Below, piece by piece: positions 1 through 64,000 of a stretch of 64,000 nt of DNA (position 1 is the first letter of the stretch; each line of letters begins with the position of its first letter). The stretch covers positions 59,250-123,249 of the forward strand of contig PCWG01000002.1 in the NCBI GenBank assembly GCA_002787235.1. The letters run 5' to 3'. This DNA is from Nitrospinae bacterium CG11_big_fil_rev_8_21_14_0_20_45_15 (GTDB lineage Bacteria; Nitrospinota; Nitrospinia; Nitrospinales; VA-1). Made by a program: the position numbers and the translations under genes. Below the pieces are notes generated by a model, which had not been told where the DNA came from, ran no database searches, and saw only the letters and a list, made by a program, of their open reading frames with translations.

Positions 1-1064
1 CATTTTATTTGGAGGAATGGACTGAGGAAGCTCTTGCAAAAGGTTCGAGCTTGTATTTGTGGTACACCGCAGAAGTTCTGCGTGAAATGGATGGATACAA
101 TATTGTAAAGCACGCAAAAAAATTCTATGGACTTCCTTGTACGCTGGGTGCTGTTGATTTGAATAAAGAGGAGGATAAAAAAAATCCTTCGATACTAGTA
201 GGCGAATCCGAAGCAGACATTGTTGCCTTGATTGAAAAAGCGGGACCGAGTTATCAGTCCAAATTTTTGGGAGATTATTGTGGTTATAATCTGATTGAAT
301 ATGGGGATCTCATATACGCAATTCCACATGGTTTGGGTGCTATAGATCTCAATAGCAAAGAGCATCGGGAGCACCCCAATGTTTATTCAGGAAAGACACT
401 GGAAGAAGCCAAGGAGCGAATTGACGTTGTCGGGCCTTTTTCAGCGATTGAGATGATTTGTGAATATGGGAACTATAATATCTTAAAATGGGGTAAATCT
501 TATTATGGAATACCCTTTATCCTCGGATCAGTTGACTTTAATAATAAACAGGAAAGGTCGCATCCTGAAATTATTGAAGCGAATTCTGTGAATACTATCA
601 AGGAAACTATCAGTGCGCTGACAAGAGAAAACAGTATTCCAGAGATGATTGGTTCCTACGGAAATTTTAACATCGTACAATTTGGGGTGGAGTGGTATGG
701 CTTACCGAAATGGTTAGGTGCGTTGGATTTACGTAAAGAACAAGATAGGAGTCTTCCCGGCCTGATGCGTGCGGTGAGTATGGAAGCATTGAAGGAAACC
801 ATAGACGCTAATGGAAAATTTTATGAAGGAAGTATTGTGAGCGTGTACAGAGGCTTCAATCTGATCCCGCTGGATGGAAAGTTATATGGAATCCCTCAGG
901 TTTTAGGTGCTGTTGATTTGAGAGGTTGTGAAAGTAAAACAAATAATAAAATCCTTTGTGTGAACAATAAAAGTGAATTAGAGAATACCATTGATTCTAT
1001 GGGATTTTGGAAACGGAATATGATGGGATATCGAATGAAAAAAAAATTAGGTTTGGGCGTATAA
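1..1064 (+). CDS. C-terminal part of a repeat protein (5 copies of an unrecognised ~63-aa repeat)
   Basis: The frame is open through the left edge (FYL precedes the track's TTG start), so the gene begins outside the window. The visible protein starts with SLYLWYTAEVLREMDGYNIV, which matches EFYLWYSPELLNNHKGYNLV in the next gene just after its glycosyltransferase domain. The missing N-terminus is therefore probably another GT-A glycosyltransferase (inference). What remains is five tandem repeats starting at residues 29, 92, 155, 219 and 282 of the track translation, each with a [GN][YF]N[IL] opening, a YG[IL]P or YAIP core and LG(A/S)(V/I/L)D. It ends in a basic tail, MGYRMKKKLG, echoing tails in two sister proteins. 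I cannot name the repeat family. There is no signal peptide or membrane segment in the visible part. Confidence 0.8.
   Translation, partial: FYLEEWTEEALAKGSSLYLWYTAEVLREMDGYNIVKHAKKFYGLPCTLGAVDLNKEEDKKNPSILVGESEADIVALIEKAGPSYQSKFLGDYCGYNLIEYGDLIYAIPHGLGAIDLNSKEHREHPNVYSGKTLEEAKERIDVVGPFSAIEMICEYGNYNILKWGKSYYGIPFILGSVDFNNKQERSHPEIIEANSVNTIKETISALTRENSIPEMIGSYGNFNIVQFGVEWYGLPKWLGALDLRKEQDRSLPGLMRAVSMEALKETIDANGKFYEGSIVSVYRGFNLIPLDGKLYGIPQVLGAVDLRGCESKTNNKILCVNNKSELENTIDSMGFWKRNMMGYRMKKKLGLGV
93..1010 (+). repeat. Five tandem coding repeats of ~63 codons
   Basis: Repeat starts fall near 93, 282, 471, 663 and 852, a spacing of 189-192 bases. The protein units align well (YGLPCTLGAVDL, YAIPHGLGAIDL, YGIPFILGSVDF, YGLPKWLGALDL, YGIPQVLGAVDL), but the DNA is clearly diverged. 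These are old repeats under protein-level constraint, not recent slippage. Confidence 0.85.
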
Positions 1065-1130
1065 GGATTTTCGTGATGATTTGATTTGTTTGAGTTGTTT
1101 CCTATGGAAATAAATTTTTTATAGATACGG

Positions 1131-4100
1131 GTGCCAAGTGCTTCTTTCTTTGCCGGCGATACTGCGGTTCATTCCCTTCACTTCATTATGAAGTCTCTCT
1201 TCCATCACCAAACTTCTTCCAAGCCCAAGGTAAGCCTGATCCTCCTTGATTGGTCTTGTCGTGAGAGTTTTCATATCTTGCATTATTTGAACCGTCAGAC
1301 CATTCCCCGTGAAAATTTTGAAATAATCTGGATCGAGTATTATTCTCGCCAGGCCAGGGAAATTGAAGCCGTACTCGAATCAGCGAAAGCAGAGGCCTAT
1401 CCTCCACTTGACCGATGGATTTTGATGGAACTGCCTGAACAATTGTATTATCACAAACATTTGATGTACAACGCGGGCATCGCCTTGAGTCGGGGTGAAA
1501 TCGTTGTGATATGCGATTCCGATGCCATCGTAACCCCTGCCTTTATTGAAAACATTCTGGCAGCGTTTGAAAAAAATCCTGACATTGTTTTGCACATGGA
1601 TGAAGTAAGAAATACGAATCGCAAATTTTACCCATTCAATTATCCAGCTATTGAAGAAGTCTTAGGAGACGGTGTTTTTAATTGGAATAATGGCACCACG
1701 ACAGGTTTGCTGGATAAAAAAGATCCCATACACACTTTGAATTATGGAGCATGCATGTGTGCGCGTCGGGAAGACTTGATCGCAATCGGCGGGGCCGATG
1801 AGCATATCGACTACCTTGGGCACGTTTGTGGTCCGTATGAAATGACATTCCGGTTGAAAAATTTCGGGAAACAAGAAATCTGGCATCAGAATGAGTTTCT
1901 TTATCATGTGTGGCATCCTGGGCAGGCAGGGCATGGAAATTATGTGGGGCCGCACGATGGAATGCATGTATCCAGTACCGCATTGAACGCGGTGCAGGAC
2001 AAAAGAGTTTTTCCACTAGTCGAAAATAAAATCATACAGAGGATCAGAGAAAACGGGAGCGATGTAATAGCCGATGACGAAGTTTTCAAAACAATCATTC
2101 GGCCGGAGTATCCCCTGATTTGGAGAGAAGAAGAACTGTCAAAATCTTCCGAATTTTATCTCTGGTACAGTCCAGAGCTATTGAACAATCACAAAGGTTA
2201 CAATCTCGTAAAACATAGCGATAAGATTTATGGTATCCCAGAGTACTTGGGGCCGTGGGATCTCAATAAGAAGGAGCTGCGGGAGCATGCGGCTATTTTG
2301 GTTGGTGACAATGAGAGCGTTGTCACCGCTCTGATTGAAGAAAAGGTCCTATTGGGAGATGGCGGTACCGTTTACAATCATATATTTTATGCCTATCCGC
2401 GCTTGCGGAAGCTGGTCGGCGAATCGGGATACCGGCGGTTAAAGAAATACCGTGACCGTATCAAGAAAGTGTTGTCTCCTTTGAATGGAGAAGGCGAAAA
2501 GCCCGTTCCAGAATTCGATTATAATATTTTGCCCTGGGGAAGCCAGCTTTACGCACTGCCACGAGTTTTGGGACCAGTGGACCTCAATCAGGAAAAGCAA
2601 CGTTATCATCCCGGTATCCTAACCGCAAAAACACAAGCGGAGTTGGACGAAAAGATTCTTGCGGCTGGTCCCACCCCATATATTCCAAAGCTTTTGAGTG
2701 TTTGCAAAGGTTACAATCTCATAAAATATTGTCACATGTTTTACGCGATTCCTCAGTCGCTGGGTGCTGTCAATTTACATAAAGATGTGGAGCGCGAAAA
2801 TGAAGCCATCTTATACGCCGTAACTCAGGATGAATTGAAAGAGCTCATCGATCAAAAAGTTAGATTGCTTCCGGGCCAGGAATTGATTGATACCAAGAAT
2901 TTTTTTCATATCATCCGGTTTGACGGAAAATATTATGCTTTCCCACAATTCTCAGGTCCCATCGATTTATCCAATCCACAAGAAAGAAATTTGCCTTACG
3001 TTTTTTCTGGACTGACAACGCAAGAAATAGAAGGAAAAATTGCTTTGTTGGGATCGTCCGTACACGCTCCAGCTTTGATCGGCATTTATAAAGATCACAG
3101 TTTAGTGGGGTATCGTGGCGTGTTTTATGGTATCCCGCGAGAATTGGGAGCGTGGGATCTGGAGAAAAAGGAAAAAAGAGAAAGCTCGGCAATATTTTCC
3201 AGCAAGTCGTTGTCAAAAGTTAAATCTTCCATAGACAGTGCCATTGGCTTAATCCAAATCGAATACGCCGGTTGGTTGCCGGTGTTTAAAAAGTTTGGAC
3301 GCTGTGGTTCGCATCCTCAATTTTCCCATATTGACAACCCACCCAAAGGATATCGTTTTATCCAGTCTCCGTGGATTTTTCGTAAATGGCTGGGGCCTGT
3401 CAATCGTCTGTTCGAAGCCAGTTTGTTTTTTTGTCGTTCCCTGTATGTCTCGTTTTTTTTAATAAAACTTGCAAGAACCTGTTTGAAAGCAGGTATCACA
3501 TGGGCAGACTTTCTGGAATTTATTAAAACCCGGGACTTTTCGTCGCAAGCACTTTTGCCGATCAGTCAAAAGCCGGTGTTTTTACCCAGCGTCCCCTTTA
3601 CCTTGGGGCAAAGACCCTGGTACATAGAAATTGAAGACGTGACGACCTTGTTTTACCCTTACATACATAATGGGAAAACACAAGATTTGACCCTTCAGAA
3701 TAAATCCTATTTCAAAATCATTCAAATTCTGTTGGAAGAAAAATCCTGTCTGGGCATCATCACCCATATGAAGAGCACTGCCGATTGTTTGCCAAAATTA
3801 TTTGACAGTGAAGTGGTAGGCCAAAAAGTTACTTACGCGCCATTAGGTTTGGACTTCTCTTCTCACTCGCGTGAGCGCCATCAAATTGAAACGGTTCATT
3901 TACTATTTACAAGTTCGTGGAGCCAGGATGCGAACGGATTTTATACACGTGGTGGAGTCGATTTATTAGAAGCTTACCGTACTCTTTTTCATAAATTCCC
4001 AGGGAAACTGCATTTGACATTGCGGGCGCAATTGCCAGAAGATTTGCCGCAAAAATGTGCGAAAATCATACAAGACTGTGATGTCGAAGTACTGAGTGAA

Positions 4101-4535
4101 TTTTTGCCCTCTGCGCAATGGAAACTCTTGTTGGCAGAAACGGATATTTATGTTCTGCCAGCGGCTCGTATTCACGTGGTTTCAATTCTGGAAGCGATGG
4201 CGATGGGAATCCCCATCATCGCATCCGATGGGTGGGGGATGGAAGAGTACTTGGAAGACAATCACAATGCGTTGCTTGTAAAAGGTCGTAACGGCAAAGT
4301 GACCTGGATGGATGATTTGGGTATGTTGCGAGAAAATTATGATTCTATGAATGATGCAGATCCCGAAGTGGTTGCCGATTTAGAAACGGCTTTGACACGT
4401 TTGATCATCGAACCAGATTTGAGAACCCGGCTCATTGAACAGGCGCGCCGCGATGTTGCGGAGAAATTTACCGTGAAAAAATGGAACCAGGGTTTAGAGA
4501 CTGCATTTAATAAAGGCATTGCGGCTAACAAGTGA
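1131..4535 (+). CDS. Two-glycosyltransferase fusion with five internal YGIP-LG repeats
   Basis: The protein is about 1,134 aa with three parts. Residues ~33-330 are a GT-A family 2-like glycosyltransferase (PKVSLILLDW start, DxD-type CDSDA at about residue 126). Residues 356-720 hold five copies of the locus repeat, starting at 356, 463, 527, 591 and 655; the last four have an exact 64-residue period. Residues ~800-1134 form a GT-B domain resembling family 4, with an SILEAMAMGIPIIASDGWG motif. In that motif the first Glu of the usual E-x7-E pair appears to be Arg. A basic insert (YPRLRKLVGESGYRRLKK) separates repeats 1 and 2. It probably transfers sugars in the cytoplasm for surface glycan or glycoprotein assembly (inference). 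The start is uncertain: GTG 1131 or ATG 1188, neither with a clear Shine-Dalgarno. The stop overlaps the next start by 4 bases. Confidence 0.85.
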   Translation: MPSASFFAGDTAVHSLHFIMKSLFHHQTSSKPKVSLILLDWSCRESFHILHYLNRQTIPRENFEIIWIEYYSRQAREIEAVLESAKAEAYPPLDRWILMELPEQLYYHKHLMYNAGIALSRGEIVVICDSDAIVTPAFIENILAAFEKNPDIVLHMDEVRNTNRKFYPFNYPAIEEVLGDGVFNWNNGTTTGLLDKKDPIHTLNYGACMCARREDLIAIGGADEHIDYLGHVCGPYEMTFRLKNFGKQEIWHQNEFLYHVWHPGQAGHGNYVGPHDGMHVSSTALNAVQDKRVFPLVENKIIQRIRENGSDVIADDEVFKTIIRPEYPLIWREEELSKSSEFYLWYSPELLNNHKGYNLVKHSDKIYGIPEYLGPWDLNKKELREHAAILVGDNESVVTALIEEKVLLGDGGTVYNHIFYAYPRLRKLVGESGYRRLKKYRDRIKKVLSPLNGEGEKPVPEFDYNILPWGSQLYALPRVLGPVDLNQEKQRYHPGILTAKTQAELDEKILAAGPTPYIPKLLSVCKGYNLIKYCHMFYAIPQSLGAVNLHKDVERENEAILYAVTQDELKELIDQKVRLLPGQELIDTKNFFHIIRFDGKYYAFPQFSGPIDLSNPQERNLPYVFSGLTTQEIEGKIALLGSSVHAPALIGIYKDHSLVGYRGVFYGIPRELGAWDLEKKEKRESSAIFSSKSLSKVKSSIDSAIGLIQIEYAGWLPVFKKFGRCGSHPQFSHIDNPPKGYRFIQSPWIFRKWLGPVNRLFEASLFFCRSLYVSFFLIKLARTCLKAGITWADFLEFIKTRDFSSQALLPISQKPVFLPSVPFTLGQRPWYIEIEDVTTLFYPYIHNGKTQDLTLQNKSYFKIIQILLEEKSCLGIITHMKSTADCLPKLFDSEVVGQKVTYAPLGLDFSSHSRERHQIETVHLLFTSSWSQDANGFYTRGGVDLLEAYRTLFHKFPGKLHLTLRAQLPEDLPQKCAKIIQDCDVEVLSEFLPSAQWKLLLAETDIYVLPAARIHVVSILEAMAMGIPIIASDGWGMEEYLEDNHNALLVKGRNGKVTWMDDLGMLRENYDSMNDADPEVVADLETALTRLIIEPDLRTRLIEQARRDVAEKFTVKKWNQGLETAFNKGIAANK
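2196..3245 (+). repeat. Five coding repeats inside the fused glycosyltransferase
   Basis: Units start near 2196, 2517, 2709, 2901 and 3093. The last four are spaced by exactly 192 bases (64 codons). Cores read YGIPEYLGPWDL, YALPRVLGPVDL, YAIPQSLGAVNL, YAFPQFSGPIDL and YGIPRELGAWDL. The fourth copy is the most diverged (FFHIIRFDGKYYAFP). Confidence 0.85.
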
Positions 4536-5854
4536 AAGTTTTAAATCATGCAGATGTGACACGATCAATGGCCCGCAGGCGAAGATCGCCCCTGCACGAG
4601 AATGTCTTCGAGATAAAAAAACAGAACACAATAAAATCGAGACCCAAAGTTTCTGTGATTTTATTGGATTGGGAATGCCGGGAACGGTTTCATACCCTGG
4701 ATTGGTTGTTGAAGCAAAGCGTAGCTCGAGAACAATACGAACTGATCTGGGTAGAGTTGTACCGTCGTCAGATTCCTGCAGTCATGGAAAAAGCCGATTG
4801 TGTGATTGTGTGCAACCAAAAAGGAATGTATCACAAACATAAAGGATATAACGCGGGTCTTTTGGTTGCTCAAGGCAATATAATAACCGTGTGTGACAGC
4901 GATGCGGTGTATCCTGAAAATTTTATAGAGTCCATTCTCAATTCATTTCAGTTACCAGATTCTGAAAATTTAAAGAGTCAGGTTTTGATGCATCATCAAT
5001 GGCGTACTTCAAGATTATACCCCGATGACTTAAATGACTGCATGACATTGAGAGAGGATCATTGGGAGTGGTGGCCGTTGAACCACAATGCGGGTGCCTG
5101 CATGTCTGTTACAAAGAAAGACGCGATTCGTTTTGGTGGTTTTGATGAACACGCATCTTTTGCGGGATATTTATGCGGACCTTACGATCTTGGCTGGCGA
5201 CTGGTCAATGCTGGCTTTGAAGAGAAATGGCATGACCCCTCTATTGCATCGTGGCACTTTGCACACCCTGATCCGGTTGGAACGAACATGCAAAAGCCTT
5301 CAGTAAAAATGTTGCTAGAGAACACGCGTCCGCATGTCGATTTGCACGCATTGACTGCCGTAGATGCTTTCAGCTCGGGCAGAATGTTGCCTCTGACCGA
5401 AAACGAAGAAATATTTCGCTTGAGAATGGCGAACCGAAAAATAGGGTCAGAGTTTGAAAAAAAGTATTCCGCGATGACAGGCCCTGAAGGTTTTCCCAAA
5501 GGACTAGTGTTCGGAATGGCATTGCAATTCAAACTGGAATTGCTCAGTGAAATCTTAAAAAAACTTATTTATAAACGCTTACAGTCAATATTGCCCCCGA
5601 CAATTCTGGTCAGATTGCGGATTGTGAAGAATTATTTTAATCCGGTATTCATTGAGAAACCAGAAATTCCCCAGTTGTTTTTAGAATATCGTGGTTATAA
5701 TCTGGTTTTTTTTCAAAATCAGGTGTTTGCCATACCTGCAAATTTGGGAGAATGGGATTTGACCCAGAAAGATCAAAACGAAGACCCACGCGTTATAAGA
5801 GTTTCCTCGCCCTGGAAGGCGATCCGTAAAATAGATATGACATTAACCGGATGA
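4532..5854 (+). CDS. GT-A (family 2-like) glycosyltransferase with one C-terminal repeat
   Basis: The protein has 440 aa. After a basic N-terminus (ARRRRSP), residues ~36-300 form a GT-A fold: KVSVILLDWECRERF, then CDSDAVYPENF as the DxD-type metal and nucleotide-sugar site, then a GGFDEHASFAGYLCGPYDLGWRL segment closely matching GGADEHIDYLGHVCGPYEMTFRL in the upstream fusion. A single copy of the locus repeat (GYNLVFFQNQVFAIPANLG) starts at residue 388 and ends the protein. The GTG start lies inside the upstream stop (GTGA overlap), so translational coupling is likely. Acceptor and donor cannot be told from the sequence. Confidence 0.85.
   Translation: MKVLNHADVTRSMARRRRSPLHENVFEIKKQNTIKSRPKVSVILLDWECRERFHTLDWLLKQSVAREQYELIWVELYRRQIPAVMEKADCVIVCNQKGMYHKHKGYNAGLLVAQGNIITVCDSDAVYPENFIESILNSFQLPDSENLKSQVLMHHQWRTSRLYPDDLNDCMTLREDHWEWWPLNHNAGACMSVTKKDAIRFGGFDEHASFAGYLCGPYDLGWRLVNAGFEEKWHDPSIASWHFAHPDPVGTNMQKPSVKMLLENTRPHVDLHALTAVDAFSSGRMLPLTENEEIFRLRMANRKIGSEFEKKYSAMTGPEGFPKGLVFGMALQFKLELLSEILKKLIYKRLQSILPPTILVRLRIVKNYFNPVFIEKPEIPQLFLEYRGYNLVFFQNQVFAIPANLGEWDLTQKDQNEDPRVIRVSSPWKAIRKIDMTLTG
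5693..5851 (+). repeat. Single C-terminal copy of the locus repeat
   Basis: One copy begins GYNLVFFQNQVFAIPANLGEWDL and runs to the stop codon. Its second half, the predicted helix, is shorter than in the tandem arrays. Confidence 0.75.
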
Positions 5855-5885
5855 TTGCAAAGCGATTTGCAGACAAGGACAACAT

Positions 5886-6323
5886 ATGGGAGTACCTGAA
5901 CTGATAGAAAGCATCGGTTTTTATAACCTGGTCCAATTGGATGAAATTATTTTTGGACTTCCCATGGGACTCGGAGCCGTTGAGTTGAACGTTGAAAAGA
6001 TCAATAAACATCCCTGTGCTTTTGTGGGTAAAACTCTGGAAGAAGTCATAGAAAAGATTCGCCTGAACGATGCGCTGTCCAAAGAAAAGTACGAACCGAT
6101 TTTGAAAGATGTATTTGGTTTTTATAATATTCTGGGTTGGGGTGCCGACTTATACGGCGTTCCCGTTAGTTTGGGCGAGATAAATTTACATACCATCAAA
6201 ATCAGTGATTATCCTGGCATTATTAAATCATTTTACAGGGATGATTTAATAAAAGAAATTGAAGAATTTTGTCGGTCAGAACACAGAAAGATGCGGGATC
6301 TGTCAGCCGGAAGAGAGCAATGA
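5886..6323 (+). CDS. Stand-alone two-repeat protein, unknown function
   Basis: This 145-aa protein consists almost entirely of two copies of the locus repeat, at residues 12 (FYNLVQLDEIIFGLPMGLGAV) and 79 (FYNILGWGADLYGVPVSLGEI), with no catalytic domain, signal peptide or membrane segment. That the repeat exists alone suggests it folds independently as a binding or scaffold unit (inference). ATG 5886 is preceded by AAGGA at good spacing. It lies between a glycosyltransferase and a radical SAM enzyme carrying the same repeat, and its stop is one base from the next start. The family is not recognised. Confidence 0.75.
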   Translation: MGVPELIESIGFYNLVQLDEIIFGLPMGLGAVELNVEKINKHPCAFVGKTLEEVIEKIRLNDALSKEKYEPILKDVFGFYNILGWGADLYGVPVSLGEINLHTIKISDYPGIIKSFYRDDLIKEIEEFCRSEHRKMRDLSAGREQ

Positions 6324-6324
6324 T

Positions 6325-8322
6325 ATGACAAGTTTGAATACATTGCCATTGGAAGAATTTGGTTTGCCTGAAATAGTGGAGATAGAGCCGATTCATTCGT
6401 GCAATTTTCGTTGCATCCAATGTCATGTCAGTTATGAAACCTTAACGAAAAACAAAATCCGGCCAGATTTTTTTAAAAATCTCAAAGGACTTGAGGGCAA
6501 ATGGGCTTTGCTGGGATCGTTGTATGAACCGACGGTACACCCTCATTTCCGGGAAATCGCTCAAGGTCTGTCTGATGCAGGGATGAAGTTGGAGATGACG
6601 ACCAACGGCTCGTTATTCAATGAGTCGCTGGTTAAAGACGTCGCCCATTGCAATTGGAAGAATGTGATTTTTTCCTTCGATGGAATTACGAAAGAGACTT
6701 TTGAGAAAATTCGCAGAAGGGCCGATTTTAAAAAAACTCTTGAAGGGATCAAAAGATTCAAAGACGGTATTGAAAATAAAGATACTTTTTTTGCTGTGAA
6801 CTTTACTCTTTTGAGAAGCAACTTGCATGAAATCGTCGACAGCGTTGACTTCTGGGAGGATTTCGGCGTGGATCATCTGGGTTTCATTGCCATGGTGTTG
6901 CGCGATGAGAATAAGGAACTTCAAGAAGAATGCTTGAATCATGACTTGGTGGAATTAAAGACAGAGCTAGAGTTGGCGGCTAGAAGAGTGGTTGAGAAAC
7001 AATATAAAATCACACTCTCCAGTGCGGCATACAGTTCTTGGATGGATTTGAAAGATATTTATCCTGCGCATTTCATGGAGAGTCTGGTCAAGTCAAACAA
7101 CCGCAATGCCAGGACTCCATTCAATGCGAGAACCTATTACCAAAATGGGCATTTCCCAGGAATGTCCGTCAATTGCCGATCTCCTTTTAAATTTGCAAGG
7201 ATTGATTACAACGGCAACGTCGAGCTTTGCTATCAATTTACGGTAGGAAATATTTATAAAAATGAGTTTTTAGATATCTGGTACGGTAAAGAAGCTCAGA
7301 AAGTGCGGGATTTGGTGCGCTCGGATCCTAAAGTTTGTTATTCCTGCGACTATTTCAGATTCTGTATAAAAGCCGGAGAAGTCGATTACGACAAAGAAGC
7401 AAATTTCCGCAATGAAACCATAGACAATTATTACAACAAGCCGTTTTTAGTCGAAGATAAGGGGTCTTATCAACTGGTGGGTTATGGCTCAATGATTTAC
7501 GGATTCCCAAAATCTATGGGAGATGTTGATCCCAGGTTTCTTGCTGAATATGAAAATAAACCAGGTGTCTTTGTTTGTGCCACCACTGAGGAAGTCAAAC
7601 AGAAGATTGACGAATATTTTGCTTCGATAGATAAATCCGAATGGATTCCTATAGAGATTGACAACTGGATCGCTCATAAAGTCGTGAGTTATGGCCCTCA
7701 ACTTGTTGCTATCCCCAAGGGCTATGGGAAGATTGTACTGAATGCGGAATTTGATTTTAACGCACCGGGTATTTTCATTGCGGACGATGTGGAAACACTG
7801 CGAAATGCAGTGGATACTTATATCAAGACCGTCAATATTTCAGAATTAATGCCCACAGTAATAGAGCAAATTTCTGGTTACAATATTGTTGAATGGCAGA
7901 ACAATTTTTATGGCATTCCTTTTACAAGTGGGCAGGTTGATTTGGTTGGAGCAACCTCCGATGAGATTTCTAAAATACCTGGTGTGATTAAAAGCGCATC
8001 TCTGAATATGATCAAAGATGAATTACGAAAACTGGATTTCGAACCTGAATTTATAGAGCTCTGTTTGCACCTTGGTTATAATGCGATTTATTTCGAGGGA
8101 GTGTTTTACGCAATTCCTCACTCCATTGGCAAGGTAGACCTCAGCAACCCCGCAGAGAGAAAACATCCCGAAATTATTTCAAGTTCAGACAAAAATAAAT
8201 TTCGCCGTGAGATCATATCAAAAACTTACGCCTATCCTCTTTTGAGGCGATTTCTTGGGGATTTTGGCTACCGTACTTTAAAAGGCTGGAAAATTAAATT
8301 ATTGGGTTCTGGAAAATTATAA
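6325..8322 (+). CDS. Radical SAM/SPASM enzyme fused to four C-terminal repeats
   Basis: About 665 aa from ATG 6325, chosen over the track start because GGAAGAGAG lies just upstream and the radical SAM core follows directly. CNFRCIQC (C26, C30, C33) is the CX3CX2C cluster that binds the [4Fe-4S]/SAM. A SPASM-like region follows (NCRSPFKF, ELCYQF, VCYSCDYFRFC), expected to hold auxiliary iron-sulfur clusters; such enzymes typically modify peptides or sugars. From residue ~381 come four locus repeats (YGFPKSMG, VAIPKGYG, YGIPFTSG, YAIPHSIG), then a tail, YPLLRRFLGDFGYRTLKGW, resembling an insert in the fused glycosyltransferase. Last of the five repeat-bearing genes. The substrate is unknown. 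Confidence 0.85.
   Translation: MTSLNTLPLEEFGLPEIVEIEPIHSCNFRCIQCHVSYETLTKNKIRPDFFKNLKGLEGKWALLGSLYEPTVHPHFREIAQGLSDAGMKLEMTTNGSLFNESLVKDVAHCNWKNVIFSFDGITKETFEKIRRRADFKKTLEGIKRFKDGIENKDTFFAVNFTLLRSNLHEIVDSVDFWEDFGVDHLGFIAMVLRDENKELQEECLNHDLVELKTELELAARRVVEKQYKITLSSAAYSSWMDLKDIYPAHFMESLVKSNNRNARTPFNARTYYQNGHFPGMSVNCRSPFKFARIDYNGNVELCYQFTVGNIYKNEFLDIWYGKEAQKVRDLVRSDPKVCYSCDYFRFCIKAGEVDYDKEANFRNETIDNYYNKPFLVEDKGSYQLVGYGSMIYGFPKSMGDVDPRFLAEYENKPGVFVCATTEEVKQKIDEYFASIDKSEWIPIEIDNWIAHKVVSYGPQLVAIPKGYGKIVLNAEFDFNAPGIFIADDVETLRNAVDTYIKTVNISELMPTVIEQISGYNIVEWQNNFYGIPFTSGQVDLVGATSDEISKIPGVIKSASLNMIKDELRKLDFEPEFIELCLHLGYNAIYFEGVFYAIPHSIGKVDLSNPAERKHPEIISSSDKNKFRREIISKTYAYPLLRRFLGDFGYRTLKGWKIKLLGSGKL
7465..8220 (+). 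repeat. Four C-terminal coding repeats in the radical SAM protein
   Basis: Units start near 7465 (SYQLVGYG), 7675 (HKVVSYG), 7876 (GYNIVEWQ) and 8074 (GYNAIYFE). The first two are the most diverged of the whole locus; the last two are typical, about 66 codons apart. Confidence 0.7.
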
Positions 8323-8350
8323 AGATTAATCAAAAAAATTACCGTACAAG

Positions 8351-8386
8351 GCGTGATAAAAGTCCTCAGAAAGATCACCCTTTTTT
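8351..8386 (+). terminator. Possible Rho-independent terminator
   Basis: GTGAT and ATCAC form a short stem around a 15-base loop, immediately followed by CCTTTTTT. The stem is weak (5 bp plus a mismatch), but the position, right after the last repeat gene and before the next start, fits the end of the operon. Confidence 0.35.
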
Positions 8387-8401
8387 GAAAGCCATCTTCT
8401 T

Positions 8402-9970
8402 ATGAATGCCCTTCCTAACTCAAATTCACATGCAGGGCATCGCGTTTTTCTGATACTCACTCTGTTGGCCCTGTTCATGGGGCTCATGCGCCTGCACACC
8501 TATGATGAGCCCTTTGAGAGAGACATCACCACGCATGCGGTAGTGGCTCACGAACTTCTGAACGGGAAAATTCTATATCAGGATATTTTTTCCGATCGGA
8601 CGCCTCTGATTCAATGGACTTACGCACTCGGCGAAGTTGTCATGGGCTTTGGGTTGAATTCCATTTATTTTTTGTGGTATCTGTCCGCCTTGATAACACT
8701 GGGTGGCGTGTATGCCTGCGCCACCGCAGGTGGCGGACGACCCAGCGTGGGATTATGGGCGGTTGGATTTTGGGTGCTGGTCTCTTGTGCCCCCATGGTA
8801 CAGGCCAATCAACCGAATTCAGAGGTGTTTATAAATAACTGCATGATCTGGGTGTTTGCACTTATTTTGCGGGATGATGGGAAAGGAAGCGGGCTGAGAC
8901 GGGCTATGGGAATGGGTGTTTTGTTAGCCGTTGCTTCGCTTTATAAATCCCATGTGCTTGTATTGGCTCTCGCACTTGGTATAGCGCACATTGTCAAACC
9001 ACCCGGAGGCGTTGAAAACCGCAAACGATCCATCTTTCAGGCCGGCATCACAGCTGGAGTTGGTGTTTTCATTTGGTCTGGATTGTTTGCATATATCTAT
9101 GCGACAGGTCGTTTTGAAGATTTTTGGAACGATATTTACACGTTCATGCAGCATTATACTGGTGATATTGGTGAAAATCTTCGCAGAGGAATCCACCCTC
9201 AAAACCTGCTCCCTCATTTTTTGTTTGGTATTTTCCCCTTGATCGTTTTGTCGGTTCTAGGGGCCGGGCTGAATTTTAAAAAAAATTCTACCAGAACAGG
9301 CACGCTGTATGCCTGCTATGGATTTTCCATTGCACTGATGATTGCGCTTCCTGGAAAATTTTTCCCGCATTATTATCAATTCTGGCTCCCTTTTCTCGCC
9401 CTCTCCTCGGCGAAAATTTTAGAAACCCTTGCCTTTGAAAACGGACAGGAAAATACATCGGGATTGAAATCTATGGGAACGGCGATCGCCATTTTGTTGG
9501 TCGCACTGCAAATTCGCTATTATTCCCTCGATAGTAGAGAATGGGCATTGATAAAATACGGCAACTTATTTGTTGATACTCAACGTGTCGGCAGGATGAT
9601 CAATGATGTTTTAAAAGAAGACGAAACATTTTATAACTGGGGTCTGGATTCAGGGCTTCACTTTTATAGCGAGAAACCGATTCCCAGTGGGGCAGGGATG
9701 TGGCCTTTGGTTGTCATGGGTGGCCCCTTGGCCAAAGAATACATGCCGCGCATACAGGCCGATCTCATCAGAAATAATCCAGAGTTGTTGATTGTTGCGG
9801 ATTATCTGCCAAAGCAACATCCCTTATTTCATTGGTTATTGACACGCTATGAAATCTTTCCAGACAATGCGCCCTATCGTCCGTTTGAATTTTATTTCAG
9901 GAAAGGCGGAAAATTAGAAAAACGTTTGGAATCTGGGAAAAAGAGTCTTGAAGAAAATCAACAGTCCTGA
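8402..9970 (+). CDS. GT-C type integral membrane glycosyltransferase (PMT/ArnT-like)
   Basis: This 522-aa protein has about ten or more hydrophobic segments. An early acidic loop (DEPFERDITTHAVVAHELL, residues ~37-55) with LYQDIFSDRTPL is characteristic of GT-C enzymes of the dolichyl-phosphate mannosyltransferase/ArnT superfamily, which transfer sugars from polyprenyl phosphates on the periplasmic side. The C-terminal ~130 residues form a soluble periplasmic-looking domain (NWGLDSGLHFYSEKP). It follows the repeat-bearing glycosyltransferase genes in the same orientation, so it may complete the same surface glycan pathway (inference). No clear ribosome site precedes ATG 8402. Confidence 0.8.
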   Translation: MNALPNSNSHAGHRVFLILTLLALFMGLMRLHTYDEPFERDITTHAVVAHELLNGKILYQDIFSDRTPLIQWTYALGEVVMGFGLNSIYFLWYLSALITLGGVYACATAGGGRPSVGLWAVGFWVLVSCAPMVQANQPNSEVFINNCMIWVFALILRDDGKGSGLRRAMGMGVLLAVASLYKSHVLVLALALGIAHIVKPPGGVENRKRSIFQAGITAGVGVFIWSGLFAYIYATGRFEDFWNDIYTFMQHYTGDIGENLRRGIHPQNLLPHFLFGIFPLIVLSVLGAGLNFKKNSTRTGTLYACYGFSIALMIALPGKFFPHYYQFWLPFLALSSAKILETLAFENGQENTSGLKSMGTAIAILLVALQIRYYSLDSREWALIKYGNLFVDTQRVGRMINDVLKEDETFYNWGLDSGLHFYSEKPIPSGAGMWPLVVMGGPLAKEYMPRIQADLIRNNPELLIVADYLPKQHPLFHWLLTRYEIFPDNAPYRPFEFYFRKGGKLEKRLESGKKSLEENQQS

Positions 9971-10114
9971 TTTTTTAAGACATCCATCAACTTTCCAGTG
10001 CACTGTCTGAGCGCAGAGCAGAGCAGAGAATTAAACTTTGGGATATGATACAATTCAGAACCAATTGCGGGAACTCAAAAGAATCAAAAGAAACGGTTTG
10101 AACACATAGAAATT

Positions 10115-10555
10115 ATGAATTTAAAACAGGCACGGCCCCATTCTTCAAAGCTGAAAAATAGTAAACTCAAGCGATCCCTTTTCCTTTGTTGGTCCGTCGC
10201 GATTACTTTGGCATTGACAGCTTGCACCACCCGAGTAGAGACTTACCAGCAATTTTCAAATTTACCGGAGCCCCTTCCAGCTTCCGAAGGCCAATTGATA
10301 TATGAAGAATCAAAATGTGTTTATTGTCATGGCATTCAAGGCGATGGTAACGGTTTCATTGCAGAAGGACTCAATCCCCGACCCTCAGATTTTACGTCGG
10401 TAGCATCAAACAATTCCGAACGGAAAGAACGGTGGAAAAAAGCAGTTGAGAAAGGCATTCCCGGAACCTCGATGCCTGCTTTTCAGGAATTCAGCCCCAA
10501 TCAAATTCGTGACTTGATAGATTATTTGCAGTCGTTTTCAAAGATTGAAAACTAG
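10115..10555 (+). CDS. Mono-heme cytochrome c lipoprotein
   Basis: This 146-aa protein has a basic N-terminus, a hydrophobic stretch and a lipobox (LALTAC), so it should be anchored to a membrane by lipid on the periplasmic side. CVYCHG is a CXXCH heme attachment site; a later MPAF within GTSMPAFQEF offers the usual distal Met ligand, and the protein ends with the LIDYLQSF helix typical of class I cytochromes c. It probably shuttles electrons in the periplasm, partner unknown. The CHAT protein gene ends only 16 bases away on the other strand. Confidence 0.85.
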   Translation: MNLKQARPHSSKLKNSKLKRSLFLCWSVAITLALTACTTRVETYQQFSNLPEPLPASEGQLIYEESKCVYCHGIQGDGNGFIAEGLNPRPSDFTSVASNNSERKERWKKAVEKGIPGTSMPAFQEFSPNQIRDLIDYLQSFSKIEN

Positions 10556-10571
10556 ACTTGTGTAGAAAATC

Positions 10572-13500
10572 TTACCGGTAATCACCCGTGAGATTGAACG
10601 CCGCCCAGTACGCAGGGTGTGGGTAGAGCGTTTTCACCAATGCCTGCGCCTTGCGTAGACTTTCGGCCTTGTTTTCTGTGACATAATTCCTATAAAAATG
10701 TTTGGTGAGAATCGCCGTGGAAATGTCACTGACTCTCCAGAGAGATGATAGCAAGGCATGCGTACCTGCGTAAATGAAAGCACGGTTCAAGCCCACCACA
10801 TCGTCGCCGCCGCTCAATTCGCCAAGCCCCGTTTGACAACCGCTCAAGGTTACCAGATCCGCATTGATCTTCATCGAGAAGACCTCATTCACTTCCAGAC
10901 TGCCATCCTGAGCCAAATCGCGTGTCAGCTTCAAGGAAGAGAACAGGGGATTGATGGGGTCAAATTCTCCATGGGAAGCAATGTGAATGATTTGATAGTC
11001 CCCTATATGTTCGCGTATCCAGCTTTCTTTCGCCCGGTCCCGAGTTAAAATATCGATTTTTGGAAAGTCCCATTTGATGGCATTGGCTTCCATTTCGGCG
11101 AGAGGTAAATCGTAATTAAAATCTCCAAGGTCAGGATTTCCTATAGCAAGCACACGAATGTCTCCGTCCTTTTTGAGATTTTTTCGCGCGAAGGTGTATT
11201 GCAAAACCGAAGCACTTGGAGAATAGAAGAGCGGCCATTTTTCGAATAAATAAGCGTTCCCATCGTTCAAGGATGCAAAAGAAATATAATGCAAGTGAGA
11301 GTGAGGGATGATTCCCAAGACCTTTTTTTGCAAAATCAAAGATTCAATCGGGCGGATTAACAAGTCGTAGAGTTTGAGTGTGACTTCCTCCACCGGAGCC
11401 AGTTTTTGTATCCGGGTTCGATAGTCATGAATCAGCGCATTCAAATCCTTTTCATTGTAAGGCACGCGAACAACGTCGATTTTTTCTTTGGTGACTACCC
11501 ATACAACCAATTCATTTGGGGTTTCCAAATATTCAATGAGCGCGACAGAATCATCCAATAGAACTTTTAGATTTTCAAAGCCAATGGATTCAACGGTGAC
11601 AAAACTAGATATCTGTGGACTGGAAGCCTTGGCTTCGATCAGCAAATCCTGATAGGAATTGCGGGCGGAAACCAATTGGGTAGAGAAACTCTTGATTTTT
11701 GCTTCGTCTGCCTGCTCGCGGGCCTGCGTCATATCGTCTTCAATGGTGCGGATCAATTGTTTTTGACTTTGCAATTGATCGTAGAGTTTTTGGCCCACGT
11801 CGTTTTTTAAATTGATCTTTTGATTGCCCAATAAATCGATAAAACTTCTGGATTTAGAACGCTCTGCGTAGTCGAAAGATTCGGCGACTTTTCCAAGATC
11901 CAGAAGTAGAAGTACGAGTTCCTGATAAACTTCCTGCTTGTCCGTTAAAAATCCATTTTGAAATTCCTCGACTTTGATTTCAGCGCGCATCTGGTCAACC
12001 GTGGCGACTGCCTTTTTATAAATTTCAACTGCCTGCATGCTTTTCTTCATTTGGACCAGACAAAACGCTTCGCCTCTCAAAGCCCGCCACAACACTTCAG
12101 GAATATTCAAGCGCTGCGCAAGTTCGGCTGTTTTTTGAAATTGCATGACAGCGGTTTCCCACTCAGCATGTTGCAGAGATAGATTACTACGTTCAAGCAG
12201 GGCTTTGACGAGATTGGTTTGGTTGCCAATCGACTCGCTCAATTGAATGGCAAGCTCGATGTGCTTGCTGGCCAAATCCAACTTGCCCAGGCGCAGATAA
12301 CTCATTCCCATATTGCGATGTGTGTAACCCTGGCCCCATTTGGATTTCGACTTGAGGTCGTATTCCAGGGCTTTTTCAAAAAAGGTGAGAGATTCTTCGT
12401 AGCGTTTGTCTTTTCGGTAAACAAGCCCAATGTTATTGTAAGCAGAGGCGACTTCAGTCAATGAAGGAACCTTTTGAGCCAACTCAAGACTTTTATTTAA
12501 ATTGTTGAGAGCCCTTTGCGAGTCATTCAGCGTCCAGTGAATCAAGCCTAAAGTATTGTAGATCAGAGTTTGTTGATGCAGGTCATTTACTTCCTTGGCG
12601 ATGTCCAGAGCCTGCTTCTGGAATTGAAATGCTTTTTGATAATCGGCTTGATACCAGTGCGAATTGGCTTGATAAAGCAGTGCCCGTGACAAAGTTTTTT
12701 TCAAATTGTTGGTTTTGGCAAGAGTCTCTCCTTGTTTGTAAAACTCAAGCGCGTGTGCAAAATCGCCACGCTTTTCATGGATCAGTCCCAGCTCCAACAA
12801 TGTTTCGGCTGTTTTTTCGGGCTCGTTTTGAAGTGAAAATATGGCATGAGCCTGATTGAAATAATCTTCCGCTTCGCTGTATTGATTGAGTCGCAAATAA
12901 TAAATCCTGCCGATTCTGCGTAACTCCGTTGCGCGGTCGACTTCGGAATTTAATTGTGAATGCAGACTTTCCGATTTCTGAAAAGCAGTCAACGCTTCCT
13001 GATAGTTCAGTGCGTTTTCTTCCACGAGCCCCAATTGGCTGTAACTCTCTGCCATTTCCTGCAATGCCTTTTCTCCCCCAAACAACTCAAGAGCTCGTTT
13101 TAAATGTCCGATTGCGGTTGGGTAGTTTTCAATGAAGGAATTGGAAATTCCGAGAAAACGCTCAATGCGGGCTAGCTCGTCCATATCTTTATTGGCGGTG
13201 GCAATGGGAATCAAACGTTGCTCGTACTCAATCGCCCGCTGGAAATCTTTCATGTTAAAGGCAGATTCAGCGAGTTTTTGATACAGAGCGGGAACCAGTT
13301 TATTTTCGGGAATATACTCTGCTAGAAGAAGTGCTTTTTCAAAATAATTGATTGCTGATGCCCAATCGCTATTTTTAAAATCGCCCACACCCAGCCCGGC
13401 ATTTTTTTTGAAATGATCGCGTGCAAAATTTAGTTTCGCTTCTTCCGACATTTCTGGAAATCCGTAATAGCGATAATGGGCCCATTCCAGCGATTGGGTT

Positions 13501-16500
13501 GTATTTTTTGCGAATTCCAATTGGGTTTTACGTAAAGCCTCGGCAGGGCCGACCTGTCGCAATTTCAGATAAAATGATTTCATGAAAGCCGAATCCGTTG
13601 GTCCATCCTCTGCATCGGTACGTAGCAAAACACCGGGATAACCCTTGAAAGTGAGCGCGTGCAGGAGCGGGGCAGATGGTGACAGTCCCAGATTGGTATC
13701 GATTTCATAACGTATATTGGGAAGCACTAACAAGCGCGAGCTTACCGAGGGTGTGTACAATTGTTGGGTCGGGATGCTTTGCAGATCATTGGGATTGGAA
13801 GACACTCGGATTCTTCCCGCAGACGTGCCATTCAAAAAAGAGGTTCCTCCAATTTGAATACTGCCATAGCGACTCCAATCTTTCATGAACTGATTGTGGG
13901 CCTGATCGTTTTGCGGGATTCTTTTCACCGCACTGAAGTTCCCTTCATTATTTAAAGCGCAATAGGAGGGAATGCCTTTCGCATTATCAGTTTGAATGGA
14001 CTGCGAGTCACTGGTTTCGTCGCAAGTGTTATTGGCAGGGACTAATAACAAGCGTGAATCGTATAAATTATTTTTTGCCTCGGCAAAGCGGAGATGAGAC
14101 AAGGAAGAGAAGTAAACCAAACGCATCTTTTCAATCAAAATATGATCGTCAAGGCGCATTGCAGACCAGGGCAAAAATTCCAAAACACCATCGGCGGAAA
14201 GTAGGAGTGTCTCCGTTGTCTTCATCGTTTCGCTGATGGGTGTCAAGAGTTCTCGTGAAAGCAAGGCGATGTCTTCTTGACTGGGCGATAGTCCGTGCCG
14301 ACCAACGCGGTCAATGGCATCAAACAAGGCCCTGTTCATCGGGATGCGTTTTCCTTGCACATCCTCATCGTGTAATTCAAAGACCAGAATGCTGTTGCCT
14401 GTTGATTGGAATTTTATCAGCGTTTGTCCAGGTTCCAGCAATCCCCGAATCAAATCAAGATCCGGCACTTGTGCGGAATACATTGCGGACAGTTCAGGAA
14501 CATCCTCCTTCACCATTGCCATGAAATCGGAATACTCTGCGAATATCGCATCAAGCGGCTCATTCGCATCGGAGATTCTTTTTGCTTCTGCTGAAATGCG
14601 ATTGATTTCTTCTGCATATTCGGCACGCGTTGCATCTTCAAAATCGAGAGCCGGTCGCAAAGCAATCAATTGCAACTGTCGTCCTTTTTCCGAGAAAATC
14701 AGAGACTGTTCCATCTTTCCTGCTGAAAAATATGCTTCTGTTAAAGAACGATACAAATCACTCATAAGAGCAAGTGATGGCTCATCTTTTGGAATCAGGG
14801 AATACGGCAATTGACTCAGCAAATGGTCTGCTGTTTCCAGAGCCTGAAGATTTTCCTCACCTTCTTTGAATAAAGATTGGACAAAATGATATTGCCATCG
14901 CAAGGGAACAGGGGGTTGGATGACTTCTGTCTGTGATTTTGTGCCAATCAGGTTGTGTATCAAATTCAGATTCTGGCGGATCATGACAGACAGCTCAGCT
15001 GTCTGTGGATCGCGCTCTGAAAGCACAGCAAGGGCCTGCTCAAAGTATTGGATGCAACGCTGTGCATTGCGAAAAACACGATCCCCTTTTTCTAGAGCTA
15101 GAGAAAGGCTTTTAGCGGGATCTTGCTCTGCGTTCGATGGCAGGGTGTTCTGCTCAGCAAAGGCCTCGTAATAATAAATGATACCCAACAGATTTTTTAA
15201 GATCGCGATGTGTTTGCGTTGAGCTTGAGTGGGTACGGCATCAAAGGCTTGATCGGTTGTTTCCATCAATAAACGAACTGAATCGAGTTGCCCTGAGATT
15301 TCCTTGTAAGGAGTGTTGCGTGCTGAAGCCAATACCACCTGGCCCATATTGGCGGCGTTGACCCAGGAGCCCCAGTGATTGTTCAAGGCCATTGACAAGG
15401 TGTGAGACTGGCGAAAATAGTCAAGCGATTGTTCGGGTTTGCCCCAGAGCCAGTAGTAATTGCCGATTTGATTGAGTAAGAGGGCTTTTTCTAAAATAAC
15501 CGGAACATTTTTTTCTATATCGAGATCTTTTGGGATAAGACTCAACTTATTCTCGAAATTCTTTATGGCAAGATCGTAGCGTCCAAAATCTCCGTAAATT
15601 TTACCTACGTAATGAAAAATGAGCTTTCTTTCACCGGTCTCATCGAAGCCCATAGCGGCTGTGGAACTGTTTGCACCCAGTCCGGTTTCCAGAGAGACAC
15701 CGATCAAGCCCTTACTTTCTTTGGTTTTTTTGATCGTTCCATATTTCCCGAGAAGATCCACTGCCTCGAAATAATGACTCAAAGCCTGGTGCAGAGTTTG
15801 TGGATCTTTATCACCAGATTCTTCACTGAGGGCATAAATATTATTTGCGATATTACGCAATGCACGTGAAATAGACTGCGTGTTGTTGGCATCACGATTG
15901 AGGTTCAGAGTACGTGTGAAATAATTTATCGCATTGGCATAGTCCCCTGCATCTTGATAGGCAAGGGCGATTCGATCGTTGAGTTCGGCAATGCGAGTCT
16001 CATCCTTTTTTTCCTCGTAAATCTTGAGGGCTTTGCGGAATTCGACGATAGCGGTGTCCTGCAAGCCTACCTTGAAAGAACTTTCACCAAATCGCTGATG
16101 ATAAATCGCTTCCCGGTCGGCAATGTAAAAGGGTTGATCCGATCGCTTGCGATAATAATACAAGGCCGTCTGATGATTGTTCAGGAGGTAATGCGCATTG
16201 CCCAGATTCAAGTGCAGGTCTGCGGTGTTTTGAACATTCCCTGTTTCCTCACTCAGCATAAGGGCGATTTCGTATTCATGAATGGCCCGCTCCAGATAAC
16301 CTTTATTTTTGATGTCGCGCTCTTTTTGCTCATAGAGCCAGCCCAGAGTTTGATGAAAAAATAACTGCACGGCATCTTTGGAGAGTGCCGTACCGATTTC
16401 TTTTTCAGCCTGATTCAGATCAGGAGGCGTCAAATAGGTGAGAGAAAGGCCCAGTGCGTAATGATCGACCGCCGAATCGGGATTTGCTTTCAGACGGTCC

Positions 16501-18596
16501 CGATAAAAATTGATATTATCCGAAACTTTATTGAGTGCCGCTCCGGCTTGAATATAACCCCGATGCGCTTCTACGACTTCGGGTGCATAAGCGATCAAGC
16601 CAGCGAAAGTTTTACGTGCGAGTTTGATTTCATTGACACGAATCTCCCAGGTTCCCTTTTCGATCCATTTTGTGATTTTCCCTTTACGAGCGGCATTGAT
16701 GCGCTCTTTCAGGTTCGCTGAACCGTCAAATATTTTTTCGTAAGCTTGCAGGCTTTGGTCGAAATTTTCTTCATTGGCGTAGATCTCTGCCAGTGCCATT
16801 TGAGCTGAAAATACTTCTTCGCCGATTTCGGGGTATTTTACAATGGTGGTTTTGTAGGCTTCTTTTGCCAGTAACGATTCATTATTTTTTGCGTACAAGT
16901 AACCGATTCGATTTTGTACTGCCGCGACCAGCGTGGGAAGTGTTTTGTATTCAAGAGTCAATTGTTGCAGGTTTACGATTTTTTCTGCAAACGTTTGCGG
17001 CGTCTCAAAAAGATCCAGTATCTCTTGAGTGGCTTGTTGACGCCATTTTTTAACATCATAATAATCCCGGATGACTGCAACGAAGGATGCGATCAGACTT
17101 TTACGATCGCCTACCAGCTTGTAGATATTGCTTTTGTAAAAAGCGGCCTGGGCAGAATAGATTTTTTGATCGGGAAACTGCTTGATCACTCGATCGAAAA
17201 AATCCAATGCACGGACCGGGTCCTTCAATTCACCATACAAACGTCCCATCTCGACATAAGCTTTGGCCACGACGGCATGTTCCGATTGTTTGGCGATTTC
17301 GCTCAAGGTCATGAGGGCCGCGTGGATCGCTTTTTCGTGCGCTTGCGGTCCAGCATTTAGGGAAGCTTTTAATGACAAGGTAGCCAGTTCTATGCGCGAC
17401 AAGCCGGTAACAGCGGGTTGATCGTTGTAGAGAGTGACAATTTTATTCAAGATAGAAAGAGCCGAGCTGTCTTGTCCCAGTTCACGATAGGCCTGTGCCA
17501 GCGCAAGGCGTATGGCGTTGAGCTTGTTCTCTCCTTTAAAATCCTGAATCGTATTTTTGTAGATCAGGACACATCGGGCCGATGCCAGATTTTCAGGTGG
17601 GCACAATTCATTGATCGAATTCATGGCTTCCGAAAAATTCGCCGCTTTGGGGAAAATGCCTTCCAACGGGAGCGATTTGATGGCTCCACCATTTTGGGTT
17701 TGCTCAGTGTAGAAAATCCGATCCCCTGCAAAAGCGGGAAGCAGGTCGTAACTGTCTGAGGCGGTTAATTGTCTTTCGCGTCCAGCCTGACCGTTTGACA
17801 ACTCAACGCTGAAAATATTGGGGTTGTCGTCAATGGTCAACTCCCCGTCGCCGTTCGTATCATCCTCATAGCGAGTGAAAACGATGAGCTTCTCATCCTG
17901 CGACCATTGTGGCGATAAGTTGATTGACGTGCCAGAGGTGATGGCTGTCAGGGCCTGAGTTTTTAAATCCATTAACCATATATTTTTATCATGAGCGAAG
18001 GCCAGGCGCGAGCCACTGGGTGATAGCGCGGGATCAAGCCCTGCTTCTTTCATGACCTGGGTCCGTTTTCCCGTGGCCAGTTCTATTTTGTAAATAGATT
18101 TTTCCAGACCGTTGGGCTCGGTGGACGCAAAATAAATGAATTTTTGATCGGGTGACCAGGCCGGATGTGAATCGGGCAAATCTTCTTGTGTCAATCGAAC
18201 GGGTACCGGCAAAGAAGAGGAATCGGCAATATCCATAATATACACATCGCCACGAGGGTCGTTCCTATTGGAAATAAAAGCCACCTTCTTGCCATCGGGG
18301 CTCACCGCGGGGGAATTGTCTTCGGTGCCATGAAAAGTCAGACGTCGGTCGAGGCTAGGCAGTCCGGGACTCAATTCTTTCAACCACAAATCCAGATTGC
18401 CCGAACGGTCGGATACATAGACCATTCTACGAGCATCTGCTGAAACAGAAGATGCAAAATTCTGTCCCGGATTTGCAGTGACAAGGATGGGCGTGTGAAA
18501 GGGTTCCCTTTCCTCTGCAAGCACCAGAGAGTTTCCCAAAGTCATAAGAAGAGGGAAAGGAAGGATGAGTCGAAGGAGACAAATAGGATATTTCAT
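10572..18596 (-). CDS. Giant secreted TolB-propeller/TPR/CHAT protein
   Basis: About 2,674 aa from ATG 18596 (the track uses GTG 18614). A signal peptide precedes a TolB/PD40-like propeller (repeats such as SPAVSPDGKKVAFISN, residues ~30-330). Long TPR arrays follow to ~1330, a degenerate CHAT-like domain at ~1380-1700, TPRs again to ~2250, and a C-terminal CHAT domain. CHAT domains are caspase-like cysteine proteases. The last one keeps the His (HIASHGEF, ~H2542) and Cys (LSGCQTGLGE, ~C2587), whereas the internal copy has IQIGGTSF and LVLPNIRY at those places, so it is probably inactive. The signal peptide predicts envelope or periplasmic action, unusual for TPR-CHAT proteins. Target unknown. 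Confidence 0.85.
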   Translation of the reverse strand: MKYPICLLRLILPFPLLMTLGNSLVLAEEREPFHTPILVTANPGQNFASSVSADARRMVYVSDRSGNLDLWLKELSPGLPSLDRRLTFHGTEDNSPAVSPDGKKVAFISNRNDPRGDVYIMDIADSSSLPVPVRLTQEDLPDSHPAWSPDQKFIYFASTEPNGLEKSIYKIELATGKRTQVMKEAGLDPALSPSGSRLAFAHDKNIWLMDLKTQALTAITSGTSINLSPQWSQDEKLIVFTRYEDDTNGDGELTIDDNPNIFSVELSNGQAGRERQLTASDSYDLLPAFAGDRIFYTEQTQNGGAIKSLPLEGIFPKAANFSEAMNSINELCPPENLASARCVLIYKNTIQDFKGENKLNAIRLALAQAYRELGQDSSALSILNKIVTLYNDQPAVTGLSRIELATLSLKASLNAGPQAHEKAIHAALMTLSEIAKQSEHAVVAKAYVEMGRLYGELKDPVRALDFFDRVIKQFPDQKIYSAQAAFYKSNIYKLVGDRKSLIASFVAVIRDYYDVKKWRQQATQEILDLFETPQTFAEKIVNLQQLTLEYKTLPTLVAAVQNRIGYLYAKNNESLLAKEAYKTTIVKYPEIGEEVFSAQMALAEIYANEENFDQSLQAYEKIFDGSANLKERINAARKGKITKWIEKGTWEIRVNEIKLARKTFAGLIAYAPEVVEAHRGYIQAGAALNKVSDNINFYRDRLKANPDSAVDHYALGLSLTYLTPPDLNQAEKEIGTALSKDAVQLFFHQTLGWLYEQKERDIKNKGYLERAIHEYEIALMLSEETGNVQNTADLHLNLGNAHYLLNNHQTALYYYRKRSDQPFYIADREAIYHQRFGESSFKVGLQDTAIVEFRKALKIYEEKKDETRIAELNDRIALAYQDAGDYANAINYFTRTLNLNRDANNTQSISRALRNIANNIYALSEESGDKDPQTLHQALSHYFEAVDLLGKYGTIKKTKESKGLIGVSLETGLGANSSTAAMGFDETGERKLIFHYVGKIYGDFGRYDLAIKNFENKLSLIPKDLDIEKNVPVILEKALLLNQIGNYYWLWGKPEQSLDYFRQSHTLSMALNNHWGSWVNAANMGQVVLASARNTPYKEISGQLDSVRLLMETTDQAFDAVPTQAQRKHIAILKNLLGIIYYYEAFAEQNTLPSNAEQDPAKSLSLALEKGDRVFRNAQRCIQYFEQALAVLSERDPQTAELSVMIRQNLNLIHNLIGTKSQTEVIQPPVPLRWQYHFVQSLFKEGEENLQALETADHLLSQLPYSLIPKDEPSLALMSDLYRSLTEAYFSAGKMEQSLIFSEKGRQLQLIALRPALDFEDATRAEYAEEINRISAEAKRISDANEPLDAIFAEYSDFMAMVKEDVPELSAMYSAQVPDLDLIRGLLEPGQTLIKFQSTGNSILVFELHDEDVQGKRIPMNRALFDAIDRVGRHGLSPSQEDIALLSRELLTPISETMKTTETLLLSADGVLEFLPWSAMRLDDHILIEKMRLVYFSSLSHLRFAEAKNNLYDSRLLLVPANNTCDETSDSQSIQTDNAKGIPSYCALNNEGNFSAVKRIPQNDQAHNQFMKDWSRYGSIQIGGTSFLNGTSAGRIRVSSNPNDLQSIPTQQLYTPSVSSRLLVLPNIRYEIDTNLGLSPSAPLLHALTFKGYPGVLLRTDAEDGPTDSAFMKSFYLKLRQVGPAEALRKTQLEFAKNTTQSLEWAHYRYYGFPEMSEEAKLNFARDHFKKNAGLGVGDFKNSDWASAINYFEKALLLAEYIPENKLVPALYQKLAESAFNMKDFQRAIEYEQRLIPIATANKDMDELARIERFLGISNSFIENYPTAIGHLKRALELFGGEKALQEMAESYSQLGLVEENALNYQEALTAFQKSESLHSQLNSEVDRATELRRIGRIYYLRLNQYSEAEDYFNQAHAIFSLQNEPEKTAETLLELGLIHEKRGDFAHALEFYKQGETLAKTNNLKKTLSRALLYQANSHWYQADYQKAFQFQKQALDIAKEVNDLHQQTLIYNTLGLIHWTLNDSQRALNNLNKSLELAQKVPSLTEVASAYNNIGLVYRKDKRYEESLTFFEKALEYDLKSKSKWGQGYTHRNMGMSYLRLGKLDLASKHIELAIQLSESIGNQTNLVKALLERSNLSLQHAEWETAVMQFQKTAELAQRLNIPEVLWRALRGEAFCLVQMKKSMQAVEIYKKAVATVDQMRAEIKVEEFQNGFLTDKQEVYQELVLLLLDLGKVAESFDYAERSKSRSFIDLLGNQKINLKNDVGQKLYDQLQSQKQLIRTIEDDMTQAREQADEAKIKSFSTQLVSARNSYQDLLIEAKASSPQISSFVTVESIGFENLKVLLDDSVALIEYLETPNELVVWVVTKEKIDVVRVPYNEKDLNALIHDYRTRIQKLAPVEEVTLKLYDLLIRPIESLILQKKVLGIIPHSHLHYISFASLNDGNAYLFEKWPLFYSPSASVLQYTFARKNLKKDGDIRVLAIGNPDLGDFNYDLPLAEMEANAIKWDFPKIDILTRDRAKESWIREHIGDYQIIHIASHGEFDPINPLFSSLKLTRDLAQDGSLEVNEVFSMKINADLVTLSGCQTGLGELSGGDDVVGLNRAFIYAGTHALLSSLWRVSDISTAILTKHFYRNYVTENKAESLRKAQALVKTLYPHPAYWAAFNLTGDYR

Positions 18597-18859
18597 ATTA
18601 TTCGTATTTGGCACAATGGCCTGATGAGCAGGTATTTCATAAATTGCAGACCTGCATGAATGTGATCACTTAATTTTGAGTACGCCTGACCCTGTAATAT
18701 TGAAGATAACTAAAGCGAGATAGTAAATCAACGCAGTCATGAATTTCCCTTTGCAAAGCGAAATACAAACATTCCCTTGAAAAAAGATGTGAAATACTAT
18801 AGAAATTTACTACATATAGAGCTTTTGAACACGAACTTTCCTAATTTAGCGATGGTTGC

Positions 18860-20404
18860 ATGAATTTTAATATCGATTTTTCCGACATGTATTGGATTGC
18901 CCTGGGCCCGGAATTAACTATTTTATTCACGGCTTTTTTTCTATTGTTGATTGGATTGAAACAATCATTTGATACGAACGAATACCTGTCCAGAGCGGCT
19001 ATGGGGGGGATTTGCGTCGCGTTATTTTTCTCGATATCCCTTTGGATTTCGGCACCCGGTGCGGAAAGTGCTGTGAATCCGGAAATGTTCAGTGCTTCGT
19101 TGATTCATGACCGATTCTCGCAGATTTTTAACATTATATTTTTGATCATGGCCATGTTTGCCATGGCGGGTTCGGTTCGTTACCCGCAAGCCGATCATAA
19201 AAATAAGGCAGAATATTTCTGTCTGGTATTGACTGCTGTCGCGGGCATGATGTTCATGGCCAAGTCGGGGACATTGATCACCGCGTTTGTTGCCCTCGAA
19301 GTGTTTTCAGTTTCATTATACATCTTGTGTGGATTTTCTGCCAAACATGGTACTGGCACCGAAAGTCCATCCACCGCTCCTCCATTGAGCTGGGCCACCG
19401 CGGCGTCACAAGAATCTGCCGTTAAATATCTGCTCACAGGAGCTTTCGCATCTGCCATCCTGGTTTACGGTATGGCTCTCGTCTATGCCGGCACTGGAAC
19501 GACAGAGATTCGCCTCATAGGGCGATTGTTGCATTGTGAAGGCATCGATTGCGGCAATCCCTACAGTCACAATCTTCTTGTGTATATGGGGATGGCTCTG
19601 ATGTTTGTGGGCCTGGGCTTCAAAGTATCGTTGGTTCCTTTTCACTCATGGACGCCGGATGTGTATCAAGGCGCACCGACACCGATCACCGGATTTATGT
19701 CTGTGGCTACGAAAGCGGCGGCATTCGCATTGGTAGCACGTGTTTTCTTCTCAGCATTTCAGGATATCCAGGAAGTGTGGATGCCTATCCTGTTCGGTAT
19801 TTCAGTGATCACCATGTTTGTGGGTAATATTGCAGCGATTTTTCAAAATGATCTCAAACGATTGTTGGCATACTCCGGTGTTGCCCATGCGGGTTATCTG
19901 CTGATTGGTATTGTTGCCAACAGTAATGACGGTATCGCTGGATTGATCTTCTATCTTGCCATTTATTTGTTCATGAATGTGGGAGCTTTCGCCATTGTGT
20001 TCACTATGGAAGGCGAGGGGAAAGAAGGAAATTCCATCTACCGTTTTAAAGGTTTGGCCAAAAAGAACCCTCTGCTGGCTGGAGCGATGAGCCTTTTTAT
20101 GTTGTCTCTTGCAGGATTCCCGCCCACAGCCGGATTTTTCGGGAAGCTTTTTCTGTTCACAGCGGCTATCGATCAGGGCTATGTGCTTTTGACCATATTG
20201 GCGGCGATTGCAACAGTCATTTCCGTCTATTTTTACCTGCGTATCATCGTTCTGATGTATTTTCATGAAGATGAAAGTGTGCAAATTGTCGAAGTTTCCA
20301 GAGGCATGGCGGCCCTCATCACAGCAAGCACGACGGCCATTATTTTCTTTGGATTTTTCCCGTCCGTTTTAATGAGCTGGGCGAGTGCCTCAATTCCATT
20401 TTAG
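18860..20404 (+). CDS. nuoN: NADH-quinone oxidoreductase subunit N
   Basis: This 514-aa protein has about 14 membrane segments. It carries the antiporter-like core of complex I proton-pumping subunits: VSLVPFHSWTPDVYQGAPTPITGFMSVATKAAAF (lysine-rich TM7-8 region) and NDLKRLLAYSGVAHAGY. The length is typical of NuoN. No other nuo gene is in the window: upstream is the divergent CHAT gene and downstream a TPR lipoprotein. It is therefore either the lone subunit of a split nuo locus or a paralogue. The 245-base upstream region is AT-rich; I see no convincing promoter beyond a TTGAAA/TATAGA pair with a short 15-base spacer. Confidence 0.9.
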   Translation: MNFNIDFSDMYWIALGPELTILFTAFFLLLIGLKQSFDTNEYLSRAAMGGICVALFFSISLWISAPGAESAVNPEMFSASLIHDRFSQIFNIIFLIMAMFAMAGSVRYPQADHKNKAEYFCLVLTAVAGMMFMAKSGTLITAFVALEVFSVSLYILCGFSAKHGTGTESPSTAPPLSWATAASQESAVKYLLTGAFASAILVYGMALVYAGTGTTEIRLIGRLLHCEGIDCGNPYSHNLLVYMGMALMFVGLGFKVSLVPFHSWTPDVYQGAPTPITGFMSVATKAAAFALVARVFFSAFQDIQEVWMPILFGISVITMFVGNIAAIFQNDLKRLLAYSGVAHAGYLLIGIVANSNDGIAGLIFYLAIYLFMNVGAFAIVFTMEGEGKEGNSIYRFKGLAKKNPLLAGAMSLFMLSLAGFPPTAGFFGKLFLFTAAIDQGYVLLTILAAIATVISVYFYLRIIVLMYFHEDESVQIVEVSRGMAALITASTTAIIFFGFFPSVLMSWASASIPF

Positions 20405-20446
20405 TTCCGAATCTGCATTAACCCACCCTTGAATGGGGGAGACGGC

Positions 20447-21613
20447 ATGTCTCATTTCAGAACCATTCTATCTTTCCTGATTTTCTTTGTTTCCATGGCA
20501 GGATGTGCGCCGGAGACACCTCAAGAGATCATTGCGGATTTGATCCGTACGATGAACAAAAATCCTCAAGATCCAGAATTGCGTTATGCGTTGGGCAAAG
20601 CTTATCTGGATTTAAAGGAATACGACAAAGCCCAGGAAGAATTCACTCAGGTTTTGAAAATGAACGCGGACCATATGCTCTCTCATCAGGGTATGGGCCT
20701 GATTTATTACAATCAAAGATTGTTGGGTGACGCTGAAAAGGAATTCAAGACGGCCTTCATACTCGACAATAAAGATAGCATCAGTTTGATCAATCTGGGT
20801 ACGGTCAATCTTGAATTGAACCGAATCACCACTGCGATCAGCTACTTGGAAATTGCCAAAAAGCGTGGTACCGACAAAGCCAGCACTCTCAATAATCTGG
20901 GAATTGCTCATTATAAGAAGAAAGAAATTCCTGAGGCTGTATCGGAATGGGAGGCCGCGCTAAAAATCAAACCAGATTTTTCAGAAGCACATAGCAATCT
21001 TGGTGTTGCTTATCAGGAACAGGGGAAACGCAATCTGGCACTCAAGGAATACAAAGCAGCGTTGAAGTGGAACCCTGAAAATGTCAAGGCCTATTACAAT
21101 TTGGGTAGCCTCCTGGCGATATCGGGGAAGCTGGAGCCGGCCTTGCAACAATGGAACAATGGGAAAAAGATCGATCCAGAAGATCCTGAGATACGGGAAA
21201 AGCTGGGCTGGGTTTATGAACAGCTTGGGGATAATGAATCTGCGGTCAGGGAATACGAATCAGCGTCCAAGTACAATCCGCACGATCCAGAAATTCACTT
21301 CAATCTGGGTCGGCTTCATTCTTTTTTTAAGGAACACGATCAAGCCGTAAAGTCTTTCAAAAAAACGATCAATCTGAATCCTGACCATGCAGAAGCGTAT
21401 TATTGGCTCAGTATCCTTTACGACGATTTTGATTCTGGAAAAAATGCGATTTCCAATATGATCATCGCTGACCTGCTCTTCCAAAAACAGCGAAAAAAGG
21501 AAATGGCGAAGAAAGCCCAGGACAATCTTCAGCTGTTTTACAAGCATTACGGGATGACGCGGAAAGCTTTTGAAGACCTTCCTCTGCCCGATTCCGTCAG
21601 AAACTTTGGTTAG
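20447..21613 (+). CDS. TPR lipoprotein
   Basis: About 388 aa from ATG 20447, preferred over the track's TTG 20429 because GGGGGA lies at the right distance and a signal peptide with lipobox-like SMAGC begins there. Residues ~45-340 are about nine TPR units (for example AEAYYWLSILYDDF, VKAYYNLGSLLAISGK). TPR lipoproteins usually scaffold envelope complexes. It is 42 bases downstream of nuoN and may be co-transcribed. The specific partner cannot be read from the sequence. Confidence 0.8.
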   Translation: MSHFRTILSFLIFFVSMAGCAPETPQEIIADLIRTMNKNPQDPELRYALGKAYLDLKEYDKAQEEFTQVLKMNADHMLSHQGMGLIYYNQRLLGDAEKEFKTAFILDNKDSISLINLGTVNLELNRITTAISYLEIAKKRGTDKASTLNNLGIAHYKKKEIPEAVSEWEAALKIKPDFSEAHSNLGVAYQEQGKRNLALKEYKAALKWNPENVKAYYNLGSLLAISGKLEPALQQWNNGKKIDPEDPEIREKLGWVYEQLGDNESAVREYESASKYNPHDPEIHFNLGRLHSFFKEHDQAVKSFKKTINLNPDHAEAYYWLSILYDDFDSGKNAISNMIIADLLFQKQRKKEMAKKAQDNLQLFYKHYGMTRKAFEDLPLPDSVRNFG

Positions 21614-21645
21614 GGAAATGAGAACGTTGAAAAGTACTTCCTTTT

Positions 21646-24573
21646 TTACTGAATCAGTTTTTCAAGCCTGCCAAATAGAGATTCAGATTTCTTAATTTTA
21701 TCCTCACCGCCGATCACGCAGATTTTCCCCTTGTCACGGATTTGTTCGAAGAGAGGTGCAAATCGACGCAAGTCTTCAAGTGTGGTCGATAGCAGTTCTT
21801 CGCGACGCTGTTGCTTTAATTCGTATGTTTTTCCGGTCAACTGCTCAACCATTGCAATGCTTCCCTTACGATCGGCACTCAAAGGTGGGTCCAGGCGTCC
21901 GACACAGCCAATGATCGTTTTGGTCAGTTCTTCTTTCGATAAATCGAGCTTAGAGAGAAATTGTGCGGTCTCGTCATAGGCTTTCAATGTTTCTTCCAGA
22001 TTGGGATCTCGATAGGAAACGAAGCTGTAGTCCCCTGTCAAAGCATCGAAAGAGCTCATGCACCCGTACGCTCCACCTTGTACTCGGACGCGATCCCATA
22101 AATAGGATGCACTGAGCAGAGATTTTAATACGGACCATTTCCCAGAGTATTCATAACCCAGATCGTAAAGATTAGCTCCTTTACCGACGTACTGAATCGT
22201 GCTTGCGGACATGAATCCTTCGTTGACGGCAGGATCGGGGAAAATCAATTCGCTGACGAGAGGCGCAGATTTTGGGAAGATACTGGCCAGAGCGAGTGTC
22301 TTCCCTTCGAAACGAGCATAGTCTTTTTCTTCTCCGGTCAGGTTGACCAGCATATTGTCCTGACAAAATATCATTTTAGCGATTTTTCGGAATTCTTCGG
22401 CAACCGACTCAGGATCTTGTTCGGCACGCTCGAGAAGTTTTTCCAGAAAATGGTAACTGCTGATGCCGTCGGTCAATTCATTGTAACGTCCCAATTGTGA
22501 ATGATACGATTGCAGTCGGGACAGCACATATTGATTGCCGTGGGGAATGAGAGAATCTTCCATGTCCGACTTGGCACTGCGGATCAATTCTACCAACCGT
22601 TTGGAATTGTCAAAATTGTACTCGCCCAATAATTCAGTGATAACGTCGTACAGGTCGTCGAGTTTTCCCATCAATCCACGCCCGCCAAAAAACAAATACG
22701 AAGTGATATTGTGACGGTCGGATGTTGTGGCACTGGTAAAGTGCCAGGGGCGAATCCCTCCGGTATGAATTCCCATGCGCTGAGACATGGCGACGTAGTC
22801 GCGTTTGTTGGTGCCCATTCCCATAATCATTGTGCCAAGCAGGGACAGGTAGGGAAGTTTTTCCATGGGAACGCATTCGGTGTTGAATCCTATTTGCGTG
22901 TAGGCGATTTGGTTGGCAAACAAGTCGTGAAATAAAATTCTGGGTCCCGATTCCTTTTTTTGCTCATTGGGGAATCGCTCGCTTTCATGCGGGATGTCTT
23001 CTAGCCCTAATTGCGGAAGGGTCGCAAGGGATTCCGGTGAATCGGGTGTCGCTTGCAATTCTTGCAAGCGTTGAGTTTCCTTAATCAAGCGGTCGATCTC
23101 TTTTGTACCCAGAGTTGATTTGATATCCTGTAATTTTTTTTCTATTTCTTTCGCTTGTTTTGCAGAGAGACCAGGCTCTGGAATCATCACGATTTGACTT
23201 TGGTCATTATTAGTCAGGAAACCTTTTCTTATCAAATTCTCAAAATATCCGTTTTTAGACTCTTGCTTGATTTTTTCCATCAAGTCGTTGTAACGCAAGT
23301 GCATCAGCGGGTCTGCGTCGTACAACCAGGACGACATGGATTGCATGTTGTAGACCACGCCTTTTGAAAATCCACCAAAATTGGCTTCGCGGAGTTTGAA
23401 GTCGTAAGAATTGACAGCAGAAAGAATCATATCCTCATCAATGCCTTCTTCTGCCAGCTTTTTGAGTGTGGATTGGATGATGTCTAATATTTTACTTTCA
23501 TGCTCGGGAGCAGTTCCTTTCATTCCCACTGCGAAAATAGTTTCGAGACGATTGTCATCGAATCCACCACCAATGACTTCGCTTCCCAGCTCGGAATCCA
23601 TCAGTGCTTTTCTCAAAGGGGAGGCTGATGAGCCCATGAGCAAGTGACTCAATATGCTGAAACCGAGACAATGCTCCTGGTCGGATGCCAGACCGAGTCG
23701 ATAACCGACAATAAAAAAAGTTTTTTTCTCGGTAGATTCTTCAAGCGCGACGGGGTAGTTGAATTGAATGCGACGCGGTTCTGCGAAGGGTGCTTGTTGG
23801 GAAATGGCAGAGTTTACATCCATTTTTTTGAAGTCTTTTAAATAATCATTTTGCAGGTATTGCAGGTATTCCGAGGTGTCGCCGTTGCCGTACAGGAATA
23901 AATAGCTGTTTGAGGGATGATAATATTTCCGATGAAATTCTTTGAACTCTTCATAAGTCAAGTCGGGAATAGCGTCGGGGTCTCCACCGGATTCAAAACC
24001 ATATATCGTGTCTGGAAACAGGGAATGCGCGAGGCTACGGTCGAGGATGCTCTCAGGACTTGAGAATACGCCCTTCATTTCGTTGAAGACAACACCCTTG
24101 TATTCCAGAGCCTTGTCGGCACCCGCTAATTCATAGTGCCAGCCTTCCTGCTTGAAAGTATTTTCGGAGATTTCAGGGTAAAAAACGGCGTCGAGATAAA
24201 CTCCCATCAAATTGAAGAAATCTTTTTTATTCCGGCTGGCTACGGGATAGAGTGTCTTGTCCGGGAAGGTCATGGCATTGAGGAATGTTTGCAAGCTTCC
24301 TTTCATCAATTCCATGAAGGGTTCCTTGACCGGGTATTTGCGTGATCCGCAGAGGACGCTGTGTTCCAGTATGTGCGCGACGCCGCGATCATTTGCCGGC
24401 GGTGTGCGAAAACCCGCGCTGAACACTTTGTTGTCGTCGTCATTTTCTAAAACCAGAACGCGGGCACCGGTGACTTCGTGTTCAAACCGAAGGGCCAGAG
24501 AGTTCAGTTCGTCGATGGTTTCTTTTTGCAGAAGTTTGAATCCGAAATAGGTTTGATTGAGTTCGAAGCTCAT
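21646..24573 (-). CDS. M16C family zinc metallopeptidase (presequence protease-like)
   Basis: This 975-aa protein matches the size of the PreP/Cym1 subgroup. The inverted zinc motif HILEH (residues 67-71, HxxEH) is followed by LCGSRKYPVKEPF, a hallmark of the M16C group, and by FNEMKGVFSSPESI, which supplies the third zinc ligand. The second half keeps the catalytically silent homologous domain (ARGGAYGC-like VQGGAYGCMSSFD). It degrades unfolded peptides inside a closed chamber in known relatives. There is no signal peptide, so it is probably cytoplasmic. Its gene is convergent with the TPR lipoprotein and 59 bases upstream of xth in the same direction. Confidence 0.88.
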   Translation of the reverse strand: MSFELNQTYFGFKLLQKETIDELNSLALRFEHEVTGARVLVLENDDDNKVFSAGFRTPPANDRGVAHILEHSVLCGSRKYPVKEPFMELMKGSLQTFLNAMTFPDKTLYPVASRNKKDFFNLMGVYLDAVFYPEISENTFKQEGWHYELAGADKALEYKGVVFNEMKGVFSSPESILDRSLAHSLFPDTIYGFESGGDPDAIPDLTYEEFKEFHRKYYHPSNSYLFLYGNGDTSEYLQYLQNDYLKDFKKMDVNSAISQQAPFAEPRRIQFNYPVALEESTEKKTFFIVGYRLGLASDQEHCLGFSILSHLLMGSSASPLRKALMDSELGSEVIGGGFDDNRLETIFAVGMKGTAPEHESKILDIIQSTLKKLAEEGIDEDMILSAVNSYDFKLREANFGGFSKGVVYNMQSMSSWLYDADPLMHLRYNDLMEKIKQESKNGYFENLIRKGFLTNNDQSQIVMIPEPGLSAKQAKEIEKKLQDIKSTLGTKEIDRLIKETQRLQELQATPDSPESLATLPQLGLEDIPHESERFPNEQKKESGPRILFHDLFANQIAYTQIGFNTECVPMEKLPYLSLLGTMIMGMGTNKRDYVAMSQRMGIHTGGIRPWHFTSATTSDRHNITSYLFFGGRGLMGKLDDLYDVITELLGEYNFDNSKRLVELIRSAKSDMEDSLIPHGNQYVLSRLQSYHSQLGRYNELTDGISSYHFLEKLLERAEQDPESVAEEFRKIAKMIFCQDNMLVNLTGEEKDYARFEGKTLALASIFPKSAPLVSELIFPDPAVNEGFMSASTIQYVGKGANLYDLGYEYSGKWSVLKSLLSASYLWDRVRVQGGAYGCMSSFDALTGDYSFVSYRDPNLEETLKAYDETAQFLSKLDLSKEELTKTIIGCVGRLDPPLSADRKGSIAMVEQLTGKTYELKQQRREELLSTTLEDLRRFAPLFEQIRDKGKICVIGGEDKIKKSESLFGRLEKLIQ

Positions 24574-24632
24574 GATTATCCTTTGTTAAGCACTCGATAA
24601 AGAGTGCAGAAAATTGAGTGTATTAAAATGTT

Positions 24633-25403
24633 TTATTTAGCATTCAACGAAAGACCAATGGGACAATGATCCGAACCATAGACGAAGGGTTCGATGAAAG
24701 AATTGTCCACTTTTTCTTTGAGGTCTTCAGTGACAAAAAAATAGTCGATGCGCCAACCGATATTTTTGGCGCGCACATTGGCACGGTAACTCCACCAGGT
24801 GTAATGATCGGGTTCGTCTGGATGGAACATGCGAAAAGTGTCCACGTAGCCGTGAGAGATGAATTTGTCCATCCAGGCCCGTTCTTCCGGCAGGAAACCC
24901 GAATTTTTTGAATTGGCTTTGGGATTCCTCAGATCAATGGCCTGATGCGCGGTGTTGACATCGCCGGTGATGACCAGTTTTTTACCCTTGGCACGCAGAG
25001 ATTGACAGTGGTCCAGAAAGGCATCATAAAACTCCATCTTGTATTGCAAACGCTCTTCCCCACTGGTGCCATTCGGAAAGTAGACATTGAAGAGATCGAA
25101 ATCCTTGAACTCGTGTCGAATGATTCGTCCTTCAATATCGAAACGTTCGATACCCATTCCCAGATGAGTTGCGAGGGGCTTTGTTTTACAGAAGGTGGCG
25201 ACTCCGCTGTAGCCCTTGCGTTTGGCAGGGTTCCATACTAAATGATAGTCACCCAACTCTTCTATCAAGCCTCCCAATTGCTCGGGCATGGCTTTGACTT
25301 CCTGGAGACAGAGCACATCGGGGGATAGCAGGCGAAACCAATCGAGAAAACCTTTTTTGTAAACGGCGCGAATGCCGTTTACGTTCCAACTGTATAATTT
25401 CAT
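24633..25403 (-). CDS. xth: Exodeoxyribonuclease III
   Basis: The 256-aa protein opens with MKLYSWNVNGIRA, the standard start of the ExoIII/AP endonuclease family, and continues with LCLQEVKA (metal-binding Glu), NVYFPNG, TGDVNTAH and the C-terminal GSDHCPIGL catalytic Asp-His. It cleaves DNA at abasic sites and removes nucleotides from 3' ends in base-excision repair. A promoter sits so close to the ATG that the transcript may have no leader (see the promoter entry). Confidence 0.92.
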   Translation of the reverse strand: MKLYSWNVNGIRAVYKKGFLDWFRLLSPDVLCLQEVKAMPEQLGGLIEELGDYHLVWNPAKRKGYSGVATFCKTKPLATHLGMGIERFDIEGRIIRHEFKDFDLFNVYFPNGTSGEERLQYKMEFYDAFLDHCQSLRAKGKKLVITGDVNTAHQAIDLRNPKANSKNSGFLPEERAWMDKFISHGYVDTFRMFHPDEPDHYTWWSYRANVRAKNIGWRIDYFFVTEDLKEKVDNSFIEPFVYGSDHCPIGLSLNAK

Positions 25404-25408
25404 TGAGA

Positions 25409-25437
25409 TATAAATTTAAAGAATGAATAAAGTGCAA
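25409..25437 (-). promoter_or_regulatory. Sigma70-type promoter for xth
   Basis: On the minus strand TTGCAC is followed by 17 bases and TTTATA. The -10 ends only five bases before the xth ATG, so transcription would begin at or next to the start codon. Confidence 0.5.
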
Positions 25438-25479
25438 GGGTATTGTAAATGGTTTCTCCAATCAAACAGAGCAAATTCG

Positions 25480-25512
25480 GTGAGGGCAGGACTGTATTGT
25501 AACTTGCCTCAC
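25480..25512. other. Inverted repeat between the TPR lipoprotein gene and xth
   Basis: GTGAGGGCA and TGCCTCAC can pair (one bulged base) around a 16-base loop. It lies downstream of the mla operon end on the minus strand and could end that transcript, but no T-run follows on either strand. Confidence 0.3.
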
Positions 25513-25557
25513 TGTATAAAGATGATTATTAATGTAAAAAGATCCATATCGGTTGAT

Positions 25558-26478
25558 TCAGGGGATTTTTTTTGCGAGGGAACCTTGATTTTCAATTTTT
25601 TCAAGTTTGTATTTTTCTTCGTTGGCCAGTTTCAGGTAGATATCCAGGAGATTTCGGTGCACAGAAGGATCGTCGTCGCGAATCATGAGCCCGCTCCAGT
25701 ATCGGTTGAGAGCCTGGGGATATAATCTCTCTTGCTGGTACAAGTATCCCAGCTTGAAATAGAAATCGGCCCGGTCAGGAGATTGGACGGAAGCCTGCTC
25801 CAAAAGATTGGCGGATTCCATGAAAGCTCCTCTGCGCTCATATTCTCCCGCCAGAGATTCAAGGTATGCGGGTTCTGCTGGATCGAGAATGACGGCTTTG
25901 GAATAGGCCTCAAATGCGGAGTCGTATTCCTTTTTCAGTGTGTATACGGTACCCATTCTATTCCAGGTTGGAGCGTGCTTGGGATCGATCTTTACAGCCG
26001 CGCTATATTTTCCCAATGCTTGATCCAGTTGGTTTTCCTGTTGCAGGTAGTTGCCCCAGACGCTGAGTGGGTTGGGATTGTCGGGATTGTGACTCGCGGC
26101 TTGCTCCAGCTCTTTGAACGCTCCTGCCTTATCTCCCATTTTGTAAAGGATGCTGGAGATGTTGATGCGCGAATGGGTGTCTTCGGTCTTTGCCAGAATT
26201 TCCCGATAAAGACGCAGAGCGGAGTCATCTTCCTTTAAGTCCTGATAGACCACCGCAAGATTGAACCTGGCGAACAGATTGTCGGGATTTTCTCTCAAAG
26301 CCAACTTGTATTCCTCGATGGCGTCTGCATACTTTTTCTGGTCGTAAAGATCGACACCGCGATTGTAATGACTTTCGATGGGTGCGGGAACAGTGACACA
26401 GGCGGAAGCGAAACTGGCAAACGCCAACAGTGCGATCATTCCTCGTGCTTTATTTTTGAGATGTATTTTAAAAAACAT
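25558..26478 (-). CDS. TPR lipoprotein downstream of mlaD
   Basis: The 306-aa protein has a short basic N-terminus, a hydrophobic segment and a plausible though not ideal lipobox (FASAC). About seven TPR units follow (YNRGVDLYDQKKYADAIEEYKLAL, APTWNRMGTVYTLKKEYDSAFEAYSKA). It ends the minus-strand run mlaE-mlaF-mlaD, 27 bases after mlaD, so it is probably an accessory envelope part of the lipid transporter (inference from position). Confidence 0.78.
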   Translation of the reverse strand: MFFKIHLKNKARGMIALLAFASFASACVTVPAPIESHYNRGVDLYDQKKYADAIEEYKLALRENPDNLFARFNLAVVYQDLKEDDSALRLYREILAKTEDTHSRINISSILYKMGDKAGAFKELEQAASHNPDNPNPLSVWGNYLQQENQLDQALGKYSAAVKIDPKHAPTWNRMGTVYTLKKEYDSAFEAYSKAVILDPAEPAYLESLAGEYERRGAFMESANLLEQASVQSPDRADFYFKLGYLYQQERLYPQALNRYWSGLMIRDDDPSVHRNLLDIYLKLANEEKYKLEKIENQGSLAKKIP

Positions 26479-26505
26479 AAAATCAGTTCAGTGAGTTTGC
26501 ATCTT

Positions 26506-27711
26506 TCAGTTGTCCGAGCTCAGTTTGTCCAGCCGTTGCATACGCAGTTCTTTTTGTCCGCTGATGGGGGGCAGGTACGGTGTTTTGATGGGTTCGGGTT
26601 CATCGCCTTTTCGCACCAGTTTCCAGGGATTTCTTTGCAATTCTGCAACCAGAGATTTCATGTCCTCTGAAGTCGTACGCAGATTGCTGATCAACTCTTT
26701 TATATCCCGGCGATTTTCTGCAAGCATATTAGAGCCTTGCACCAGAGTTTTCTCCAGATTACCCGTGGCGGAATCGATGTTGGTGCTGATTTTGTGCGTA
26801 TCGGTTTCCATAGTGCTGATCAGCTTAGTGAGTCCGGGCCGATTGTCTGCCAACAGGTTTTCCATCTCGTGGGTAAGGTTAAGCGTTTGCGCGATGATGG
26901 TTTCAATATTTTTCCCATTGGCGGTCACGATATGGTCGAGTCCTTCGGCTCCCGAAGCGGCATGGCTGAGGGTCTTGCGCAAGTCGTCTTTTTGGGTCGT
27001 GAGTATGTCGTCAATTTCGCCCGTGCTGGACGCAACATGATGGATGGTTTTACGCAGGGCGTCACCATTTTCATTTAAAATGGACGCCAGTTCGGTGGAA
27101 ACTTTTGCGAAATTTTCAATGCTGTTTTGGATGCTGGGCTGATTTTTCTTTAGGGTTGAATTGAAATTTCCAATGGAGCCTTGAACCAGTTTCAGTGTTT
27201 CGCGTGAGTCGGCAACGAGGTGGTCGGTGATGTCTATGAAACGTGATGTTTGCAAGACGATTTCGCTCATCATGTCGCCAATTTTGGCAAATTCGAAAGA
27301 CTCTTGTCCTACGAGAGCTTCGCCATTGGGCAGAGGTTCTGCATTGCGAGTTCCCGAACGGATGTCGATGTACATTCCGCCCATGAGGCCGGAGGTTTTG
27401 ATGGATGCCCCGGAATTTTTTTTGACGATGATGCTTGGATCGATTTCGGTCAGCACCGCGACGCGGTCGAGTCCGTCGTCGGTTTTGGCGTCTTCCAGTT
27501 CGATGCCAACGACTTTACCCACGTCGAGACCGGAGTAGCGCACCGGTGCGCCGATGTCCAGCCCGCCAGTGAATTTGAAAAGAATGCGGAGCTTTTTCTT
27601 TTCATGAAACATATCTTTCAAATTACCGAGTGTGAAGATCATCGCAACCAGCACCAACAGGCTGAAGAAGATGAACATTCCCGCTTTCACTTCGGAAGAT
27701 TTGTATTCCAT
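26506..27711 (-). CDS. mlaD: MlaD-like MCE-domain lipid-binding protein
   Basis: This 401-aa protein has one N-terminal membrane anchor (AGMFIFFSLLVLVAMIFTLG) and then an MCE domain (FKFTGGLDIGAPVRYSGLDVGKVVGIEL; SGLMGGMYIDI). A long helical, probably coiled-coil C-terminus follows (residues ~150-370) with repeating DDILTTQKDDLRKTL-type heptads. MCE proteins form hexameric rings or needles that carry phospholipids across the periplasm. The extended C-terminus is longer than in E. coli MlaD and more like tunnel-forming MCE proteins. It follows mlaF after 96 bases. Confidence 0.85.
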   Translation of the reverse strand: MEYKSSEVKAGMFIFFSLLVLVAMIFTLGNLKDMFHEKKKLRILFKFTGGLDIGAPVRYSGLDVGKVVGIELEDAKTDDGLDRVAVLTEIDPSIIVKKNSGASIKTSGLMGGMYIDIRSGTRNAEPLPNGEALVGQESFEFAKIGDMMSEIVLQTSRFIDITDHLVADSRETLKLVQGSIGNFNSTLKKNQPSIQNSIENFAKVSTELASILNENGDALRKTIHHVASSTGEIDDILTTQKDDLRKTLSHAASGAEGLDHIVTANGKNIETIIAQTLNLTHEMENLLADNRPGLTKLISTMETDTHKISTNIDSATGNLEKTLVQGSNMLAENRRDIKELISNLRTTSEDMKSLVAELQRNPWKLVRKGDEPEPIKTPYLPPISGQKELRMQRLDKLSSDN

Positions 27712-27807
27712 ATCAGGTGGTTCCTTTTAATGAGTCCTGCCAAAATTCATGCCTGCTTGTGATTCTTTACAAACCAATGGTTCTTCACCGGATTGGGCCG
27801 ACAGCCT

Positions 27808-28614
27808 TCATGAAAACCGCATTTCCTTCAATTCTTCACCGTAGTCCTTTTGTGATTTACTGAAGGGAATGGGGCCGTCGGGGCTTCCATTGATGAACTG
27901 CTGGATGCGGGGATCTTCACTATTGCGAATTTCTTCCGGTGATCCGGCGGCTATAATTTTTCCTTTATAGAGCATGATGATTTTATCAGAAATTCTCATG
28001 GCACTGGGAATTTCATGCGTGACGACGACCGAGGTGATGCGCATCTTTTTGCTGAGATCGACGATCAGCTTGTCGATCACCCCTATGGAAATAGGGTCGA
28101 GTCCGGCAGACGGTTCATCGTAAAAAACAATTTTTGGATCGAGTGCAATGGCGCGGGCCAGAGCGATGCGTTTGATCATACCCCCGGAAAGTTGTGCGGG
28201 TTTGAGATGTTCGGCTCCTCTCAGTCCCACCATTTCCAGTTTCATTTTCACCATGATTTTGATCGTATTTTCGTTCAACTCCGTGTGTTCGCGAAGTGGC
28301 AATGCGACATTGTCTTCAACCGTCAGCGAGTTGAACAGGGCACCGCTTTGGAACATGATGCCAAATTTTTTGCGGATACGAACCAGAGTCTCGCGATTAG
28401 AATTCACCAATGGGTCACCATCAATGATGATATCTCCCGAGTCGGGTTTGTAAACGCCAATGAGATGTTTCAGGACGGTGCTTTTTCCGCTCCCGCTTCC
28501 GCCAATGATGGAGGTGATCTGCCCGCTTTCAAAATGGGCGTTGAAGTCGTCGAGAACGATCAGCTTCTTATCACCTTCTCCAAAAGTTTTGCGTAGATGG
28601 TTTACCTTTATCAT
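27808..28614 (-). CDS. mlaF: Lipid-transport ABC ATPase MlaF
   Basis: The 268-aa protein has Walker A GGSGSGKST, an LSGGMIKRIALARA signature (the GGM variant is typical of MlaF/Ttg2A) and Walker B IVFYDEPSAGLDP, then a VVTHE switch His. It drives phospholipid movement by the MlaE permease with MlaD. It starts 9 bases after the mlaE stop. Confidence 0.92.
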   Translation of the reverse strand: MIKVNHLRKTFGEGDKKLIVLDDFNAHFESGQITSIIGGSGSGKSTVLKHLIGVYKPDSGDIIIDGDPLVNSNRETLVRIRKKFGIMFQSGALFNSLTVEDNVALPLREHTELNENTIKIMVKMKLEMVGLRGAEHLKPAQLSGGMIKRIALARAIALDPKIVFYDEPSAGLDPISIGVIDKLIVDLSKKMRITSVVVTHEIPSAMRISDKIIMLYKGKIIAAGSPEEIRNSEDPRIQQFINGSPDGPIPFSKSQKDYGEELKEMRFS

Positions 28615-28623
28615 TTTATTTAT

Positions 28624-29439
28624 TCAGGTGACAAAGAAAAATAATGAGGTGAATATCAGGTCTGCAATGATGATCAGAATCATCGAAACGACGACGGAAG
28701 TTCTGGTGTTTTCACCGACTTTCTCAGCCCCGCCCTCGATAATAAAGGCCATGTAACTCCCGACCATCACTATGATAACGGCAAAGACTCCGCTTTTGAT
28801 GAGTCCTGTGACGACATCTTTAATGACCATTGCCTCTATGGATCGGTCGTAATAGGCGATGGGGTCGATGCCCAGGGTTGTGATGCCAATGAGAAACCCA
28901 CCCAGGATTCCCATCAAATCCGCCATAATGGTCAGACAGGGCAACATAACGAGAATGGCAATGAAGCGCGGGGTGATGAGGAACTTGACCGGATTGAGTG
29001 CCATCGTCTCCAGTGCCAGAATTTCGTCAGAGACTTTCATCGTGCCCATTTCTGCGGTGAAGGCGGCACCCACTCGACCCGCCATGACCAGGGCTGTCAT
29101 GAGGGGTCCCAACTCTCTTGTAATGGAAACACCCACCAAAGCACCGACAAAGTCCAAAGCTCCCAGTCGGGCCAATTGCGATGCGGTCTGGAAAGCGAGA
29201 ATGACGCCGATGAGAAAGGATACGAGAAAAACGATGGTGGTCGATTTGACACCGACTTCCTCCATCTGCGTCCAGATGGGTTTCCACTTGTTGGGTTTGC
29301 CGCGGAATGGCTCGATGAAAGTACAATAGAAAGTCGCCCGGGTGAGGTAATACATGCCGCTGATTTCTTTAAAGAAATTCTCAGCGACCGCCCAGGCTTG
29401 AAAAGCATTGTGTCCTATGAAGCCAAAAAAAAATCTCAC
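28624..29439 (-). CDS. mlaE: Lipid-transport permease MlaE
   Basis: The 271-aa protein has an amphipathic N-terminal helix and about five to six membrane segments. SFLIGVILAFQTASQLARLGALDFVGALVGVSITRELGPLMTALVMAGRVGAAFTAEMGTMKVSDEIDAL-type sequence (here DEILALETM) is diagnostic of the MlaE/Ttg2B family. The start is GTG, and the preceding TGA of a degenerate STAS frame overlaps it as GTGA, a coupling arrangement discussed separately. Confidence 0.92.
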   Translation of the reverse strand: MRFFFGFIGHNAFQAWAVAENFFKEISGMYYLTRATFYCTFIEPFRGKPNKWKPIWTQMEEVGVKSTTIVFLVSFLIGVILAFQTASQLARLGALDFVGALVGVSITRELGPLMTALVMAGRVGAAFTAEMGTMKVSDEILALETMALNPVKFLITPRFIAILVMLPCLTIMADLMGILGGFLIGITTLGIDPIAYYDRSIEAMVIKDVVTGLIKSGVFAVIIVMVGSYMAFIIEGGAEKVGENTRTSVVVSMILIIIADLIFTSLFFFVT

Positions 29440-29525
29440 GAATTGGTTTTCCTCAAACCCTTTGCAAAGCCTTCGAGCGTATCGAAAATCTCAAAGACTG
29501 TCTCAGCAACCAGGCGATTTTTAAA
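29436..29525 (-). pseudogene. Degenerate duplicate of a STAS gene 3' end
   Basis: Between the STAS stop and the mlaE start, the minus strand encodes RLVAETVFEIFDTLEGFAKGL then a stop. The intact STAS protein ends RLLTVFEVFDTIEDALQGV. DNA similarity is visible across the stretch. The fragment lies in a different frame from the intact gene, has no start of its own, and its TGA overlaps the mlaE GTG. It is a leftover of a second STAS (MlaB-like) gene or of a partial tandem duplication. Confidence 0.6.
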
Positions 29526-29532
29526 ACAACTT

Positions 29533-29871
29533 TTAAACCCCTTGCAGGGCGTCTTCGATGGTGTCGAAAACCTCAAAGACGGTCAGCAACCGGGCAATTT
29601 CGAAAACGTCTTTCACCGTAGGGCTCAATTGAGTCAGGCGAAACTTTTTACCTTTGGAATGGCTCCATTGCAAACCTTCCACGAGCGTGGCGATTCCTGA
29701 GCTGTCTATGTAAGGAACTTTGGAAAGATCGACGATAATAGAGCGACTGTTTTCATGAAACAGAGGTGCCAGAAAGTTACGGATTTTAGGTGAAGCGGCC
29801 ATGTCAAATTCGCCGTCTATAAAAACGGTGACCACCCCTTCTTTTTCCTCTGAATGCAAATTGACCTTCAT
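29533..29871 (-). CDS. STAS-domain anti-sigma factor antagonist
   Basis: The 112-aa protein is a complete STAS domain (VTVFIDGEFDMAASPKIRNFL; IIVDLSKVPYIDSSGIATLVEGL). IDSSGIA holds the serine that partner kinases phosphorylate in SpoIIAA/RsbV proteins. It overlaps the upstream RsbW-like kinase by 4 bases (ATGA), so the two form a partner-switching pair. Its place just before mlaE leaves open a role like MlaB, the STAS subunit of the Mla transporter. Confidence 0.88.
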   Translation of the reverse strand: MKVNLHSEEKEGVVTVFIDGEFDMAASPKIRNFLAPLFHENSRSIIVDLSKVPYIDSSGIATLVEGLQWSHSKGKKFRLTQLSPTVKDVFEIARLLTVFEVFDTIEDALQGV

Positions 29872-30311
29872 GCATCATCCTTTTCTTTATGATCGACCAT
29901 GTGCGGTTTTAAATTTTTAGTCATTGTGAGCAGAGTCCCCTTTTCACGCTGAGTGCAATAACTGACAGAATCCATGATTTTGTTGATGAAAAATGTCCCC
30001 AACCCACCCGGCTTGACGTCATCAAGGCAACGCGGCTGAAATGTGGAGGTGTCGCATTGCTTGCCATAATCTCGAATATTCACTTCAAAGACATCATTGT
30101 CTATTGTGTAGGAAATTTCTATCGTATGGTGGGTTTCGCCTTCGTATCCGTATTTGATTACATTTGAGCAGGCTTCGTCCACGCATAAGGCGAGTTGACC
30201 CGTCAACTCTTCCGGCAATTCAAAGAGAGTCAGTATTTGCTGGAGTGTCTTGCGATTGACGCATAAATAGCGTGGATCGCTGGGAATGGTAATTTTAATG
30301 GATTGAGCCAT
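29868..30311 (-). CDS. RsbW/SpoIIAB-like serine kinase, anti-sigma type
   Basis: About 147 aa from ATG 30311, chosen over the track start because AGGAGG precedes it and the fold begins there. It is a GHKL ATPase: DEACSNVIKYGYEG (N box), VNIRDYGKQ and KPGGLGTFFI (G box). Such kinases phosphorylate a STAS antagonist and sequester a sigma factor or another target. It is first in the rsbW-STAS-mlaEFD run. No sigma factor gene is nearby, so the regulated target may be the transporter itself (inference). Confidence 0.88.
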   Translation of the reverse strand: MAQSIKITIPSDPRYLCVNRKTLQQILTLFELPEELTGQLALCVDEACSNVIKYGYEGETHHTIEISYTIDNDVFEVNIRDYGKQCDTSTFQPRCLDDVKPGGLGTFFINKIMDSVSYCTQREKGTLLTMTKNLKPHMVDHKEKDDA

Positions 30312-30553
30312 GCGGCCTCCTGATAACTGCAAAACGCAGAAAATTCTCACCGAACAAACAGTGTACTCCGGTTTGGCCAATTCAATGCTGAGGGAGGATG
30401 GTAATGTAATGACGAATCAGTGGATTTCCGATCAGCATACGGGCCGATTGTTGTGTGCAAAATAAAAGTTTCCCTATTGTACCTCATTGAGATGGGAATT
30501 TTCTAGTTTCAATGAGCTTCTCAATTTTATTCATCGTCCAAAAAAACAGTTTT

Positions 30554-31255
30554 CTATAGGTTTTTTCGTTTTTCGTCAGGAATCAGTTCTCCGTTTTCGA
30601 GAATCAGGGTTCTTGTCCCAAATTCTTCAGCGAGAGCGGGTTGATGCAGGTTGCATATCAGGGTAGTTCCTTTTTTTTGATTGATATCACGTAAAATTTC
30701 CATGATGGATCGGGCCGTTTCGGGGTCGAGACTGGCAACGGGTTCGTCGGCGAGAATGATTTCCGGTTCTTGCATGAGTGCTCTGGCAATTCCGACGCGC
30801 TGGCTTTGGCCACCGCTCAGAGTTCCGGCAGGGCTGTGACTTTTTTCAGCAAGGCCAAGATCGCTGAGATGACCTAAGGCCGACTGGATGTCATTTTCGC
30901 TCCAGCGTCCGAGCAAACTGGCTCCGCTGGAAAGATAGCCCAGCCTTCCAGCAAGGACATTGGTCAAGACTGAGCTTTCTTTGACCAGATTGTAGTTCTG
31001 AAAAATCATCCCCATTTTTCTGCGCATCTTTTTTAATTGTTTGGGATTGTTGCCTAAAACTTCCTCGCCGGAAATATATACTTTCCCTGATGAAGGCTGA
31101 ACCAGCCGATTGATGCATCGCAATAAAGTTGATTTCCCTGCACCGCTTTTCCCTAAAACCGTGATGAATTCGCCTCGGGCAATTTGAAATGAAATATTTT
31201 TTAAGGCCACCGTCCCGTCGGAATAAATTTTGGATAAATTCTCAATACGTATCAT
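30554..31255 (-). CDS. phnC: Phosphonate-type ABC transporter ATPase
   Basis: The 233-aa protein has Walker A GKSGAGKST, signature LSGGQSQRVGIARAL, Walker B IILADEPVASLDP and the MGMIFQNYNLVKESSVLTNVLAGRLGY stretch typical of PhnC. It would power uptake of phosphonate, phosphite or a similar anion. It lies 64 bases after the binding-protein gene, but the PhnE permease is absent here. About 240 gene-free bases follow before the rsbW-like gene. Confidence 0.85.
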   Translation of the reverse strand: MIRIENLSKIYSDGTVALKNISFQIARGEFITVLGKSGAGKSTLLRCINRLVQPSSGKVYISGEEVLGNNPKQLKKMRRKMGMIFQNYNLVKESSVLTNVLAGRLGYLSSGASLLGRWSENDIQSALGHLSDLGLAEKSHSPAGTLSGGQSQRVGIARALMQEPEIILADEPVASLDPETARSIMEILRDINQKKGTTLICNLHQPALAEEFGTRTLILENGELIPDEKRKNL

Positions 31256-31319
31256 TTTAGTTCAGAGAGACAGGGCAATGGCTGATGTTGGGATGGATGG
31301 GACCACAGAAAAATACATA

Positions 31320-32249
31320 TCATTGCATTTCCTTCGGTTGCAGAAATTGTCGGGCCTTGCGGACGGGGTCAAAGAGTGCATCGAGGTCCGCAAGTCCGCT
31401 GATGCCGTAAACCTGTTTCAACACTTTACTGCCGACAGGAGTGCGAGCCAAACGTTTCAGTCCTTCTTTTATTTTGATTTTCAACTCCGGGTCCAGATCA
31501 TTTCGTACAGAAACCGTGTCATTGGGGATTTCACTGGTGTAGGCGATGACGCGAATTTTATCAAAAACATCCGGATAACTGTCTGCGACAGCCGCCCGTG
31601 CGTCGTCATAAGCGGCCCCTGCAGAGACACGGCCTTTTAAGAGACTGAGCACGACTGCATTGTGCGAACCTGCAAAAATGCTGTTCTTGAATAAAATATC
31701 GGGGTCCAGTCCTTTGGATCGAAGGAGAGCTTTGGGGTAGAGATGACCGGATGCGGATGCGGGATCGCCGTAGGCGAAAGTCTCACCTTTCAGATCGGCA
31801 AGAGTTTTGATGTTGCTATCGGCACGCACCATGATCTGGCCTCTGTAAAAGGGACTGCCAAATCGCATGACAATCAGCAACAGATCAACGTTGAATTTTT
31901 CCTTGGCCATGACATAGCTGAAAGTCGCAAGCCAGCCGACATCGACTTGCCCGGCACCCATGGCTTCGACAACGGCGGCGTAACTGGTTGCGACAGAGGT
32001 TTTGAAATGCAGTCCCGTTTCGGCTTGTAACAATGAGGCAATTTCCTGACCGCCTTTTAAAATGACCTGACTGTCCCCAGAGGGTACAAACATCATGCGG
32101 ATAGGTCGATCGGGTCCTCCCAAAGGAGACAGAGCCATCGAAACGCTGTCTGGAAAAAAGCTGAGCGAGAGAAACGTGCTGAAGAAGCAGATTTTAAGAA
32201 AAAATCGGGTTGTGGCGTCTATGGATGATTTTTTTTGTATGAAGGACAT
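31320..32249 (-). CDS. phnD: PhnD-family periplasmic binding protein
   Basis: The 309-aa protein has a hydrophobic N-terminal segment (FFLKICFFSTFLSLSFFPDSVSMA) that should export it. The PhnD/SsuA-like fold follows: RMMFVPSGDSQVI, TSVATSYAAVVEAMGAGQVDVGWLATFSYV and KGETFAYGDPASASGHLYPKALL, a ligand-binding signature of the phosphate/phosphite/phosphonate group. The ligand could be one of these anions or, in a permease-less setting, a signal presented to the neighbouring kinase (inference). Confidence 0.82.
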   Translation of the reverse strand: MSFIQKKSSIDATTRFFLKICFFSTFLSLSFFPDSVSMALSPLGGPDRPIRMMFVPSGDSQVILKGGQEIASLLQAETGLHFKTSVATSYAAVVEAMGAGQVDVGWLATFSYVMAKEKFNVDLLLIVMRFGSPFYRGQIMVRADSNIKTLADLKGETFAYGDPASASGHLYPKALLRSKGLDPDILFKNSIFAGSHNAVVLSLLKGRVSAGAAYDDARAAVADSYPDVFDKIRVIAYTSEIPNDTVSVRNDLDPELKIKIKEGLKRLARTPVGSKVLKQVYGISGLADLDALFDPVRKARQFLQPKEMQ

Positions 32250-32430
32250 AAGCTACGCTACCTAAAGATCATCTATTTTTCAAGAATCTTTAATCATCAG
32301 GAAGACTATATAAGGTAATGCCTGGTAGAAAAGCAGGGCTTGGTTTTTTAACAGTTGCTTTACTCATGCCTATCTATGAAAATGGGGTTTTGAAACCAAA
32401 GCTTGTTCGATATAAAATCAGACATCGTAT

Positions 32431-32456
32431 TTCACCGAGCCAATCGATTCGGTGAA
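32431..32456. promoter_or_regulatory. 8-bp inverted repeat in the phnD / HD-GYP divergent region
   Basis: TTCACCGA and TCGGTGAA are perfect inverted copies separated by 10 bases. They lie in the ~290-base gap between divergent genes, 85 bases before the response-regulator ATG. No T-run follows, so an operator or leader hairpin is more likely than a terminator. The rest of this gap shows nothing else I can support. Confidence 0.35.
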
Positions 32457-32540
32457 TGACTGAAAAATATTTTAACAAGCACCTCCTGTCTTCATGCGCA
32501 GTTTTCAAGAAATGAACCCTTGAGAACAGTTTTTAATACC

Positions 32541-33578
32541 ATGCTATCTAACGAAGAAATTTTATCCGCTCGCTTAATGGTTGTGGACGACGAACCCAAC
32601 AATGTTGTCTTACTGGAAGAGGGTTTGAAAAGAGAAGGCTTTACTCGTATAAAATCGCTCACTGATCCGCGAGAGGTTCTTGAATTGTACAAGGATTTTC
32701 GACCTCACTTGATTCTTTTGGACATAAATATGCCGCATCTGGATGGCTTTCAGGTGATGGAACAACTCAATGTAGTGGAGCAGGGGGGCTACATACCGGT
32801 TTTAGTGTTGACAGCTTCCAGCGACAGGCAGGTTCGGCTGAAGGCATTGAAATTTGGGGCCAGAGACTTTTTAACCAAACCGATAGATTTGCTGGAAACC
32901 ATTTGCCGGGTACGTAATCTTGTGGAAACCCGGATGCTGAATGAAGATTTAGAAGAAAAGGTAAGGCAACGGACTGCAGAATTGAATGAGACCCGCCTGG
33001 AAGTCATTCGAAAATTGGGGAGGGCGGCAGAATATCGGGACAATCAGACGGGGATGCATGTTTTGCGCATGAGTCATTTCTCGGCGGCTCTGGCACGCGA
33101 AGTGGGATTCAGTTCCGAGGAGTGTGAACTTCTGCTCAACGCCAGTCCTATGCATGATATTGGAAAAATTGGCATTCCTGACGGCATACTTCTCAAACCC
33201 GGTAGCTTGGACGATGAGCAATGGACGAAAATGCGAACGCATACCGAGATCGGCGGTCTGATTCTCGATGGTAAAGGCAATATGCTCATGAAATTGGCAC
33301 AATCCATTGCCCTGCATCATCATGAAAAATGGGATGGTTCTGGATACCCGGATAAACTTAAGGGCGAAGAAATTCCGATTGAAGTGCGCATAGTCACTAT
33401 TTGTGATGTGTTTGATGCGTTGACTTCTGCGCGTCCCTATAAAAAAGCATGGCCGGTTGAAGAGGCTTTGGATTTTCTCCAACGCTATAAAGGGAAAAAT
33501 TTTGATCCCGATCTGGTTGACAAGTTTGTAGAAATACTGCCAGAGATTCTCCGCATTAGAGATACGTTTGTTGATTAA
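32541..33578 (+). CDS. Response regulator with HD-GYP output domain
   Basis: About 345 aa from ATG 32541 (the track's TTG 32520 is less likely). Residues ~12-130 form a receiver (LMVVDDEP acidic pocket, phospho-Asp in LILLDINMP, Lys in FLTKP). A short helix leads to an HD-GYP domain: SPMHDIGKIGIPD, HTEIGG, HHHEKWDGSGYPDKLKGEEIP. HD-GYP domains hydrolyse cyclic-di-GMP. It is 25 bases upstream of a hybrid sensor kinase that is its probable phosphodonor. Confidence 0.9.
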   Translation: MLSNEEILSARLMVVDDEPNNVVLLEEGLKREGFTRIKSLTDPREVLELYKDFRPHLILLDINMPHLDGFQVMEQLNVVEQGGYIPVLVLTASSDRQVRLKALKFGARDFLTKPIDLLETICRVRNLVETRMLNEDLEEKVRQRTAELNETRLEVIRKLGRAAEYRDNQTGMHVLRMSHFSAALAREVGFSSEECELLLNASPMHDIGKIGIPDGILLKPGSLDDEQWTKMRTHTEIGGLILDGKGNMLMKLAQSIALHHHEKWDGSGYPDKLKGEEIPIEVRIVTICDVFDALTSARPYKKAWPVEEALDFLQRYKGKNFDPDLVDKFVEILPEILRIRDTFVD

Positions 33579-33603
33579 TGTATGGTAATTTTTTTAATTG
33601 ACG

Positions 33604-36600
33604 ATGAATGACCTCCTGAACAATCCGAAAAAATCATTCGACAATTTTCCGACTTCCAAGTCGATATCGCAGTGGCTACTCATCCCAATCTTTATTTTGG
33701 TTTTTTTGGGGGCAGGGTGGAAAACCTTGACCACCGTTGAAACGGAAATCAAAACCAACCTCCAGCAACAACTCAATAGTTCACTCGATCTATTGACCGA
33801 AAATCTTAAAATCTGGAAAATCAAAGAAATCGCAGACGTGGAATTCTGGGCTCAGGAACCCGAGGTTAGAAAAAAAGTTCAGGCCATATTCTCCCATTTC
33901 AACAGCGGAGCCCAATCCAGGACTCAATTGTTGGCGTCGCCCAATCTTGCACAGTTGCGTCTTCAAATGAAGTCGCTGATTGAAAGAAGGAAGGACATCG
34001 GTTTTGTCATCATCCTCCCTTCAGGGCTTCAAATTGGAGCGTATCAAGACGCGTTGGTAGGCAAGGACGATCTCATCAAACGTGACGGCGGATTCATTGC
34101 CAGTGCATTGCAAGGAAAGTCCGACGTTTCCTTGCCCTTTTGGTTGACAGAGGATCGATACGAACAAGGAGTTCTGCAAAGCGGAGAATACGTTCAGTTG
34201 AGCGTCGCCCCAGTCAAGGACGACAATGGAATGGTTGTTGCTGTTCTTGGGCTTCTTCGGCACCCTGATGCCAACTTCACACCCATTTTAAAAGTCGGGC
34301 ATCCCGGGCAAATGGGCGAGGCGTATGCCTTCAATTCTCAAGGTCTTTTGATCTCTGAAAGTCGTTTTCTTGATGACTTAAAGGCAAAAGGTTTTGTCCC
34401 GGATCAACCCGGTGTCAAGGCCATGTTGCGATTGGAGATTCGCGATCCGGGTTCAAGTGTTTCTAAAGGCAACGAGAAGGAAAGTCATAAATTCCCCTTC
34501 ACTCAGATGGCTGTTTCTGCTCTTGCAGGAGAAAGAGGAGTCGATGTGAACGGTTATCGCGATTACCGTGGCGTCCCGGTTGTGGGGGCCTGGGCCTGGT
34601 TGAACGATATGCATTTTGGAATTGCGGTGGAAATCGATACCAGCGAAGCTTTTGTGCTTCTGTCTCATCTGGAGGGTATTTTCATAACCATTCTTTTATT
34701 GTTATTTGTATTGGGGCTGGGATTTTTGATTCTGCAATTGCAGGAAAGATCGACACAACGTAAATATCTGGAATTGCAGAAAGGTGCTAAAAAACAAAGC
34801 GAGCATTTTGATGTTATTTTCAACAATATTGTTGATGGTGCGATCACTATTTCCAGCGCGGGAATCATCGAATCCATCAATCCAAGTGGTTTGCAAATTT
34901 TTGGTTACAAAAATGAGAAGGAACTGGTTGGAGAAAATGTTTCCATGCTCATGCCTCCAGAAGAGGGTGAAAAACACGATGGTTATCTCGAAAGATATCT
35001 TAAAACGGGTGTTCCTCATATCATTGGCATAGGGCGAGAGGTCGAGGGAAAACGTAGGGATGGATCTTTTTTCCCGATGGATCTGGCTGTGAGTGAGGTG
35101 ACACTGTCTGAAGAACGTTTTTTCATCGGCATCGTGCGCGACATCAGCGAACGCAAGAGAATTGAAAGTGCTCTGAAGACCGAAACGCAATATTTAAAAT
35201 TTCTCACAGCTTCTGCTCTGGCGGCGAATGATTACGCCGATTTTGAAAGAGCCATGCAAAGTTGTATGGAGCAGGTTTGCGACCTGATAAAATGGCCTGC
35301 GGGGCATCTTTTCCTCTGTGATAATGAGAATAGTCAATTACTCTCGACAAGCATCTGGCACATGGAATTGAATGAAGAGTTCATTCCTTTCAAGAGGGTT
35401 ACGGAGGAAACGGTTTTTACTCCGGGGAAGGGCTTGCCCGGTCGGGTCATGGCATCCGGTGAGTCAGAATGGATTGAAGATATATTTAATGACACAGCTC
35501 TTCCTCGCGCACAAAAGCTGAGCCCATGCCCTTTCCGCGGGTCCTTCGGATTTCCTGTATTGGTCAAGGGGCAAGTGGTGGCTGTTCTGGAATTTTTTTC
35601 AAAAAAGGTGGAGCCCAGAAACGAACGTATTCTGGAAGTCACGCGAGATATCGGGGTGCAGATCAGTCGCGTTATGGAGCGCATAGAGTACGAAAACAAT
35701 TTGGTTGCCGCCAAGGAAGAAGCCGAACGTGCGAGTCGTGTGAAGTCTGAATTTTTGTCACGGATGAGCCATGAATTAAGAACCCCGCTCAATGCCATCC
35801 TGGGTTTTTCACAGTTACTGGAAATTGATGATGGTATTTCCGATAGTAACAAAAACTTTGTTGGACGAATTTCTGGCGCAGGAAAACATTTGCTGGATTT
35901 GATCAACGAAGTGTTGGATTTGGCGCGACTCGATGCGGGGAAAATCGCAATCACTCTCGAGCCTTGTCATTTGAAAAGGGTGGCAGAAGATGCCGTTTCC
36001 CTGATTCGGCCACTGGCCGAAGAAAAAAGAATTCGCCTGGAAAATAAAATTCAGGATGATTGTTTTTTTGTAATGGCGGACAATATTCGACTGCGGCAGG
36101 TATTGCTCAATCTATTGTCTAATGCGATCAAATACAACAACGAGAATGGTTCTGTAATGCTTGATTGTTTGCCAGACGAAGGTTACATTTGTATCAATGT
36201 TACCGATACGGGAAAGGGGATTGATCTTGCACGTAAAGACGATTTGTTCGAGCCTTTCAATCGCATGGGTGAAACCGATGCTCACACTGAAGGTGCTGGA
36301 ATTGGGTTGGCGATCACAAAGAAGTTAGCCGAATTGATGAAGGGGTGCATTGATGTTGAGAGTGAATTTGAGAAAGGCAGTTGTTTTACAGTCAAGATTC
36401 CGGGTGGAAAAGTAGATAAGCCTCTGCCCGTGGTGAAAACTTCTGCAGGGCTTCCCTCAGTGCCTTCTACGGGAGTTAAAACTGTGCGAAAAGTGCTTTA
36501 CATAGAAGACAATCCCGACAATTTAGAATTGGTCAAATCAATTTTTAGACGCCATTCAAATATGAAACTCCTGTCTGCTGTCAGTGCGGAATTGGGGGTA

Positions 36601-36861
36601 GAGATGGCTGAAGTCCATCAACCCGATCTGATTCTAATGGACATCAATCTTCCGGGGATGCTGGGCGACGAAGCTTTTCTAAAACTGCAAAAGATAGAAG
36701 CAACAAAAGATATTCCCGTCATCGCACTCAGCGCAAATGCCATGAAAAGAGATATCAGAAGTGCACTTGAAAAAGGTTTCATTGATTACATCACCAAACC
36801 CATTGAAGTCTCCAGTTTTATGAAAAGCATTCAGAGGGTCTTTGATAAACCGAAAACTTGA
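33604..36861 (+). CDS. Hybrid sensor histidine kinase (Cache-PAS-GAF-HisKA-HATPase-REC)
   Basis: About 1,085 aa. ATG 33604 is preferred over TTG 33598. One membrane segment near residue 25 and another at ~360-385 (GIFITILLLLFVLGLGFLIL) bracket a periplasmic sensor region of double-Cache type. PAS (~400-520, ending VRDISERKRIE), GAF (~530-700), HisKA with SHELRTPLNAILGF, HATPase (NLLSNAIKYN, DTGKGI, GAGIGLAI) and a C-terminal receiver (LILMDINLPGM, YITKP) follow. It likely senses an external small molecule and signals to its own receiver and to the upstream HD-GYP regulator. Confidence 0.9.
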   Translation: MNDLLNNPKKSFDNFPTSKSISQWLLIPIFILVFLGAGWKTLTTVETEIKTNLQQQLNSSLDLLTENLKIWKIKEIADVEFWAQEPEVRKKVQAIFSHFNSGAQSRTQLLASPNLAQLRLQMKSLIERRKDIGFVIILPSGLQIGAYQDALVGKDDLIKRDGGFIASALQGKSDVSLPFWLTEDRYEQGVLQSGEYVQLSVAPVKDDNGMVVAVLGLLRHPDANFTPILKVGHPGQMGEAYAFNSQGLLISESRFLDDLKAKGFVPDQPGVKAMLRLEIRDPGSSVSKGNEKESHKFPFTQMAVSALAGERGVDVNGYRDYRGVPVVGAWAWLNDMHFGIAVEIDTSEAFVLLSHLEGIFITILLLLFVLGLGFLILQLQERSTQRKYLELQKGAKKQSEHFDVIFNNIVDGAITISSAGIIESINPSGLQIFGYKNEKELVGENVSMLMPPEEGEKHDGYLERYLKTGVPHIIGIGREVEGKRRDGSFFPMDLAVSEVTLSEERFFIGIVRDISERKRIESALKTETQYLKFLTASALAANDYADFERAMQSCMEQVCDLIKWPAGHLFLCDNENSQLLSTSIWHMELNEEFIPFKRVTEETVFTPGKGLPGRVMASGESEWIEDIFNDTALPRAQKLSPCPFRGSFGFPVLVKGQVVAVLEFFSKKVEPRNERILEVTRDIGVQISRVMERIEYENNLVAAKEEAERASRVKSEFLSRMSHELRTPLNAILGFSQLLEIDDGISDSNKNFVGRISGAGKHLLDLINEVLDLARLDAGKIAITLEPCHLKRVAEDAVSLIRPLAEEKRIRLENKIQDDCFFVMADNIRLRQVLLNLLSNAIKYNNENGSVMLDCLPDEGYICINVTDTGKGIDLARKDDLFEPFNRMGETDAHTEGAGIGLAITKKLAELMKGCIDVESEFEKGSCFTVKIPGGKVDKPLPVVKTSAGLPSVPSTGVKTVRKVLYIEDNPDNLELVKSIFRRHSNMKLLSAVSAELGVEMAEVHQPDLILMDINLPGMLGDEAFLKLQKIEATKDIPVIALSANAMKRDIRSALEKGFIDYITKPIEVSSFMKSIQRVFDKPKT

Positions 36862-36993
36862 TTCAGGGTGCTTAAAATCTACTTTAAAAAGTGCTCCAAA
36901 TTTTCTTTTATAGAAGTACAGGGAATATGCTAAAGTTGCGCTTTCATCGCTATCATTTTCTATCCTAAGGGATTTTATCTCCAGCAATCTGCT

Positions 36994-38232
36994 ATGACAA
37001 TTGACAACTTGAGTCGTATCGTTATTACCGGAATAGGCTTGACCGCTCCTAATGGAAATAATCTGAAGGAGTTCAGGGAAAGTCTTTTGAACGGAGTATC
37101 CGGCGTTCGAGCCTTCAACACAAGGTATCTGGGTGATACCTTGGCCGGCGTCTGTGATTTTGACGAGCTCAAGTACCAGAAGAAAAAGGAAGTGCGAAGA
37201 GGGACCCGGGCGGGTTCTGTTGCCATTTACTGCGCAAGAGAAGCTGTTATAGATTCCGCCATTCAATGGGAGTCCATAGATCCCGCTCGTATTGGTGTGT
37301 ATTTAGGTGTGACCGAACACGGCAATGTAGAGACTGAAAACGAAGTTTTTAATATCAGTCAATTCAATTATGACGTTAAATACTGGTCGCATCACCACAA
37401 CCCAAGAACCGTTGCTAACAATCCTGCGGGTGAAGTGACTTTGAATATGGGCATCACGGGTCCGCATTACACCATCGGCGCGGCTTGTGCGGCCGGAAAT
37501 ATGGGGATCATACAGGGGGCGCAGATGTTGCGCCTTGGAGAGGTCGATCAAGCTCTGGCGGGGGGTGTTTCAGAAAGTATTCGTACGTTTGGAATATTTG
37601 CCAGTTTCAAAAGTGAAGGTGCGCTTGCCGTTCATGAAGATCCAGAAAAAGCTTGTCGCCCCTTTGATAAAAAACGCAATGGTATTGTTTGCGCCGAAGG
37701 CGGTTGTATTTACGTTCTCGAACGATTGGATGATGCTCTCAAACGTGGCGCGAAAATTTATGGTGAGATCGCAGGCTATGCGATCAACTCCGATGCCACC
37801 GATTTCATCTTGCCCGAACCCGCAAGGCAAGCGCAATGCATCCGCTTATCTTTGAAAAAAGCTGGGCTGACACCCGACGATATCGATATTCTGAATGCGC
37901 ACGCCACGGCAACACAATTGGGTGATATTCAGGAAAGCAAGGCATTGCGCGAAGTATTCAGCCACTCCCATCGTCTGGCAATCAACAATACCAAGAGCTT
38001 CATTGGTCACACCATGGGTGCCGCGGGTGCGTTGGAGTTAACAGGAAATTTGCCGGCATTTGACGATTATTACGCCCACCCAACCATCAATCTTGATGAT
38101 CCCGATCCCGAATGCGCACTGCCGCAGATTGTAATCAACCATCCAAAGAAGCTCAAAAAGGTGGATTACATCATGAACAATTCTTTTGGTATGTTTGGTA
38201 TCAACTCCGTACTCATAATCAAACGTTACTAA
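36994..38232 (+). CDS. Beta-ketoacyl-ACP synthase (KAS II-like)
   Basis: The 412-aa thiolase-fold protein carries the condensing-enzyme triad: Cys in GAACAAGNMG, His in LNAHATATQLGD and His in KSFIGHTMGAAGALE. It ends with the common NSFGMFGINSVLI glycine-rich motif (usually NSFGFGGTN). It extends acyl chains on ACP by decarboxylative condensation. No fab cluster or acyl carrier protein is adjacent, so it may serve a specialised acyl pathway rather than housekeeping FabF. Confidence 0.85.
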   Translation: MTIDNLSRIVITGIGLTAPNGNNLKEFRESLLNGVSGVRAFNTRYLGDTLAGVCDFDELKYQKKKEVRRGTRAGSVAIYCAREAVIDSAIQWESIDPARIGVYLGVTEHGNVETENEVFNISQFNYDVKYWSHHHNPRTVANNPAGEVTLNMGITGPHYTIGAACAAGNMGIIQGAQMLRLGEVDQALAGGVSESIRTFGIFASFKSEGALAVHEDPEKACRPFDKKRNGIVCAEGGCIYVLERLDDALKRGAKIYGEIAGYAINSDATDFILPEPARQAQCIRLSLKKAGLTPDDIDILNAHATATQLGDIQESKALREVFSHSHRLAINNTKSFIGHTMGAAGALELTGNLPAFDDYYAHPTINLDDPDPECALPQIVINHPKKLKKVDYIMNNSFGMFGINSVLIIKRY

Positions 38233-38389
38233 GGTTTAATTTTTATAAGAATAAAGACTGAATTTTTTTCTGTAAAGCTGTAGGAAATTTGGTCTTGAGA
38301 AATAGTCGCCGAAGTTTTACACTAGGTAGGGTTCGGTAGTCTATTTTTTAGTCATGTACGGTGTTCTTTCCCAAATGGGTGGAGGCGAT

Positions 38390-39127
38390 ATGAAACGACG
38401 GTTTGCGGGTCTCATCGCAATTATTCTAACTTTATTTGTTTTTCCTTACGCCTATGCAAATCTGGGTTCAAGGCAAACAATGGCAGTTGATGATCCGAAC
38501 TCTCCAGCCTACTCGATTCATTTAAAGAAAGCCCCAACAGGTTCCAGCGAAAAGCCAGAGCTCATTCAGATTCGTTACAATAATATGCACTTGAAGTCTG
38601 TTTTGCAGAATATTGCTGACGAAACAGGAGTTGTCTTTAATGTTTCAAATGCGTTACTGGAAAAAGAAGTGAATGCGGACATCACCTCCAAAAACTGGAA
38701 AAGTGCTGTTAGTACATTACTTGCGAAGTACAGTCGTGTAGAGGTGTGGAATGCGAACACGGACACCAGCCGCGTCTGGTTGCTGGAAAGTGGAAATGTT
38801 AAATCTGAAAAACTGAAAGAAAAACCGAATCTGCGGACTGCGGAAAATCAGCCTGTGGTGGACAAAAATTCTCCAGTGCCGGCACCCGCTCCAGTCGCCA
38901 ATGCTTTCGGCGGTGGTGTTGAAAACCTTCCACCGCATATTCTGATGGAGCCCTCCGTCATTGCTTATTTCGAAAAAGCAGGGGTTGAAATTCCTGCATC
39001 GGTACGAAAGATGTCACCGCCCTTTCCAAAGGGTTCCGAGGCAGGTAAAATACCCGCCTATATTCTCAATGATCCCACGTTCATGGGCTTTCTTGGCGCG
39101 AAAGGTCTTCCTCGTCCTATAGGATGA
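38390..39127 (+). CDS. Secreted STN-domain protein
   Basis: About 245 aa from ATG 38390, which has GGAGG upstream and gives a clean signal peptide (IAIILTLFVFPYAYA). Residues ~60-135 (IQIRYNNMHLKSVLQNIADETGVVFNVSNALLEKEVNADI) match the secretin/TonB short N-terminal (STN) fold, as in TonB-dependent receptors and PilQ/GspD. A Pro/Ala-rich linker and a C-terminal region of unknown type follow (ILMEPSVIAYFEKAGVEIPA, then the similar ILNDPTFMGFLGAKGLPRP). It lacks a barrel or secretin domain, so it is a free-standing periplasmic adapter. Confidence 0.7.
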   Translation: MKRRFAGLIAIILTLFVFPYAYANLGSRQTMAVDDPNSPAYSIHLKKAPTGSSEKPELIQIRYNNMHLKSVLQNIADETGVVFNVSNALLEKEVNADITSKNWKSAVSTLLAKYSRVEVWNANTDTSRVWLLESGNVKSEKLKEKPNLRTAENQPVVDKNSPVPAPAPVANAFGGGVENLPPHILMEPSVIAYFEKAGVEIPASVRKMSPPFPKGSEAGKIPAYILNDPTFMGFLGAKGLPRPIG

Positions 39128-39330
39128 AGTCTTCTTTCCCCAATCAGGCACTCTGTATGATAAGGTCCCGCCCTTGAGTTTTTGACCCGGAATATTGCAA
39201 GCACTTAGAGCTGGTCGAGATTGAATGAGGCGGCCGGGGGGGCAAAATATTTGAAAATATATGGTGAAAAGTGCAATTTGTGGATACCATAGATCATGCT
39301 CCTTATCCTACTGAATAAAGTAATTGAAGA

Positions 39331-39768
39331 ATGATTGAATTAAAGAAAAATTATCACAGATCCAAGTCCAGCGAACAGCAAGTCACTTTTATTTTAGGTC
39401 AGTTCATTGCGGTCCTGTTTTTTTGGAGCAGTGTGTCATTGGCATCTGCAGATGAAAAAGAAACGACCGATCCCAGTCCCTGGATTGTGGCCTATTTTTC
39501 CAGAATCCAACTGGAAGTAGAGAAAGGTTGGCTTTATCCTGTTAGTGCAATCGAAAGGAAAGAAGCCGGGCAAGTGACCGTGCGTATGGTTATTTCCAAA
39601 GCAGGAGGACTGCTGGATGTGAGCGTCGACCGCTCATCTTCCATTGAGGAATTAGACGAAGCCGCCAAGGAGGCCGTTAAGAAAGCGGCCCCTTTTGATC
39701 CTTTTCCACCTTCCCTGCAACAAGACAGTGTTGCTATTAAACTGAATTTTTCTTACCTGCCTCAATAA
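39331..39768 (+). CDS. TonB C-terminal domain protein
   Basis: The 145-aa protein has an N-terminal hydrophobic segment (FIAVLFFWSSVSLASA) that could be a signal peptide or anchor. A TonB-C domain follows (VEKGWLYPVSAIERKEAGQVTVRMVISKAGGLLDVSVDRSSSIEELDEAAKEAVKKAAPFDPFP). TonB-C domains contact outer-membrane partners. It has no proline-rich periplasmic spacer and is much shorter than a normal TonB, so it is more like the TonB/TolA-C proteins of uncertain role. It is 203 bases downstream of the STN protein gene. Confidence 0.8.
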   Translation: MIELKKNYHRSKSSEQQVTFILGQFIAVLFFWSSVSLASADEKETTDPSPWIVAYFSRIQLEVEKGWLYPVSAIERKEAGQVTVRMVISKAGGLLDVSVDRSSSIEELDEAAKEAVKKAAPFDPFPPSLQQDSVAIKLNFSYLPQ

Positions 39769-39823
39769 AAGTCATCACAAACTGATTTGATAAAATCCTC
39801 CTCACATTTACCTAATAACATTC

Positions 39824-42331
39824 ATGCGCGAATACGATTTTAAAGATATAGAATCCAGATGGCAGGCTCAGTGGGAGGAGAAACAATCCTTCAAAGTTGA
39901 ACGAGATGATTCGAAAAAAAAATATTATCTGCTCGAAATGTTTCCTTATCCCTCTGGCCGCATCCACATGGGCCATGTTCGGAATTACGCGATTGGCGAT
40001 GCTCTGGCACGATTCAAGCGATTGCAGGGATACAACGTTCTCCATCCCATTGGATGGGATGCTTTTGGTTTGCCTGCAGAAAACGCGGCGATTAAAAACA
40101 ATGATCATCCTGCCGAGTGGACTTACGAGAATATCAAAACCATGCGGCGTCAAATCAAGCGTTTGGGGCTGAGTTATGATTGGGATCGGGAGATTGCTAC
40201 CTGCCATCCGGGTTATTACAAATGGAACCAATGGCATTTCCTCAAGTTTTTTGAACGTGGGCTGGTTTATCGTAAAAACTCCAGAGTCAACTGGTGTGTT
40301 TCCTGTCACACCGTGCTTGCCAATGAACAGGTGAAGGATGGACTTTGCTGGCGTTGCGATTCCGCGGTTGAAGAGAAAGAGCAGGAAGGATGGTTCCTCA
40401 AAATCACCGATTACGCTGACCGTCTGCTGGATGGATTTGAAGTATTGAAAGAAGGCTGGCCCGAACAGGTGTTGGCGATGCAAAATAATTGGATCGGTAA
40501 AAGCTACGGAGCCGAAGTAGACTTTCCCGTGCAGGAGAGCGGCATCGTACTCAAAGTGTTCACCACCCGTCCCGATACTTTGTACGGAGCGACATTTATG
40601 GCATTGGCTCCCGAACACCCGCTGGCCATCAAGCTGGCAGAGGGAACAGAACAAGAATCGGCCGTGAAACAATTCATCCAGCAAGTTCGCGTGCAAGACA
40701 AAACAGCGCGTCTGAGTGAGGGTACCCAGAAAGAAGGTGTTTTTACCGGAGCCTACGCGATCAATCCACTCACAGGCGAGCCCACGCCGATCTGGATTGC
40801 CAATTTTGTTTTGATGGATTACGGGACAGGTGCCATCATGTCGGTTCCCGCCCACGATCAACGTGATTTCGATTTTGCCAAACGTTATGATATTCCCATC
40901 CGCACCGTCATTCAGCCCAGAGATGAGGTCGCAGACAGTAACAAAGCTTATACCGGTGAAGGCACGTTGTGCAATTCAGGCCCGTTCGACGGTTTGTTTG
41001 GTGAAGAAGGAATTCGTAAAATTGGTGAATATCTCGAAGAAAAAGGAGTGGGGAAACGAACGATCAATTACCGCTTGCGCGATTGGGGTGTTTCACGTCA
41101 GCGCTATTGGGGAACCCCGATACCCATCGTGCATTGCGCCGATTGTGGAATGGTGCCCGTACCCGAAGACCAATTGCCCGTCGTGCTTCCACTGAATGCG
41201 CGACTTGGAGAGCGGGGACAATCGCCCCTTCCTCAACTGGCCGAATTTTACGAGACGGAATGTCCCAAGTGCAAAAAACCGGCACGCCGCGAGACAGATA
41301 CCCTCGATACCTTTGTTTGCTCCTCCTGGTATTTTAATCGTTACACCTCGCCCCGCGACGAGTCTCACGCATTTGATAAAGAAAACGTCAACTATTGGAT
41401 GCCGGTCGATCAATACGTAGGGGGTATCGAGCATGCCATCCTGCACCTTCTTTACTCACGTTTTTTCAATCTGGTGTTCAACGATTTGGGTTTGACTCAG
41501 TTTCCGGAACCTTTTGCGCGTCTTCTCACTCAAGGCATGGTGATAAAAGATGGCGCGAAGATGTCCAAATCCAAAGGCAACGTGGTTGATCCCGATGGGA
41601 TCATCGACTCATTGGGGGCAGATACCGCTCGTTTGTTCATCCTGTTTGCGGCACCCCCCTCTAAAGATCTGGAATGGAACAGCCATGGCGTAGAAGGTTG
41701 CTCGCGTTTTTTGAAGCGTGCGTGGAAGATATTTTTCGAATTCAATGACATTGCCAAAAATGCCATTTCTCCGTCGGATTTTGCGTCGGAAGACGGCGAG
41801 TCCGTCATAATCAAAGACCTGCGTCGGATGAGTCACACGACGATCCGTCGAGTGACAGAAGACATCGACAAACGAATTCAGTTCAATACCGCCGTCGCGG
41901 CGATTATGGAGTTTGTCAATCACCTGTATGTCTTTCGGGAATCCTGGAACAGTCTCTCGGATGAGGAAAAAAATGCTCCCGCCCTGCAGATGGCGATACG
42001 AGAAGCAATGGAGACCTTGCCGCTCATGTTGACGCCTTTTGCGCCACACATTGCAGAAGAGATGTGGCAGGCACTGGATAAAAAAACGAGTGTCGGGCAA
42101 ACAACATGGCCGGAGTACATTGAGGCGTTGACGCAAACCGATGAAATTACCATTGTGATTCAGGTCAACGGCAAACTGAGGCATAAATTATCGGTCCCTG
42201 CAGAAATCGATTCTGAAGAACTGAAAGCGCAGTGTCTGGCCGATCCCAGAGTCCGCGAATGGACCGACGGTAAGGAAATCAAAAAAACGATCGTTGTTCC
42301 CAAAAAACTTGTCAATATTGTGGTCCAATGA
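39824..42331 (+). CDS. leuS: Leucyl-tRNA synthetase
   Basis: The 835-aa class I synthetase has the HIGH-type motif PYPSGRIHMGHVRNY, the editing domain with TTRPDTLYGATFMALAPEHPL, a zinc-type segment (CHTVLANEQV, CWRCDSAV) and KMSKSKGNVVDPDGI. The C-terminal anticodon-binding and LeuS C-domain end in IVIQVNGKLRHKL. It charges tRNA-Leu. First gene of a leuS-lptE-holA run, overlapping lptE by 4 bases. Confidence 0.97.
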   Translation: MREYDFKDIESRWQAQWEEKQSFKVERDDSKKKYYLLEMFPYPSGRIHMGHVRNYAIGDALARFKRLQGYNVLHPIGWDAFGLPAENAAIKNNDHPAEWTYENIKTMRRQIKRLGLSYDWDREIATCHPGYYKWNQWHFLKFFERGLVYRKNSRVNWCVSCHTVLANEQVKDGLCWRCDSAVEEKEQEGWFLKITDYADRLLDGFEVLKEGWPEQVLAMQNNWIGKSYGAEVDFPVQESGIVLKVFTTRPDTLYGATFMALAPEHPLAIKLAEGTEQESAVKQFIQQVRVQDKTARLSEGTQKEGVFTGAYAINPLTGEPTPIWIANFVLMDYGTGAIMSVPAHDQRDFDFAKRYDIPIRTVIQPRDEVADSNKAYTGEGTLCNSGPFDGLFGEEGIRKIGEYLEEKGVGKRTINYRLRDWGVSRQRYWGTPIPIVHCADCGMVPVPEDQLPVVLPLNARLGERGQSPLPQLAEFYETECPKCKKPARRETDTLDTFVCSSWYFNRYTSPRDESHAFDKENVNYWMPVDQYVGGIEHAILHLLYSRFFNLVFNDLGLTQFPEPFARLLTQGMVIKDGAKMSKSKGNVVDPDGIIDSLGADTARLFILFAAPPSKDLEWNSHGVEGCSRFLKRAWKIFFEFNDIAKNAISPSDFASEDGESVIIKDLRRMSHTTIRRVTEDIDKRIQFNTAVAAIMEFVNHLYVFRESWNSLSDEEKNAPALQMAIREAMETLPLMLTPFAPHIAEEMWQALDKKTSVGQTTWPEYIEALTQTDEITIVIQVNGKLRHKLSVPAEIDSEELKAQCLADPRVREWTDGKEIKKTIVVPKKLVNIVVQ

Positions 42332-42855
42332 ACTATCGAAAACAATGGATGGGCGGAGTCAAATTTTTTGTCCTTCTGATAACATTATCAGGCTGTGGTT
42401 ATTCACTTTCCGGAGCGGGGAAATCGCAATTGCCCTCGTATGTCCATAGCCTTTCCATTCCTGTGTTCATCAATGGTTCGGGCCAGCCTGAAATTCACCG
42501 TGATTTGACCGACGAAGTACGAAGAGCTTTTATCAGCGACGGAAGAATTCGAGTCGTTGATAAGGAAAATGGGGATTTGCTCCTTAAAGGAACATTGAAT
42601 TACTATGCAGTGCGTGCGATTTCCTTCAATGCCAATGATCTGGTTTCAGAGTACTGGGTGGAAATCGGTGTGGCGGTGGTTGTCACCGATACTGTGAAAG
42701 GCAAGAAGTTTTTGAGTCAAAATATGAAAAGCAAGTGGAACTACCGTGTTACAGATAACGTCGTTACAACCGAGCAAGCCCGTAAAGACGCCTTGAGTCA
42801 GTCTTATAACGATCTGTCCGCCCGCATGGTCAGCTTGTTGATCGACAGGTTTTAA
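42328..42855 (+). CDS. lptE: LPS-assembly lipoprotein LptE
   Basis: The 175-aa protein has a signal peptide with lipobox LSGCGYSLSG, the usual GCGY start of mature LptE. SLSIPVFINGSGQPEIHRDLTDEVRRAF and a Dxxx(V)xGxL strand pattern (LLLKGTLNYYAV) fit the family. LptE plugs the LptD barrel and delivers LPS to the outer surface. Its ATG overlaps the leuS stop (ATGA); placement between leuS and holA is conserved in many Gram-negatives. Confidence 0.88.
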   Translation: MNYRKQWMGGVKFFVLLITLSGCGYSLSGAGKSQLPSYVHSLSIPVFINGSGQPEIHRDLTDEVRRAFISDGRIRVVDKENGDLLLKGTLNYYAVRAISFNANDLVSEYWVEIGVAVVVTDTVKGKKFLSQNMKSKWNYRVTDNVVTTEQARKDALSQSYNDLSARMVSLLIDRF

Positions 42856-42861
42856 ATTTTC

Positions 42862-43908
42862 ATGCCGATGACCGCAGGAGACTGCCTCGAATCCATCGAA
42901 GCTGGAAAATGGGAATCGTTTTTGTTTCTCTTCGGAGAGGAACGTTTTTTCCAAACCGAGATCATCGGACGATTGACTGAAAAACTGTTGACTCCAGACA
43001 ATCGTGATTTCAATTATGAGTGCTTTGATGCAAGCGAAAGCCGTCCCGAGGCCTGGATTGAGTCCGCAAGAACACTCTCCTTTTTTGGCGGACAAAAGTT
43101 AATCGTCGTCCGCAATCTCCACAACGCATCACTCAGCTCGGAGAAAGCAAACCGAAATGCATCAATCAGCCCCGATGAAGTGGACCGATTGATGGCGTAC
43201 TTATCCAAACCCCTGCCAGAAGCCTGTCTGGTGATCACCGCAGATAAGATCGATCGAAAGAAGAAGTTGCACAAATTTCTGGAAAAGTGCCCCGGTGCCG
43301 TCGATTGCTCCCCGCCTAGTGAAGGATTCCTGGTTTCCTGGTTGAAAAAACGTGCGCAAGAAAAGGGTTACACGCTATCTCCATCTGCCGCAAATTTGAT
43401 CGTCGAGCGCGTGGGGAATCGCCCTGGGATACTGGCTCAAGAGCTGGAAAAAACTCTCATTTATGCGGGGGAAAAGAAAACAGTGAGCGAAGAGGACGTG
43501 TCGCAGTTGGTAGGGGAATTGAAAATGGAAAGTGCCTTTATGCTGATAGACGCATTGAAGGGAAAAAAACTTGAAACGGCACTTCGTATTTTAAAAAGTA
43601 ATATCAAACATGGCGAAGAGCCGATCAAGACTTTGGGCTTGATTTCCTGGCAATTCCGCATGATATGGGAAGTCAAATGTGGCCTCTCCAGACGCTGGTC
43701 GATTGCAGAAACAGCAAAAAAAATGGGTGCGAATTCTTTTATGGTAGAGAAGGCGGCGGCATCTGCCCGGCAGTATTCAGACAAGGAATTGCAGAATAGC
43801 TTTCGGTTTTTGCGACAGGCAGATAGAGAACTGAAGTCAACAGGGAAAAATCCAGAAGGCATCATGAAAAATCTGCTCTGGAACCTTTGTTCAGTGAAAA
43901 AGGACTGA
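42862..43908 (+). CDS. holA: DNA polymerase III delta subunit
   Basis: The 348-aa protein matches the HolA fold: a FLFGEERFFQTEII opening, SFFGGQKLIVVRNL, LVITADKIDRKKKLHKFLEK in the AAA+-like N-terminal part, and QELEKTLIYAGEKKTVSEEDV plus QFRMIWEVK in the C-terminal collar domain. It loads the sliding clamp as part of the clamp loader. It starts 6 bases after lptE. Confidence 0.92.
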   Translation: MPMTAGDCLESIEAGKWESFLFLFGEERFFQTEIIGRLTEKLLTPDNRDFNYECFDASESRPEAWIESARTLSFFGGQKLIVVRNLHNASLSSEKANRNASISPDEVDRLMAYLSKPLPEACLVITADKIDRKKKLHKFLEKCPGAVDCSPPSEGFLVSWLKKRAQEKGYTLSPSAANLIVERVGNRPGILAQELEKTLIYAGEKKTVSEEDVSQLVGELKMESAFMLIDALKGKKLETALRILKSNIKHGEEPIKTLGLISWQFRMIWEVKCGLSRRWSIAETAKKMGANSFMVEKAAASARQYSDKELQNSFRFLRQADRELKSTGKNPEGIMKNLLWNLCSVKKD

Positions 43909-43913
43909 CACAG

Positions 43914-43932
43914 GCCCCCTGTAGAAGGGGGC
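43914..43932. terminator. Strong hairpin between convergent holA and rpsT
   Basis: GCCCCCT-GTAGA-AGGGGGC is a perfect 7-bp GC-rich stem with a 5-base loop between two convergent genes. No immediate T-run follows on either strand, so termination efficiency is uncertain, but the location argues for a shared terminator. Confidence 0.5.
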
Positions 43933-43961
43933 AAGTCGAAACCTTTTAGGGGTGAAGGAGT

Positions 43962-44234
43962 TCAGCCCGCAGAAACCAGTTGGTGAACTTTCTTGGCCAA
44001 GCCGGAAATTTTACGTGATGCCGCTACTTTGTGCAGGACACCCTTGCTGGCTACCCTGGAAATAGCTTTCTCTGCTTGTTTCATCGCCAGAGTTGCACCG
44101 TCTTTATTTGCCGCTTCAATTTCTGTAGTTACATTTTTAATCGCGTTTTTAACGATCGTTCGATACGCTTTATTGCGCTCATACTTCTTTTCGTTTTGAC
44201 GGTTTCGCTTGATTGCCGACTTATGATTTGCCAA
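43962..44234 (-). CDS. rpsT: 30S ribosomal protein S20
   Basis: The 90-aa basic protein MANHKSAIKRNRQNEKKYERN is unmistakable S20. The start codon is TTG, with GGGAG at normal spacing. E. coli rpsT also uses UUG, where it is part of translational autocontrol. A near-consensus promoter lies 38 bases upstream. Confidence 0.96.
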   Translation of the reverse strand: MANHKSAIKRNRQNEKKYERNKAYRTIVKNAIKNVTTEIEAANKDGATLAMKQAEKAISRVASKGVLHKVAASRKISGLAKKVHQLVSAG

Positions 44235-44271
44235 TGCTCGCTCCCTGATAGTAAATTATGGTAAACTTGAT

Positions 44272-44300
44272 TTTATAACTAAAATATCCTGATTTGTCAA
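44272..44300 (-). promoter_or_regulatory. Near-consensus sigma70 promoter for rpsT
   Basis: On the minus strand TTGACA is separated by exactly 17 bases from TATAAA. Transcription should begin about 30 bases before the rpsT start codon. It lies in the 122-base cimA-rpsT gap, so rpsT is transcribed on its own. Confidence 0.75.
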
Positions 44301-44356
44301 GCTTACCTTGTTGATAAGTTCAAAAAAACCATAAAACAGGTCTCAATAGTCTCATT

Positions 44357-45937
44357 TTAAGGTTCGAGACCTTTTTTGAAGCCATTGAGTTTGTATTCGA
44401 TACTGTCTCTGAGTGCTTGCCAACTGGCTTCAATGATATTTTCTGATACGCCCACAGTTCCCCATTTATGATGGAGATCTCCAGACTCGACCAAGACGCG
44501 AATCCGCGATTGCGTGCCTTTGTCTTCATCGAGAATTCTCACTTTATAGTCAAAGAGGTGGAGTTCTTCCAGTTCTGGATAAAAACGTATCAGTGCTTTT
44601 TTGATGGCCTTGTCCAAAGCGTTGACAGGCCCGATGCCTTCAGCGGCAGTCACTTCGATATCATCACCTACTTTTATTTTTACAGTCGCCTCGGTGATCG
44701 GTGATTCGTCTTCGCGCCGTTTTTCAACGATGACGCGAAATCCGATGAATTCAAAGAATAATTTTTTCTGGCCGAGCGCATCGCGCATGAGCAGTTCGAA
44801 AGAGCCTTCGGCCCCTTCGTATTGATAGCCCAGATTTTCAGAGGATTTTAACAATTCCAGCGTTTTTTGTATCTTGGGATCGTTGGCATCAACATCGATG
44901 CCGTATTCCTTGGCTTTGAAAAGAATATTGCTCTTCCCGGACAGGTCCGACACGAGGATGCGCTGGATATTGCCCACCGCTTCCGGTTCGATGTGCTCGT
45001 AAGTCGCACTGTTTTTACGGATCGCACTCACATGGATACCACCTTTGTGGGCGAATGCGCTTTTTCCTACATAAGGTTGTCGATTCCAGTGCGACTTGTT
45101 GGCCAACTCATCCACAAATGCGGAAACTTCCTTGAGTCGTTTGAGATTTGCATCACTCACACAATCGTAACCCATCTTGAGCTTCAAGTTGGCGATGATG
45201 GAAATGAGGTTTGCATTGCCGCAACGTTCCCCGAAGCCATTGATGGTCCCCTGAGCTTGTCCTGCTCCCGCAGAAATCGCTGAAAGCGCATTGGCCACTG
45301 CCAACTCGGAATCATTGTGACTGTGAATGCCGATTGGGGTTTTGATATGTTTTTTGACTTCTTTTACAGCCGAGGCCACTTCGTTGGGAAGAGAGCCGCC
45401 GTTGGTGTCGCACAATACAATCCAGTCAGCACCTGCAGATTCGGCCGAATGCAAGGCTTTCAGTGCGTATTCGGGATTCTTTTTGTAACCATCAAAGAAA
45501 TGTTCCGCATCAAAAATCACTTTGGGGCAATTTTTTTTGAGGAATGTCAGGCTGTCGAAAATCATTTCGAGATTTTCTTCCAGAGTGGTGGACAAAGCTT
45601 CCCTCACATGCATGTCCCAGGATTTTCCGAAGATGGTGATCGCGGATGTTTCTGAGTCGAGCAATTGTACCAAATTTGGATCGTTCTCCGCTTTAATGCC
45701 AGGACGTCGCGTCGAGCCAAAGGCAGTTATGACCGCATGGTTGAACCTTAGATTGCGGACTTTCTTGAAAAAATCAATATCGCGTGGATTGGACCCGGGC
45801 CAGCCACCTTCAATATAGTGAACTCCCAAGTCATCCAGTTTGTGTGCAATGCGTATCTTGTCTTCAACGGTAAAGGAAATGTCCTCGGACTGAGATCCAT
45901 CTCTTAGCGTTGTGTCGTATATTTCGATTGATTTCAT
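44357..45937 (-). CDS. cimA: (R)-citramalate synthase
   Basis: The 526-aa protein has the HMG-CoA lyase/IPMS fold: [22 protein letters not shown], the [10 protein letters not shown] motif of Cim[24 protein letters not shown] and [14 protein letters not shown]-terminal LeuA allosteric dimer domain follows ([14 protein letters not shown]). It condenses pyruvate with acetyl-CoA, the first step of threonine-independent isoleucine synthesis, and isoleucine usually inhibits it through the C-domain. It follows lysC by 18 bases, so it is co-transcribed with aspartate-family genes. Confidence 0.93.
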
Positions 45938-45955
45938 TTTGCCAAAATTTTTGGG

Positions 45956-47203
45956 TTACTGCTTTTTTGTGATTCGACGCGGTTTCTTTTCCAGATTGAA
46001 TGCAGAATGCAGTTGTTGCACCGCAAGTTTACTATGTTTCTGTTCTATGATGCAGGAAACCTTGATTTCGGAGGTACTGATCATAAGAATATTGATTTTT
46101 TCTGCAGATAAGGTTTGAAACATCTTGGCCGCCACGCCAGAATGACTTCGCATTCCCGCACCTACAATGGAAATTTTTGAAATCTTCCTGTCTACAAGGA
46201 TTTCCTTAAGGCCAATCTTGTCAGTAATGGCTTCCATTATGGCGATGGCTTCGTCACAATCTACAGAGGCGAGGGTGAATGAAATATCCGTGTGTCCTTC
46301 TGCACTGATATTTTGAATGATCATATCCACCGACAGCCCGGCATTTCCGAGTGCTGTGAAAATCTCAGAGGCAATCCCCGGTTTATCGACAACACCTTTG
46401 ACGGTGATTTTTGCTTGTTTGTCATCGCGCATTACGCCCGAAACAATGGGTTGTTCCATATCCTTATTCTCCTTGCAAATAAGCGTTCCCTTGCTTTGGT
46501 CTTCAAAAGAAGATCTAACCAGCAGGGGCATATTGTATTTTTTGGCGAATTCCACGCATCGGATTTGTAAAACCTTGGCACCCAGACTGGCCATCTCCAG
46601 CATTTCATCAAAAGAAACCATGTCGAGTTTGCGCGCATTGGGAACGATATTCGGATCGGCGGTAAAAACCCCGTCCACATCGGTGAGAATTTCGCATTGT
46701 TCGGCTTTGAGTGCCACTGCGAGAGCCACGGCTGAAGTGTCTGACCCTCCACGCCCGAGAGTGGTTACATCCCCATCTTCATTGATGCCCTGGAATCCTG
46801 CGACGACGAGAATCTTGTTTTCCTTGAGCTTTTTCAGAGTTTTGGTTGTGTCGATGTGGATAATGCGGGCGCGGGTATGCGCGTCGTCAGTGTGCATTCC
46901 AATTTGTCGACCTGTCATGGCTTCAGCTGGACAGCCCAGGGCCTGGAGTGCTATGGACAACAGTGCGCAAGAAATACGTTCCCCCGACGATAACAAGAGG
47001 TCGATTTCTCGACGCGCGGGTTTATCAATCAGCTTTTCTGCCATGCCAAGGAGTTTATCTGTTTCCCCCGCCATTGCGGAAACCACGACGACGATGTTTT
47101 TCCCGGAACGATGGAGTTTGGCAACTTTTTCTGCAACATTTTTGATGCGGTCCAGCGTGCCGACTGAAGTTCCGCCGTATTTTAAAACGATTAGATTTTC
47201 CAT
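45956..47203 (-). CDS. lysC: Aspartate kinase
   Basis: The 415-aa protein has the catalytic start [25 protein letters not shown] and [13 protein letters not shown], then two ACT domains ([63 protein letters not shown]). It phosphorylates aspartate at the head of the Lys/Thr/Met pathway; the ACT pair implies feedback control by lysine and/or threonine. The gap to the upstream apgM-like gene is 6 bases. Confidence 0.95.
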
Positions 47204-47209
47204 GCGCTC

Positions 47210-48400
47210 TTAATTTAAAAAAGATTTGATCCAGTTTTCTGCAGACTCGTAATATTCCGATTTTAGCAATTTAAAATTTTCATCAAAAGCTTCTGCAGAA
47301 GTCTTTTCCTTAACCGGTGGATAAATGACGAACGGCACGGGCTCTTTATCGTATTTCATTTGCACGACCGAAGCGCATTGATTGACAATGATGCCCAAAC
47401 GCACACCACCGTTCAACTCCACTGCTTGTGCCAGAGGGCCGATCAGGTCGCGATCCATATCTTCAATGGCAAAAATTTTGTCATCGATCATGCCCTTCAA
47501 TGAAGGTGCCTCGGCGAAATGGGTGTGGACATAGACCACGTCGGCATCGGCTAAAGCTTTGAGGGCGGCATCTGCCAAATTTTTGTTTGCAGACACATCG
47601 TCCTGAAATTCTTGCAGGGGAGCAATCTTCATTCCTGCTGTTTTTGCGACTCCCTGAAAGATCAAATCATAGGAAATGGCAACCGCTTTCTTCCCACCAT
47701 GCATGTCTGCAAACTGGGCTAGCTTGGGAGCCGGTCCTGCACCCCAGAACCAGATGCTGTTAATAAGATCCTTTTTTTCCTTCTGCCGTTGCCTGTTCAT
47801 CGGATGGTTGTGAAGAATGATTTGCGCCTGATTCATGAGAAAAGGCAAATTCTTGCTATTTTCGTCACTGGGCAGAAATTTTCGTATTCCTTCGCCAATG
47901 ATTTCAAAAGGGGAGATCAATTTTTCTGGAACAGTTCCCGCATCCAACAGCACCAGATTATGTGGACCTCGACCGTGATGAAATTCTGCAGAAACGTCAT
48001 ACACATTTTTTTGCAAAGAATCCAGAAGAGTTTTTGAATCGCCACTGTCCAAGTTACCGGCACTGAAATCCTTCATGACCATGTCGTTGTGACTCGACTG
48101 GAGAATGACGAAGTTACAGCACAAAGGAACCTGATTTTCTTTCAAAGATAAACCCAGTGCCTGCGCGCTGAAATGGCCCGCACCTCCGGTTTCTCCAACA
48201 TAGCCCATGAGAGAGAGGTATGCGACCAGGTTCTCCGGCGATGCTTCATGCGGGATGGTGCGGACGGTTCCACATGATCCATTTTGGGACAGCCGATCCA
48301 GGTTGGGAGTTTCGGCCAATTGCAGAGGTGTTTTATTGTCTCTTTCGGCGACCGGGTGATCGGTCAAGCCGTTGGCAATGATCAGTATATGTTTCATCAA
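47210..48400 (-). CDS. ApgM-family protein with apparently lost metal ligands
   Basis: The 396-aa protein has the COG3635-type phosphoglycerate mutase scaffold (NKTPLQLAETPNLDRLSQNG, LSLMGY, GPHNLVLLDAG, EPVPFVIYPP). The usual catalytic features look replaced: IDGLGDRP-like is ANGLTDHP, the PGSDTA-like nucleophile loop is SPENLVAY, and the C-terminal DH motif is VNQCAS. It sits directly before lysC and cimA. Related proteins next to threonine genes have been shown or proposed to act as homoserine kinases, so the context suggests an amino-acid role. The lost ligands, judged from memory rather than an alignment, may instead mean a regulatory pseudoenzyme. ATG 48397 is an equal start. Confidence 0.7.
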   Translation of the reverse strand: MMKHILIIANGLTDHPVAERDNKTPLQLAETPNLDRLSQNGSCGTVRTIPHEASPENLVAYLSLMGYVGETGGAGHFSAQALGLSLKENQVPLCCNFVILQSSHNDMVMKDFSAGNLDSGDSKTLLDSLQKNVYDVSAEFHHGRGPHNLVLLDAGTVPEKLISPFEIIGEGIRKFLPSDENSKNLPFLMNQAQIILHNHPMNRQRQKEKKDLINSIWFWGAGPAPKLAQFADMHGGKKAVAISYDLIFQGVAKTAGMKIAPLQEFQDDVSANKNLADAALKALADADVVYVHTHFAEAPSLKGMIDDKIFAIEDMDRDLIGPLAQAVELNGGVRLGIIVNQCASVVQMKYDKEPVPFVIYPPVKEKTSAEAFDENFKLLKSEYYESAENWIKSFLN

Positions 48401-48497
48401 TTAGAATATTGTCCATTGTTGGGAGAAATACAAACTCTCCATTATATAGAATCGAGATAGAAATATCAATTTGACCTTTTCTTTTTCTGTCGCTTGA

Positions 48498-48515
48498 ACT
48501 AGATTTAAGTCTAGT
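48498..48515. promoter_or_regulatory. 18-bp near-perfect palindrome, possible operator
   Basis: ACTAGATTTAAGTCTAGT is symmetric except for one base pair (arms ACTAGA/TCTAGT with TTAA at the centre). It lies 38 bases before the methyltransferase ATG in the 152-base divergent gap and overlaps a TTGAAC that could be a -35 box. Confidence 0.4.
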
Positions 48516-48552
48516 GTGTTTGGATGCAAAAAAGTCATAAGAGGAGCCTCTG

Positions 48553-49401
48553 ATGGTGAATTATTTTCTTATGGGTTCCTATGCAAAAATTCTATCATTT
48601 CTCCCTGAGTCAAATACCATGAATGTTGAATGGCCTTTACCTGAGAATGACCCTTGGTCAACGCCTTTCGCACAGGCGTTATTGTACAAGCTGGAGCTTT
48701 TTCCCGGCGCGACAGTTTTAGATGTCGCCGCAGGCGGTGGCATTCCTTCCTTTCATCTGGCGGAAAAGGTCGGGCCTTCTGGCAAGGTGTTGGCCGTCGA
48801 TATCAACCAGTATCAAGTCATGAGGGCTCGTTCTGTGCAAGGCGCGCATTTGCCCTGGCTCCAATTTGAAGTGTGCGATATGCGTCATTTACCGCCTGAT
48901 CTGCCAAAATTCGATCGCATCACGGGCAACCTTTCGTTCATGTTTTTTCGTCCCGACCGTCCCACCGTTTTGAAAAATCTTTTGCATTTTCTCAAGCCTG
49001 GTGGACAAATTGTGCTGACCTTTCCTTCACTTGGAACTTTCGATACTCTTTGGCATAAAGTTGATATGGAAATGCAGCAAAGAGGATTTGAGCAGGAAAG
49101 AAAGGGCTTGAACGAATACCTCACGGAACGACCGTCTGCGGAACATGCTGAAAACTGGTTGCGGGAATTGGGGCTGGAGAAGACCGAAGCTGTCGAAATG
49201 CCGCTGGAAGTGAAAACGGGTCCGGGGCGAGAATTTTTGGAGCATCCTCTGCTGAGAGGTGGTTTCCTTGATGATATCTATGAATGTTTTTCCGATCCCG
49301 TACTGGCGGAGGAGTTCATGACAGACATTGCGAGTGACATCGAAAGTTTCACGCCCTTGCACGCGATACGTTGCGCGATGTCGGGATGGAAACCAGAATA
49401 A
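48553..49401 (+). CDS. SAM-dependent class I methyltransferase
   Basis: The 282-aa protein has motif I VLDVAAGGGIPSFHLA, the acidic end of strand 2 in VLAVDINQYQ, and CDMRHLPPDLPKFDRI before motif III-like LLHFLKPGGQIVLTFPS, a UbiE/Methyltransf_11 layout. The last third is not diagnostic and the substrate is unknown. AGAGGAG precedes ATG 48553. It is a single-gene unit with divergent and convergent neighbours. Confidence 0.82.
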   Translation: MVNYFLMGSYAKILSFLPESNTMNVEWPLPENDPWSTPFAQALLYKLELFPGATVLDVAAGGGIPSFHLAEKVGPSGKVLAVDINQYQVMRARSVQGAHLPWLQFEVCDMRHLPPDLPKFDRITGNLSFMFFRPDRPTVLKNLLHFLKPGGQIVLTFPSLGTFDTLWHKVDMEMQQRGFEQERKGLNEYLTERPSAEHAENWLRELGLEKTEAVEMPLEVKTGPGREFLEHPLLRGGFLDDIYECFSDPVLAEEFMTDIASDIESFTPLHAIRCAMSGWKPE

Positions 49402-49433
49402 ACCGTTTTGCAGTACTCAATAGCGCAAAACTT

Positions 49434-50153
49434 TCACTTCTTTTTATTTTTCTTGTCGCGCCAGAGGATGAGCCAATGCTGGATGAGACGAAGCGGGGCG
49501 GTTCCGGTAAATTTTCGACGTTTGAATTTTGGAGTTTGATCGTTTTGAAGTTTTGCGATCACCGTTGATCCCACCGCTTCATCAATCACAGATCCCCTTT
49601 GCGCATGTTCCAGTTTTTTGGACCCGCAGGTGTCACGAAATGCGACGACCAGACGGCAATCAAGGGGGCGTGCGGAGTACACCGCGCAGGAATGATCTTC
49701 TTCCAGAAAAGGGCAGGGCTGGTTGACCAATAAATTGTGCCAGTCGAGTTGTTCAAGATCTTTTCCGGAATCGAGAACTTTTTGCACTCGATTGATGCTT
49801 TTCTCCGAGCGTTCGATGAAGCGATTCAGGTCAATTTTTTCTTCGCTGGCCAGTTTGAGAATGCCATCCCATTCCACTTGTGTGAGACCGACCGCCTGAT
49901 AGCAACAATAGCCGCAACCTTTTTCACAGGTTCTGGGTGGCAGGGTTTTTTCGTAAGTTCTTTCCAGCAAAATCCAAAAAGCACTCAGCGGCGTGATTTT
50001 CTTTTCTCGCGCCAACTCTTTGGCTTCCTGAACCCGGCTTTCGTAAGCCGTCTGGATTTGTTCTTCACTGAACTTGGATTGCAGGTGTTGCTGAAGAGCT
50101 TGGGGATCAGTCATTCCCTGAATGAAAACGCCCAACGAATCGGAGTAGGTCAT
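49434..50153 (-). CDS. YkgJ-family cysteine-cluster protein
   Basis: The 239-aa protein has the CxxxCGxCC-type cluster (CEKGCGYCCYQAVGLTQVEWDGI) and the later PCPFLEEDHSCAVYSARPLDCRLV, the standard metal-binding cysteine set of the YkgJ (CxxCxxCC) family, probably binding zinc or iron-sulfur. Function is unknown in the family. It follows the DUF1844 gene by 3 bases. Confidence 0.85.
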   Translation of the reverse strand: MTYSDSLGVFIQGMTDPQALQQHLQSKFSEEQIQTAYESRVQEAKELAREKKITPLSAFWILLERTYEKTLPPRTCEKGCGYCCYQAVGLTQVEWDGILKLASEEKIDLNRFIERSEKSINRVQKVLDSGKDLEQLDWHNLLVNQPCPFLEEDHSCAVYSARPLDCRLVVAFRDTCGSKKLEHAQRGSVIDEAVGSTVIAKLQNDQTPKFKRRKFTGTAPLRLIQHWLILWRDKKNKKK

Positions 50154-50156
50154 ACA

Positions 50157-50585
50157 TTAAACGGCATGGGAGCCAGTGGTTTTTTTGGTTTTTTCAACGT
50201 ACTTCATTTGTAACTGATAAATCAGGTTCTCTAATTGCGTTTGTTCGTCTTTTGTCAGATTTCCCTGAGTTTTTTTGCTCAGCATCTTCAGCATATCGAT
50301 GGTTTGCTCGACCGCAGGGAGGTTGAGAGTTTTCTGTCCGGTTGCAGGATCAGGAGTGTCTCCCAAGTGGTAGAAACCCGTCGAAGCGAGCGACAGAATA
50401 AAAGTGGAAAAATCGATTTGAAAATGTTCTGCATGGGACGAATGACCGGCAGAGCCTTCTTTCTTTTTGCTTTCCTGAGAGGTTTCTTTTTTGGGAGAAT
50501 CCTTTTTCTGAATTTCGTCCTCCGATAACTGGGAGGAACGATTGTCTTGAATAATGAAACCTTCGCCTTCGGCATCAGCGTTCAT
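50157..50585 (-). CDS. DUF1844 protein
   Basis: The 142-aa protein has an N-terminal Lys/Glu/Ser-rich disordered half (KKDSPKKETSQESKKKEGS). The C-terminal IDFSTFILSLASTGFYHLGDTPDPATGQ, NLPAVEQTIDMLKMLSKKTQGNLTKDEQ is the DUF1844 signature. No function is established. Its ATG shares one base with the upstream stop (TGATG), indicating coupling. Confidence 0.88.
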   Translation of the reverse strand: MNADAEGEGFIIQDNRSSQLSEDEIQKKDSPKKETSQESKKKEGSAGHSSHAEHFQIDFSTFILSLASTGFYHLGDTPDPATGQKTLNLPAVEQTIDMLKMLSKKTQGNLTKDEQTQLENLIYQLQMKYVEKTKKTTGSHAV

Positions 50586-50854
50586 CAGCGTGTCCTTTCC
50601 TTTGACCTGTTTGTATGTGCTCCCTCGTTTTCAAGACCCATTAGCAATCGGACGGAGAATCCCAGAACGATCATAACCAATCCCATGATAAAGCCAAGGT
50701 AGCCATCGCCTTCAATGAATTCCATATAGGATTTCCCGATGATTGGCCATTGCCGGATCAACCCCACAAAAGCGAACAAAAGACCGGCTCCGATCAAAAC
50801 TTTTTTCATCTTGGCGGCACTTTTTTCGTCATTATTTTCGATGTTCTGCTTCAT
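50585..50854 (-). CDS. Small membrane protein, unknown
   Basis: About 89 aa from ATG 50854, chosen because the track's longer start adds an unlikely N-terminus reaching into the divergent gap. Two hydrophobic segments (VLIGAGLLFAFVGLI and GFIMGLVMIVLGFSVRLLMG) flank a short loop. No family is recognised. It is first in a minus-strand run with the DUF1844 and YkgJ genes. Confidence 0.6.
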   Translation of the reverse strand: MKQNIENNDEKSAAKMKKVLIGAGLLFAFVGLIRQWPIIGKSYMEFIEGDGYLGFIMGLVMIVLGFSVRLLMGLENEGAHTNRSKERTR

Positions 50855-51020
50855 AATCGATAGACAAGGCTGGAAGCTTTGTTTGTTCAATATTAGCCTG
50901 AAATTCAGCGTGGCAAAGGGAAAGATCAACGCATTTGATGCTAGCAAATTGGGCGGCCCATGTCAAAGTTTAAGCCTTCTACTTGGCCTCTTGTTCAGGT
51001 TTTGGTACAGTGACTCTATT

Positions 51021-51872
51021 ATGATAAAGAATTTCTTATTTTTAGTTGGGATTGCATGCATGTCAGTGGGATGCTCGACCCGACAAATTGCAGTGCAATG
51101 GTCATTGCCACTGGTTGCCGACCAGGTTCTGGCCTTGCAGGAAGAATCCGATCTGGATTTGGCCCGCGAAGCGATTCCCGGAAATTTGAAAATACTGGAA
51201 GGTTTGTTGAAAGGTGATGCATCGAATCCCGAATTACTGAAATACCTTGCCGAGGGATTTTGTTCCTACTCCTACACTTTTGTAAAAGACGAAGACCCCG
51301 AACGCGCACGCGAGCTTTATCTACGTGGAAGAAATTATGCTTTGCAGGCTCTTCCCGTAACGGAATTGGAAAAACTCTCCCCAGCGGAAATAAAAGAGGC
51401 AATGTCTTCCATGACGCGTGATGATTTGCCCGCTTTGTTTTGGGCCGGACAATGTTGGGGAGAATGGTTGACCTTGAGCCTGAGTGAACCGCGTGCTTTT
51501 GCCGATATCTCAAAATTGGAAGTCATTTTGCAACGCAATCTGGAGCTGGATGAATCCTATCATTTTGCGGGCCCGCATCTGGCTCTGGGTGTTTTTTATG
51601 GATCGCGATCACGAATGTTGGGTGGCAATCCCGAAAAGGCAAAATTCCATTTTGAACGCAGTCTTGAGTTGGCTGAAAATAAGTACTTGCTGGCATATTA
51701 TTTTTACGCAAAAACCTACGCGGTCCAAATGCAGGATCGGGACTTGTTTGAAACATTGCTGAACACAATACAGGATTCACCCAGGGACATTTTGCCCGAA
51801 CAACGACTGGCAAATGAAACAGCTCGCAAACAAGCAGGTATCTTACTCAAGATGGCGGATGAACTTTTTTAA
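51021..51872 (+). CDS. TatT-family TRAP-associated lipoprotein
   Basis: About 283 aa from ATG 51021; the track start 94 codons earlier overlaps the divergent gene and is rejected. Signal peptide and lipobox (CMSVGCSTRQ) precede an all-helical TPR-like body (LKILEGLLKGDASNPELLKYLAEGFCSYSYTFVKDEDPERARELYLRGR) that matches the TatT component, first described in Treponema pallidum, where TatT trimers bind the substrate protein TatP. The next gene is just such a binding protein. Confidence 0.82.
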   Translation: MIKNFLFLVGIACMSVGCSTRQIAVQWSLPLVADQVLALQEESDLDLAREAIPGNLKILEGLLKGDASNPELLKYLAEGFCSYSYTFVKDEDPERARELYLRGRNYALQALPVTELEKLSPAEIKEAMSSMTRDDLPALFWAGQCWGEWLTLSLSEPRAFADISKLEVILQRNLELDESYHFAGPHLALGVFYGSRSRMLGGNPEKAKFHFERSLELAENKYLLAYYFYAKTYAVQMQDRDLFETLLNTIQDSPRDILPEQRLANETARKQAGILLKMADELF

Positions 51873-51956
51873 AGAAAAGGGTTTTTCCTGTTTACTGAGA
51901 AGATGCACGCTAGAAAGCCTGCTCAAATTTAATTCTGATTTTCAGGGGAAATCTTA

Positions 51957-52982
51957 ATGGTAAAAACCAGAAGTATTATCAGAACATTGTGTTTGAGCCT
52001 TGCGCTGTTATTGGCTGGAGGGGCGGTTGGACTTGTTGAAGCCGGGGAAAAACAGCACGTCATCAAATTTGCGACGCTGGCACCCGAAGGCTCCTCCTGG
52101 ATGAAACAGATGCGCGAGTTGGCTCGTGAAGTAAGCGAAAAGACTCAAGGGCAGGTAGAGTTCAAATTTTATCCGGGTGGTGTTTCAGGCGACGAAAAGG
52201 ATGTGATCCGAAAAATACGGATCGGCCAGTTGCATTCCGCAGGATTTACAGGCGTAGGACTCGGCGACATTCTCCCGGAAGTGCGTGTTCTTGACCTGCC
52301 GTTTTTGTTTGAGACGGATGAAGAGGTGGCTTATGTTTACGATGCGATGGACGAGTATTTCATGCGAGCATTCGAAGACAAAGGCTACGTACTTTTAGGC
52401 TGGGTGCCTGTGGGCTGGGTGCATTTCTTTTCCGTTCCCAAAATTGAGAGCATTGAGGATCTTCAACGTTCACGTCCCTGGTTATGGGCGGGGGACCCAC
52501 TGGTAGAATCGGCCTATCAGGCAATGGATGTCAATCCTGTTCCCCTTGCTCTGCCAGATGTTTTGATGTCCCTGCAAACGGGAATGGTCGATGTCGTCTA
52601 CGGTTCGCCACAAGGAACACTCGCCTTGCAATGGTTCTCCCGTGTCAAACACATGACTTCATTTCGGATGGGTTACGCAACAGGTGGCGTTTTGATTTCA
52701 AAAAGAAAATTCAATCAACTGCCAGAAGATGTTCAGTCGGTATTTAAATCGACAGCAAAAAACCATTTGAATAAATTGATGAAAATTATTCAGAGTGAGA
52801 ATATGGAATCCATTCAAATCATGAAAGAAAATGGCGTGACTCTCACACCGGAACTTTCAAAGAATGCAAAATCTGGTTTCCTGCAAGCCGGAGTTAAGGC
52901 TCGCGATCAATTGACCGGAAAATTATTTTCTATTGAGTTATTAAAAAAAGTAGAATCTTTCATTGCCGAAGTTCGAAAATAA
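51957..52982 (+). CDS. TRAP transporter substrate-binding protein (DctP/TatP family)
   Basis: The 341-aa protein has a signal peptide (LCLSLALLLAGGAVGLVEA). KFATLAPEGSSWMKQMRELAREVSEKTQGQVEFKFYPGGVSGDEKDVIRKIRIGQLHSAGFTG is the DctP fold. It binds a small acid or hydrophobic ligand in the periplasm. AGGGGAA precedes ATG 51957. No DctQ/DctM membrane subunits are nearby, so the permease must be encoded elsewhere. Confidence 0.9.
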   Translation: MVKTRSIIRTLCLSLALLLAGGAVGLVEAGEKQHVIKFATLAPEGSSWMKQMRELAREVSEKTQGQVEFKFYPGGVSGDEKDVIRKIRIGQLHSAGFTGVGLGDILPEVRVLDLPFLFETDEEVAYVYDAMDEYFMRAFEDKGYVLLGWVPVGWVHFFSVPKIESIEDLQRSRPWLWAGDPLVESAYQAMDVNPVPLALPDVLMSLQTGMVDVVYGSPQGTLALQWFSRVKHMTSFRMGYATGGVLISKRKFNQLPEDVQSVFKSTAKNHLNKLMKIIQSENMESIQIMKENGVTLTPELSKNAKSGFLQAGVKARDQLTGKLFSIELLKKVESFIAEVRK

Positions 52983-53029
52983 CAAACAAGTTATTTGTAA
53001 ATAATTTTTAAAATAGGGGTTGTTGAATC

Positions 53030-53593
53030 TTGAGCAAACACTATGAAAAGCTGAATGAAAAATTAAAAAAGTTTATTGAAGATCAAAAAATATTCTTTGT
53101 GGGGACTGCGGCGTCTGAAGGACGCGTCAACGTGTCGCCCAAAGGTATGGACAGTCTTCATGTTTTGAATGACCGACAGTTGATCTGGCTCAATCTCACC
53201 GGAAGCGGAAACGAGACCGCCGCACACATCCAGGAGCTGGCGCGCATGACCATCCTTTTTTGTGCATTTGCAGGTGATCCGCTGATACTGAGGGTTTACG
53301 GCAATGCCCGGGCGGTTCATCCAAGGGATAATGAATGGAACGAATGGATTTCCATGTTTCCAGAATATCCCGGGTCCCGGCAGATTTTTTTACTCGATAT
53401 CGATCTCGTGCAAACTTCGTGCGGATTTGCGGTTCCTAACTTTGAGTATCAGGAAGATAGAGGAGACCTGATCTATTGGACTCAAAAGATAGGCGACGAA
53501 GGAGTGAAGAAATACTGGGCCGATAAAAATCAGGTCAGCATCGACGGCAAACCGACGGGAATTTTTAAGGATTCAGAAGGTTCACAAAAATAG
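53030..53593 (+). CDS. Pyridoxamine 5'-phosphate oxidase-like flavin-binding protein
   Basis: The 187-aa split-barrel protein: FFVGTAASEGRVNVSPKGMDSLHVLNDRQLIWLNLTGSGNETAAHI, RMTILFCAFAGDPLILRVYGNARAV. This is the PNPOx-like family, often FMN or F420 binding; the actual reaction is unknown. The start appears to be TTG 53030, with AGGGG upstream and no ATG nearby. It may share a transcript with the TRAP pair 47 bases upstream. Confidence 0.82.
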   Translation: MSKHYEKLNEKLKKFIEDQKIFFVGTAASEGRVNVSPKGMDSLHVLNDRQLIWLNLTGSGNETAAHIQELARMTILFCAFAGDPLILRVYGNARAVHPRDNEWNEWISMFPEYPGSRQIFLLDIDLVQTSCGFAVPNFEYQEDRGDLIYWTQKIGDEGVKKYWADKNQVSIDGKPTGIFKDSEGSQK

Positions 53594-53611
53594 TCAACAT
53601 CCTTCATGGTC

Positions 53612-55012
53612 TCACCTTAGTTTAGACAAAATGTGTTTCAGCCACTTGGAATCCGCTCCCCAGTAGATATGGGTGTAACTGGCGATGCTGTTTTTGAAAA
53701 CATAGCCATCTGCAACAGCAGGGTTACTGGCTTTTGTATCAGAGGTCATTTGAGGTTTCTCTGGATTGTTGCTGAAGTGGGAGAAGTGAAACTCGTGGCC
53801 TTTGAGGCGGATGGTTTCTTTTGTTCCCGAATCAAACTTTAAATCACGGTAGCCCAGTGTCATTCGTTTGGGATTCAGAGTGGTTTCGAACTGGAAGAGT
53901 CCCGCCATTTTGAATTTCGTGCCTTCCTCAGTGGTGAGCGATTTCCCCAAATACATCATCCCTCCGCATTCCGCAACGACGGGTTTCCCGGATTGCCCCC
54001 AAAGCCGTATGGATTTTCTCATCGTTGTATTCTCAGAGAGTTGCTTTGCGAACAATTCAGGGTAGCCTCCGGGAAGGTATAACCAGTCCGCCCCATTCGG
54101 GATGGTCTTGTCTGCAATGGGCGAGAAAAACTGGATGCTTCCCCCGTAAAAACGAAATTGATCCAAAGTGTCCTGATAGATGAATTGAAAGGCAGAATCC
54201 CTTGCAACCGCAACCGTAAAGGGTTTGATTGTGGTGGAATGGTTCCAGCGCGATCTTGGGGGCTTTCTGTTTTCTAGCAACGGGATTTCTGCCAGCCGAA
54301 GGATTTTTTTGATGTCTAGATGATTCTCCACATGATCGGCCCAACGTTCGTAAAGATCATCCGTTTGCTCTGCTCCGAGTTGCAGTCCCAGATGACGGCT
54401 GGAAATTTCAAGTTTGGGATCAAAAGGCAAGTGTCCGAGAAACGGTAGCCCCGTATGACTTTCAACGGCCCGACGAATCATCTCTGCGTGGCGCGCACCA
54501 TTTACTTTGTTGGCGACGACACCGAGAAAACGCAGGTCGGGATCAAATTCTTTAAAACCTTTTACCAGCGCGGCTGAGGATCGGGCCATGGCAGAACCGT
54601 TGAACACGAACAAGACCGGAAGGCCGATCAATTTGGCAATTTGTGCGGTGGATCCGGTTTCATTGGTGGCACTGGCCCCGTCAAACAAGCCCATGACCCC
54701 TTCGGCTATGACCATATTGGCAGAGTGGGAGGTTTCCTCAAACAGTTTGCGTACATAAGATTTGGAACACATTTTTGTGTCGAGGTTGTAACTGGGACGA
54801 GAACAGGCGCGTTCGTGATGACTGGGATCGATGTAGTCTGGCCCGGACTTGAAAGGGGCGACCTGATATCCTTTACGGCTAAACAGGCGCATGAGTCCTG
54901 CCGTTAACGAAGATTTCCCCGCACCGGAATGTGTTGCGGATACAATGAACCCATATTTTTTAGAATCCTTAATCTTTGATACAGATAAGTTAGGGTCAAA
55001 TCTTGTTTTCAT
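53612..55012 (-). CDS. cbiA: Cobyrinate a,c-diamide synthase
   Basis: The 466-aa protein has an N-terminal P-loop domain (SATHSGAGKSSLTAGLMRLFSRKGYQVAPFKSGPDYIDPSHH) and a C-terminal class I glutamine amidotransferase-like domain with the nucleophile in VVAECGGMMYLGKSL. It amidates the a and c side chains of cobyrinate using glutamine and ATP (also called CobB). Last of a three-gene minus-strand cobalamin block, 13 bases after cbiB. Confidence 0.93.
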   Translation of the reverse strand: MKTRFDPNLSVSKIKDSKKYGFIVSATHSGAGKSSLTAGLMRLFSRKGYQVAPFKSGPDYIDPSHHERACSRPSYNLDTKMCSKSYVRKLFEETSHSANMVIAEGVMGLFDGASATNETGSTAQIAKLIGLPVLFVFNGSAMARSSAALVKGFKEFDPDLRFLGVVANKVNGARHAEMIRRAVESHTGLPFLGHLPFDPKLEISSRHLGLQLGAEQTDDLYERWADHVENHLDIKKILRLAEIPLLENRKPPRSRWNHSTTIKPFTVAVARDSAFQFIYQDTLDQFRFYGGSIQFFSPIADKTIPNGADWLYLPGGYPELFAKQLSENTTMRKSIRLWGQSGKPVVAECGGMMYLGKSLTTEEGTKFKMAGLFQFETTLNPKRMTLGYRDLKFDSGTKETIRLKGHEFHFSHFSNNPEKPQMTSDTKASNPAVADGYVFKNSIASYTHIYWGADSKWLKHILSKLR

Positions 55013-55025
55013 ATAACTTTAAGAC

Positions 55026-55979
55026 TCAAAAGGAGGAACTGAAAAATTTTCGCGCAAAATAGAACAGGGCCAAGGCCATTGTCCCTGCGAGAAACATTAT
55101 TTTGTGGGTATCGCCGATGGTTCTGGCCGTTACGGGGTGAATGCTTTCACCTATGAATGGTTTATCGACCCATTCGCCATGGTAGCGATTGGGCCCACCC
55201 ATGCGGATGCCCAGTCCACCGGCAACCGTCGCCTCGGGCAATCCCGCATTGGGACTGGAGTGGTTTTGCCCATCCCGCAGGGCTGTGGTAATGGCACGGC
55301 ATCCATTGAATCCGCAAATTGAAATCGCCAGTGTCATTAAGGGAACGGAAAGACGTGCCGGTATCCAGTTGGCGACATCATCGAGACGCGCTGGAATTTC
55401 CCCAAATGCTAGATACTTTTCATTTTTATAACCGAACATGGAGTCCATTGTGTTGATCGCCTTGTAAATTAATGCAAGGGGGGCACCGCCGATGAAGGCA
55501 TAAAACAAAGGCGCGATGACCCCATCGACTGTATTTTCTGCAACGGTTTCGGTTGCGCCGCAGGCAATTGCCTGAGCATCAAGCTCTTGTGTTTCACGAC
55601 CAACGATCTGCGACAAACTGTTTCGTGCCGACGGCAAATTATTTTTTTGCAGGTGCTGTTGAACGGGGAGGCTTTCGTCGTAAAGACAGCGGGTGGAAAG
55701 GGTGGTGTAGATGAGGTAGATGGAGCCGATTTCAAAAGCGATGGGTGAAATTTTTGCCAGCAGACATAGGATCGCACTGCACATCACTCCTGTTATTGCA
55801 ACAACCGTCAGGGTTGTGATGGCTCCGGCGAGCGTTGGGTGTGTGATCCTTTTCCGAGTTTGATTTTCCATGAAGCTGGCAAACCGGCCTATGTATCGGA
55901 CGGGATGAGGAAACCATCTCGGATCTCCAAGGATGAGATCGAAATAAAAGGCGATAAAAATACGATCCGCTAGATCCAT
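55026..55979 (-). CDS. cbiB: Adenosylcobinamide-phosphate synthase
   Basis: The 317-aa membrane protein: LILGDPRWFPHPVRYIGRF, QIVGRETQELDAQAIACGATETVAENTVDGVIAPLFYAFIGGAPLALIYKAINTMDSMFGYKNEKY and GGLGIRMGGPNRYHGEWVDKPFIG are signatures of CbiB/CobD(Pseudomonas). It attaches aminopropanol (phosphate) to adenosylcobyrate. The next upstream gene, 3 bases away, makes the aminopropanol phosphate precursor. Confidence 0.94.
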   Translation of the reverse strand: MDLADRIFIAFYFDLILGDPRWFPHPVRYIGRFASFMENQTRKRITHPTLAGAITTLTVVAITGVMCSAILCLLAKISPIAFEIGSIYLIYTTLSTRCLYDESLPVQQHLQKNNLPSARNSLSQIVGRETQELDAQAIACGATETVAENTVDGVIAPLFYAFIGGAPLALIYKAINTMDSMFGYKNEKYLAFGEIPARLDDVANWIPARLSVPLMTLAISICGFNGCRAITTALRDGQNHSSPNAGLPEATVAGGLGIRMGGPNRYHGEWVDKPFIGESIHPVTARTIGDTHKIMFLAGTMALALFYFARKFFSSSF

Positions 55980-55982
55980 GGC

Positions 55983-57152
55983 TCAAAGCAGACTGAGTTT
56001 CAGCAACCCTTTTTCAACACTCGCAATCAGGCGTTGGTTTTCTTCTTCATTACGGACGGCTGTTCTGAAGTAGGATGCATTGAGGCCGATAAAATTCTCA
56101 CAATTTCTTATCAGAATGCTATCTTTAAGAAGAGACTCAAAAAACAGACGTGGGGCCTTGGGATCGCTGGCAATGAGTTGAAATAGAATGAAATTTGCCG
56201 CTGAGGGAAAAGGCCGCAGAGAGGAAATGTTGTCCAGTTTGTAGAACAGCCTTTCACGTTGATCTGTATTCCAGATGCGGGCTGTTTCGGTGTATTTCTT
56301 ATCGCGCAAGGCAACGGTGCCGAGCTTTTGCGCAAGGGCATTCACTGACCAGGGCGGGCGTTGTGACTCGATAGATTGAATGTGATGAGATGCCATGATG
56401 CCATACCCAAGGCGGAGGCCGGGCAGGGCATGAAACTTGGTCATGCTCCGAATCTGAATAAGAAATGAGTGCCGATGGGCTTGTTCCGGTGCACAGAAAA
56501 AAGCGTTTGAAAATTCAGTGAAGGTTTCATCTATGATGAGAAAAATTCTGTTTTTTTCACAAAAATCCAGCAGGACTTTTAATTCGTCCAAGTTCCATAG
56601 CTGTCCTGCGGGACTGCTGGGATGACCCAAAATGATCGCCCCGGTATTTGCATCGCTGAGAGCAGAAAAAATTATTTTCTCAACGGGTAATTGAAATCCA
56701 TTTTCGGCCGTGCCGCAAAGAGACAGAATGTGATGCCCGGACAGCTCGAACGCTCGGCGATATTCTGAAAAACACGGATCAAGAATGATGACCGTCTGGG
56801 ATTCAGGGATCAGTGCGGGAAGTGCATAGATCAGCTCGGTTGATCCGTTGGTGACGATAAAATTTTCTTCAGGAAAGTTCCATGTTTCTTCAAGAGCCGA
56901 TTTGAATTCTCTGCAATCAGGATCGGGGTAGGATTGAATCCATTCTCCTGCCTGGGGGAGAAGATCGAGAACTGCTTGAGGGGGTCCCATTCGGTTGATG
57001 CTGGCACTGAAATCTAAAATGGAAGCAGGTGAAAGACCACTGATTTGAGCCGCAGAAATCAGGTCACCACCATGTGTTGGCCACTGCGGGGTTAAAATCG
57101 CATCTTCAATAGAGTTTTGAAAATCTTTTAGTTTTTCGCCGGGGAGATTCAT
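55983..57152 (-). CDS. cobD: L-threonine-O-3-phosphate decarboxylase-like PLP enzyme
   Basis: The 389-aa class I/II aminotransferase-fold protein: DFSASINRMGPP opening, FIVTNGSTELIYALP, GHPSSPAGQLW, IDETFTEFS, and PLP-lysine in RSMTKFHALPGLRLGY. CobD (Salmonella naming) decarboxylates threonine phosphate to aminopropanol phosphate for the cobalamin nucleotide loop. HisC is the closest confusable family, but adjacency to cbiB and cbiA favours CobD. No cobalamin riboswitch is visible in its 230-base upstream gap. Confidence 0.85.
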   Translation of the reverse strand: MNLPGEKLKDFQNSIEDAILTPQWPTHGGDLISAAQISGLSPASILDFSASINRMGPPQAVLDLLPQAGEWIQSYPDPDCREFKSALEETWNFPEENFIVTNGSTELIYALPALIPESQTVIILDPCFSEYRRAFELSGHHILSLCGTAENGFQLPVEKIIFSALSDANTGAIILGHPSSPAGQLWNLDELKVLLDFCEKNRIFLIIDETFTEFSNAFFCAPEQAHRHSFLIQIRSMTKFHALPGLRLGYGIMASHHIQSIESQRPPWSVNALAQKLGTVALRDKKYTETARIWNTDQRERLFYKLDNISSLRPFPSAANFILFQLIASDPKAPRLFFESLLKDSILIRNCENFIGLNASYFRTAVRNEEENQRLIASVEKGLLKLSLL

Positions 57153-57382
57153 GCTTTGATCTTATATGAGATAATTCGCTGTATTCCGAACTGACATTTC
57201 TAAAGGGTGTTGTGATAAAAAGGTTTTGATCATTTGAGAAACGAAGCCTTAGAAGGATAGCATTTTGATAGTAAAATAACAGTCGTATATTCCATCAGAC
57301 CTTACTTCTTTTGATGTGGATGATGGTGTTGATAGATCGAACTTAGCGTTGCAATAAAAATTCCTTCAAACAAAACAGTTGA

Positions 57383-58366
57383 ATGCACTCGGACGAATTG
57401 CAGGTTAAAAATTTGAAAGTTGCCTTTTCTTCTCCTCAGGGTGATTTGATCGCGGTGAATGGAATCAGCTTTCAAATTGAAAAAGGAGAAACGCTTGCGC
57501 TTGTTGGCGAGTCCGGTTGCGGAAAAACGGTGAGCGCGCTGTCTATTTTACGCCTGATTCCAGAGCCGCCGGGAAAGGTGCTGGGGGGTGAAATCTTTTT
57601 GAGCGACCGCGATCTTTTGCGTTTGTCACCCAAGGAGATGAGGGATTTGCGCGGTAATGATATTGCGATGATTTTTCAAGATCCGCTGGCTTCTCTCAAT
57701 CCCGTGTTGACTATTGGGGAGCAGATCATCGAAACCCTGTTACGACATACTAAAATCTCGCGCTCAGAAGCGACAAAACGGACGGAAGAATTATTGCGTC
57801 GCGTCGAAATACCTTCGCCATCTCAAAAAATGAAGAATTACCCTCACCAACTGTCTGGCGGGATGCGGCAACGAGTGATGATCGCGATGGCCTTGTCCTG
57901 CTCCCCAAAAATATTGATTGCGGACGAGCCGACCACCGCACTGGATGTTTTGATCCAATTGCAGATTCTGGACTTGCTAAAGCAATTGAAGGAAGAAACC
58001 GGGATGTCGATTCTGCTCATCACCCACGATCTGGGTGTGGTGCGGGCCGTCGCCCAACGCGTTCTTGTCATGTACGCCGGAGACATCGTCGAAGTTTCGC
58101 CGATGCATGCTCTGATGAAAACACCTTTGCATCCCTACACACAAGGTTTGATTGAATCACTGCCGTCACAGTCGGCAAGTAAAAACAGAGCACGTTTGCC
58201 TGCAATACCCGGCGTTGTGCCATCGCTTGGGCAACGTCCGGGGGGATGCCCCTTTCATCCGCGTTGCGCGAAAGTGGAGTCCCGTTGTCGCGAAAAATTT
58301 CCGGAATTGAAGGAATTGGAGCCGGGGCGTTGGGCGCGCTGTTTCGTGGCGGAAAGGGGTCGATGA
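57383..58366 (+). CDS. Oligopeptide/dipeptide ABC transporter ATPase (OppD/DppD-like)
   Basis: The 327-aa protein has Walker [14 protein letters not shown], an [18 protein letters not shown]-loop region, signature [15 protein letters not shown], Walker [14 protein letters not shown], and the C-terminal oligopeptide-transporter extension with [15 protein letters not shown], which binds an iron-sulfur cluster in some relatives. Neither the binding protein nor the permeases are adjacent. It overlaps the second ATPase gene by 4 bases. Confidence 0.9.
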
Positions 58367-59343
58367 AAAATTCTATTTCCGAAACACCCTTGTTGGAAGT
58401 GAAGCGTTTGCAAAAATACTTTCATGCGAAGCAAAACAATGGCGCAAGGGGTGGCGAAATTTTAAAGGCCGTGGATGATATTTCATTCACACTCCGGGCA
58501 GGGGAGGCACTGGGATTGGTCGGAGAGAGCGGTTGCGGCAAATCAACCACGGCACGTGCTGTTTTGAGACTCGTCGAACCAGACGCAGGTGATGTTTTTT
58601 ATAAGGGTATCGACATGCTAAAACTTTGCCCCGAAGAAATGCGATTTCTGCGGAAGGAAATGCAGATCATCTTTCAAGATCCGCTTGCCGCGTTGAATCC
58701 CAAACGCCGCATACGCGATATCCTTTCCGAGCCCTTTATCATTCACGGCGTGACAGATATGGATTTCAGACAAAAAAGTATCGCCGGATTGTTACAAAAA
58801 ACAGGGCTTTCGGAAGATCAGTTAGCGCGTTTTCCACATGAGTTCAGCGGAGGCCAATTGCAACGCATCGGCATTGCACGCGCCTTGGCCCTCAATCCGC
58901 GTCTGATCGTTGCAGACGAGCCGGTATCCGCGCTGGATGTGTCCATACAGGCGCAGATTGTGAATTTGTTGTCCGACTTGAAAGAAAATGAGGGTATTGC
59001 GTTTTTATTCATCTCACACGATATGGGAGTGGTCGAACATTTCTGCGATCGCGTGGCGGTGATGTACTTGGGGAAAATTGTCGAGATGGCGACCGCCCAG
59101 TCTCTTTATGCCAAACCCCGTCATCCTTACACCTTGGCCCTGATGGCGGCTGTTCCGAGTTTGAGGGATGAAGTGCAAGTTCAGAAAGTTATCACTGGAG
59201 AAGCTATGGACACGACAGTTTTCGCGAAAGGCTGTGCCTTTCAGGCGCGATGCCCGATCAAGGAAAAACAGTGCGAAGATATTTCACCCACCTTAAAGGA
59301 AATTGCCCCTGGTCACAGCGTTGCCTGCCATTTGAGCGAATGA
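58363..59343 (+). CDS. Oligopeptide/dipeptide ABC transporter ATPase (OppF/DppF-like)
   Basis: About 326 aa from ATG 58363 (ATGA overlap with the upstream stop), not the longer track start. Walker A GESGCGKSTTARA, FQDPLAALNPKRRIRDIL, LSGGQ-type signature FSGGQLQRIGIARAL, Walker B IVADEPVSALDV, and the extension CAFQARCPIKEKQCED. It pairs with the upstream subunit to power an Opp/Dpp-type importer whose membrane parts are elsewhere. Confidence 0.9.
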   Translation: MKNSISETPLLEVKRLQKYFHAKQNNGARGGEILKAVDDISFTLRAGEALGLVGESGCGKSTTARAVLRLVEPDAGDVFYKGIDMLKLCPEEMRFLRKEMQIIFQDPLAALNPKRRIRDILSEPFIIHGVTDMDFRQKSIAGLLQKTGLSEDQLARFPHEFSGGQLQRIGIARALALNPRLIVADEPVSALDVSIQAQIVNLLSDLKENEGIAFLFISHDMGVVEHFCDRVAVMYLGKIVEMATAQSLYAKPRHPYTLALMAAVPSLRDEVQVQKVITGEAMDTTVFAKGCAFQARCPIKEKQCEDISPTLKEIAPGHSVACHLSE

Positions 59344-59397
59344 ATCTAATGAGTGCTCAAGATACCCAAAGCCTGGTTTCCTGATTTTTTAAAAAAA

Positions 59398-59425
59398 TTG
59401 AAACTCCTGAAATTTATGCTATTGT
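59398..59425 (+). promoter_or_regulatory. Candidate promoter for the downstream lipoprotein gene
   Basis: TTGAAA, a 16-base spacer and TATTGT with an upstream TG (TGCTATTGT, extended -10). It lies about 80 bases before ATG 59504. The 9-mer AGTGCTCAA occurs on both sides of it (near 59351 and 59467), a possible regulator site. Confidence 0.4.
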
Positions 59426-59503
59426 TTCGGCTCTATTTGATATAGGCATGCAGATAGGCTATTTAGGAGTGCTCAACTAACTACAGATTTCCGGGGTATA
59501 CTT

Positions 59504-60172
59504 ATGAGGTTCTTACAATTTGCAAAGTATGCAGTAGTAGGAATATTTCTAGCGATGGATCTTGGCGGTTGTGCGGGTGGAATGGTCGGGACAGTGCTCA
59601 ATAACGCACCCTACAATCATGCGGAAACACTGTCTCATATTACTTCACTTGGGGCAGGGCGTAGTGCGTTTAAAGACCCCAAATATGGGATTTCGTTCAG
59701 CTTCTCATCCGATTGGAAAGTCGTTGAGCCTACAGAAAAGTTGAAGATTAGTGAAGAGAGCGATCTGCGAATTTTTTTGCAAGGCCCGAACGGATTTGTG
59801 ATGGCTCGGGTGGATCAGTGGAACATGTCACTTTCCAAGGTTGATTATGAGGAAGGCTTCGATGAATTTTTTGGTGAGGTTCTCGCTTCCAGAATCAGGA
59901 AATACGATCATCTTAATATGAAGGGATCCACTGTTATAAAAAATAAGGTCACTCCATCGGAAATAGGGCTCACCTTTGAAATTGCAACTACCTATACAAA
60001 AAGTAAAAAAGGTCCTCTTTTGACCATTGGGAAGCACTTTCTGCCGTTTGAAAATGATTTTGTTGTCAATCTGGTTGCTGTTGGAAGCCCTAGTTATAAA
60101 AATATCAAGGAAGACGCCCTTTGGAAGATATCTGAAACATTTCAGATCAGCGAATTGTCTGTAATACAATAG
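59504..60172 (+). CDS. Lipoprotein of unknown function
   Basis: The 222-aa protein has a hydrophobic N-terminus with lipobox-like LGGC. The body (KDPKYGISFSFSSDWKVVEPTEKLKISEESDLRIFLQGPNGFVMARVDQ) resembles PsbP/MOG1-like folds often annotated only as hypothetical; I cannot assign it firmly. It stands alone before the rplU promoter. Confidence 0.65.
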   Translation: MRFLQFAKYAVVGIFLAMDLGGCAGGMVGTVLNNAPYNHAETLSHITSLGAGRSAFKDPKYGISFSFSSDWKVVEPTEKLKISEESDLRIFLQGPNGFVMARVDQWNMSLSKVDYEEGFDEFFGEVLASRIRKYDHLNMKGSTVIKNKVTPSEIGLTFEIATTYTKSKKGPLLTIGKHFLPFENDFVVNLVAVGSPSYKNIKEDALWKISETFQISELSVIQ

Positions 60173-60273
60173 AGATGATCTGCCTGTAATTGAGAGTTTT
60201 TCTGAAAATTTGCCTGCCATTTGGCGGAATTACGAATTTTTAAAATAAATTATTACCTGAATGAGGCATTTCC

Positions 60274-60301
60274 TTGACAAGAGATGGATAAATGCTATAG
60301 G
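60274..60301 (+). promoter_or_regulatory. Sigma70 promoter for rplU-rpmA(-obgE)
   Basis: Consensus TTGACA, 16-base spacer, TATAGG with TG upstream (TGCTATAGG, extended -10). It predicts a leader of roughly 105 bases before rplU. Confidence 0.7.
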
Positions 60302-60364
60302 ATGCCTAATTCTTGCTTTGTGAAATGTAACGATTGTTTATATTATTTCAAACGGCTGTTCTGT

Positions 60365-60382
60365 TCCCTATTGGATAGGGGA
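60365..60382 (+). other. Hairpin in the rplU leader
   Basis: CCCTA-TTGGA-TAGGG forms a compact stem-loop (extendable to 6 bp) in the predicted leader, about 30 bases before the rplU Shine-Dalgarno AGGAG. It could be part of a ribosomal-protein autoregulatory element; no direct proof. Confidence 0.35.
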
Positions 60383-60414
60383 AGACGGGGTCGTATGGTC
60401 AGGAGCGTTTAGAG

Positions 60415-60726
60415 ATGTTTGCAGTTCTAGCGACAGGTGGAAGACAGTATAAGGTTTGTGAAGGCGATTATATTCAGGTTGAAAAGCTTGAAAATCCGGT
60501 AGGTGAGTCCATTTCCATCGATAAGGTTTTGATGTTGGGCGATGGCGACTCGATTCAAGTAGGTGCCCCTTATCTTGACGGCGTTACGGTTAAGGGTGAG
60601 ATCACGGAGCAATTGAAAGGTGAGAAAATCATCATTTTCAAAATGAAACGTCGGAAAAAGTATCGTCGGAAGAATGGTCACCGACAGTTGTATACCCGAC
60701 TCAAAATAACCGAAATTTCCAAGTAA
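60415..60726 (+). CDS. rplU: 50S ribosomal protein L21
   Basis: The 103-aa protein [25 protein letters not shown] and the C-terminal [24 protein letters not shown] are standard bL21. AGGAG precedes the ATG. It binds 23S rRNA domain V region near L20. First gene of the conserved rplU-rpmA-obgE cluster. Confidence 0.96.
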
Positions 60727-60742
60727 TTTAAGGGAAGATACA

Positions 60743-61003
60743 ATGGCTCATAAAAAAGGACAAGGCAGTACAACCAACGGCAGAGACAGTATTGGAAAAC
60801 GTCTGGGCGTAAAACGCTATGGCGGTCAGGTTGTTAAGGCAGGCGAGATATTGGCACGACAACGAGGTACGTCGTTTCATCCCGGCGCAAATGTTGGCTT
60901 GGGAAGTGACTACACTCTTTTTTCAAAGATTCCAGGCGTTGTGAAGTTTGAAAATATGCGCCAACGACGACAAAAAATCAGTGTTTATCCCGTCGCTGAA
61001 TAG
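60743..61003 (+). CDS. rpmA: 50S ribosomal protein L27
   Basis: The 86-aa protein [29 protein letters not shown] is typical bL27, with the short N-terminus that reaches the peptidyl-transferase centre. There is no Firmicutes-type cleavable N-terminal extension. AGGGAAG precedes ATG. Confidence 0.96.
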
Positions 61004-61033
61004 TAGGGCGACGTTTTAACGATTCATTAAAGG

Positions 61034-61052
61034 ACGCAGGTCCCCCCTGCGT
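61034..61052 (+). other. Stem-loop between rpmA and obgE
   Basis: ACGCAGG-TCCCC-CCTGCGT is a perfect 7-bp stem with a 5-base loop in the 114-base gap. No T-run follows, so it is more likely an mRNA stabilising or processing hairpin, or a weak attenuator, than a full terminator. Confidence 0.45.
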
Positions 61053-61090
61053 TGCAGGCAACCCGGCGTATTCAGCTTTTGGGTGCTTGA

Positions 61091-62143
<1,053 letters not shown>

Positions 62144-62161
62144 AGTGGATTGTCCCAGTAG

Positions 62162-64000
62162 TTACTGAATTAGAAAATCATCGAATTTGATTTTCTTCAC
62201 CCTTCCTCCACCGGAAATTTTCTTATTGAATGCAGTTATCAGGCGTTTCGTAAGTTTTTCCTTCACATAAAGAATGTCATTGTAGAAACGTCGAGACAGG
62301 AACTGTTCGATCGTTGTCACCATTATTTTTTCATAAACGGGAAGTGCATCGCGCATCAATTGAGCGGTGTCTTCGTCGCTACATTGAACCTCCATCTTGA
62401 AACTTAGAACACGAATATCTGTTACGTTATAGGCAACAGGCATGATGGTGCCCAATGTGACAGATGAATTGCGAACAGTGAGTGCCGCCGCCAATCCTTC
62501 GCTGGTCTTTTCTTCTCCTGATGCGTCTCCGGTTTGAACGGCACCTTCGAGTGTGGATGATGCCTCCAATTCCTTTGCAATGTCGGACTTGTTATCGGTT
62601 TCGGCTCCAAGAACCGCTACCGGTTTTTTCTGCTCTTTAGCGGAAGCTTCGCCTGATTTTTTATTTTTAGACTCAGTTTTTGTCGCTTCGGCAGAAGGTT
62701 CTGCTTTTGTCGCATTTTCAGAAGACTCACCTTCTTTGGGTTGAGGTGTCAGCTCTGCTGGAGCGGGCCCTTCAGGTTGAATCAACTTAGCCAATTCGGG
62801 GGGCATGATTGTTTCCAGTCCAAAATACACACCTGCCCCTACCAATGCTAACGCTAGAACACTTCCTCCAGCTACCAATTTTCCTAATAGCGTACTGGGA
62901 ATTGGAATGGGCCCTATCTTTCTCCGGGGTTCTTCTTCCTCATCCTCATCCTCATCCTCATCTTCTTCATCTTCTTCGTATTCGCCGTACTCGTCACCCA
63001 TACCAGGTTCAGCTTCTTCTTCATCCTCACCCTCATCATCATCTTCCTCCTCATCCTCATCGATGGCTCCGCCTTCACCGAAATCATCTACATTTTTGTC
63101 ATCCTTTGTCTCTGTATCGGTTTCCTGAGGATCCGTTTCGGTAGCAACCCCTGCACCTTCTTCGTTGAGCTCGTCTTGTTCAGCAAAAGCGGCGGCCCAC
63201 ATGTCTTCTTCCGGGGCTTCTTCCTCGCCCTCGCCTTCAGTTTCAGAAGCGTCGCCCTTGGTTTTATCGTTGAGCTCGTCTTGTTCAGCGAAAGCGGCGG
63301 CCCACATGTCTTCTTCCGGGATTTCTTCCTCGTCTTCGCCCTCGGCTTCGGCTTCGGTTTCAGAATCATCGCCCTTGGTTTTATCGTTGAGCTCGTCTTG
63401 TTCAGCGAAAGCGGCGGCCCACATGTCTTCTTCCGGGATTTCTTCCTCGTCTTCAGCTTCCTTTTCGTCTGTGTCTTCTACTAGCGGGGAAGGCTCGTCG
63501 TCTGATGTCTCGCCATCTTCATCCATGATGTCGTCTAAAAGATTGTTCAATTCTTCGTTATCGTCCTCGGCCTTAGCTGATTTGGATGGGCTTGCTTTTG
63601 TTTTTTGAGTCGAAGGTTTTTGTTCAACTTCCTCTTCTTCCATTATTCCATCCAGAATGTTATCAAGATCATCGTCGGTTTCAGAGTCTGCAACGGCTGT
63701 GGGAGGTGTTCCAGAGTCCTCGCTTTGCATTTGAGCTGAGTTCCCCGCAATATCCCGAACGGTTGATGAGGTCTTTAGATTTCTTTCAGCAGAACCTTCT
63801 TCTGATTCTTCGGACATGATGTCGTCCATGAGACCATCGAGGTCCATGTCTTCCGAGCTGGCGGATTCGCTGACAGGTGTTTCTTCTTCAGGCTCAGAAG
63901 TTTCTTCGATGTCATTCGCCATGATGTCGTCCATGAGACCGTCGAGGTCCATGTCTTCCGAGCTGGCGGATTCGCTGACAGGTGTTTCTTCTTCAGGCTC
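62162..64000 (-). CDS. FliL-like membrane protein with long acidic motif-repeat region (5' end outside window)
   Basis: The frame is open to the right edge, so the track's start at 63952 is only an internal Met. The visible ~612 residues have three parts. First is ~370 very acidic residues with repeated motifs: LDGLMDDIM twice plus LDNILDGIM and LNNLLDDIM, then three copies of PEEDMWAAAFAEQDELN. A membrane segment follows (KLVAGGSVLALALVGAGVYF). The C-terminal domain (FKMEVQCSDEDTAQLMRDALPVYEKIMV, KLTKRLITAFNKKI) resembles FliL, which supports the flagellar stator. By FliL topology the acidic part would be cytoplasmic. The motifs recall N-termini of FliM (EIDALL) and FliN (DDLWAEALSEQ), from memory. 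If not flagellar, it is a FliL-domain protein of unknown role. Confidence 0.72.
   Translation of the reverse strand, partial: EPEEETPVSESASSEDMDLDGLMDDIMANDIEETSEPEEETPVSESASSEDMDLDGLMDDIMSEESEEGSAERNLKTSSTVRDIAGNSAQMQSEDSGTPPTAVADSETDDDLDNILDGIMEEEEVEQKPSTQKTKASPSKSAKAEDDNEELNNLLDDIMDEDGETSDDEPSPLVEDTDEKEAEDEEEIPEEDMWAAAFAEQDELNDKTKGDDSETEAEAEGEDEEEIPEEDMWAAAFAEQDELNDKTKGDASETEGEGEEEAPEEDMWAAAFAEQDELNEEGAGVATETDPQETDTETKDDKNVDDFGEGGAIDEDEEEDDDEGEDEEEAEPGMGDEYGEYEEDEEDEDEDEDEEEEPRRKIGPIPIPSTLLGKLVAGGSVLALALVGAGVYFGLETIMPPELAKLIQPEGPAPAELTPQPKEGESSENATKAEPSAEATKTESKNKKSGEASAKEQKKPVAVLGAETDNKSDIAKELEASSTLEGAVQTGDASGEEKTSEGLAAALTVRNSSVTLGTIMPVAYNVTDIRVLSFKMEVQCSDEDTAQLMRDALPVYEKIMVTTIEQFLSRRFYNDILYVKEKLTKRLITAFNKKISGGGRVKKIKFDDFLIQ
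63164..63437 (-). repeat. Three near-identical copies encoding EEDMWAAAFAEQDELN
   Basis: The DNA unit (GTTGAGCTCGTCTTGTTCAG onward on the plus strand, about 50 bases) occurs near 63164, 63269 and 63386 with very few changes. The high DNA identity indicates recent duplication or gene conversion, with Glu/Asp-rich linkers of different length between copies. Confidence 0.8.
63815..64000 (-). repeat. 105-bp tandem repeat encoding LDGLMDDIM units
   Basis: An 81-base block at 63815-63895 recurs at 63920-64000 with one difference visible, giving a 105-base (35-codon) period. The array probably continues beyond the right edge. More diverged relatives of the same motif lie near 63521 and 63641. Confidence 0.85.

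Follow-up and report, generated by a model that had tools for sequence, protein, structure and literature searches.

FliL is a single-pass membrane protein with a short cytoplasmic N-terminus and an SPFH-like periplasmic fold (PF03748), and FliL proteins form a ring around the stator. The N-terminal peptide of FliM (LSQxEIDALL), found as one copy at the start of this C-ring subunit, is the classic chemotaxis input to the motor and also the contact of FlhG, the regulator of flagellar number. CheY binds the EIDAL motif of FliM (PMC6946799), and FlhG binds FliM/N via the FliM N-terminus (PMC12826062). FlhF is recruited to the pole by HubP/FimV/FipA (PMC12826062), and HubP, whose acidic cytoplasmic repeats vary in number, brings in FlhF and FlhG as well as the chemotaxis complex (PMC12918733, PMC8789113). 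For the FliN N-terminus, a literature search found no description of its role, subscription papers being mostly outside its reach.

We analysed a window of 64,000 nucleotides (C38:59250-123249) from a genome of 45 contigs and 3.37 Mb that belongs to Nitrospinota, a lineage of marine nitrite oxidisers. At its right edge lies a gene encoding a membrane protein, here called the hub protein, which resembles FliL at its C-terminus and carries repeated short motifs in a long cytoplasmic part (Table 1). The reading frame noted in the preliminary description is real and open to the edge, with the correction that C38 terminates exactly there and that the gene is truncated. Contig C32 of this genome carries the missing N-terminal part at its extreme end, and the ends of the two contigs overlap exactly over 39 bp, within the hub-gene repeat. 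The C32 piece, whose translation reads MRIDCPSCKAVYDVELPG...CAKCQNKFTV..., then DQDLDSLLSNIMDEE and DMDLDGLMDDIM, adds a zinc ribbon and further LD motifs to the window protein. Because the break in the assembly falls within the repeats, the hub gene does not start at the ATG at 63952, which is internal, and the motif counts for the window cover the C38 part only. The hub genes of several relatives likewise break in repeats, leaving open 5' ends; in a relative of the same genus with an intact start, the hub protein has 919 aa.

Table 1. Features of the hub gene in the window (window positions).
Feature	Position	Strand	Details
Hub protein CDS (FliL-fold)	62162..64000	-	612 codons; 5'-truncated by contig end
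FliL-like domain, predicted periplasmic	62165..62464	-	Pfam FliL stretch 62165-62416, PF03748 E 0.0048
Single membrane helix LVAGGSVLALALVGAGVYF	62822..62878	-	hydropathy 2.02; RRK on N-terminal side
Poly-acidic tract ahead of membrane helix	62903..63103	-	
W motif EEDMWAAAFAEQDEL, copy 3	63167..63211	-	FliN_N-like
Tandem repeat with W motifs	63223..63454	-	117-bp (39-codon) unit, 2.0 copies
W motif EEDMWAAAFAEQDEL, copy 2	63272..63316	-	FliN_N-like
W motif EEDMWAAAFAEQDEL, copy 1	63389..63433	-	FliN_N-like
LD motif ELNNLLDDIM	63524..63553	-	
LD motif DLDNILDGIM	63641..63670	-	
LD motif DLDGLMDDIM	63815..63844	-	
LD motif DLDGLMDDIM	63920..63949	-	

From the N- to the C-terminus, the protein is composed of a zinc ribbon, an acidic tail with LD and then W motifs, the poly-acidic tract, the membrane helix and the FliL-like domain. 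The zinc ribbon is of the MJ0042 type (CxxC-CxxC; Zn_ribbon_4 1.2e-10, MJ0042_CXXC 1.2e-9) and is present in 32 of 36 full-length relatives. Asp and Glu make up 41% of the cytoplasmic part, whose tail is probably disordered. The RRK preceding the helix suggests an N-in/C-out topology, which would place the C-terminal domain in the periplasm. Thus, where FliL has only a short cytoplasmic N-terminus, the hub protein would expose hundreds of residues bearing a zinc ribbon and peptide repeats. GltJ/AgmX of Myxococcus gliding is likewise a membrane protein with a cytoplasmic N-terminal MJ0042 zinc ribbon; orthology with GltJ was rejected, since the match is confined to the zinc-ribbon end (NF033761, 22.6 bits versus a cut-off of 450).

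With a Pfam FliL score of 17.8 bits, under the 24.6-bit cut-off, the window protein is a distant member of the FliL superfamily; Pfam FliL matches 22 of the 36 full-length relatives at E <= 0.01, and an NCBIfam search of the window ORF assigned no family. We modelled the C-terminal 129 residues with AF2, using 34 relatives as input (mean pLDDT 77), and obtained the order bb-aaa-b. Among solved structures, Foldseek matches this model best to the FliL proteins of Helicobacter, Campylobacter and Vibrio (E 3.4e-5 for HpFliL, 7sgn). In VIA-align, FliL structures reach Z scores of 12.7 (7sgn), 11.4 (6ahq) and 10.6, while the next fold that is not FliL scores 8.1, with Helicobacter FliL as the top structural match. 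In the tree, the hub family branches apart from canonical, fliM-linked FliL with 100/100 support, although E. coli FliL and the genome's own second FliL are on very long branches whose exact placement is unsure. Fold and phylogeny therefore back the FliL-like C-terminus of the preliminary description, even if the Pfam score is below cut-off. On sequence grounds, the hub proteins are one family separate from canonical FliL. Genomes with a hub protein have canonical FliL too, and the source genome encodes two further FliL, the first adjacent to fliM-fliN and the second on C26. We found no zinc-ribbon FliL, FliL with switch peptides or FliL paralogue of such a plan in a literature search from which subscription papers were mostly out of reach; the plan of the protein appears to be new, its membership of the FliL superfamily being the known part.

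The three W motifs had been likened to the N-terminus of FliN, and this likeness is upheld in both directions. Pfam FliN_N (PF16973) matches the window protein over three stretches (E 3.5e-5, 24.1 bits versus a cut-off of 24.0) and 19 of the 36 full-length relatives, the best at 4.5e-18. In the reverse direction, a profile built from 93 W instances of the family ranks E. coli FliN (DDLWAEALSEQ, compared to EEDMWAAAFAEQ in the hub protein) first among 2157 ORFs, with an E value of 8.9e-4 versus 0.39 for the next. The consensus across the family is [DE][DE]D(L/M)WAxAFA(D/E)Q, and W, A+3, F/L+4 and Q+7 are conserved across families. Across 57 members, the cytoplasmic parts contain 107 instances of the pattern W..A[FLM]..Q, compared to 0.09 in composition shuffles. 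When 120 whole genomes were searched with FliN_N, the matches fell almost exclusively on the hub protein, several per gene, and were above cut-off in 17 genomes. Hub proteins have between 0 and 7 W motifs and no SPOA domain, whereas FliN in this phylum mostly has no such motif: among the Nitrospinota FliN examined, it is present only in two genomes of family f9 (G073 and G074), with ISWEDAAADLEKQ N-termini (L173, L171). The hub protein of G074 is without W motif and none was found in G073, and the W peptide may have been relocated between FliN and the hub protein, a pattern seen in very few cases.

The LD motifs called for a more indirect reading. All four LDxLxDxIM motifs noted beforehand are present, and the LDxLLDxI pattern occurs 97 times in Nitrospinaceae, compared to 0.33 in shuffles. 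On evidence from the lineage of the window alone, their likeness to the FliM N-terminus is indistinguishable from chance, as the LD-repeat profile fails to single out FliM (among 2157 ORFs, E. coli FliM ranks 11 with E 20, and the CheZ tail ranks 5 with E 12). The FliM N-terminus of the source genome itself reads VLSQSEVDALLRGV. The likeness is regained through relatives. Two deep Nitrospinota members carry SQDELDxLF/W repeats, G064 (L067) with GGISQSDLDQLF, IISQDELDKLWGAAVTEQ and VISQEELDGLF, and G068 (L066) with INQDELDNLWAEA and eleven repeats of the ELDSLFDEMPE type; three SQDELD(D/S)(L/M)FD occur in L117, whose deposited record is a Nitrospinota MAG. With plain FliM patterns, which were picked after the motif had been seen and compared with shuffles, 16 distant relatives show canonical motifs (SQDDIDALL type; LVSQGDIDALLAGS, VISQDDIDALFGDD, ASGQDDIDAIFSAN) at 80 sites versus 0.3 in shuffles. 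In one of them, G279, the first two of these are among 10 copies, and SQDDIDALL/F repeats are also found in G138. The pattern SQ.E[ILV]D is found in 0 of 2149 background ORFs. Because deep relatives carry canonical motifs at the corresponding place in this protein, we infer that LDxLLDxI in Nitrospinaceae is a derived FliM-type motif. FliM has one copy, whereas the hub protein has many on a membrane protein and no FliM domain.

The patterns had replaced a FliM-N profile, which gave no separation when run against the hub family and did not place L117 among the best matches, probably owing to a short profile and acid-rich targets. PDB sequence searches with the LD and W motifs gave nothing useful. 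Chance or low complexity as the source of the motifs was ruled out by the shuffles of the W, LD and FliM patterns, and four shuffles of the tail gave no Pfam match even at E 10.

We also observe what looks like a FliM motif passing into a W motif in IISQDELDKLWGAAVTEQ, and FliM-type and FliN-type peptides that merge in IINQDELDNLWAEAKAEG (L066, G068). This continuity suggests that the two switch peptides may be related and belong to one motif class.

Within the class (Nitrospinota), 57 of 77 genomes have a hub protein, and a further 16 genomes with one are more distant, adding at least one more lineage of bacteria. A profile search across 387 genomes yielded the long proteins of G138 and G279 outside the class, and a search around G138 brought the total to 16, one of which (G409) shares the contig of L117. 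Besides arrays of FliM motifs, the distant relatives have a FliL-like end and a membrane helix; most of those with a covered start also have a zinc ribbon. The hub protein tracks flagella. FliM or FlhA is present in 54 of 57 genomes with the hub protein, versus 11 of the 20 that have none (Fisher p 1.4e-4; p 0.0015 at completeness >= 80%, and 0.24 at >= 90%, where cases are few), the relatedness of the genomes inflating the significance of these p values. Nine of the 20 hub-less genomes are without both FliM and FlhA. The single high-quality exception, G065, retains only a C-terminal hub remnant and has neither FliM nor FlhA. FliM was found in all three distant genomes tested (G138, G279 and that of L117). 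Five flagellated genomes of at least 80% completeness have no hub protein (G009, G010, G038, G039, G073), which suggests that the protein may be inessential to the motor. Motifs are absent or almost absent in members of f8/f9 (G067, G069, G074). CheW is encoded in 51 of the 77 genomes of the class, including the source genome.

Two irregular genes came up in this survey. In G009, which is 98% complete, FlhA (C5:292151-293624) is split into two parts, both of which contain an in-frame TGA, and FliM is intact; its flagella may be decaying. In G138, the hub gene (L191:1820-4086) is in two overlapping frames within the FliM-motif repeats, which could reflect a sequencing error, slippage or a true frameshift.

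No flagellar genes adjoin the hub gene, and the flagellar setting looked for in the preliminary description was found elsewhere in the genome, with fliL-fliM-fliN, flhA-flhF-flhG-fliA, flhB, fliR, fliP and the second fliL, several of them named from sequence. To the left of the hub gene are rplU, rpmA and obgE, convergent with it. Past its start, on C32, are divergent genes for a lytic transglycosylase (SLT), a small CxxC protein and a FimV_N-LysM-SPOR protein; 25 loci contain the transglycosylase cluster, and 19 contain the FimV-like one. A divergent SLT gene also adjoins the hub gene in G138, G279, G398 and G405, which indicates that this pairing predates the Nitrospinaceae context. The FimV-like neighbour matches PF25800 (5.8e-9) and, below cut-off, TIGR03505 (2.5e-5). 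In this protein (L046:7527-9677, G000 C32), FimV_N is followed by FimV_core/LysM, an NTF2-like region and two SPOR stretches, with no evident cytoplasmic part, and it may represent the periplasmic half of FimV/HubP standing alone near the hub gene.

We propose, with middling confidence, that the hub protein is a FliL-anchored flagellar docking array which concentrates CheY-P, FlhG or both at the base of the flagellum or at the pole. These two partners are suggested because the FliM peptide is their known docking site. The source genome encodes FlhF, FlhG and FliA, as well as CheW. The FliL-fold domain and membrane helix, as judged from sequence and predicted fold, would most likely put the protein within the FliL/stator ring or else at the pole that bears the flagellum, where its zinc-ribbon-capped acidic tail would display many FliM/FliN N-terminal peptides. 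Such an array would most likely raise local CheY-P near the C-ring and so tune switching, and/or raise local FlhG there and so control C-ring assembly and flagellar number; in Nitrospinota it would have been partly rebuilt with FliN-type W peptides. A more specific version, which we put forward only tentatively, is a FliL-derived multivalent scaffold in the motor ring, with tens to hundreds of FliM/FliN docking peptides around the C-ring and a stator-side concentration or partitioning of CheY-P/FlhG. If a docking array is correct, the hub protein would give CheY-P/FlhG a second site, fixed in the membrane, and the rotor alone would be insufficient to describe signalling or flagellar counting. 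The protein would also offer a handle on the role of the FliN N-terminal peptide, displayed here alone, in tandem and away from FliN.

The docking array competes chiefly with a polar landmark similar to HubP/FimV, from which it differs mainly in location: acidic repeats outside the motor would recruit FlhF/FlhG and chemotaxis arrays, the nearby FimV_N-LysM-SPOR protein being the wall-binding half of a "split HubP". HubP/FimV is likewise a membrane protein in a flagellar setting, and its cytoplasmic region is also long and acidic, with repeats that vary in copy number; besides the FimV-like gene itself (FimV_N, FimV_core LysM and SPOR, 19 loci in Nitrospinaceae), the genome encodes FlhF, FlhG and a FipA-like DUF2802 protein. 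Nevertheless, no LysM or FimV TPR was detected in the hub protein with Pfam/NCBIfam; it has a FliL fold and zinc ribbon instead, and the order of its parts is reversed end to end. Moreover, the FimV-like gene is absent beside the hub gene in g14 (family f2), G047 and the other lineages sampled, and the synteny in Nitrospinaceae may be plain vertical inheritance. We consider a landmark rather unlikely. A role as a CheY-P buffer or sink, where the motifs keep CheY-P off FliM and set a threshold or adaptation time with no stator or landmark function, would make use of the many CheY-binding-type motifs per molecule. An exploratory comparison within family f1 points the same way, W motifs being found in 22 of 25 genomes with CheW versus 1 of 4 without it (tails >= 140 aa), but this association is weak, and both phylogeny and the incompleteness of MAGs confound it. 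Three g14 genomes (G060, G062, G063) have W-like motifs without CheW, and a FliL-fold anchor is hard to account for in a sink, which makes this role improbable.

The divergent SLT gene, common to Nitrospinaceae and other lineages, could instead point to a factor for flagellar or trans-envelope assembly, coupling the local opening of peptidoglycan by the transglycosylase to motor insertion, with the peptides holding C-ring subunits or chaperones. The SLT protein does match the flagellar-assembly transglycosylase model NF047373 (E 6.8e-21), although below cut-off; SLT domains are widespread, however, and divergent orientation is not co-transcription, so we regard an assembly factor as very improbable. 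Finally, the low complexity of the acidic tail and the great variation in W copy number would fit a fast-evolving acidic linker, whose FliM/FliN likeness is convergence without binding. The conservation of the four W-motif positions across families argues against such a linker, as do the presence of two switch-peptide types in one family, the canonical SQDDIDALL in other lineages and the near absence of motifs in shuffles; we give it hardly any credence.

Two other loci contain FliL-like proteins in unusual company. An accessory cluster on C26 of the source genome (L013:7226-10564, G000) encodes a C-terminal piece of FlhB (94 aa), a FliK-like protein, the DUF2802/FipA-like protein and the second FliL. 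In G030, a 434-aa protein (L193:2252-3556, C33) has a signal peptide, an apparent peptidoglycan-binding N-terminal part and a FliL-like end, and its gene lies beside that of an OmpA-like protein.
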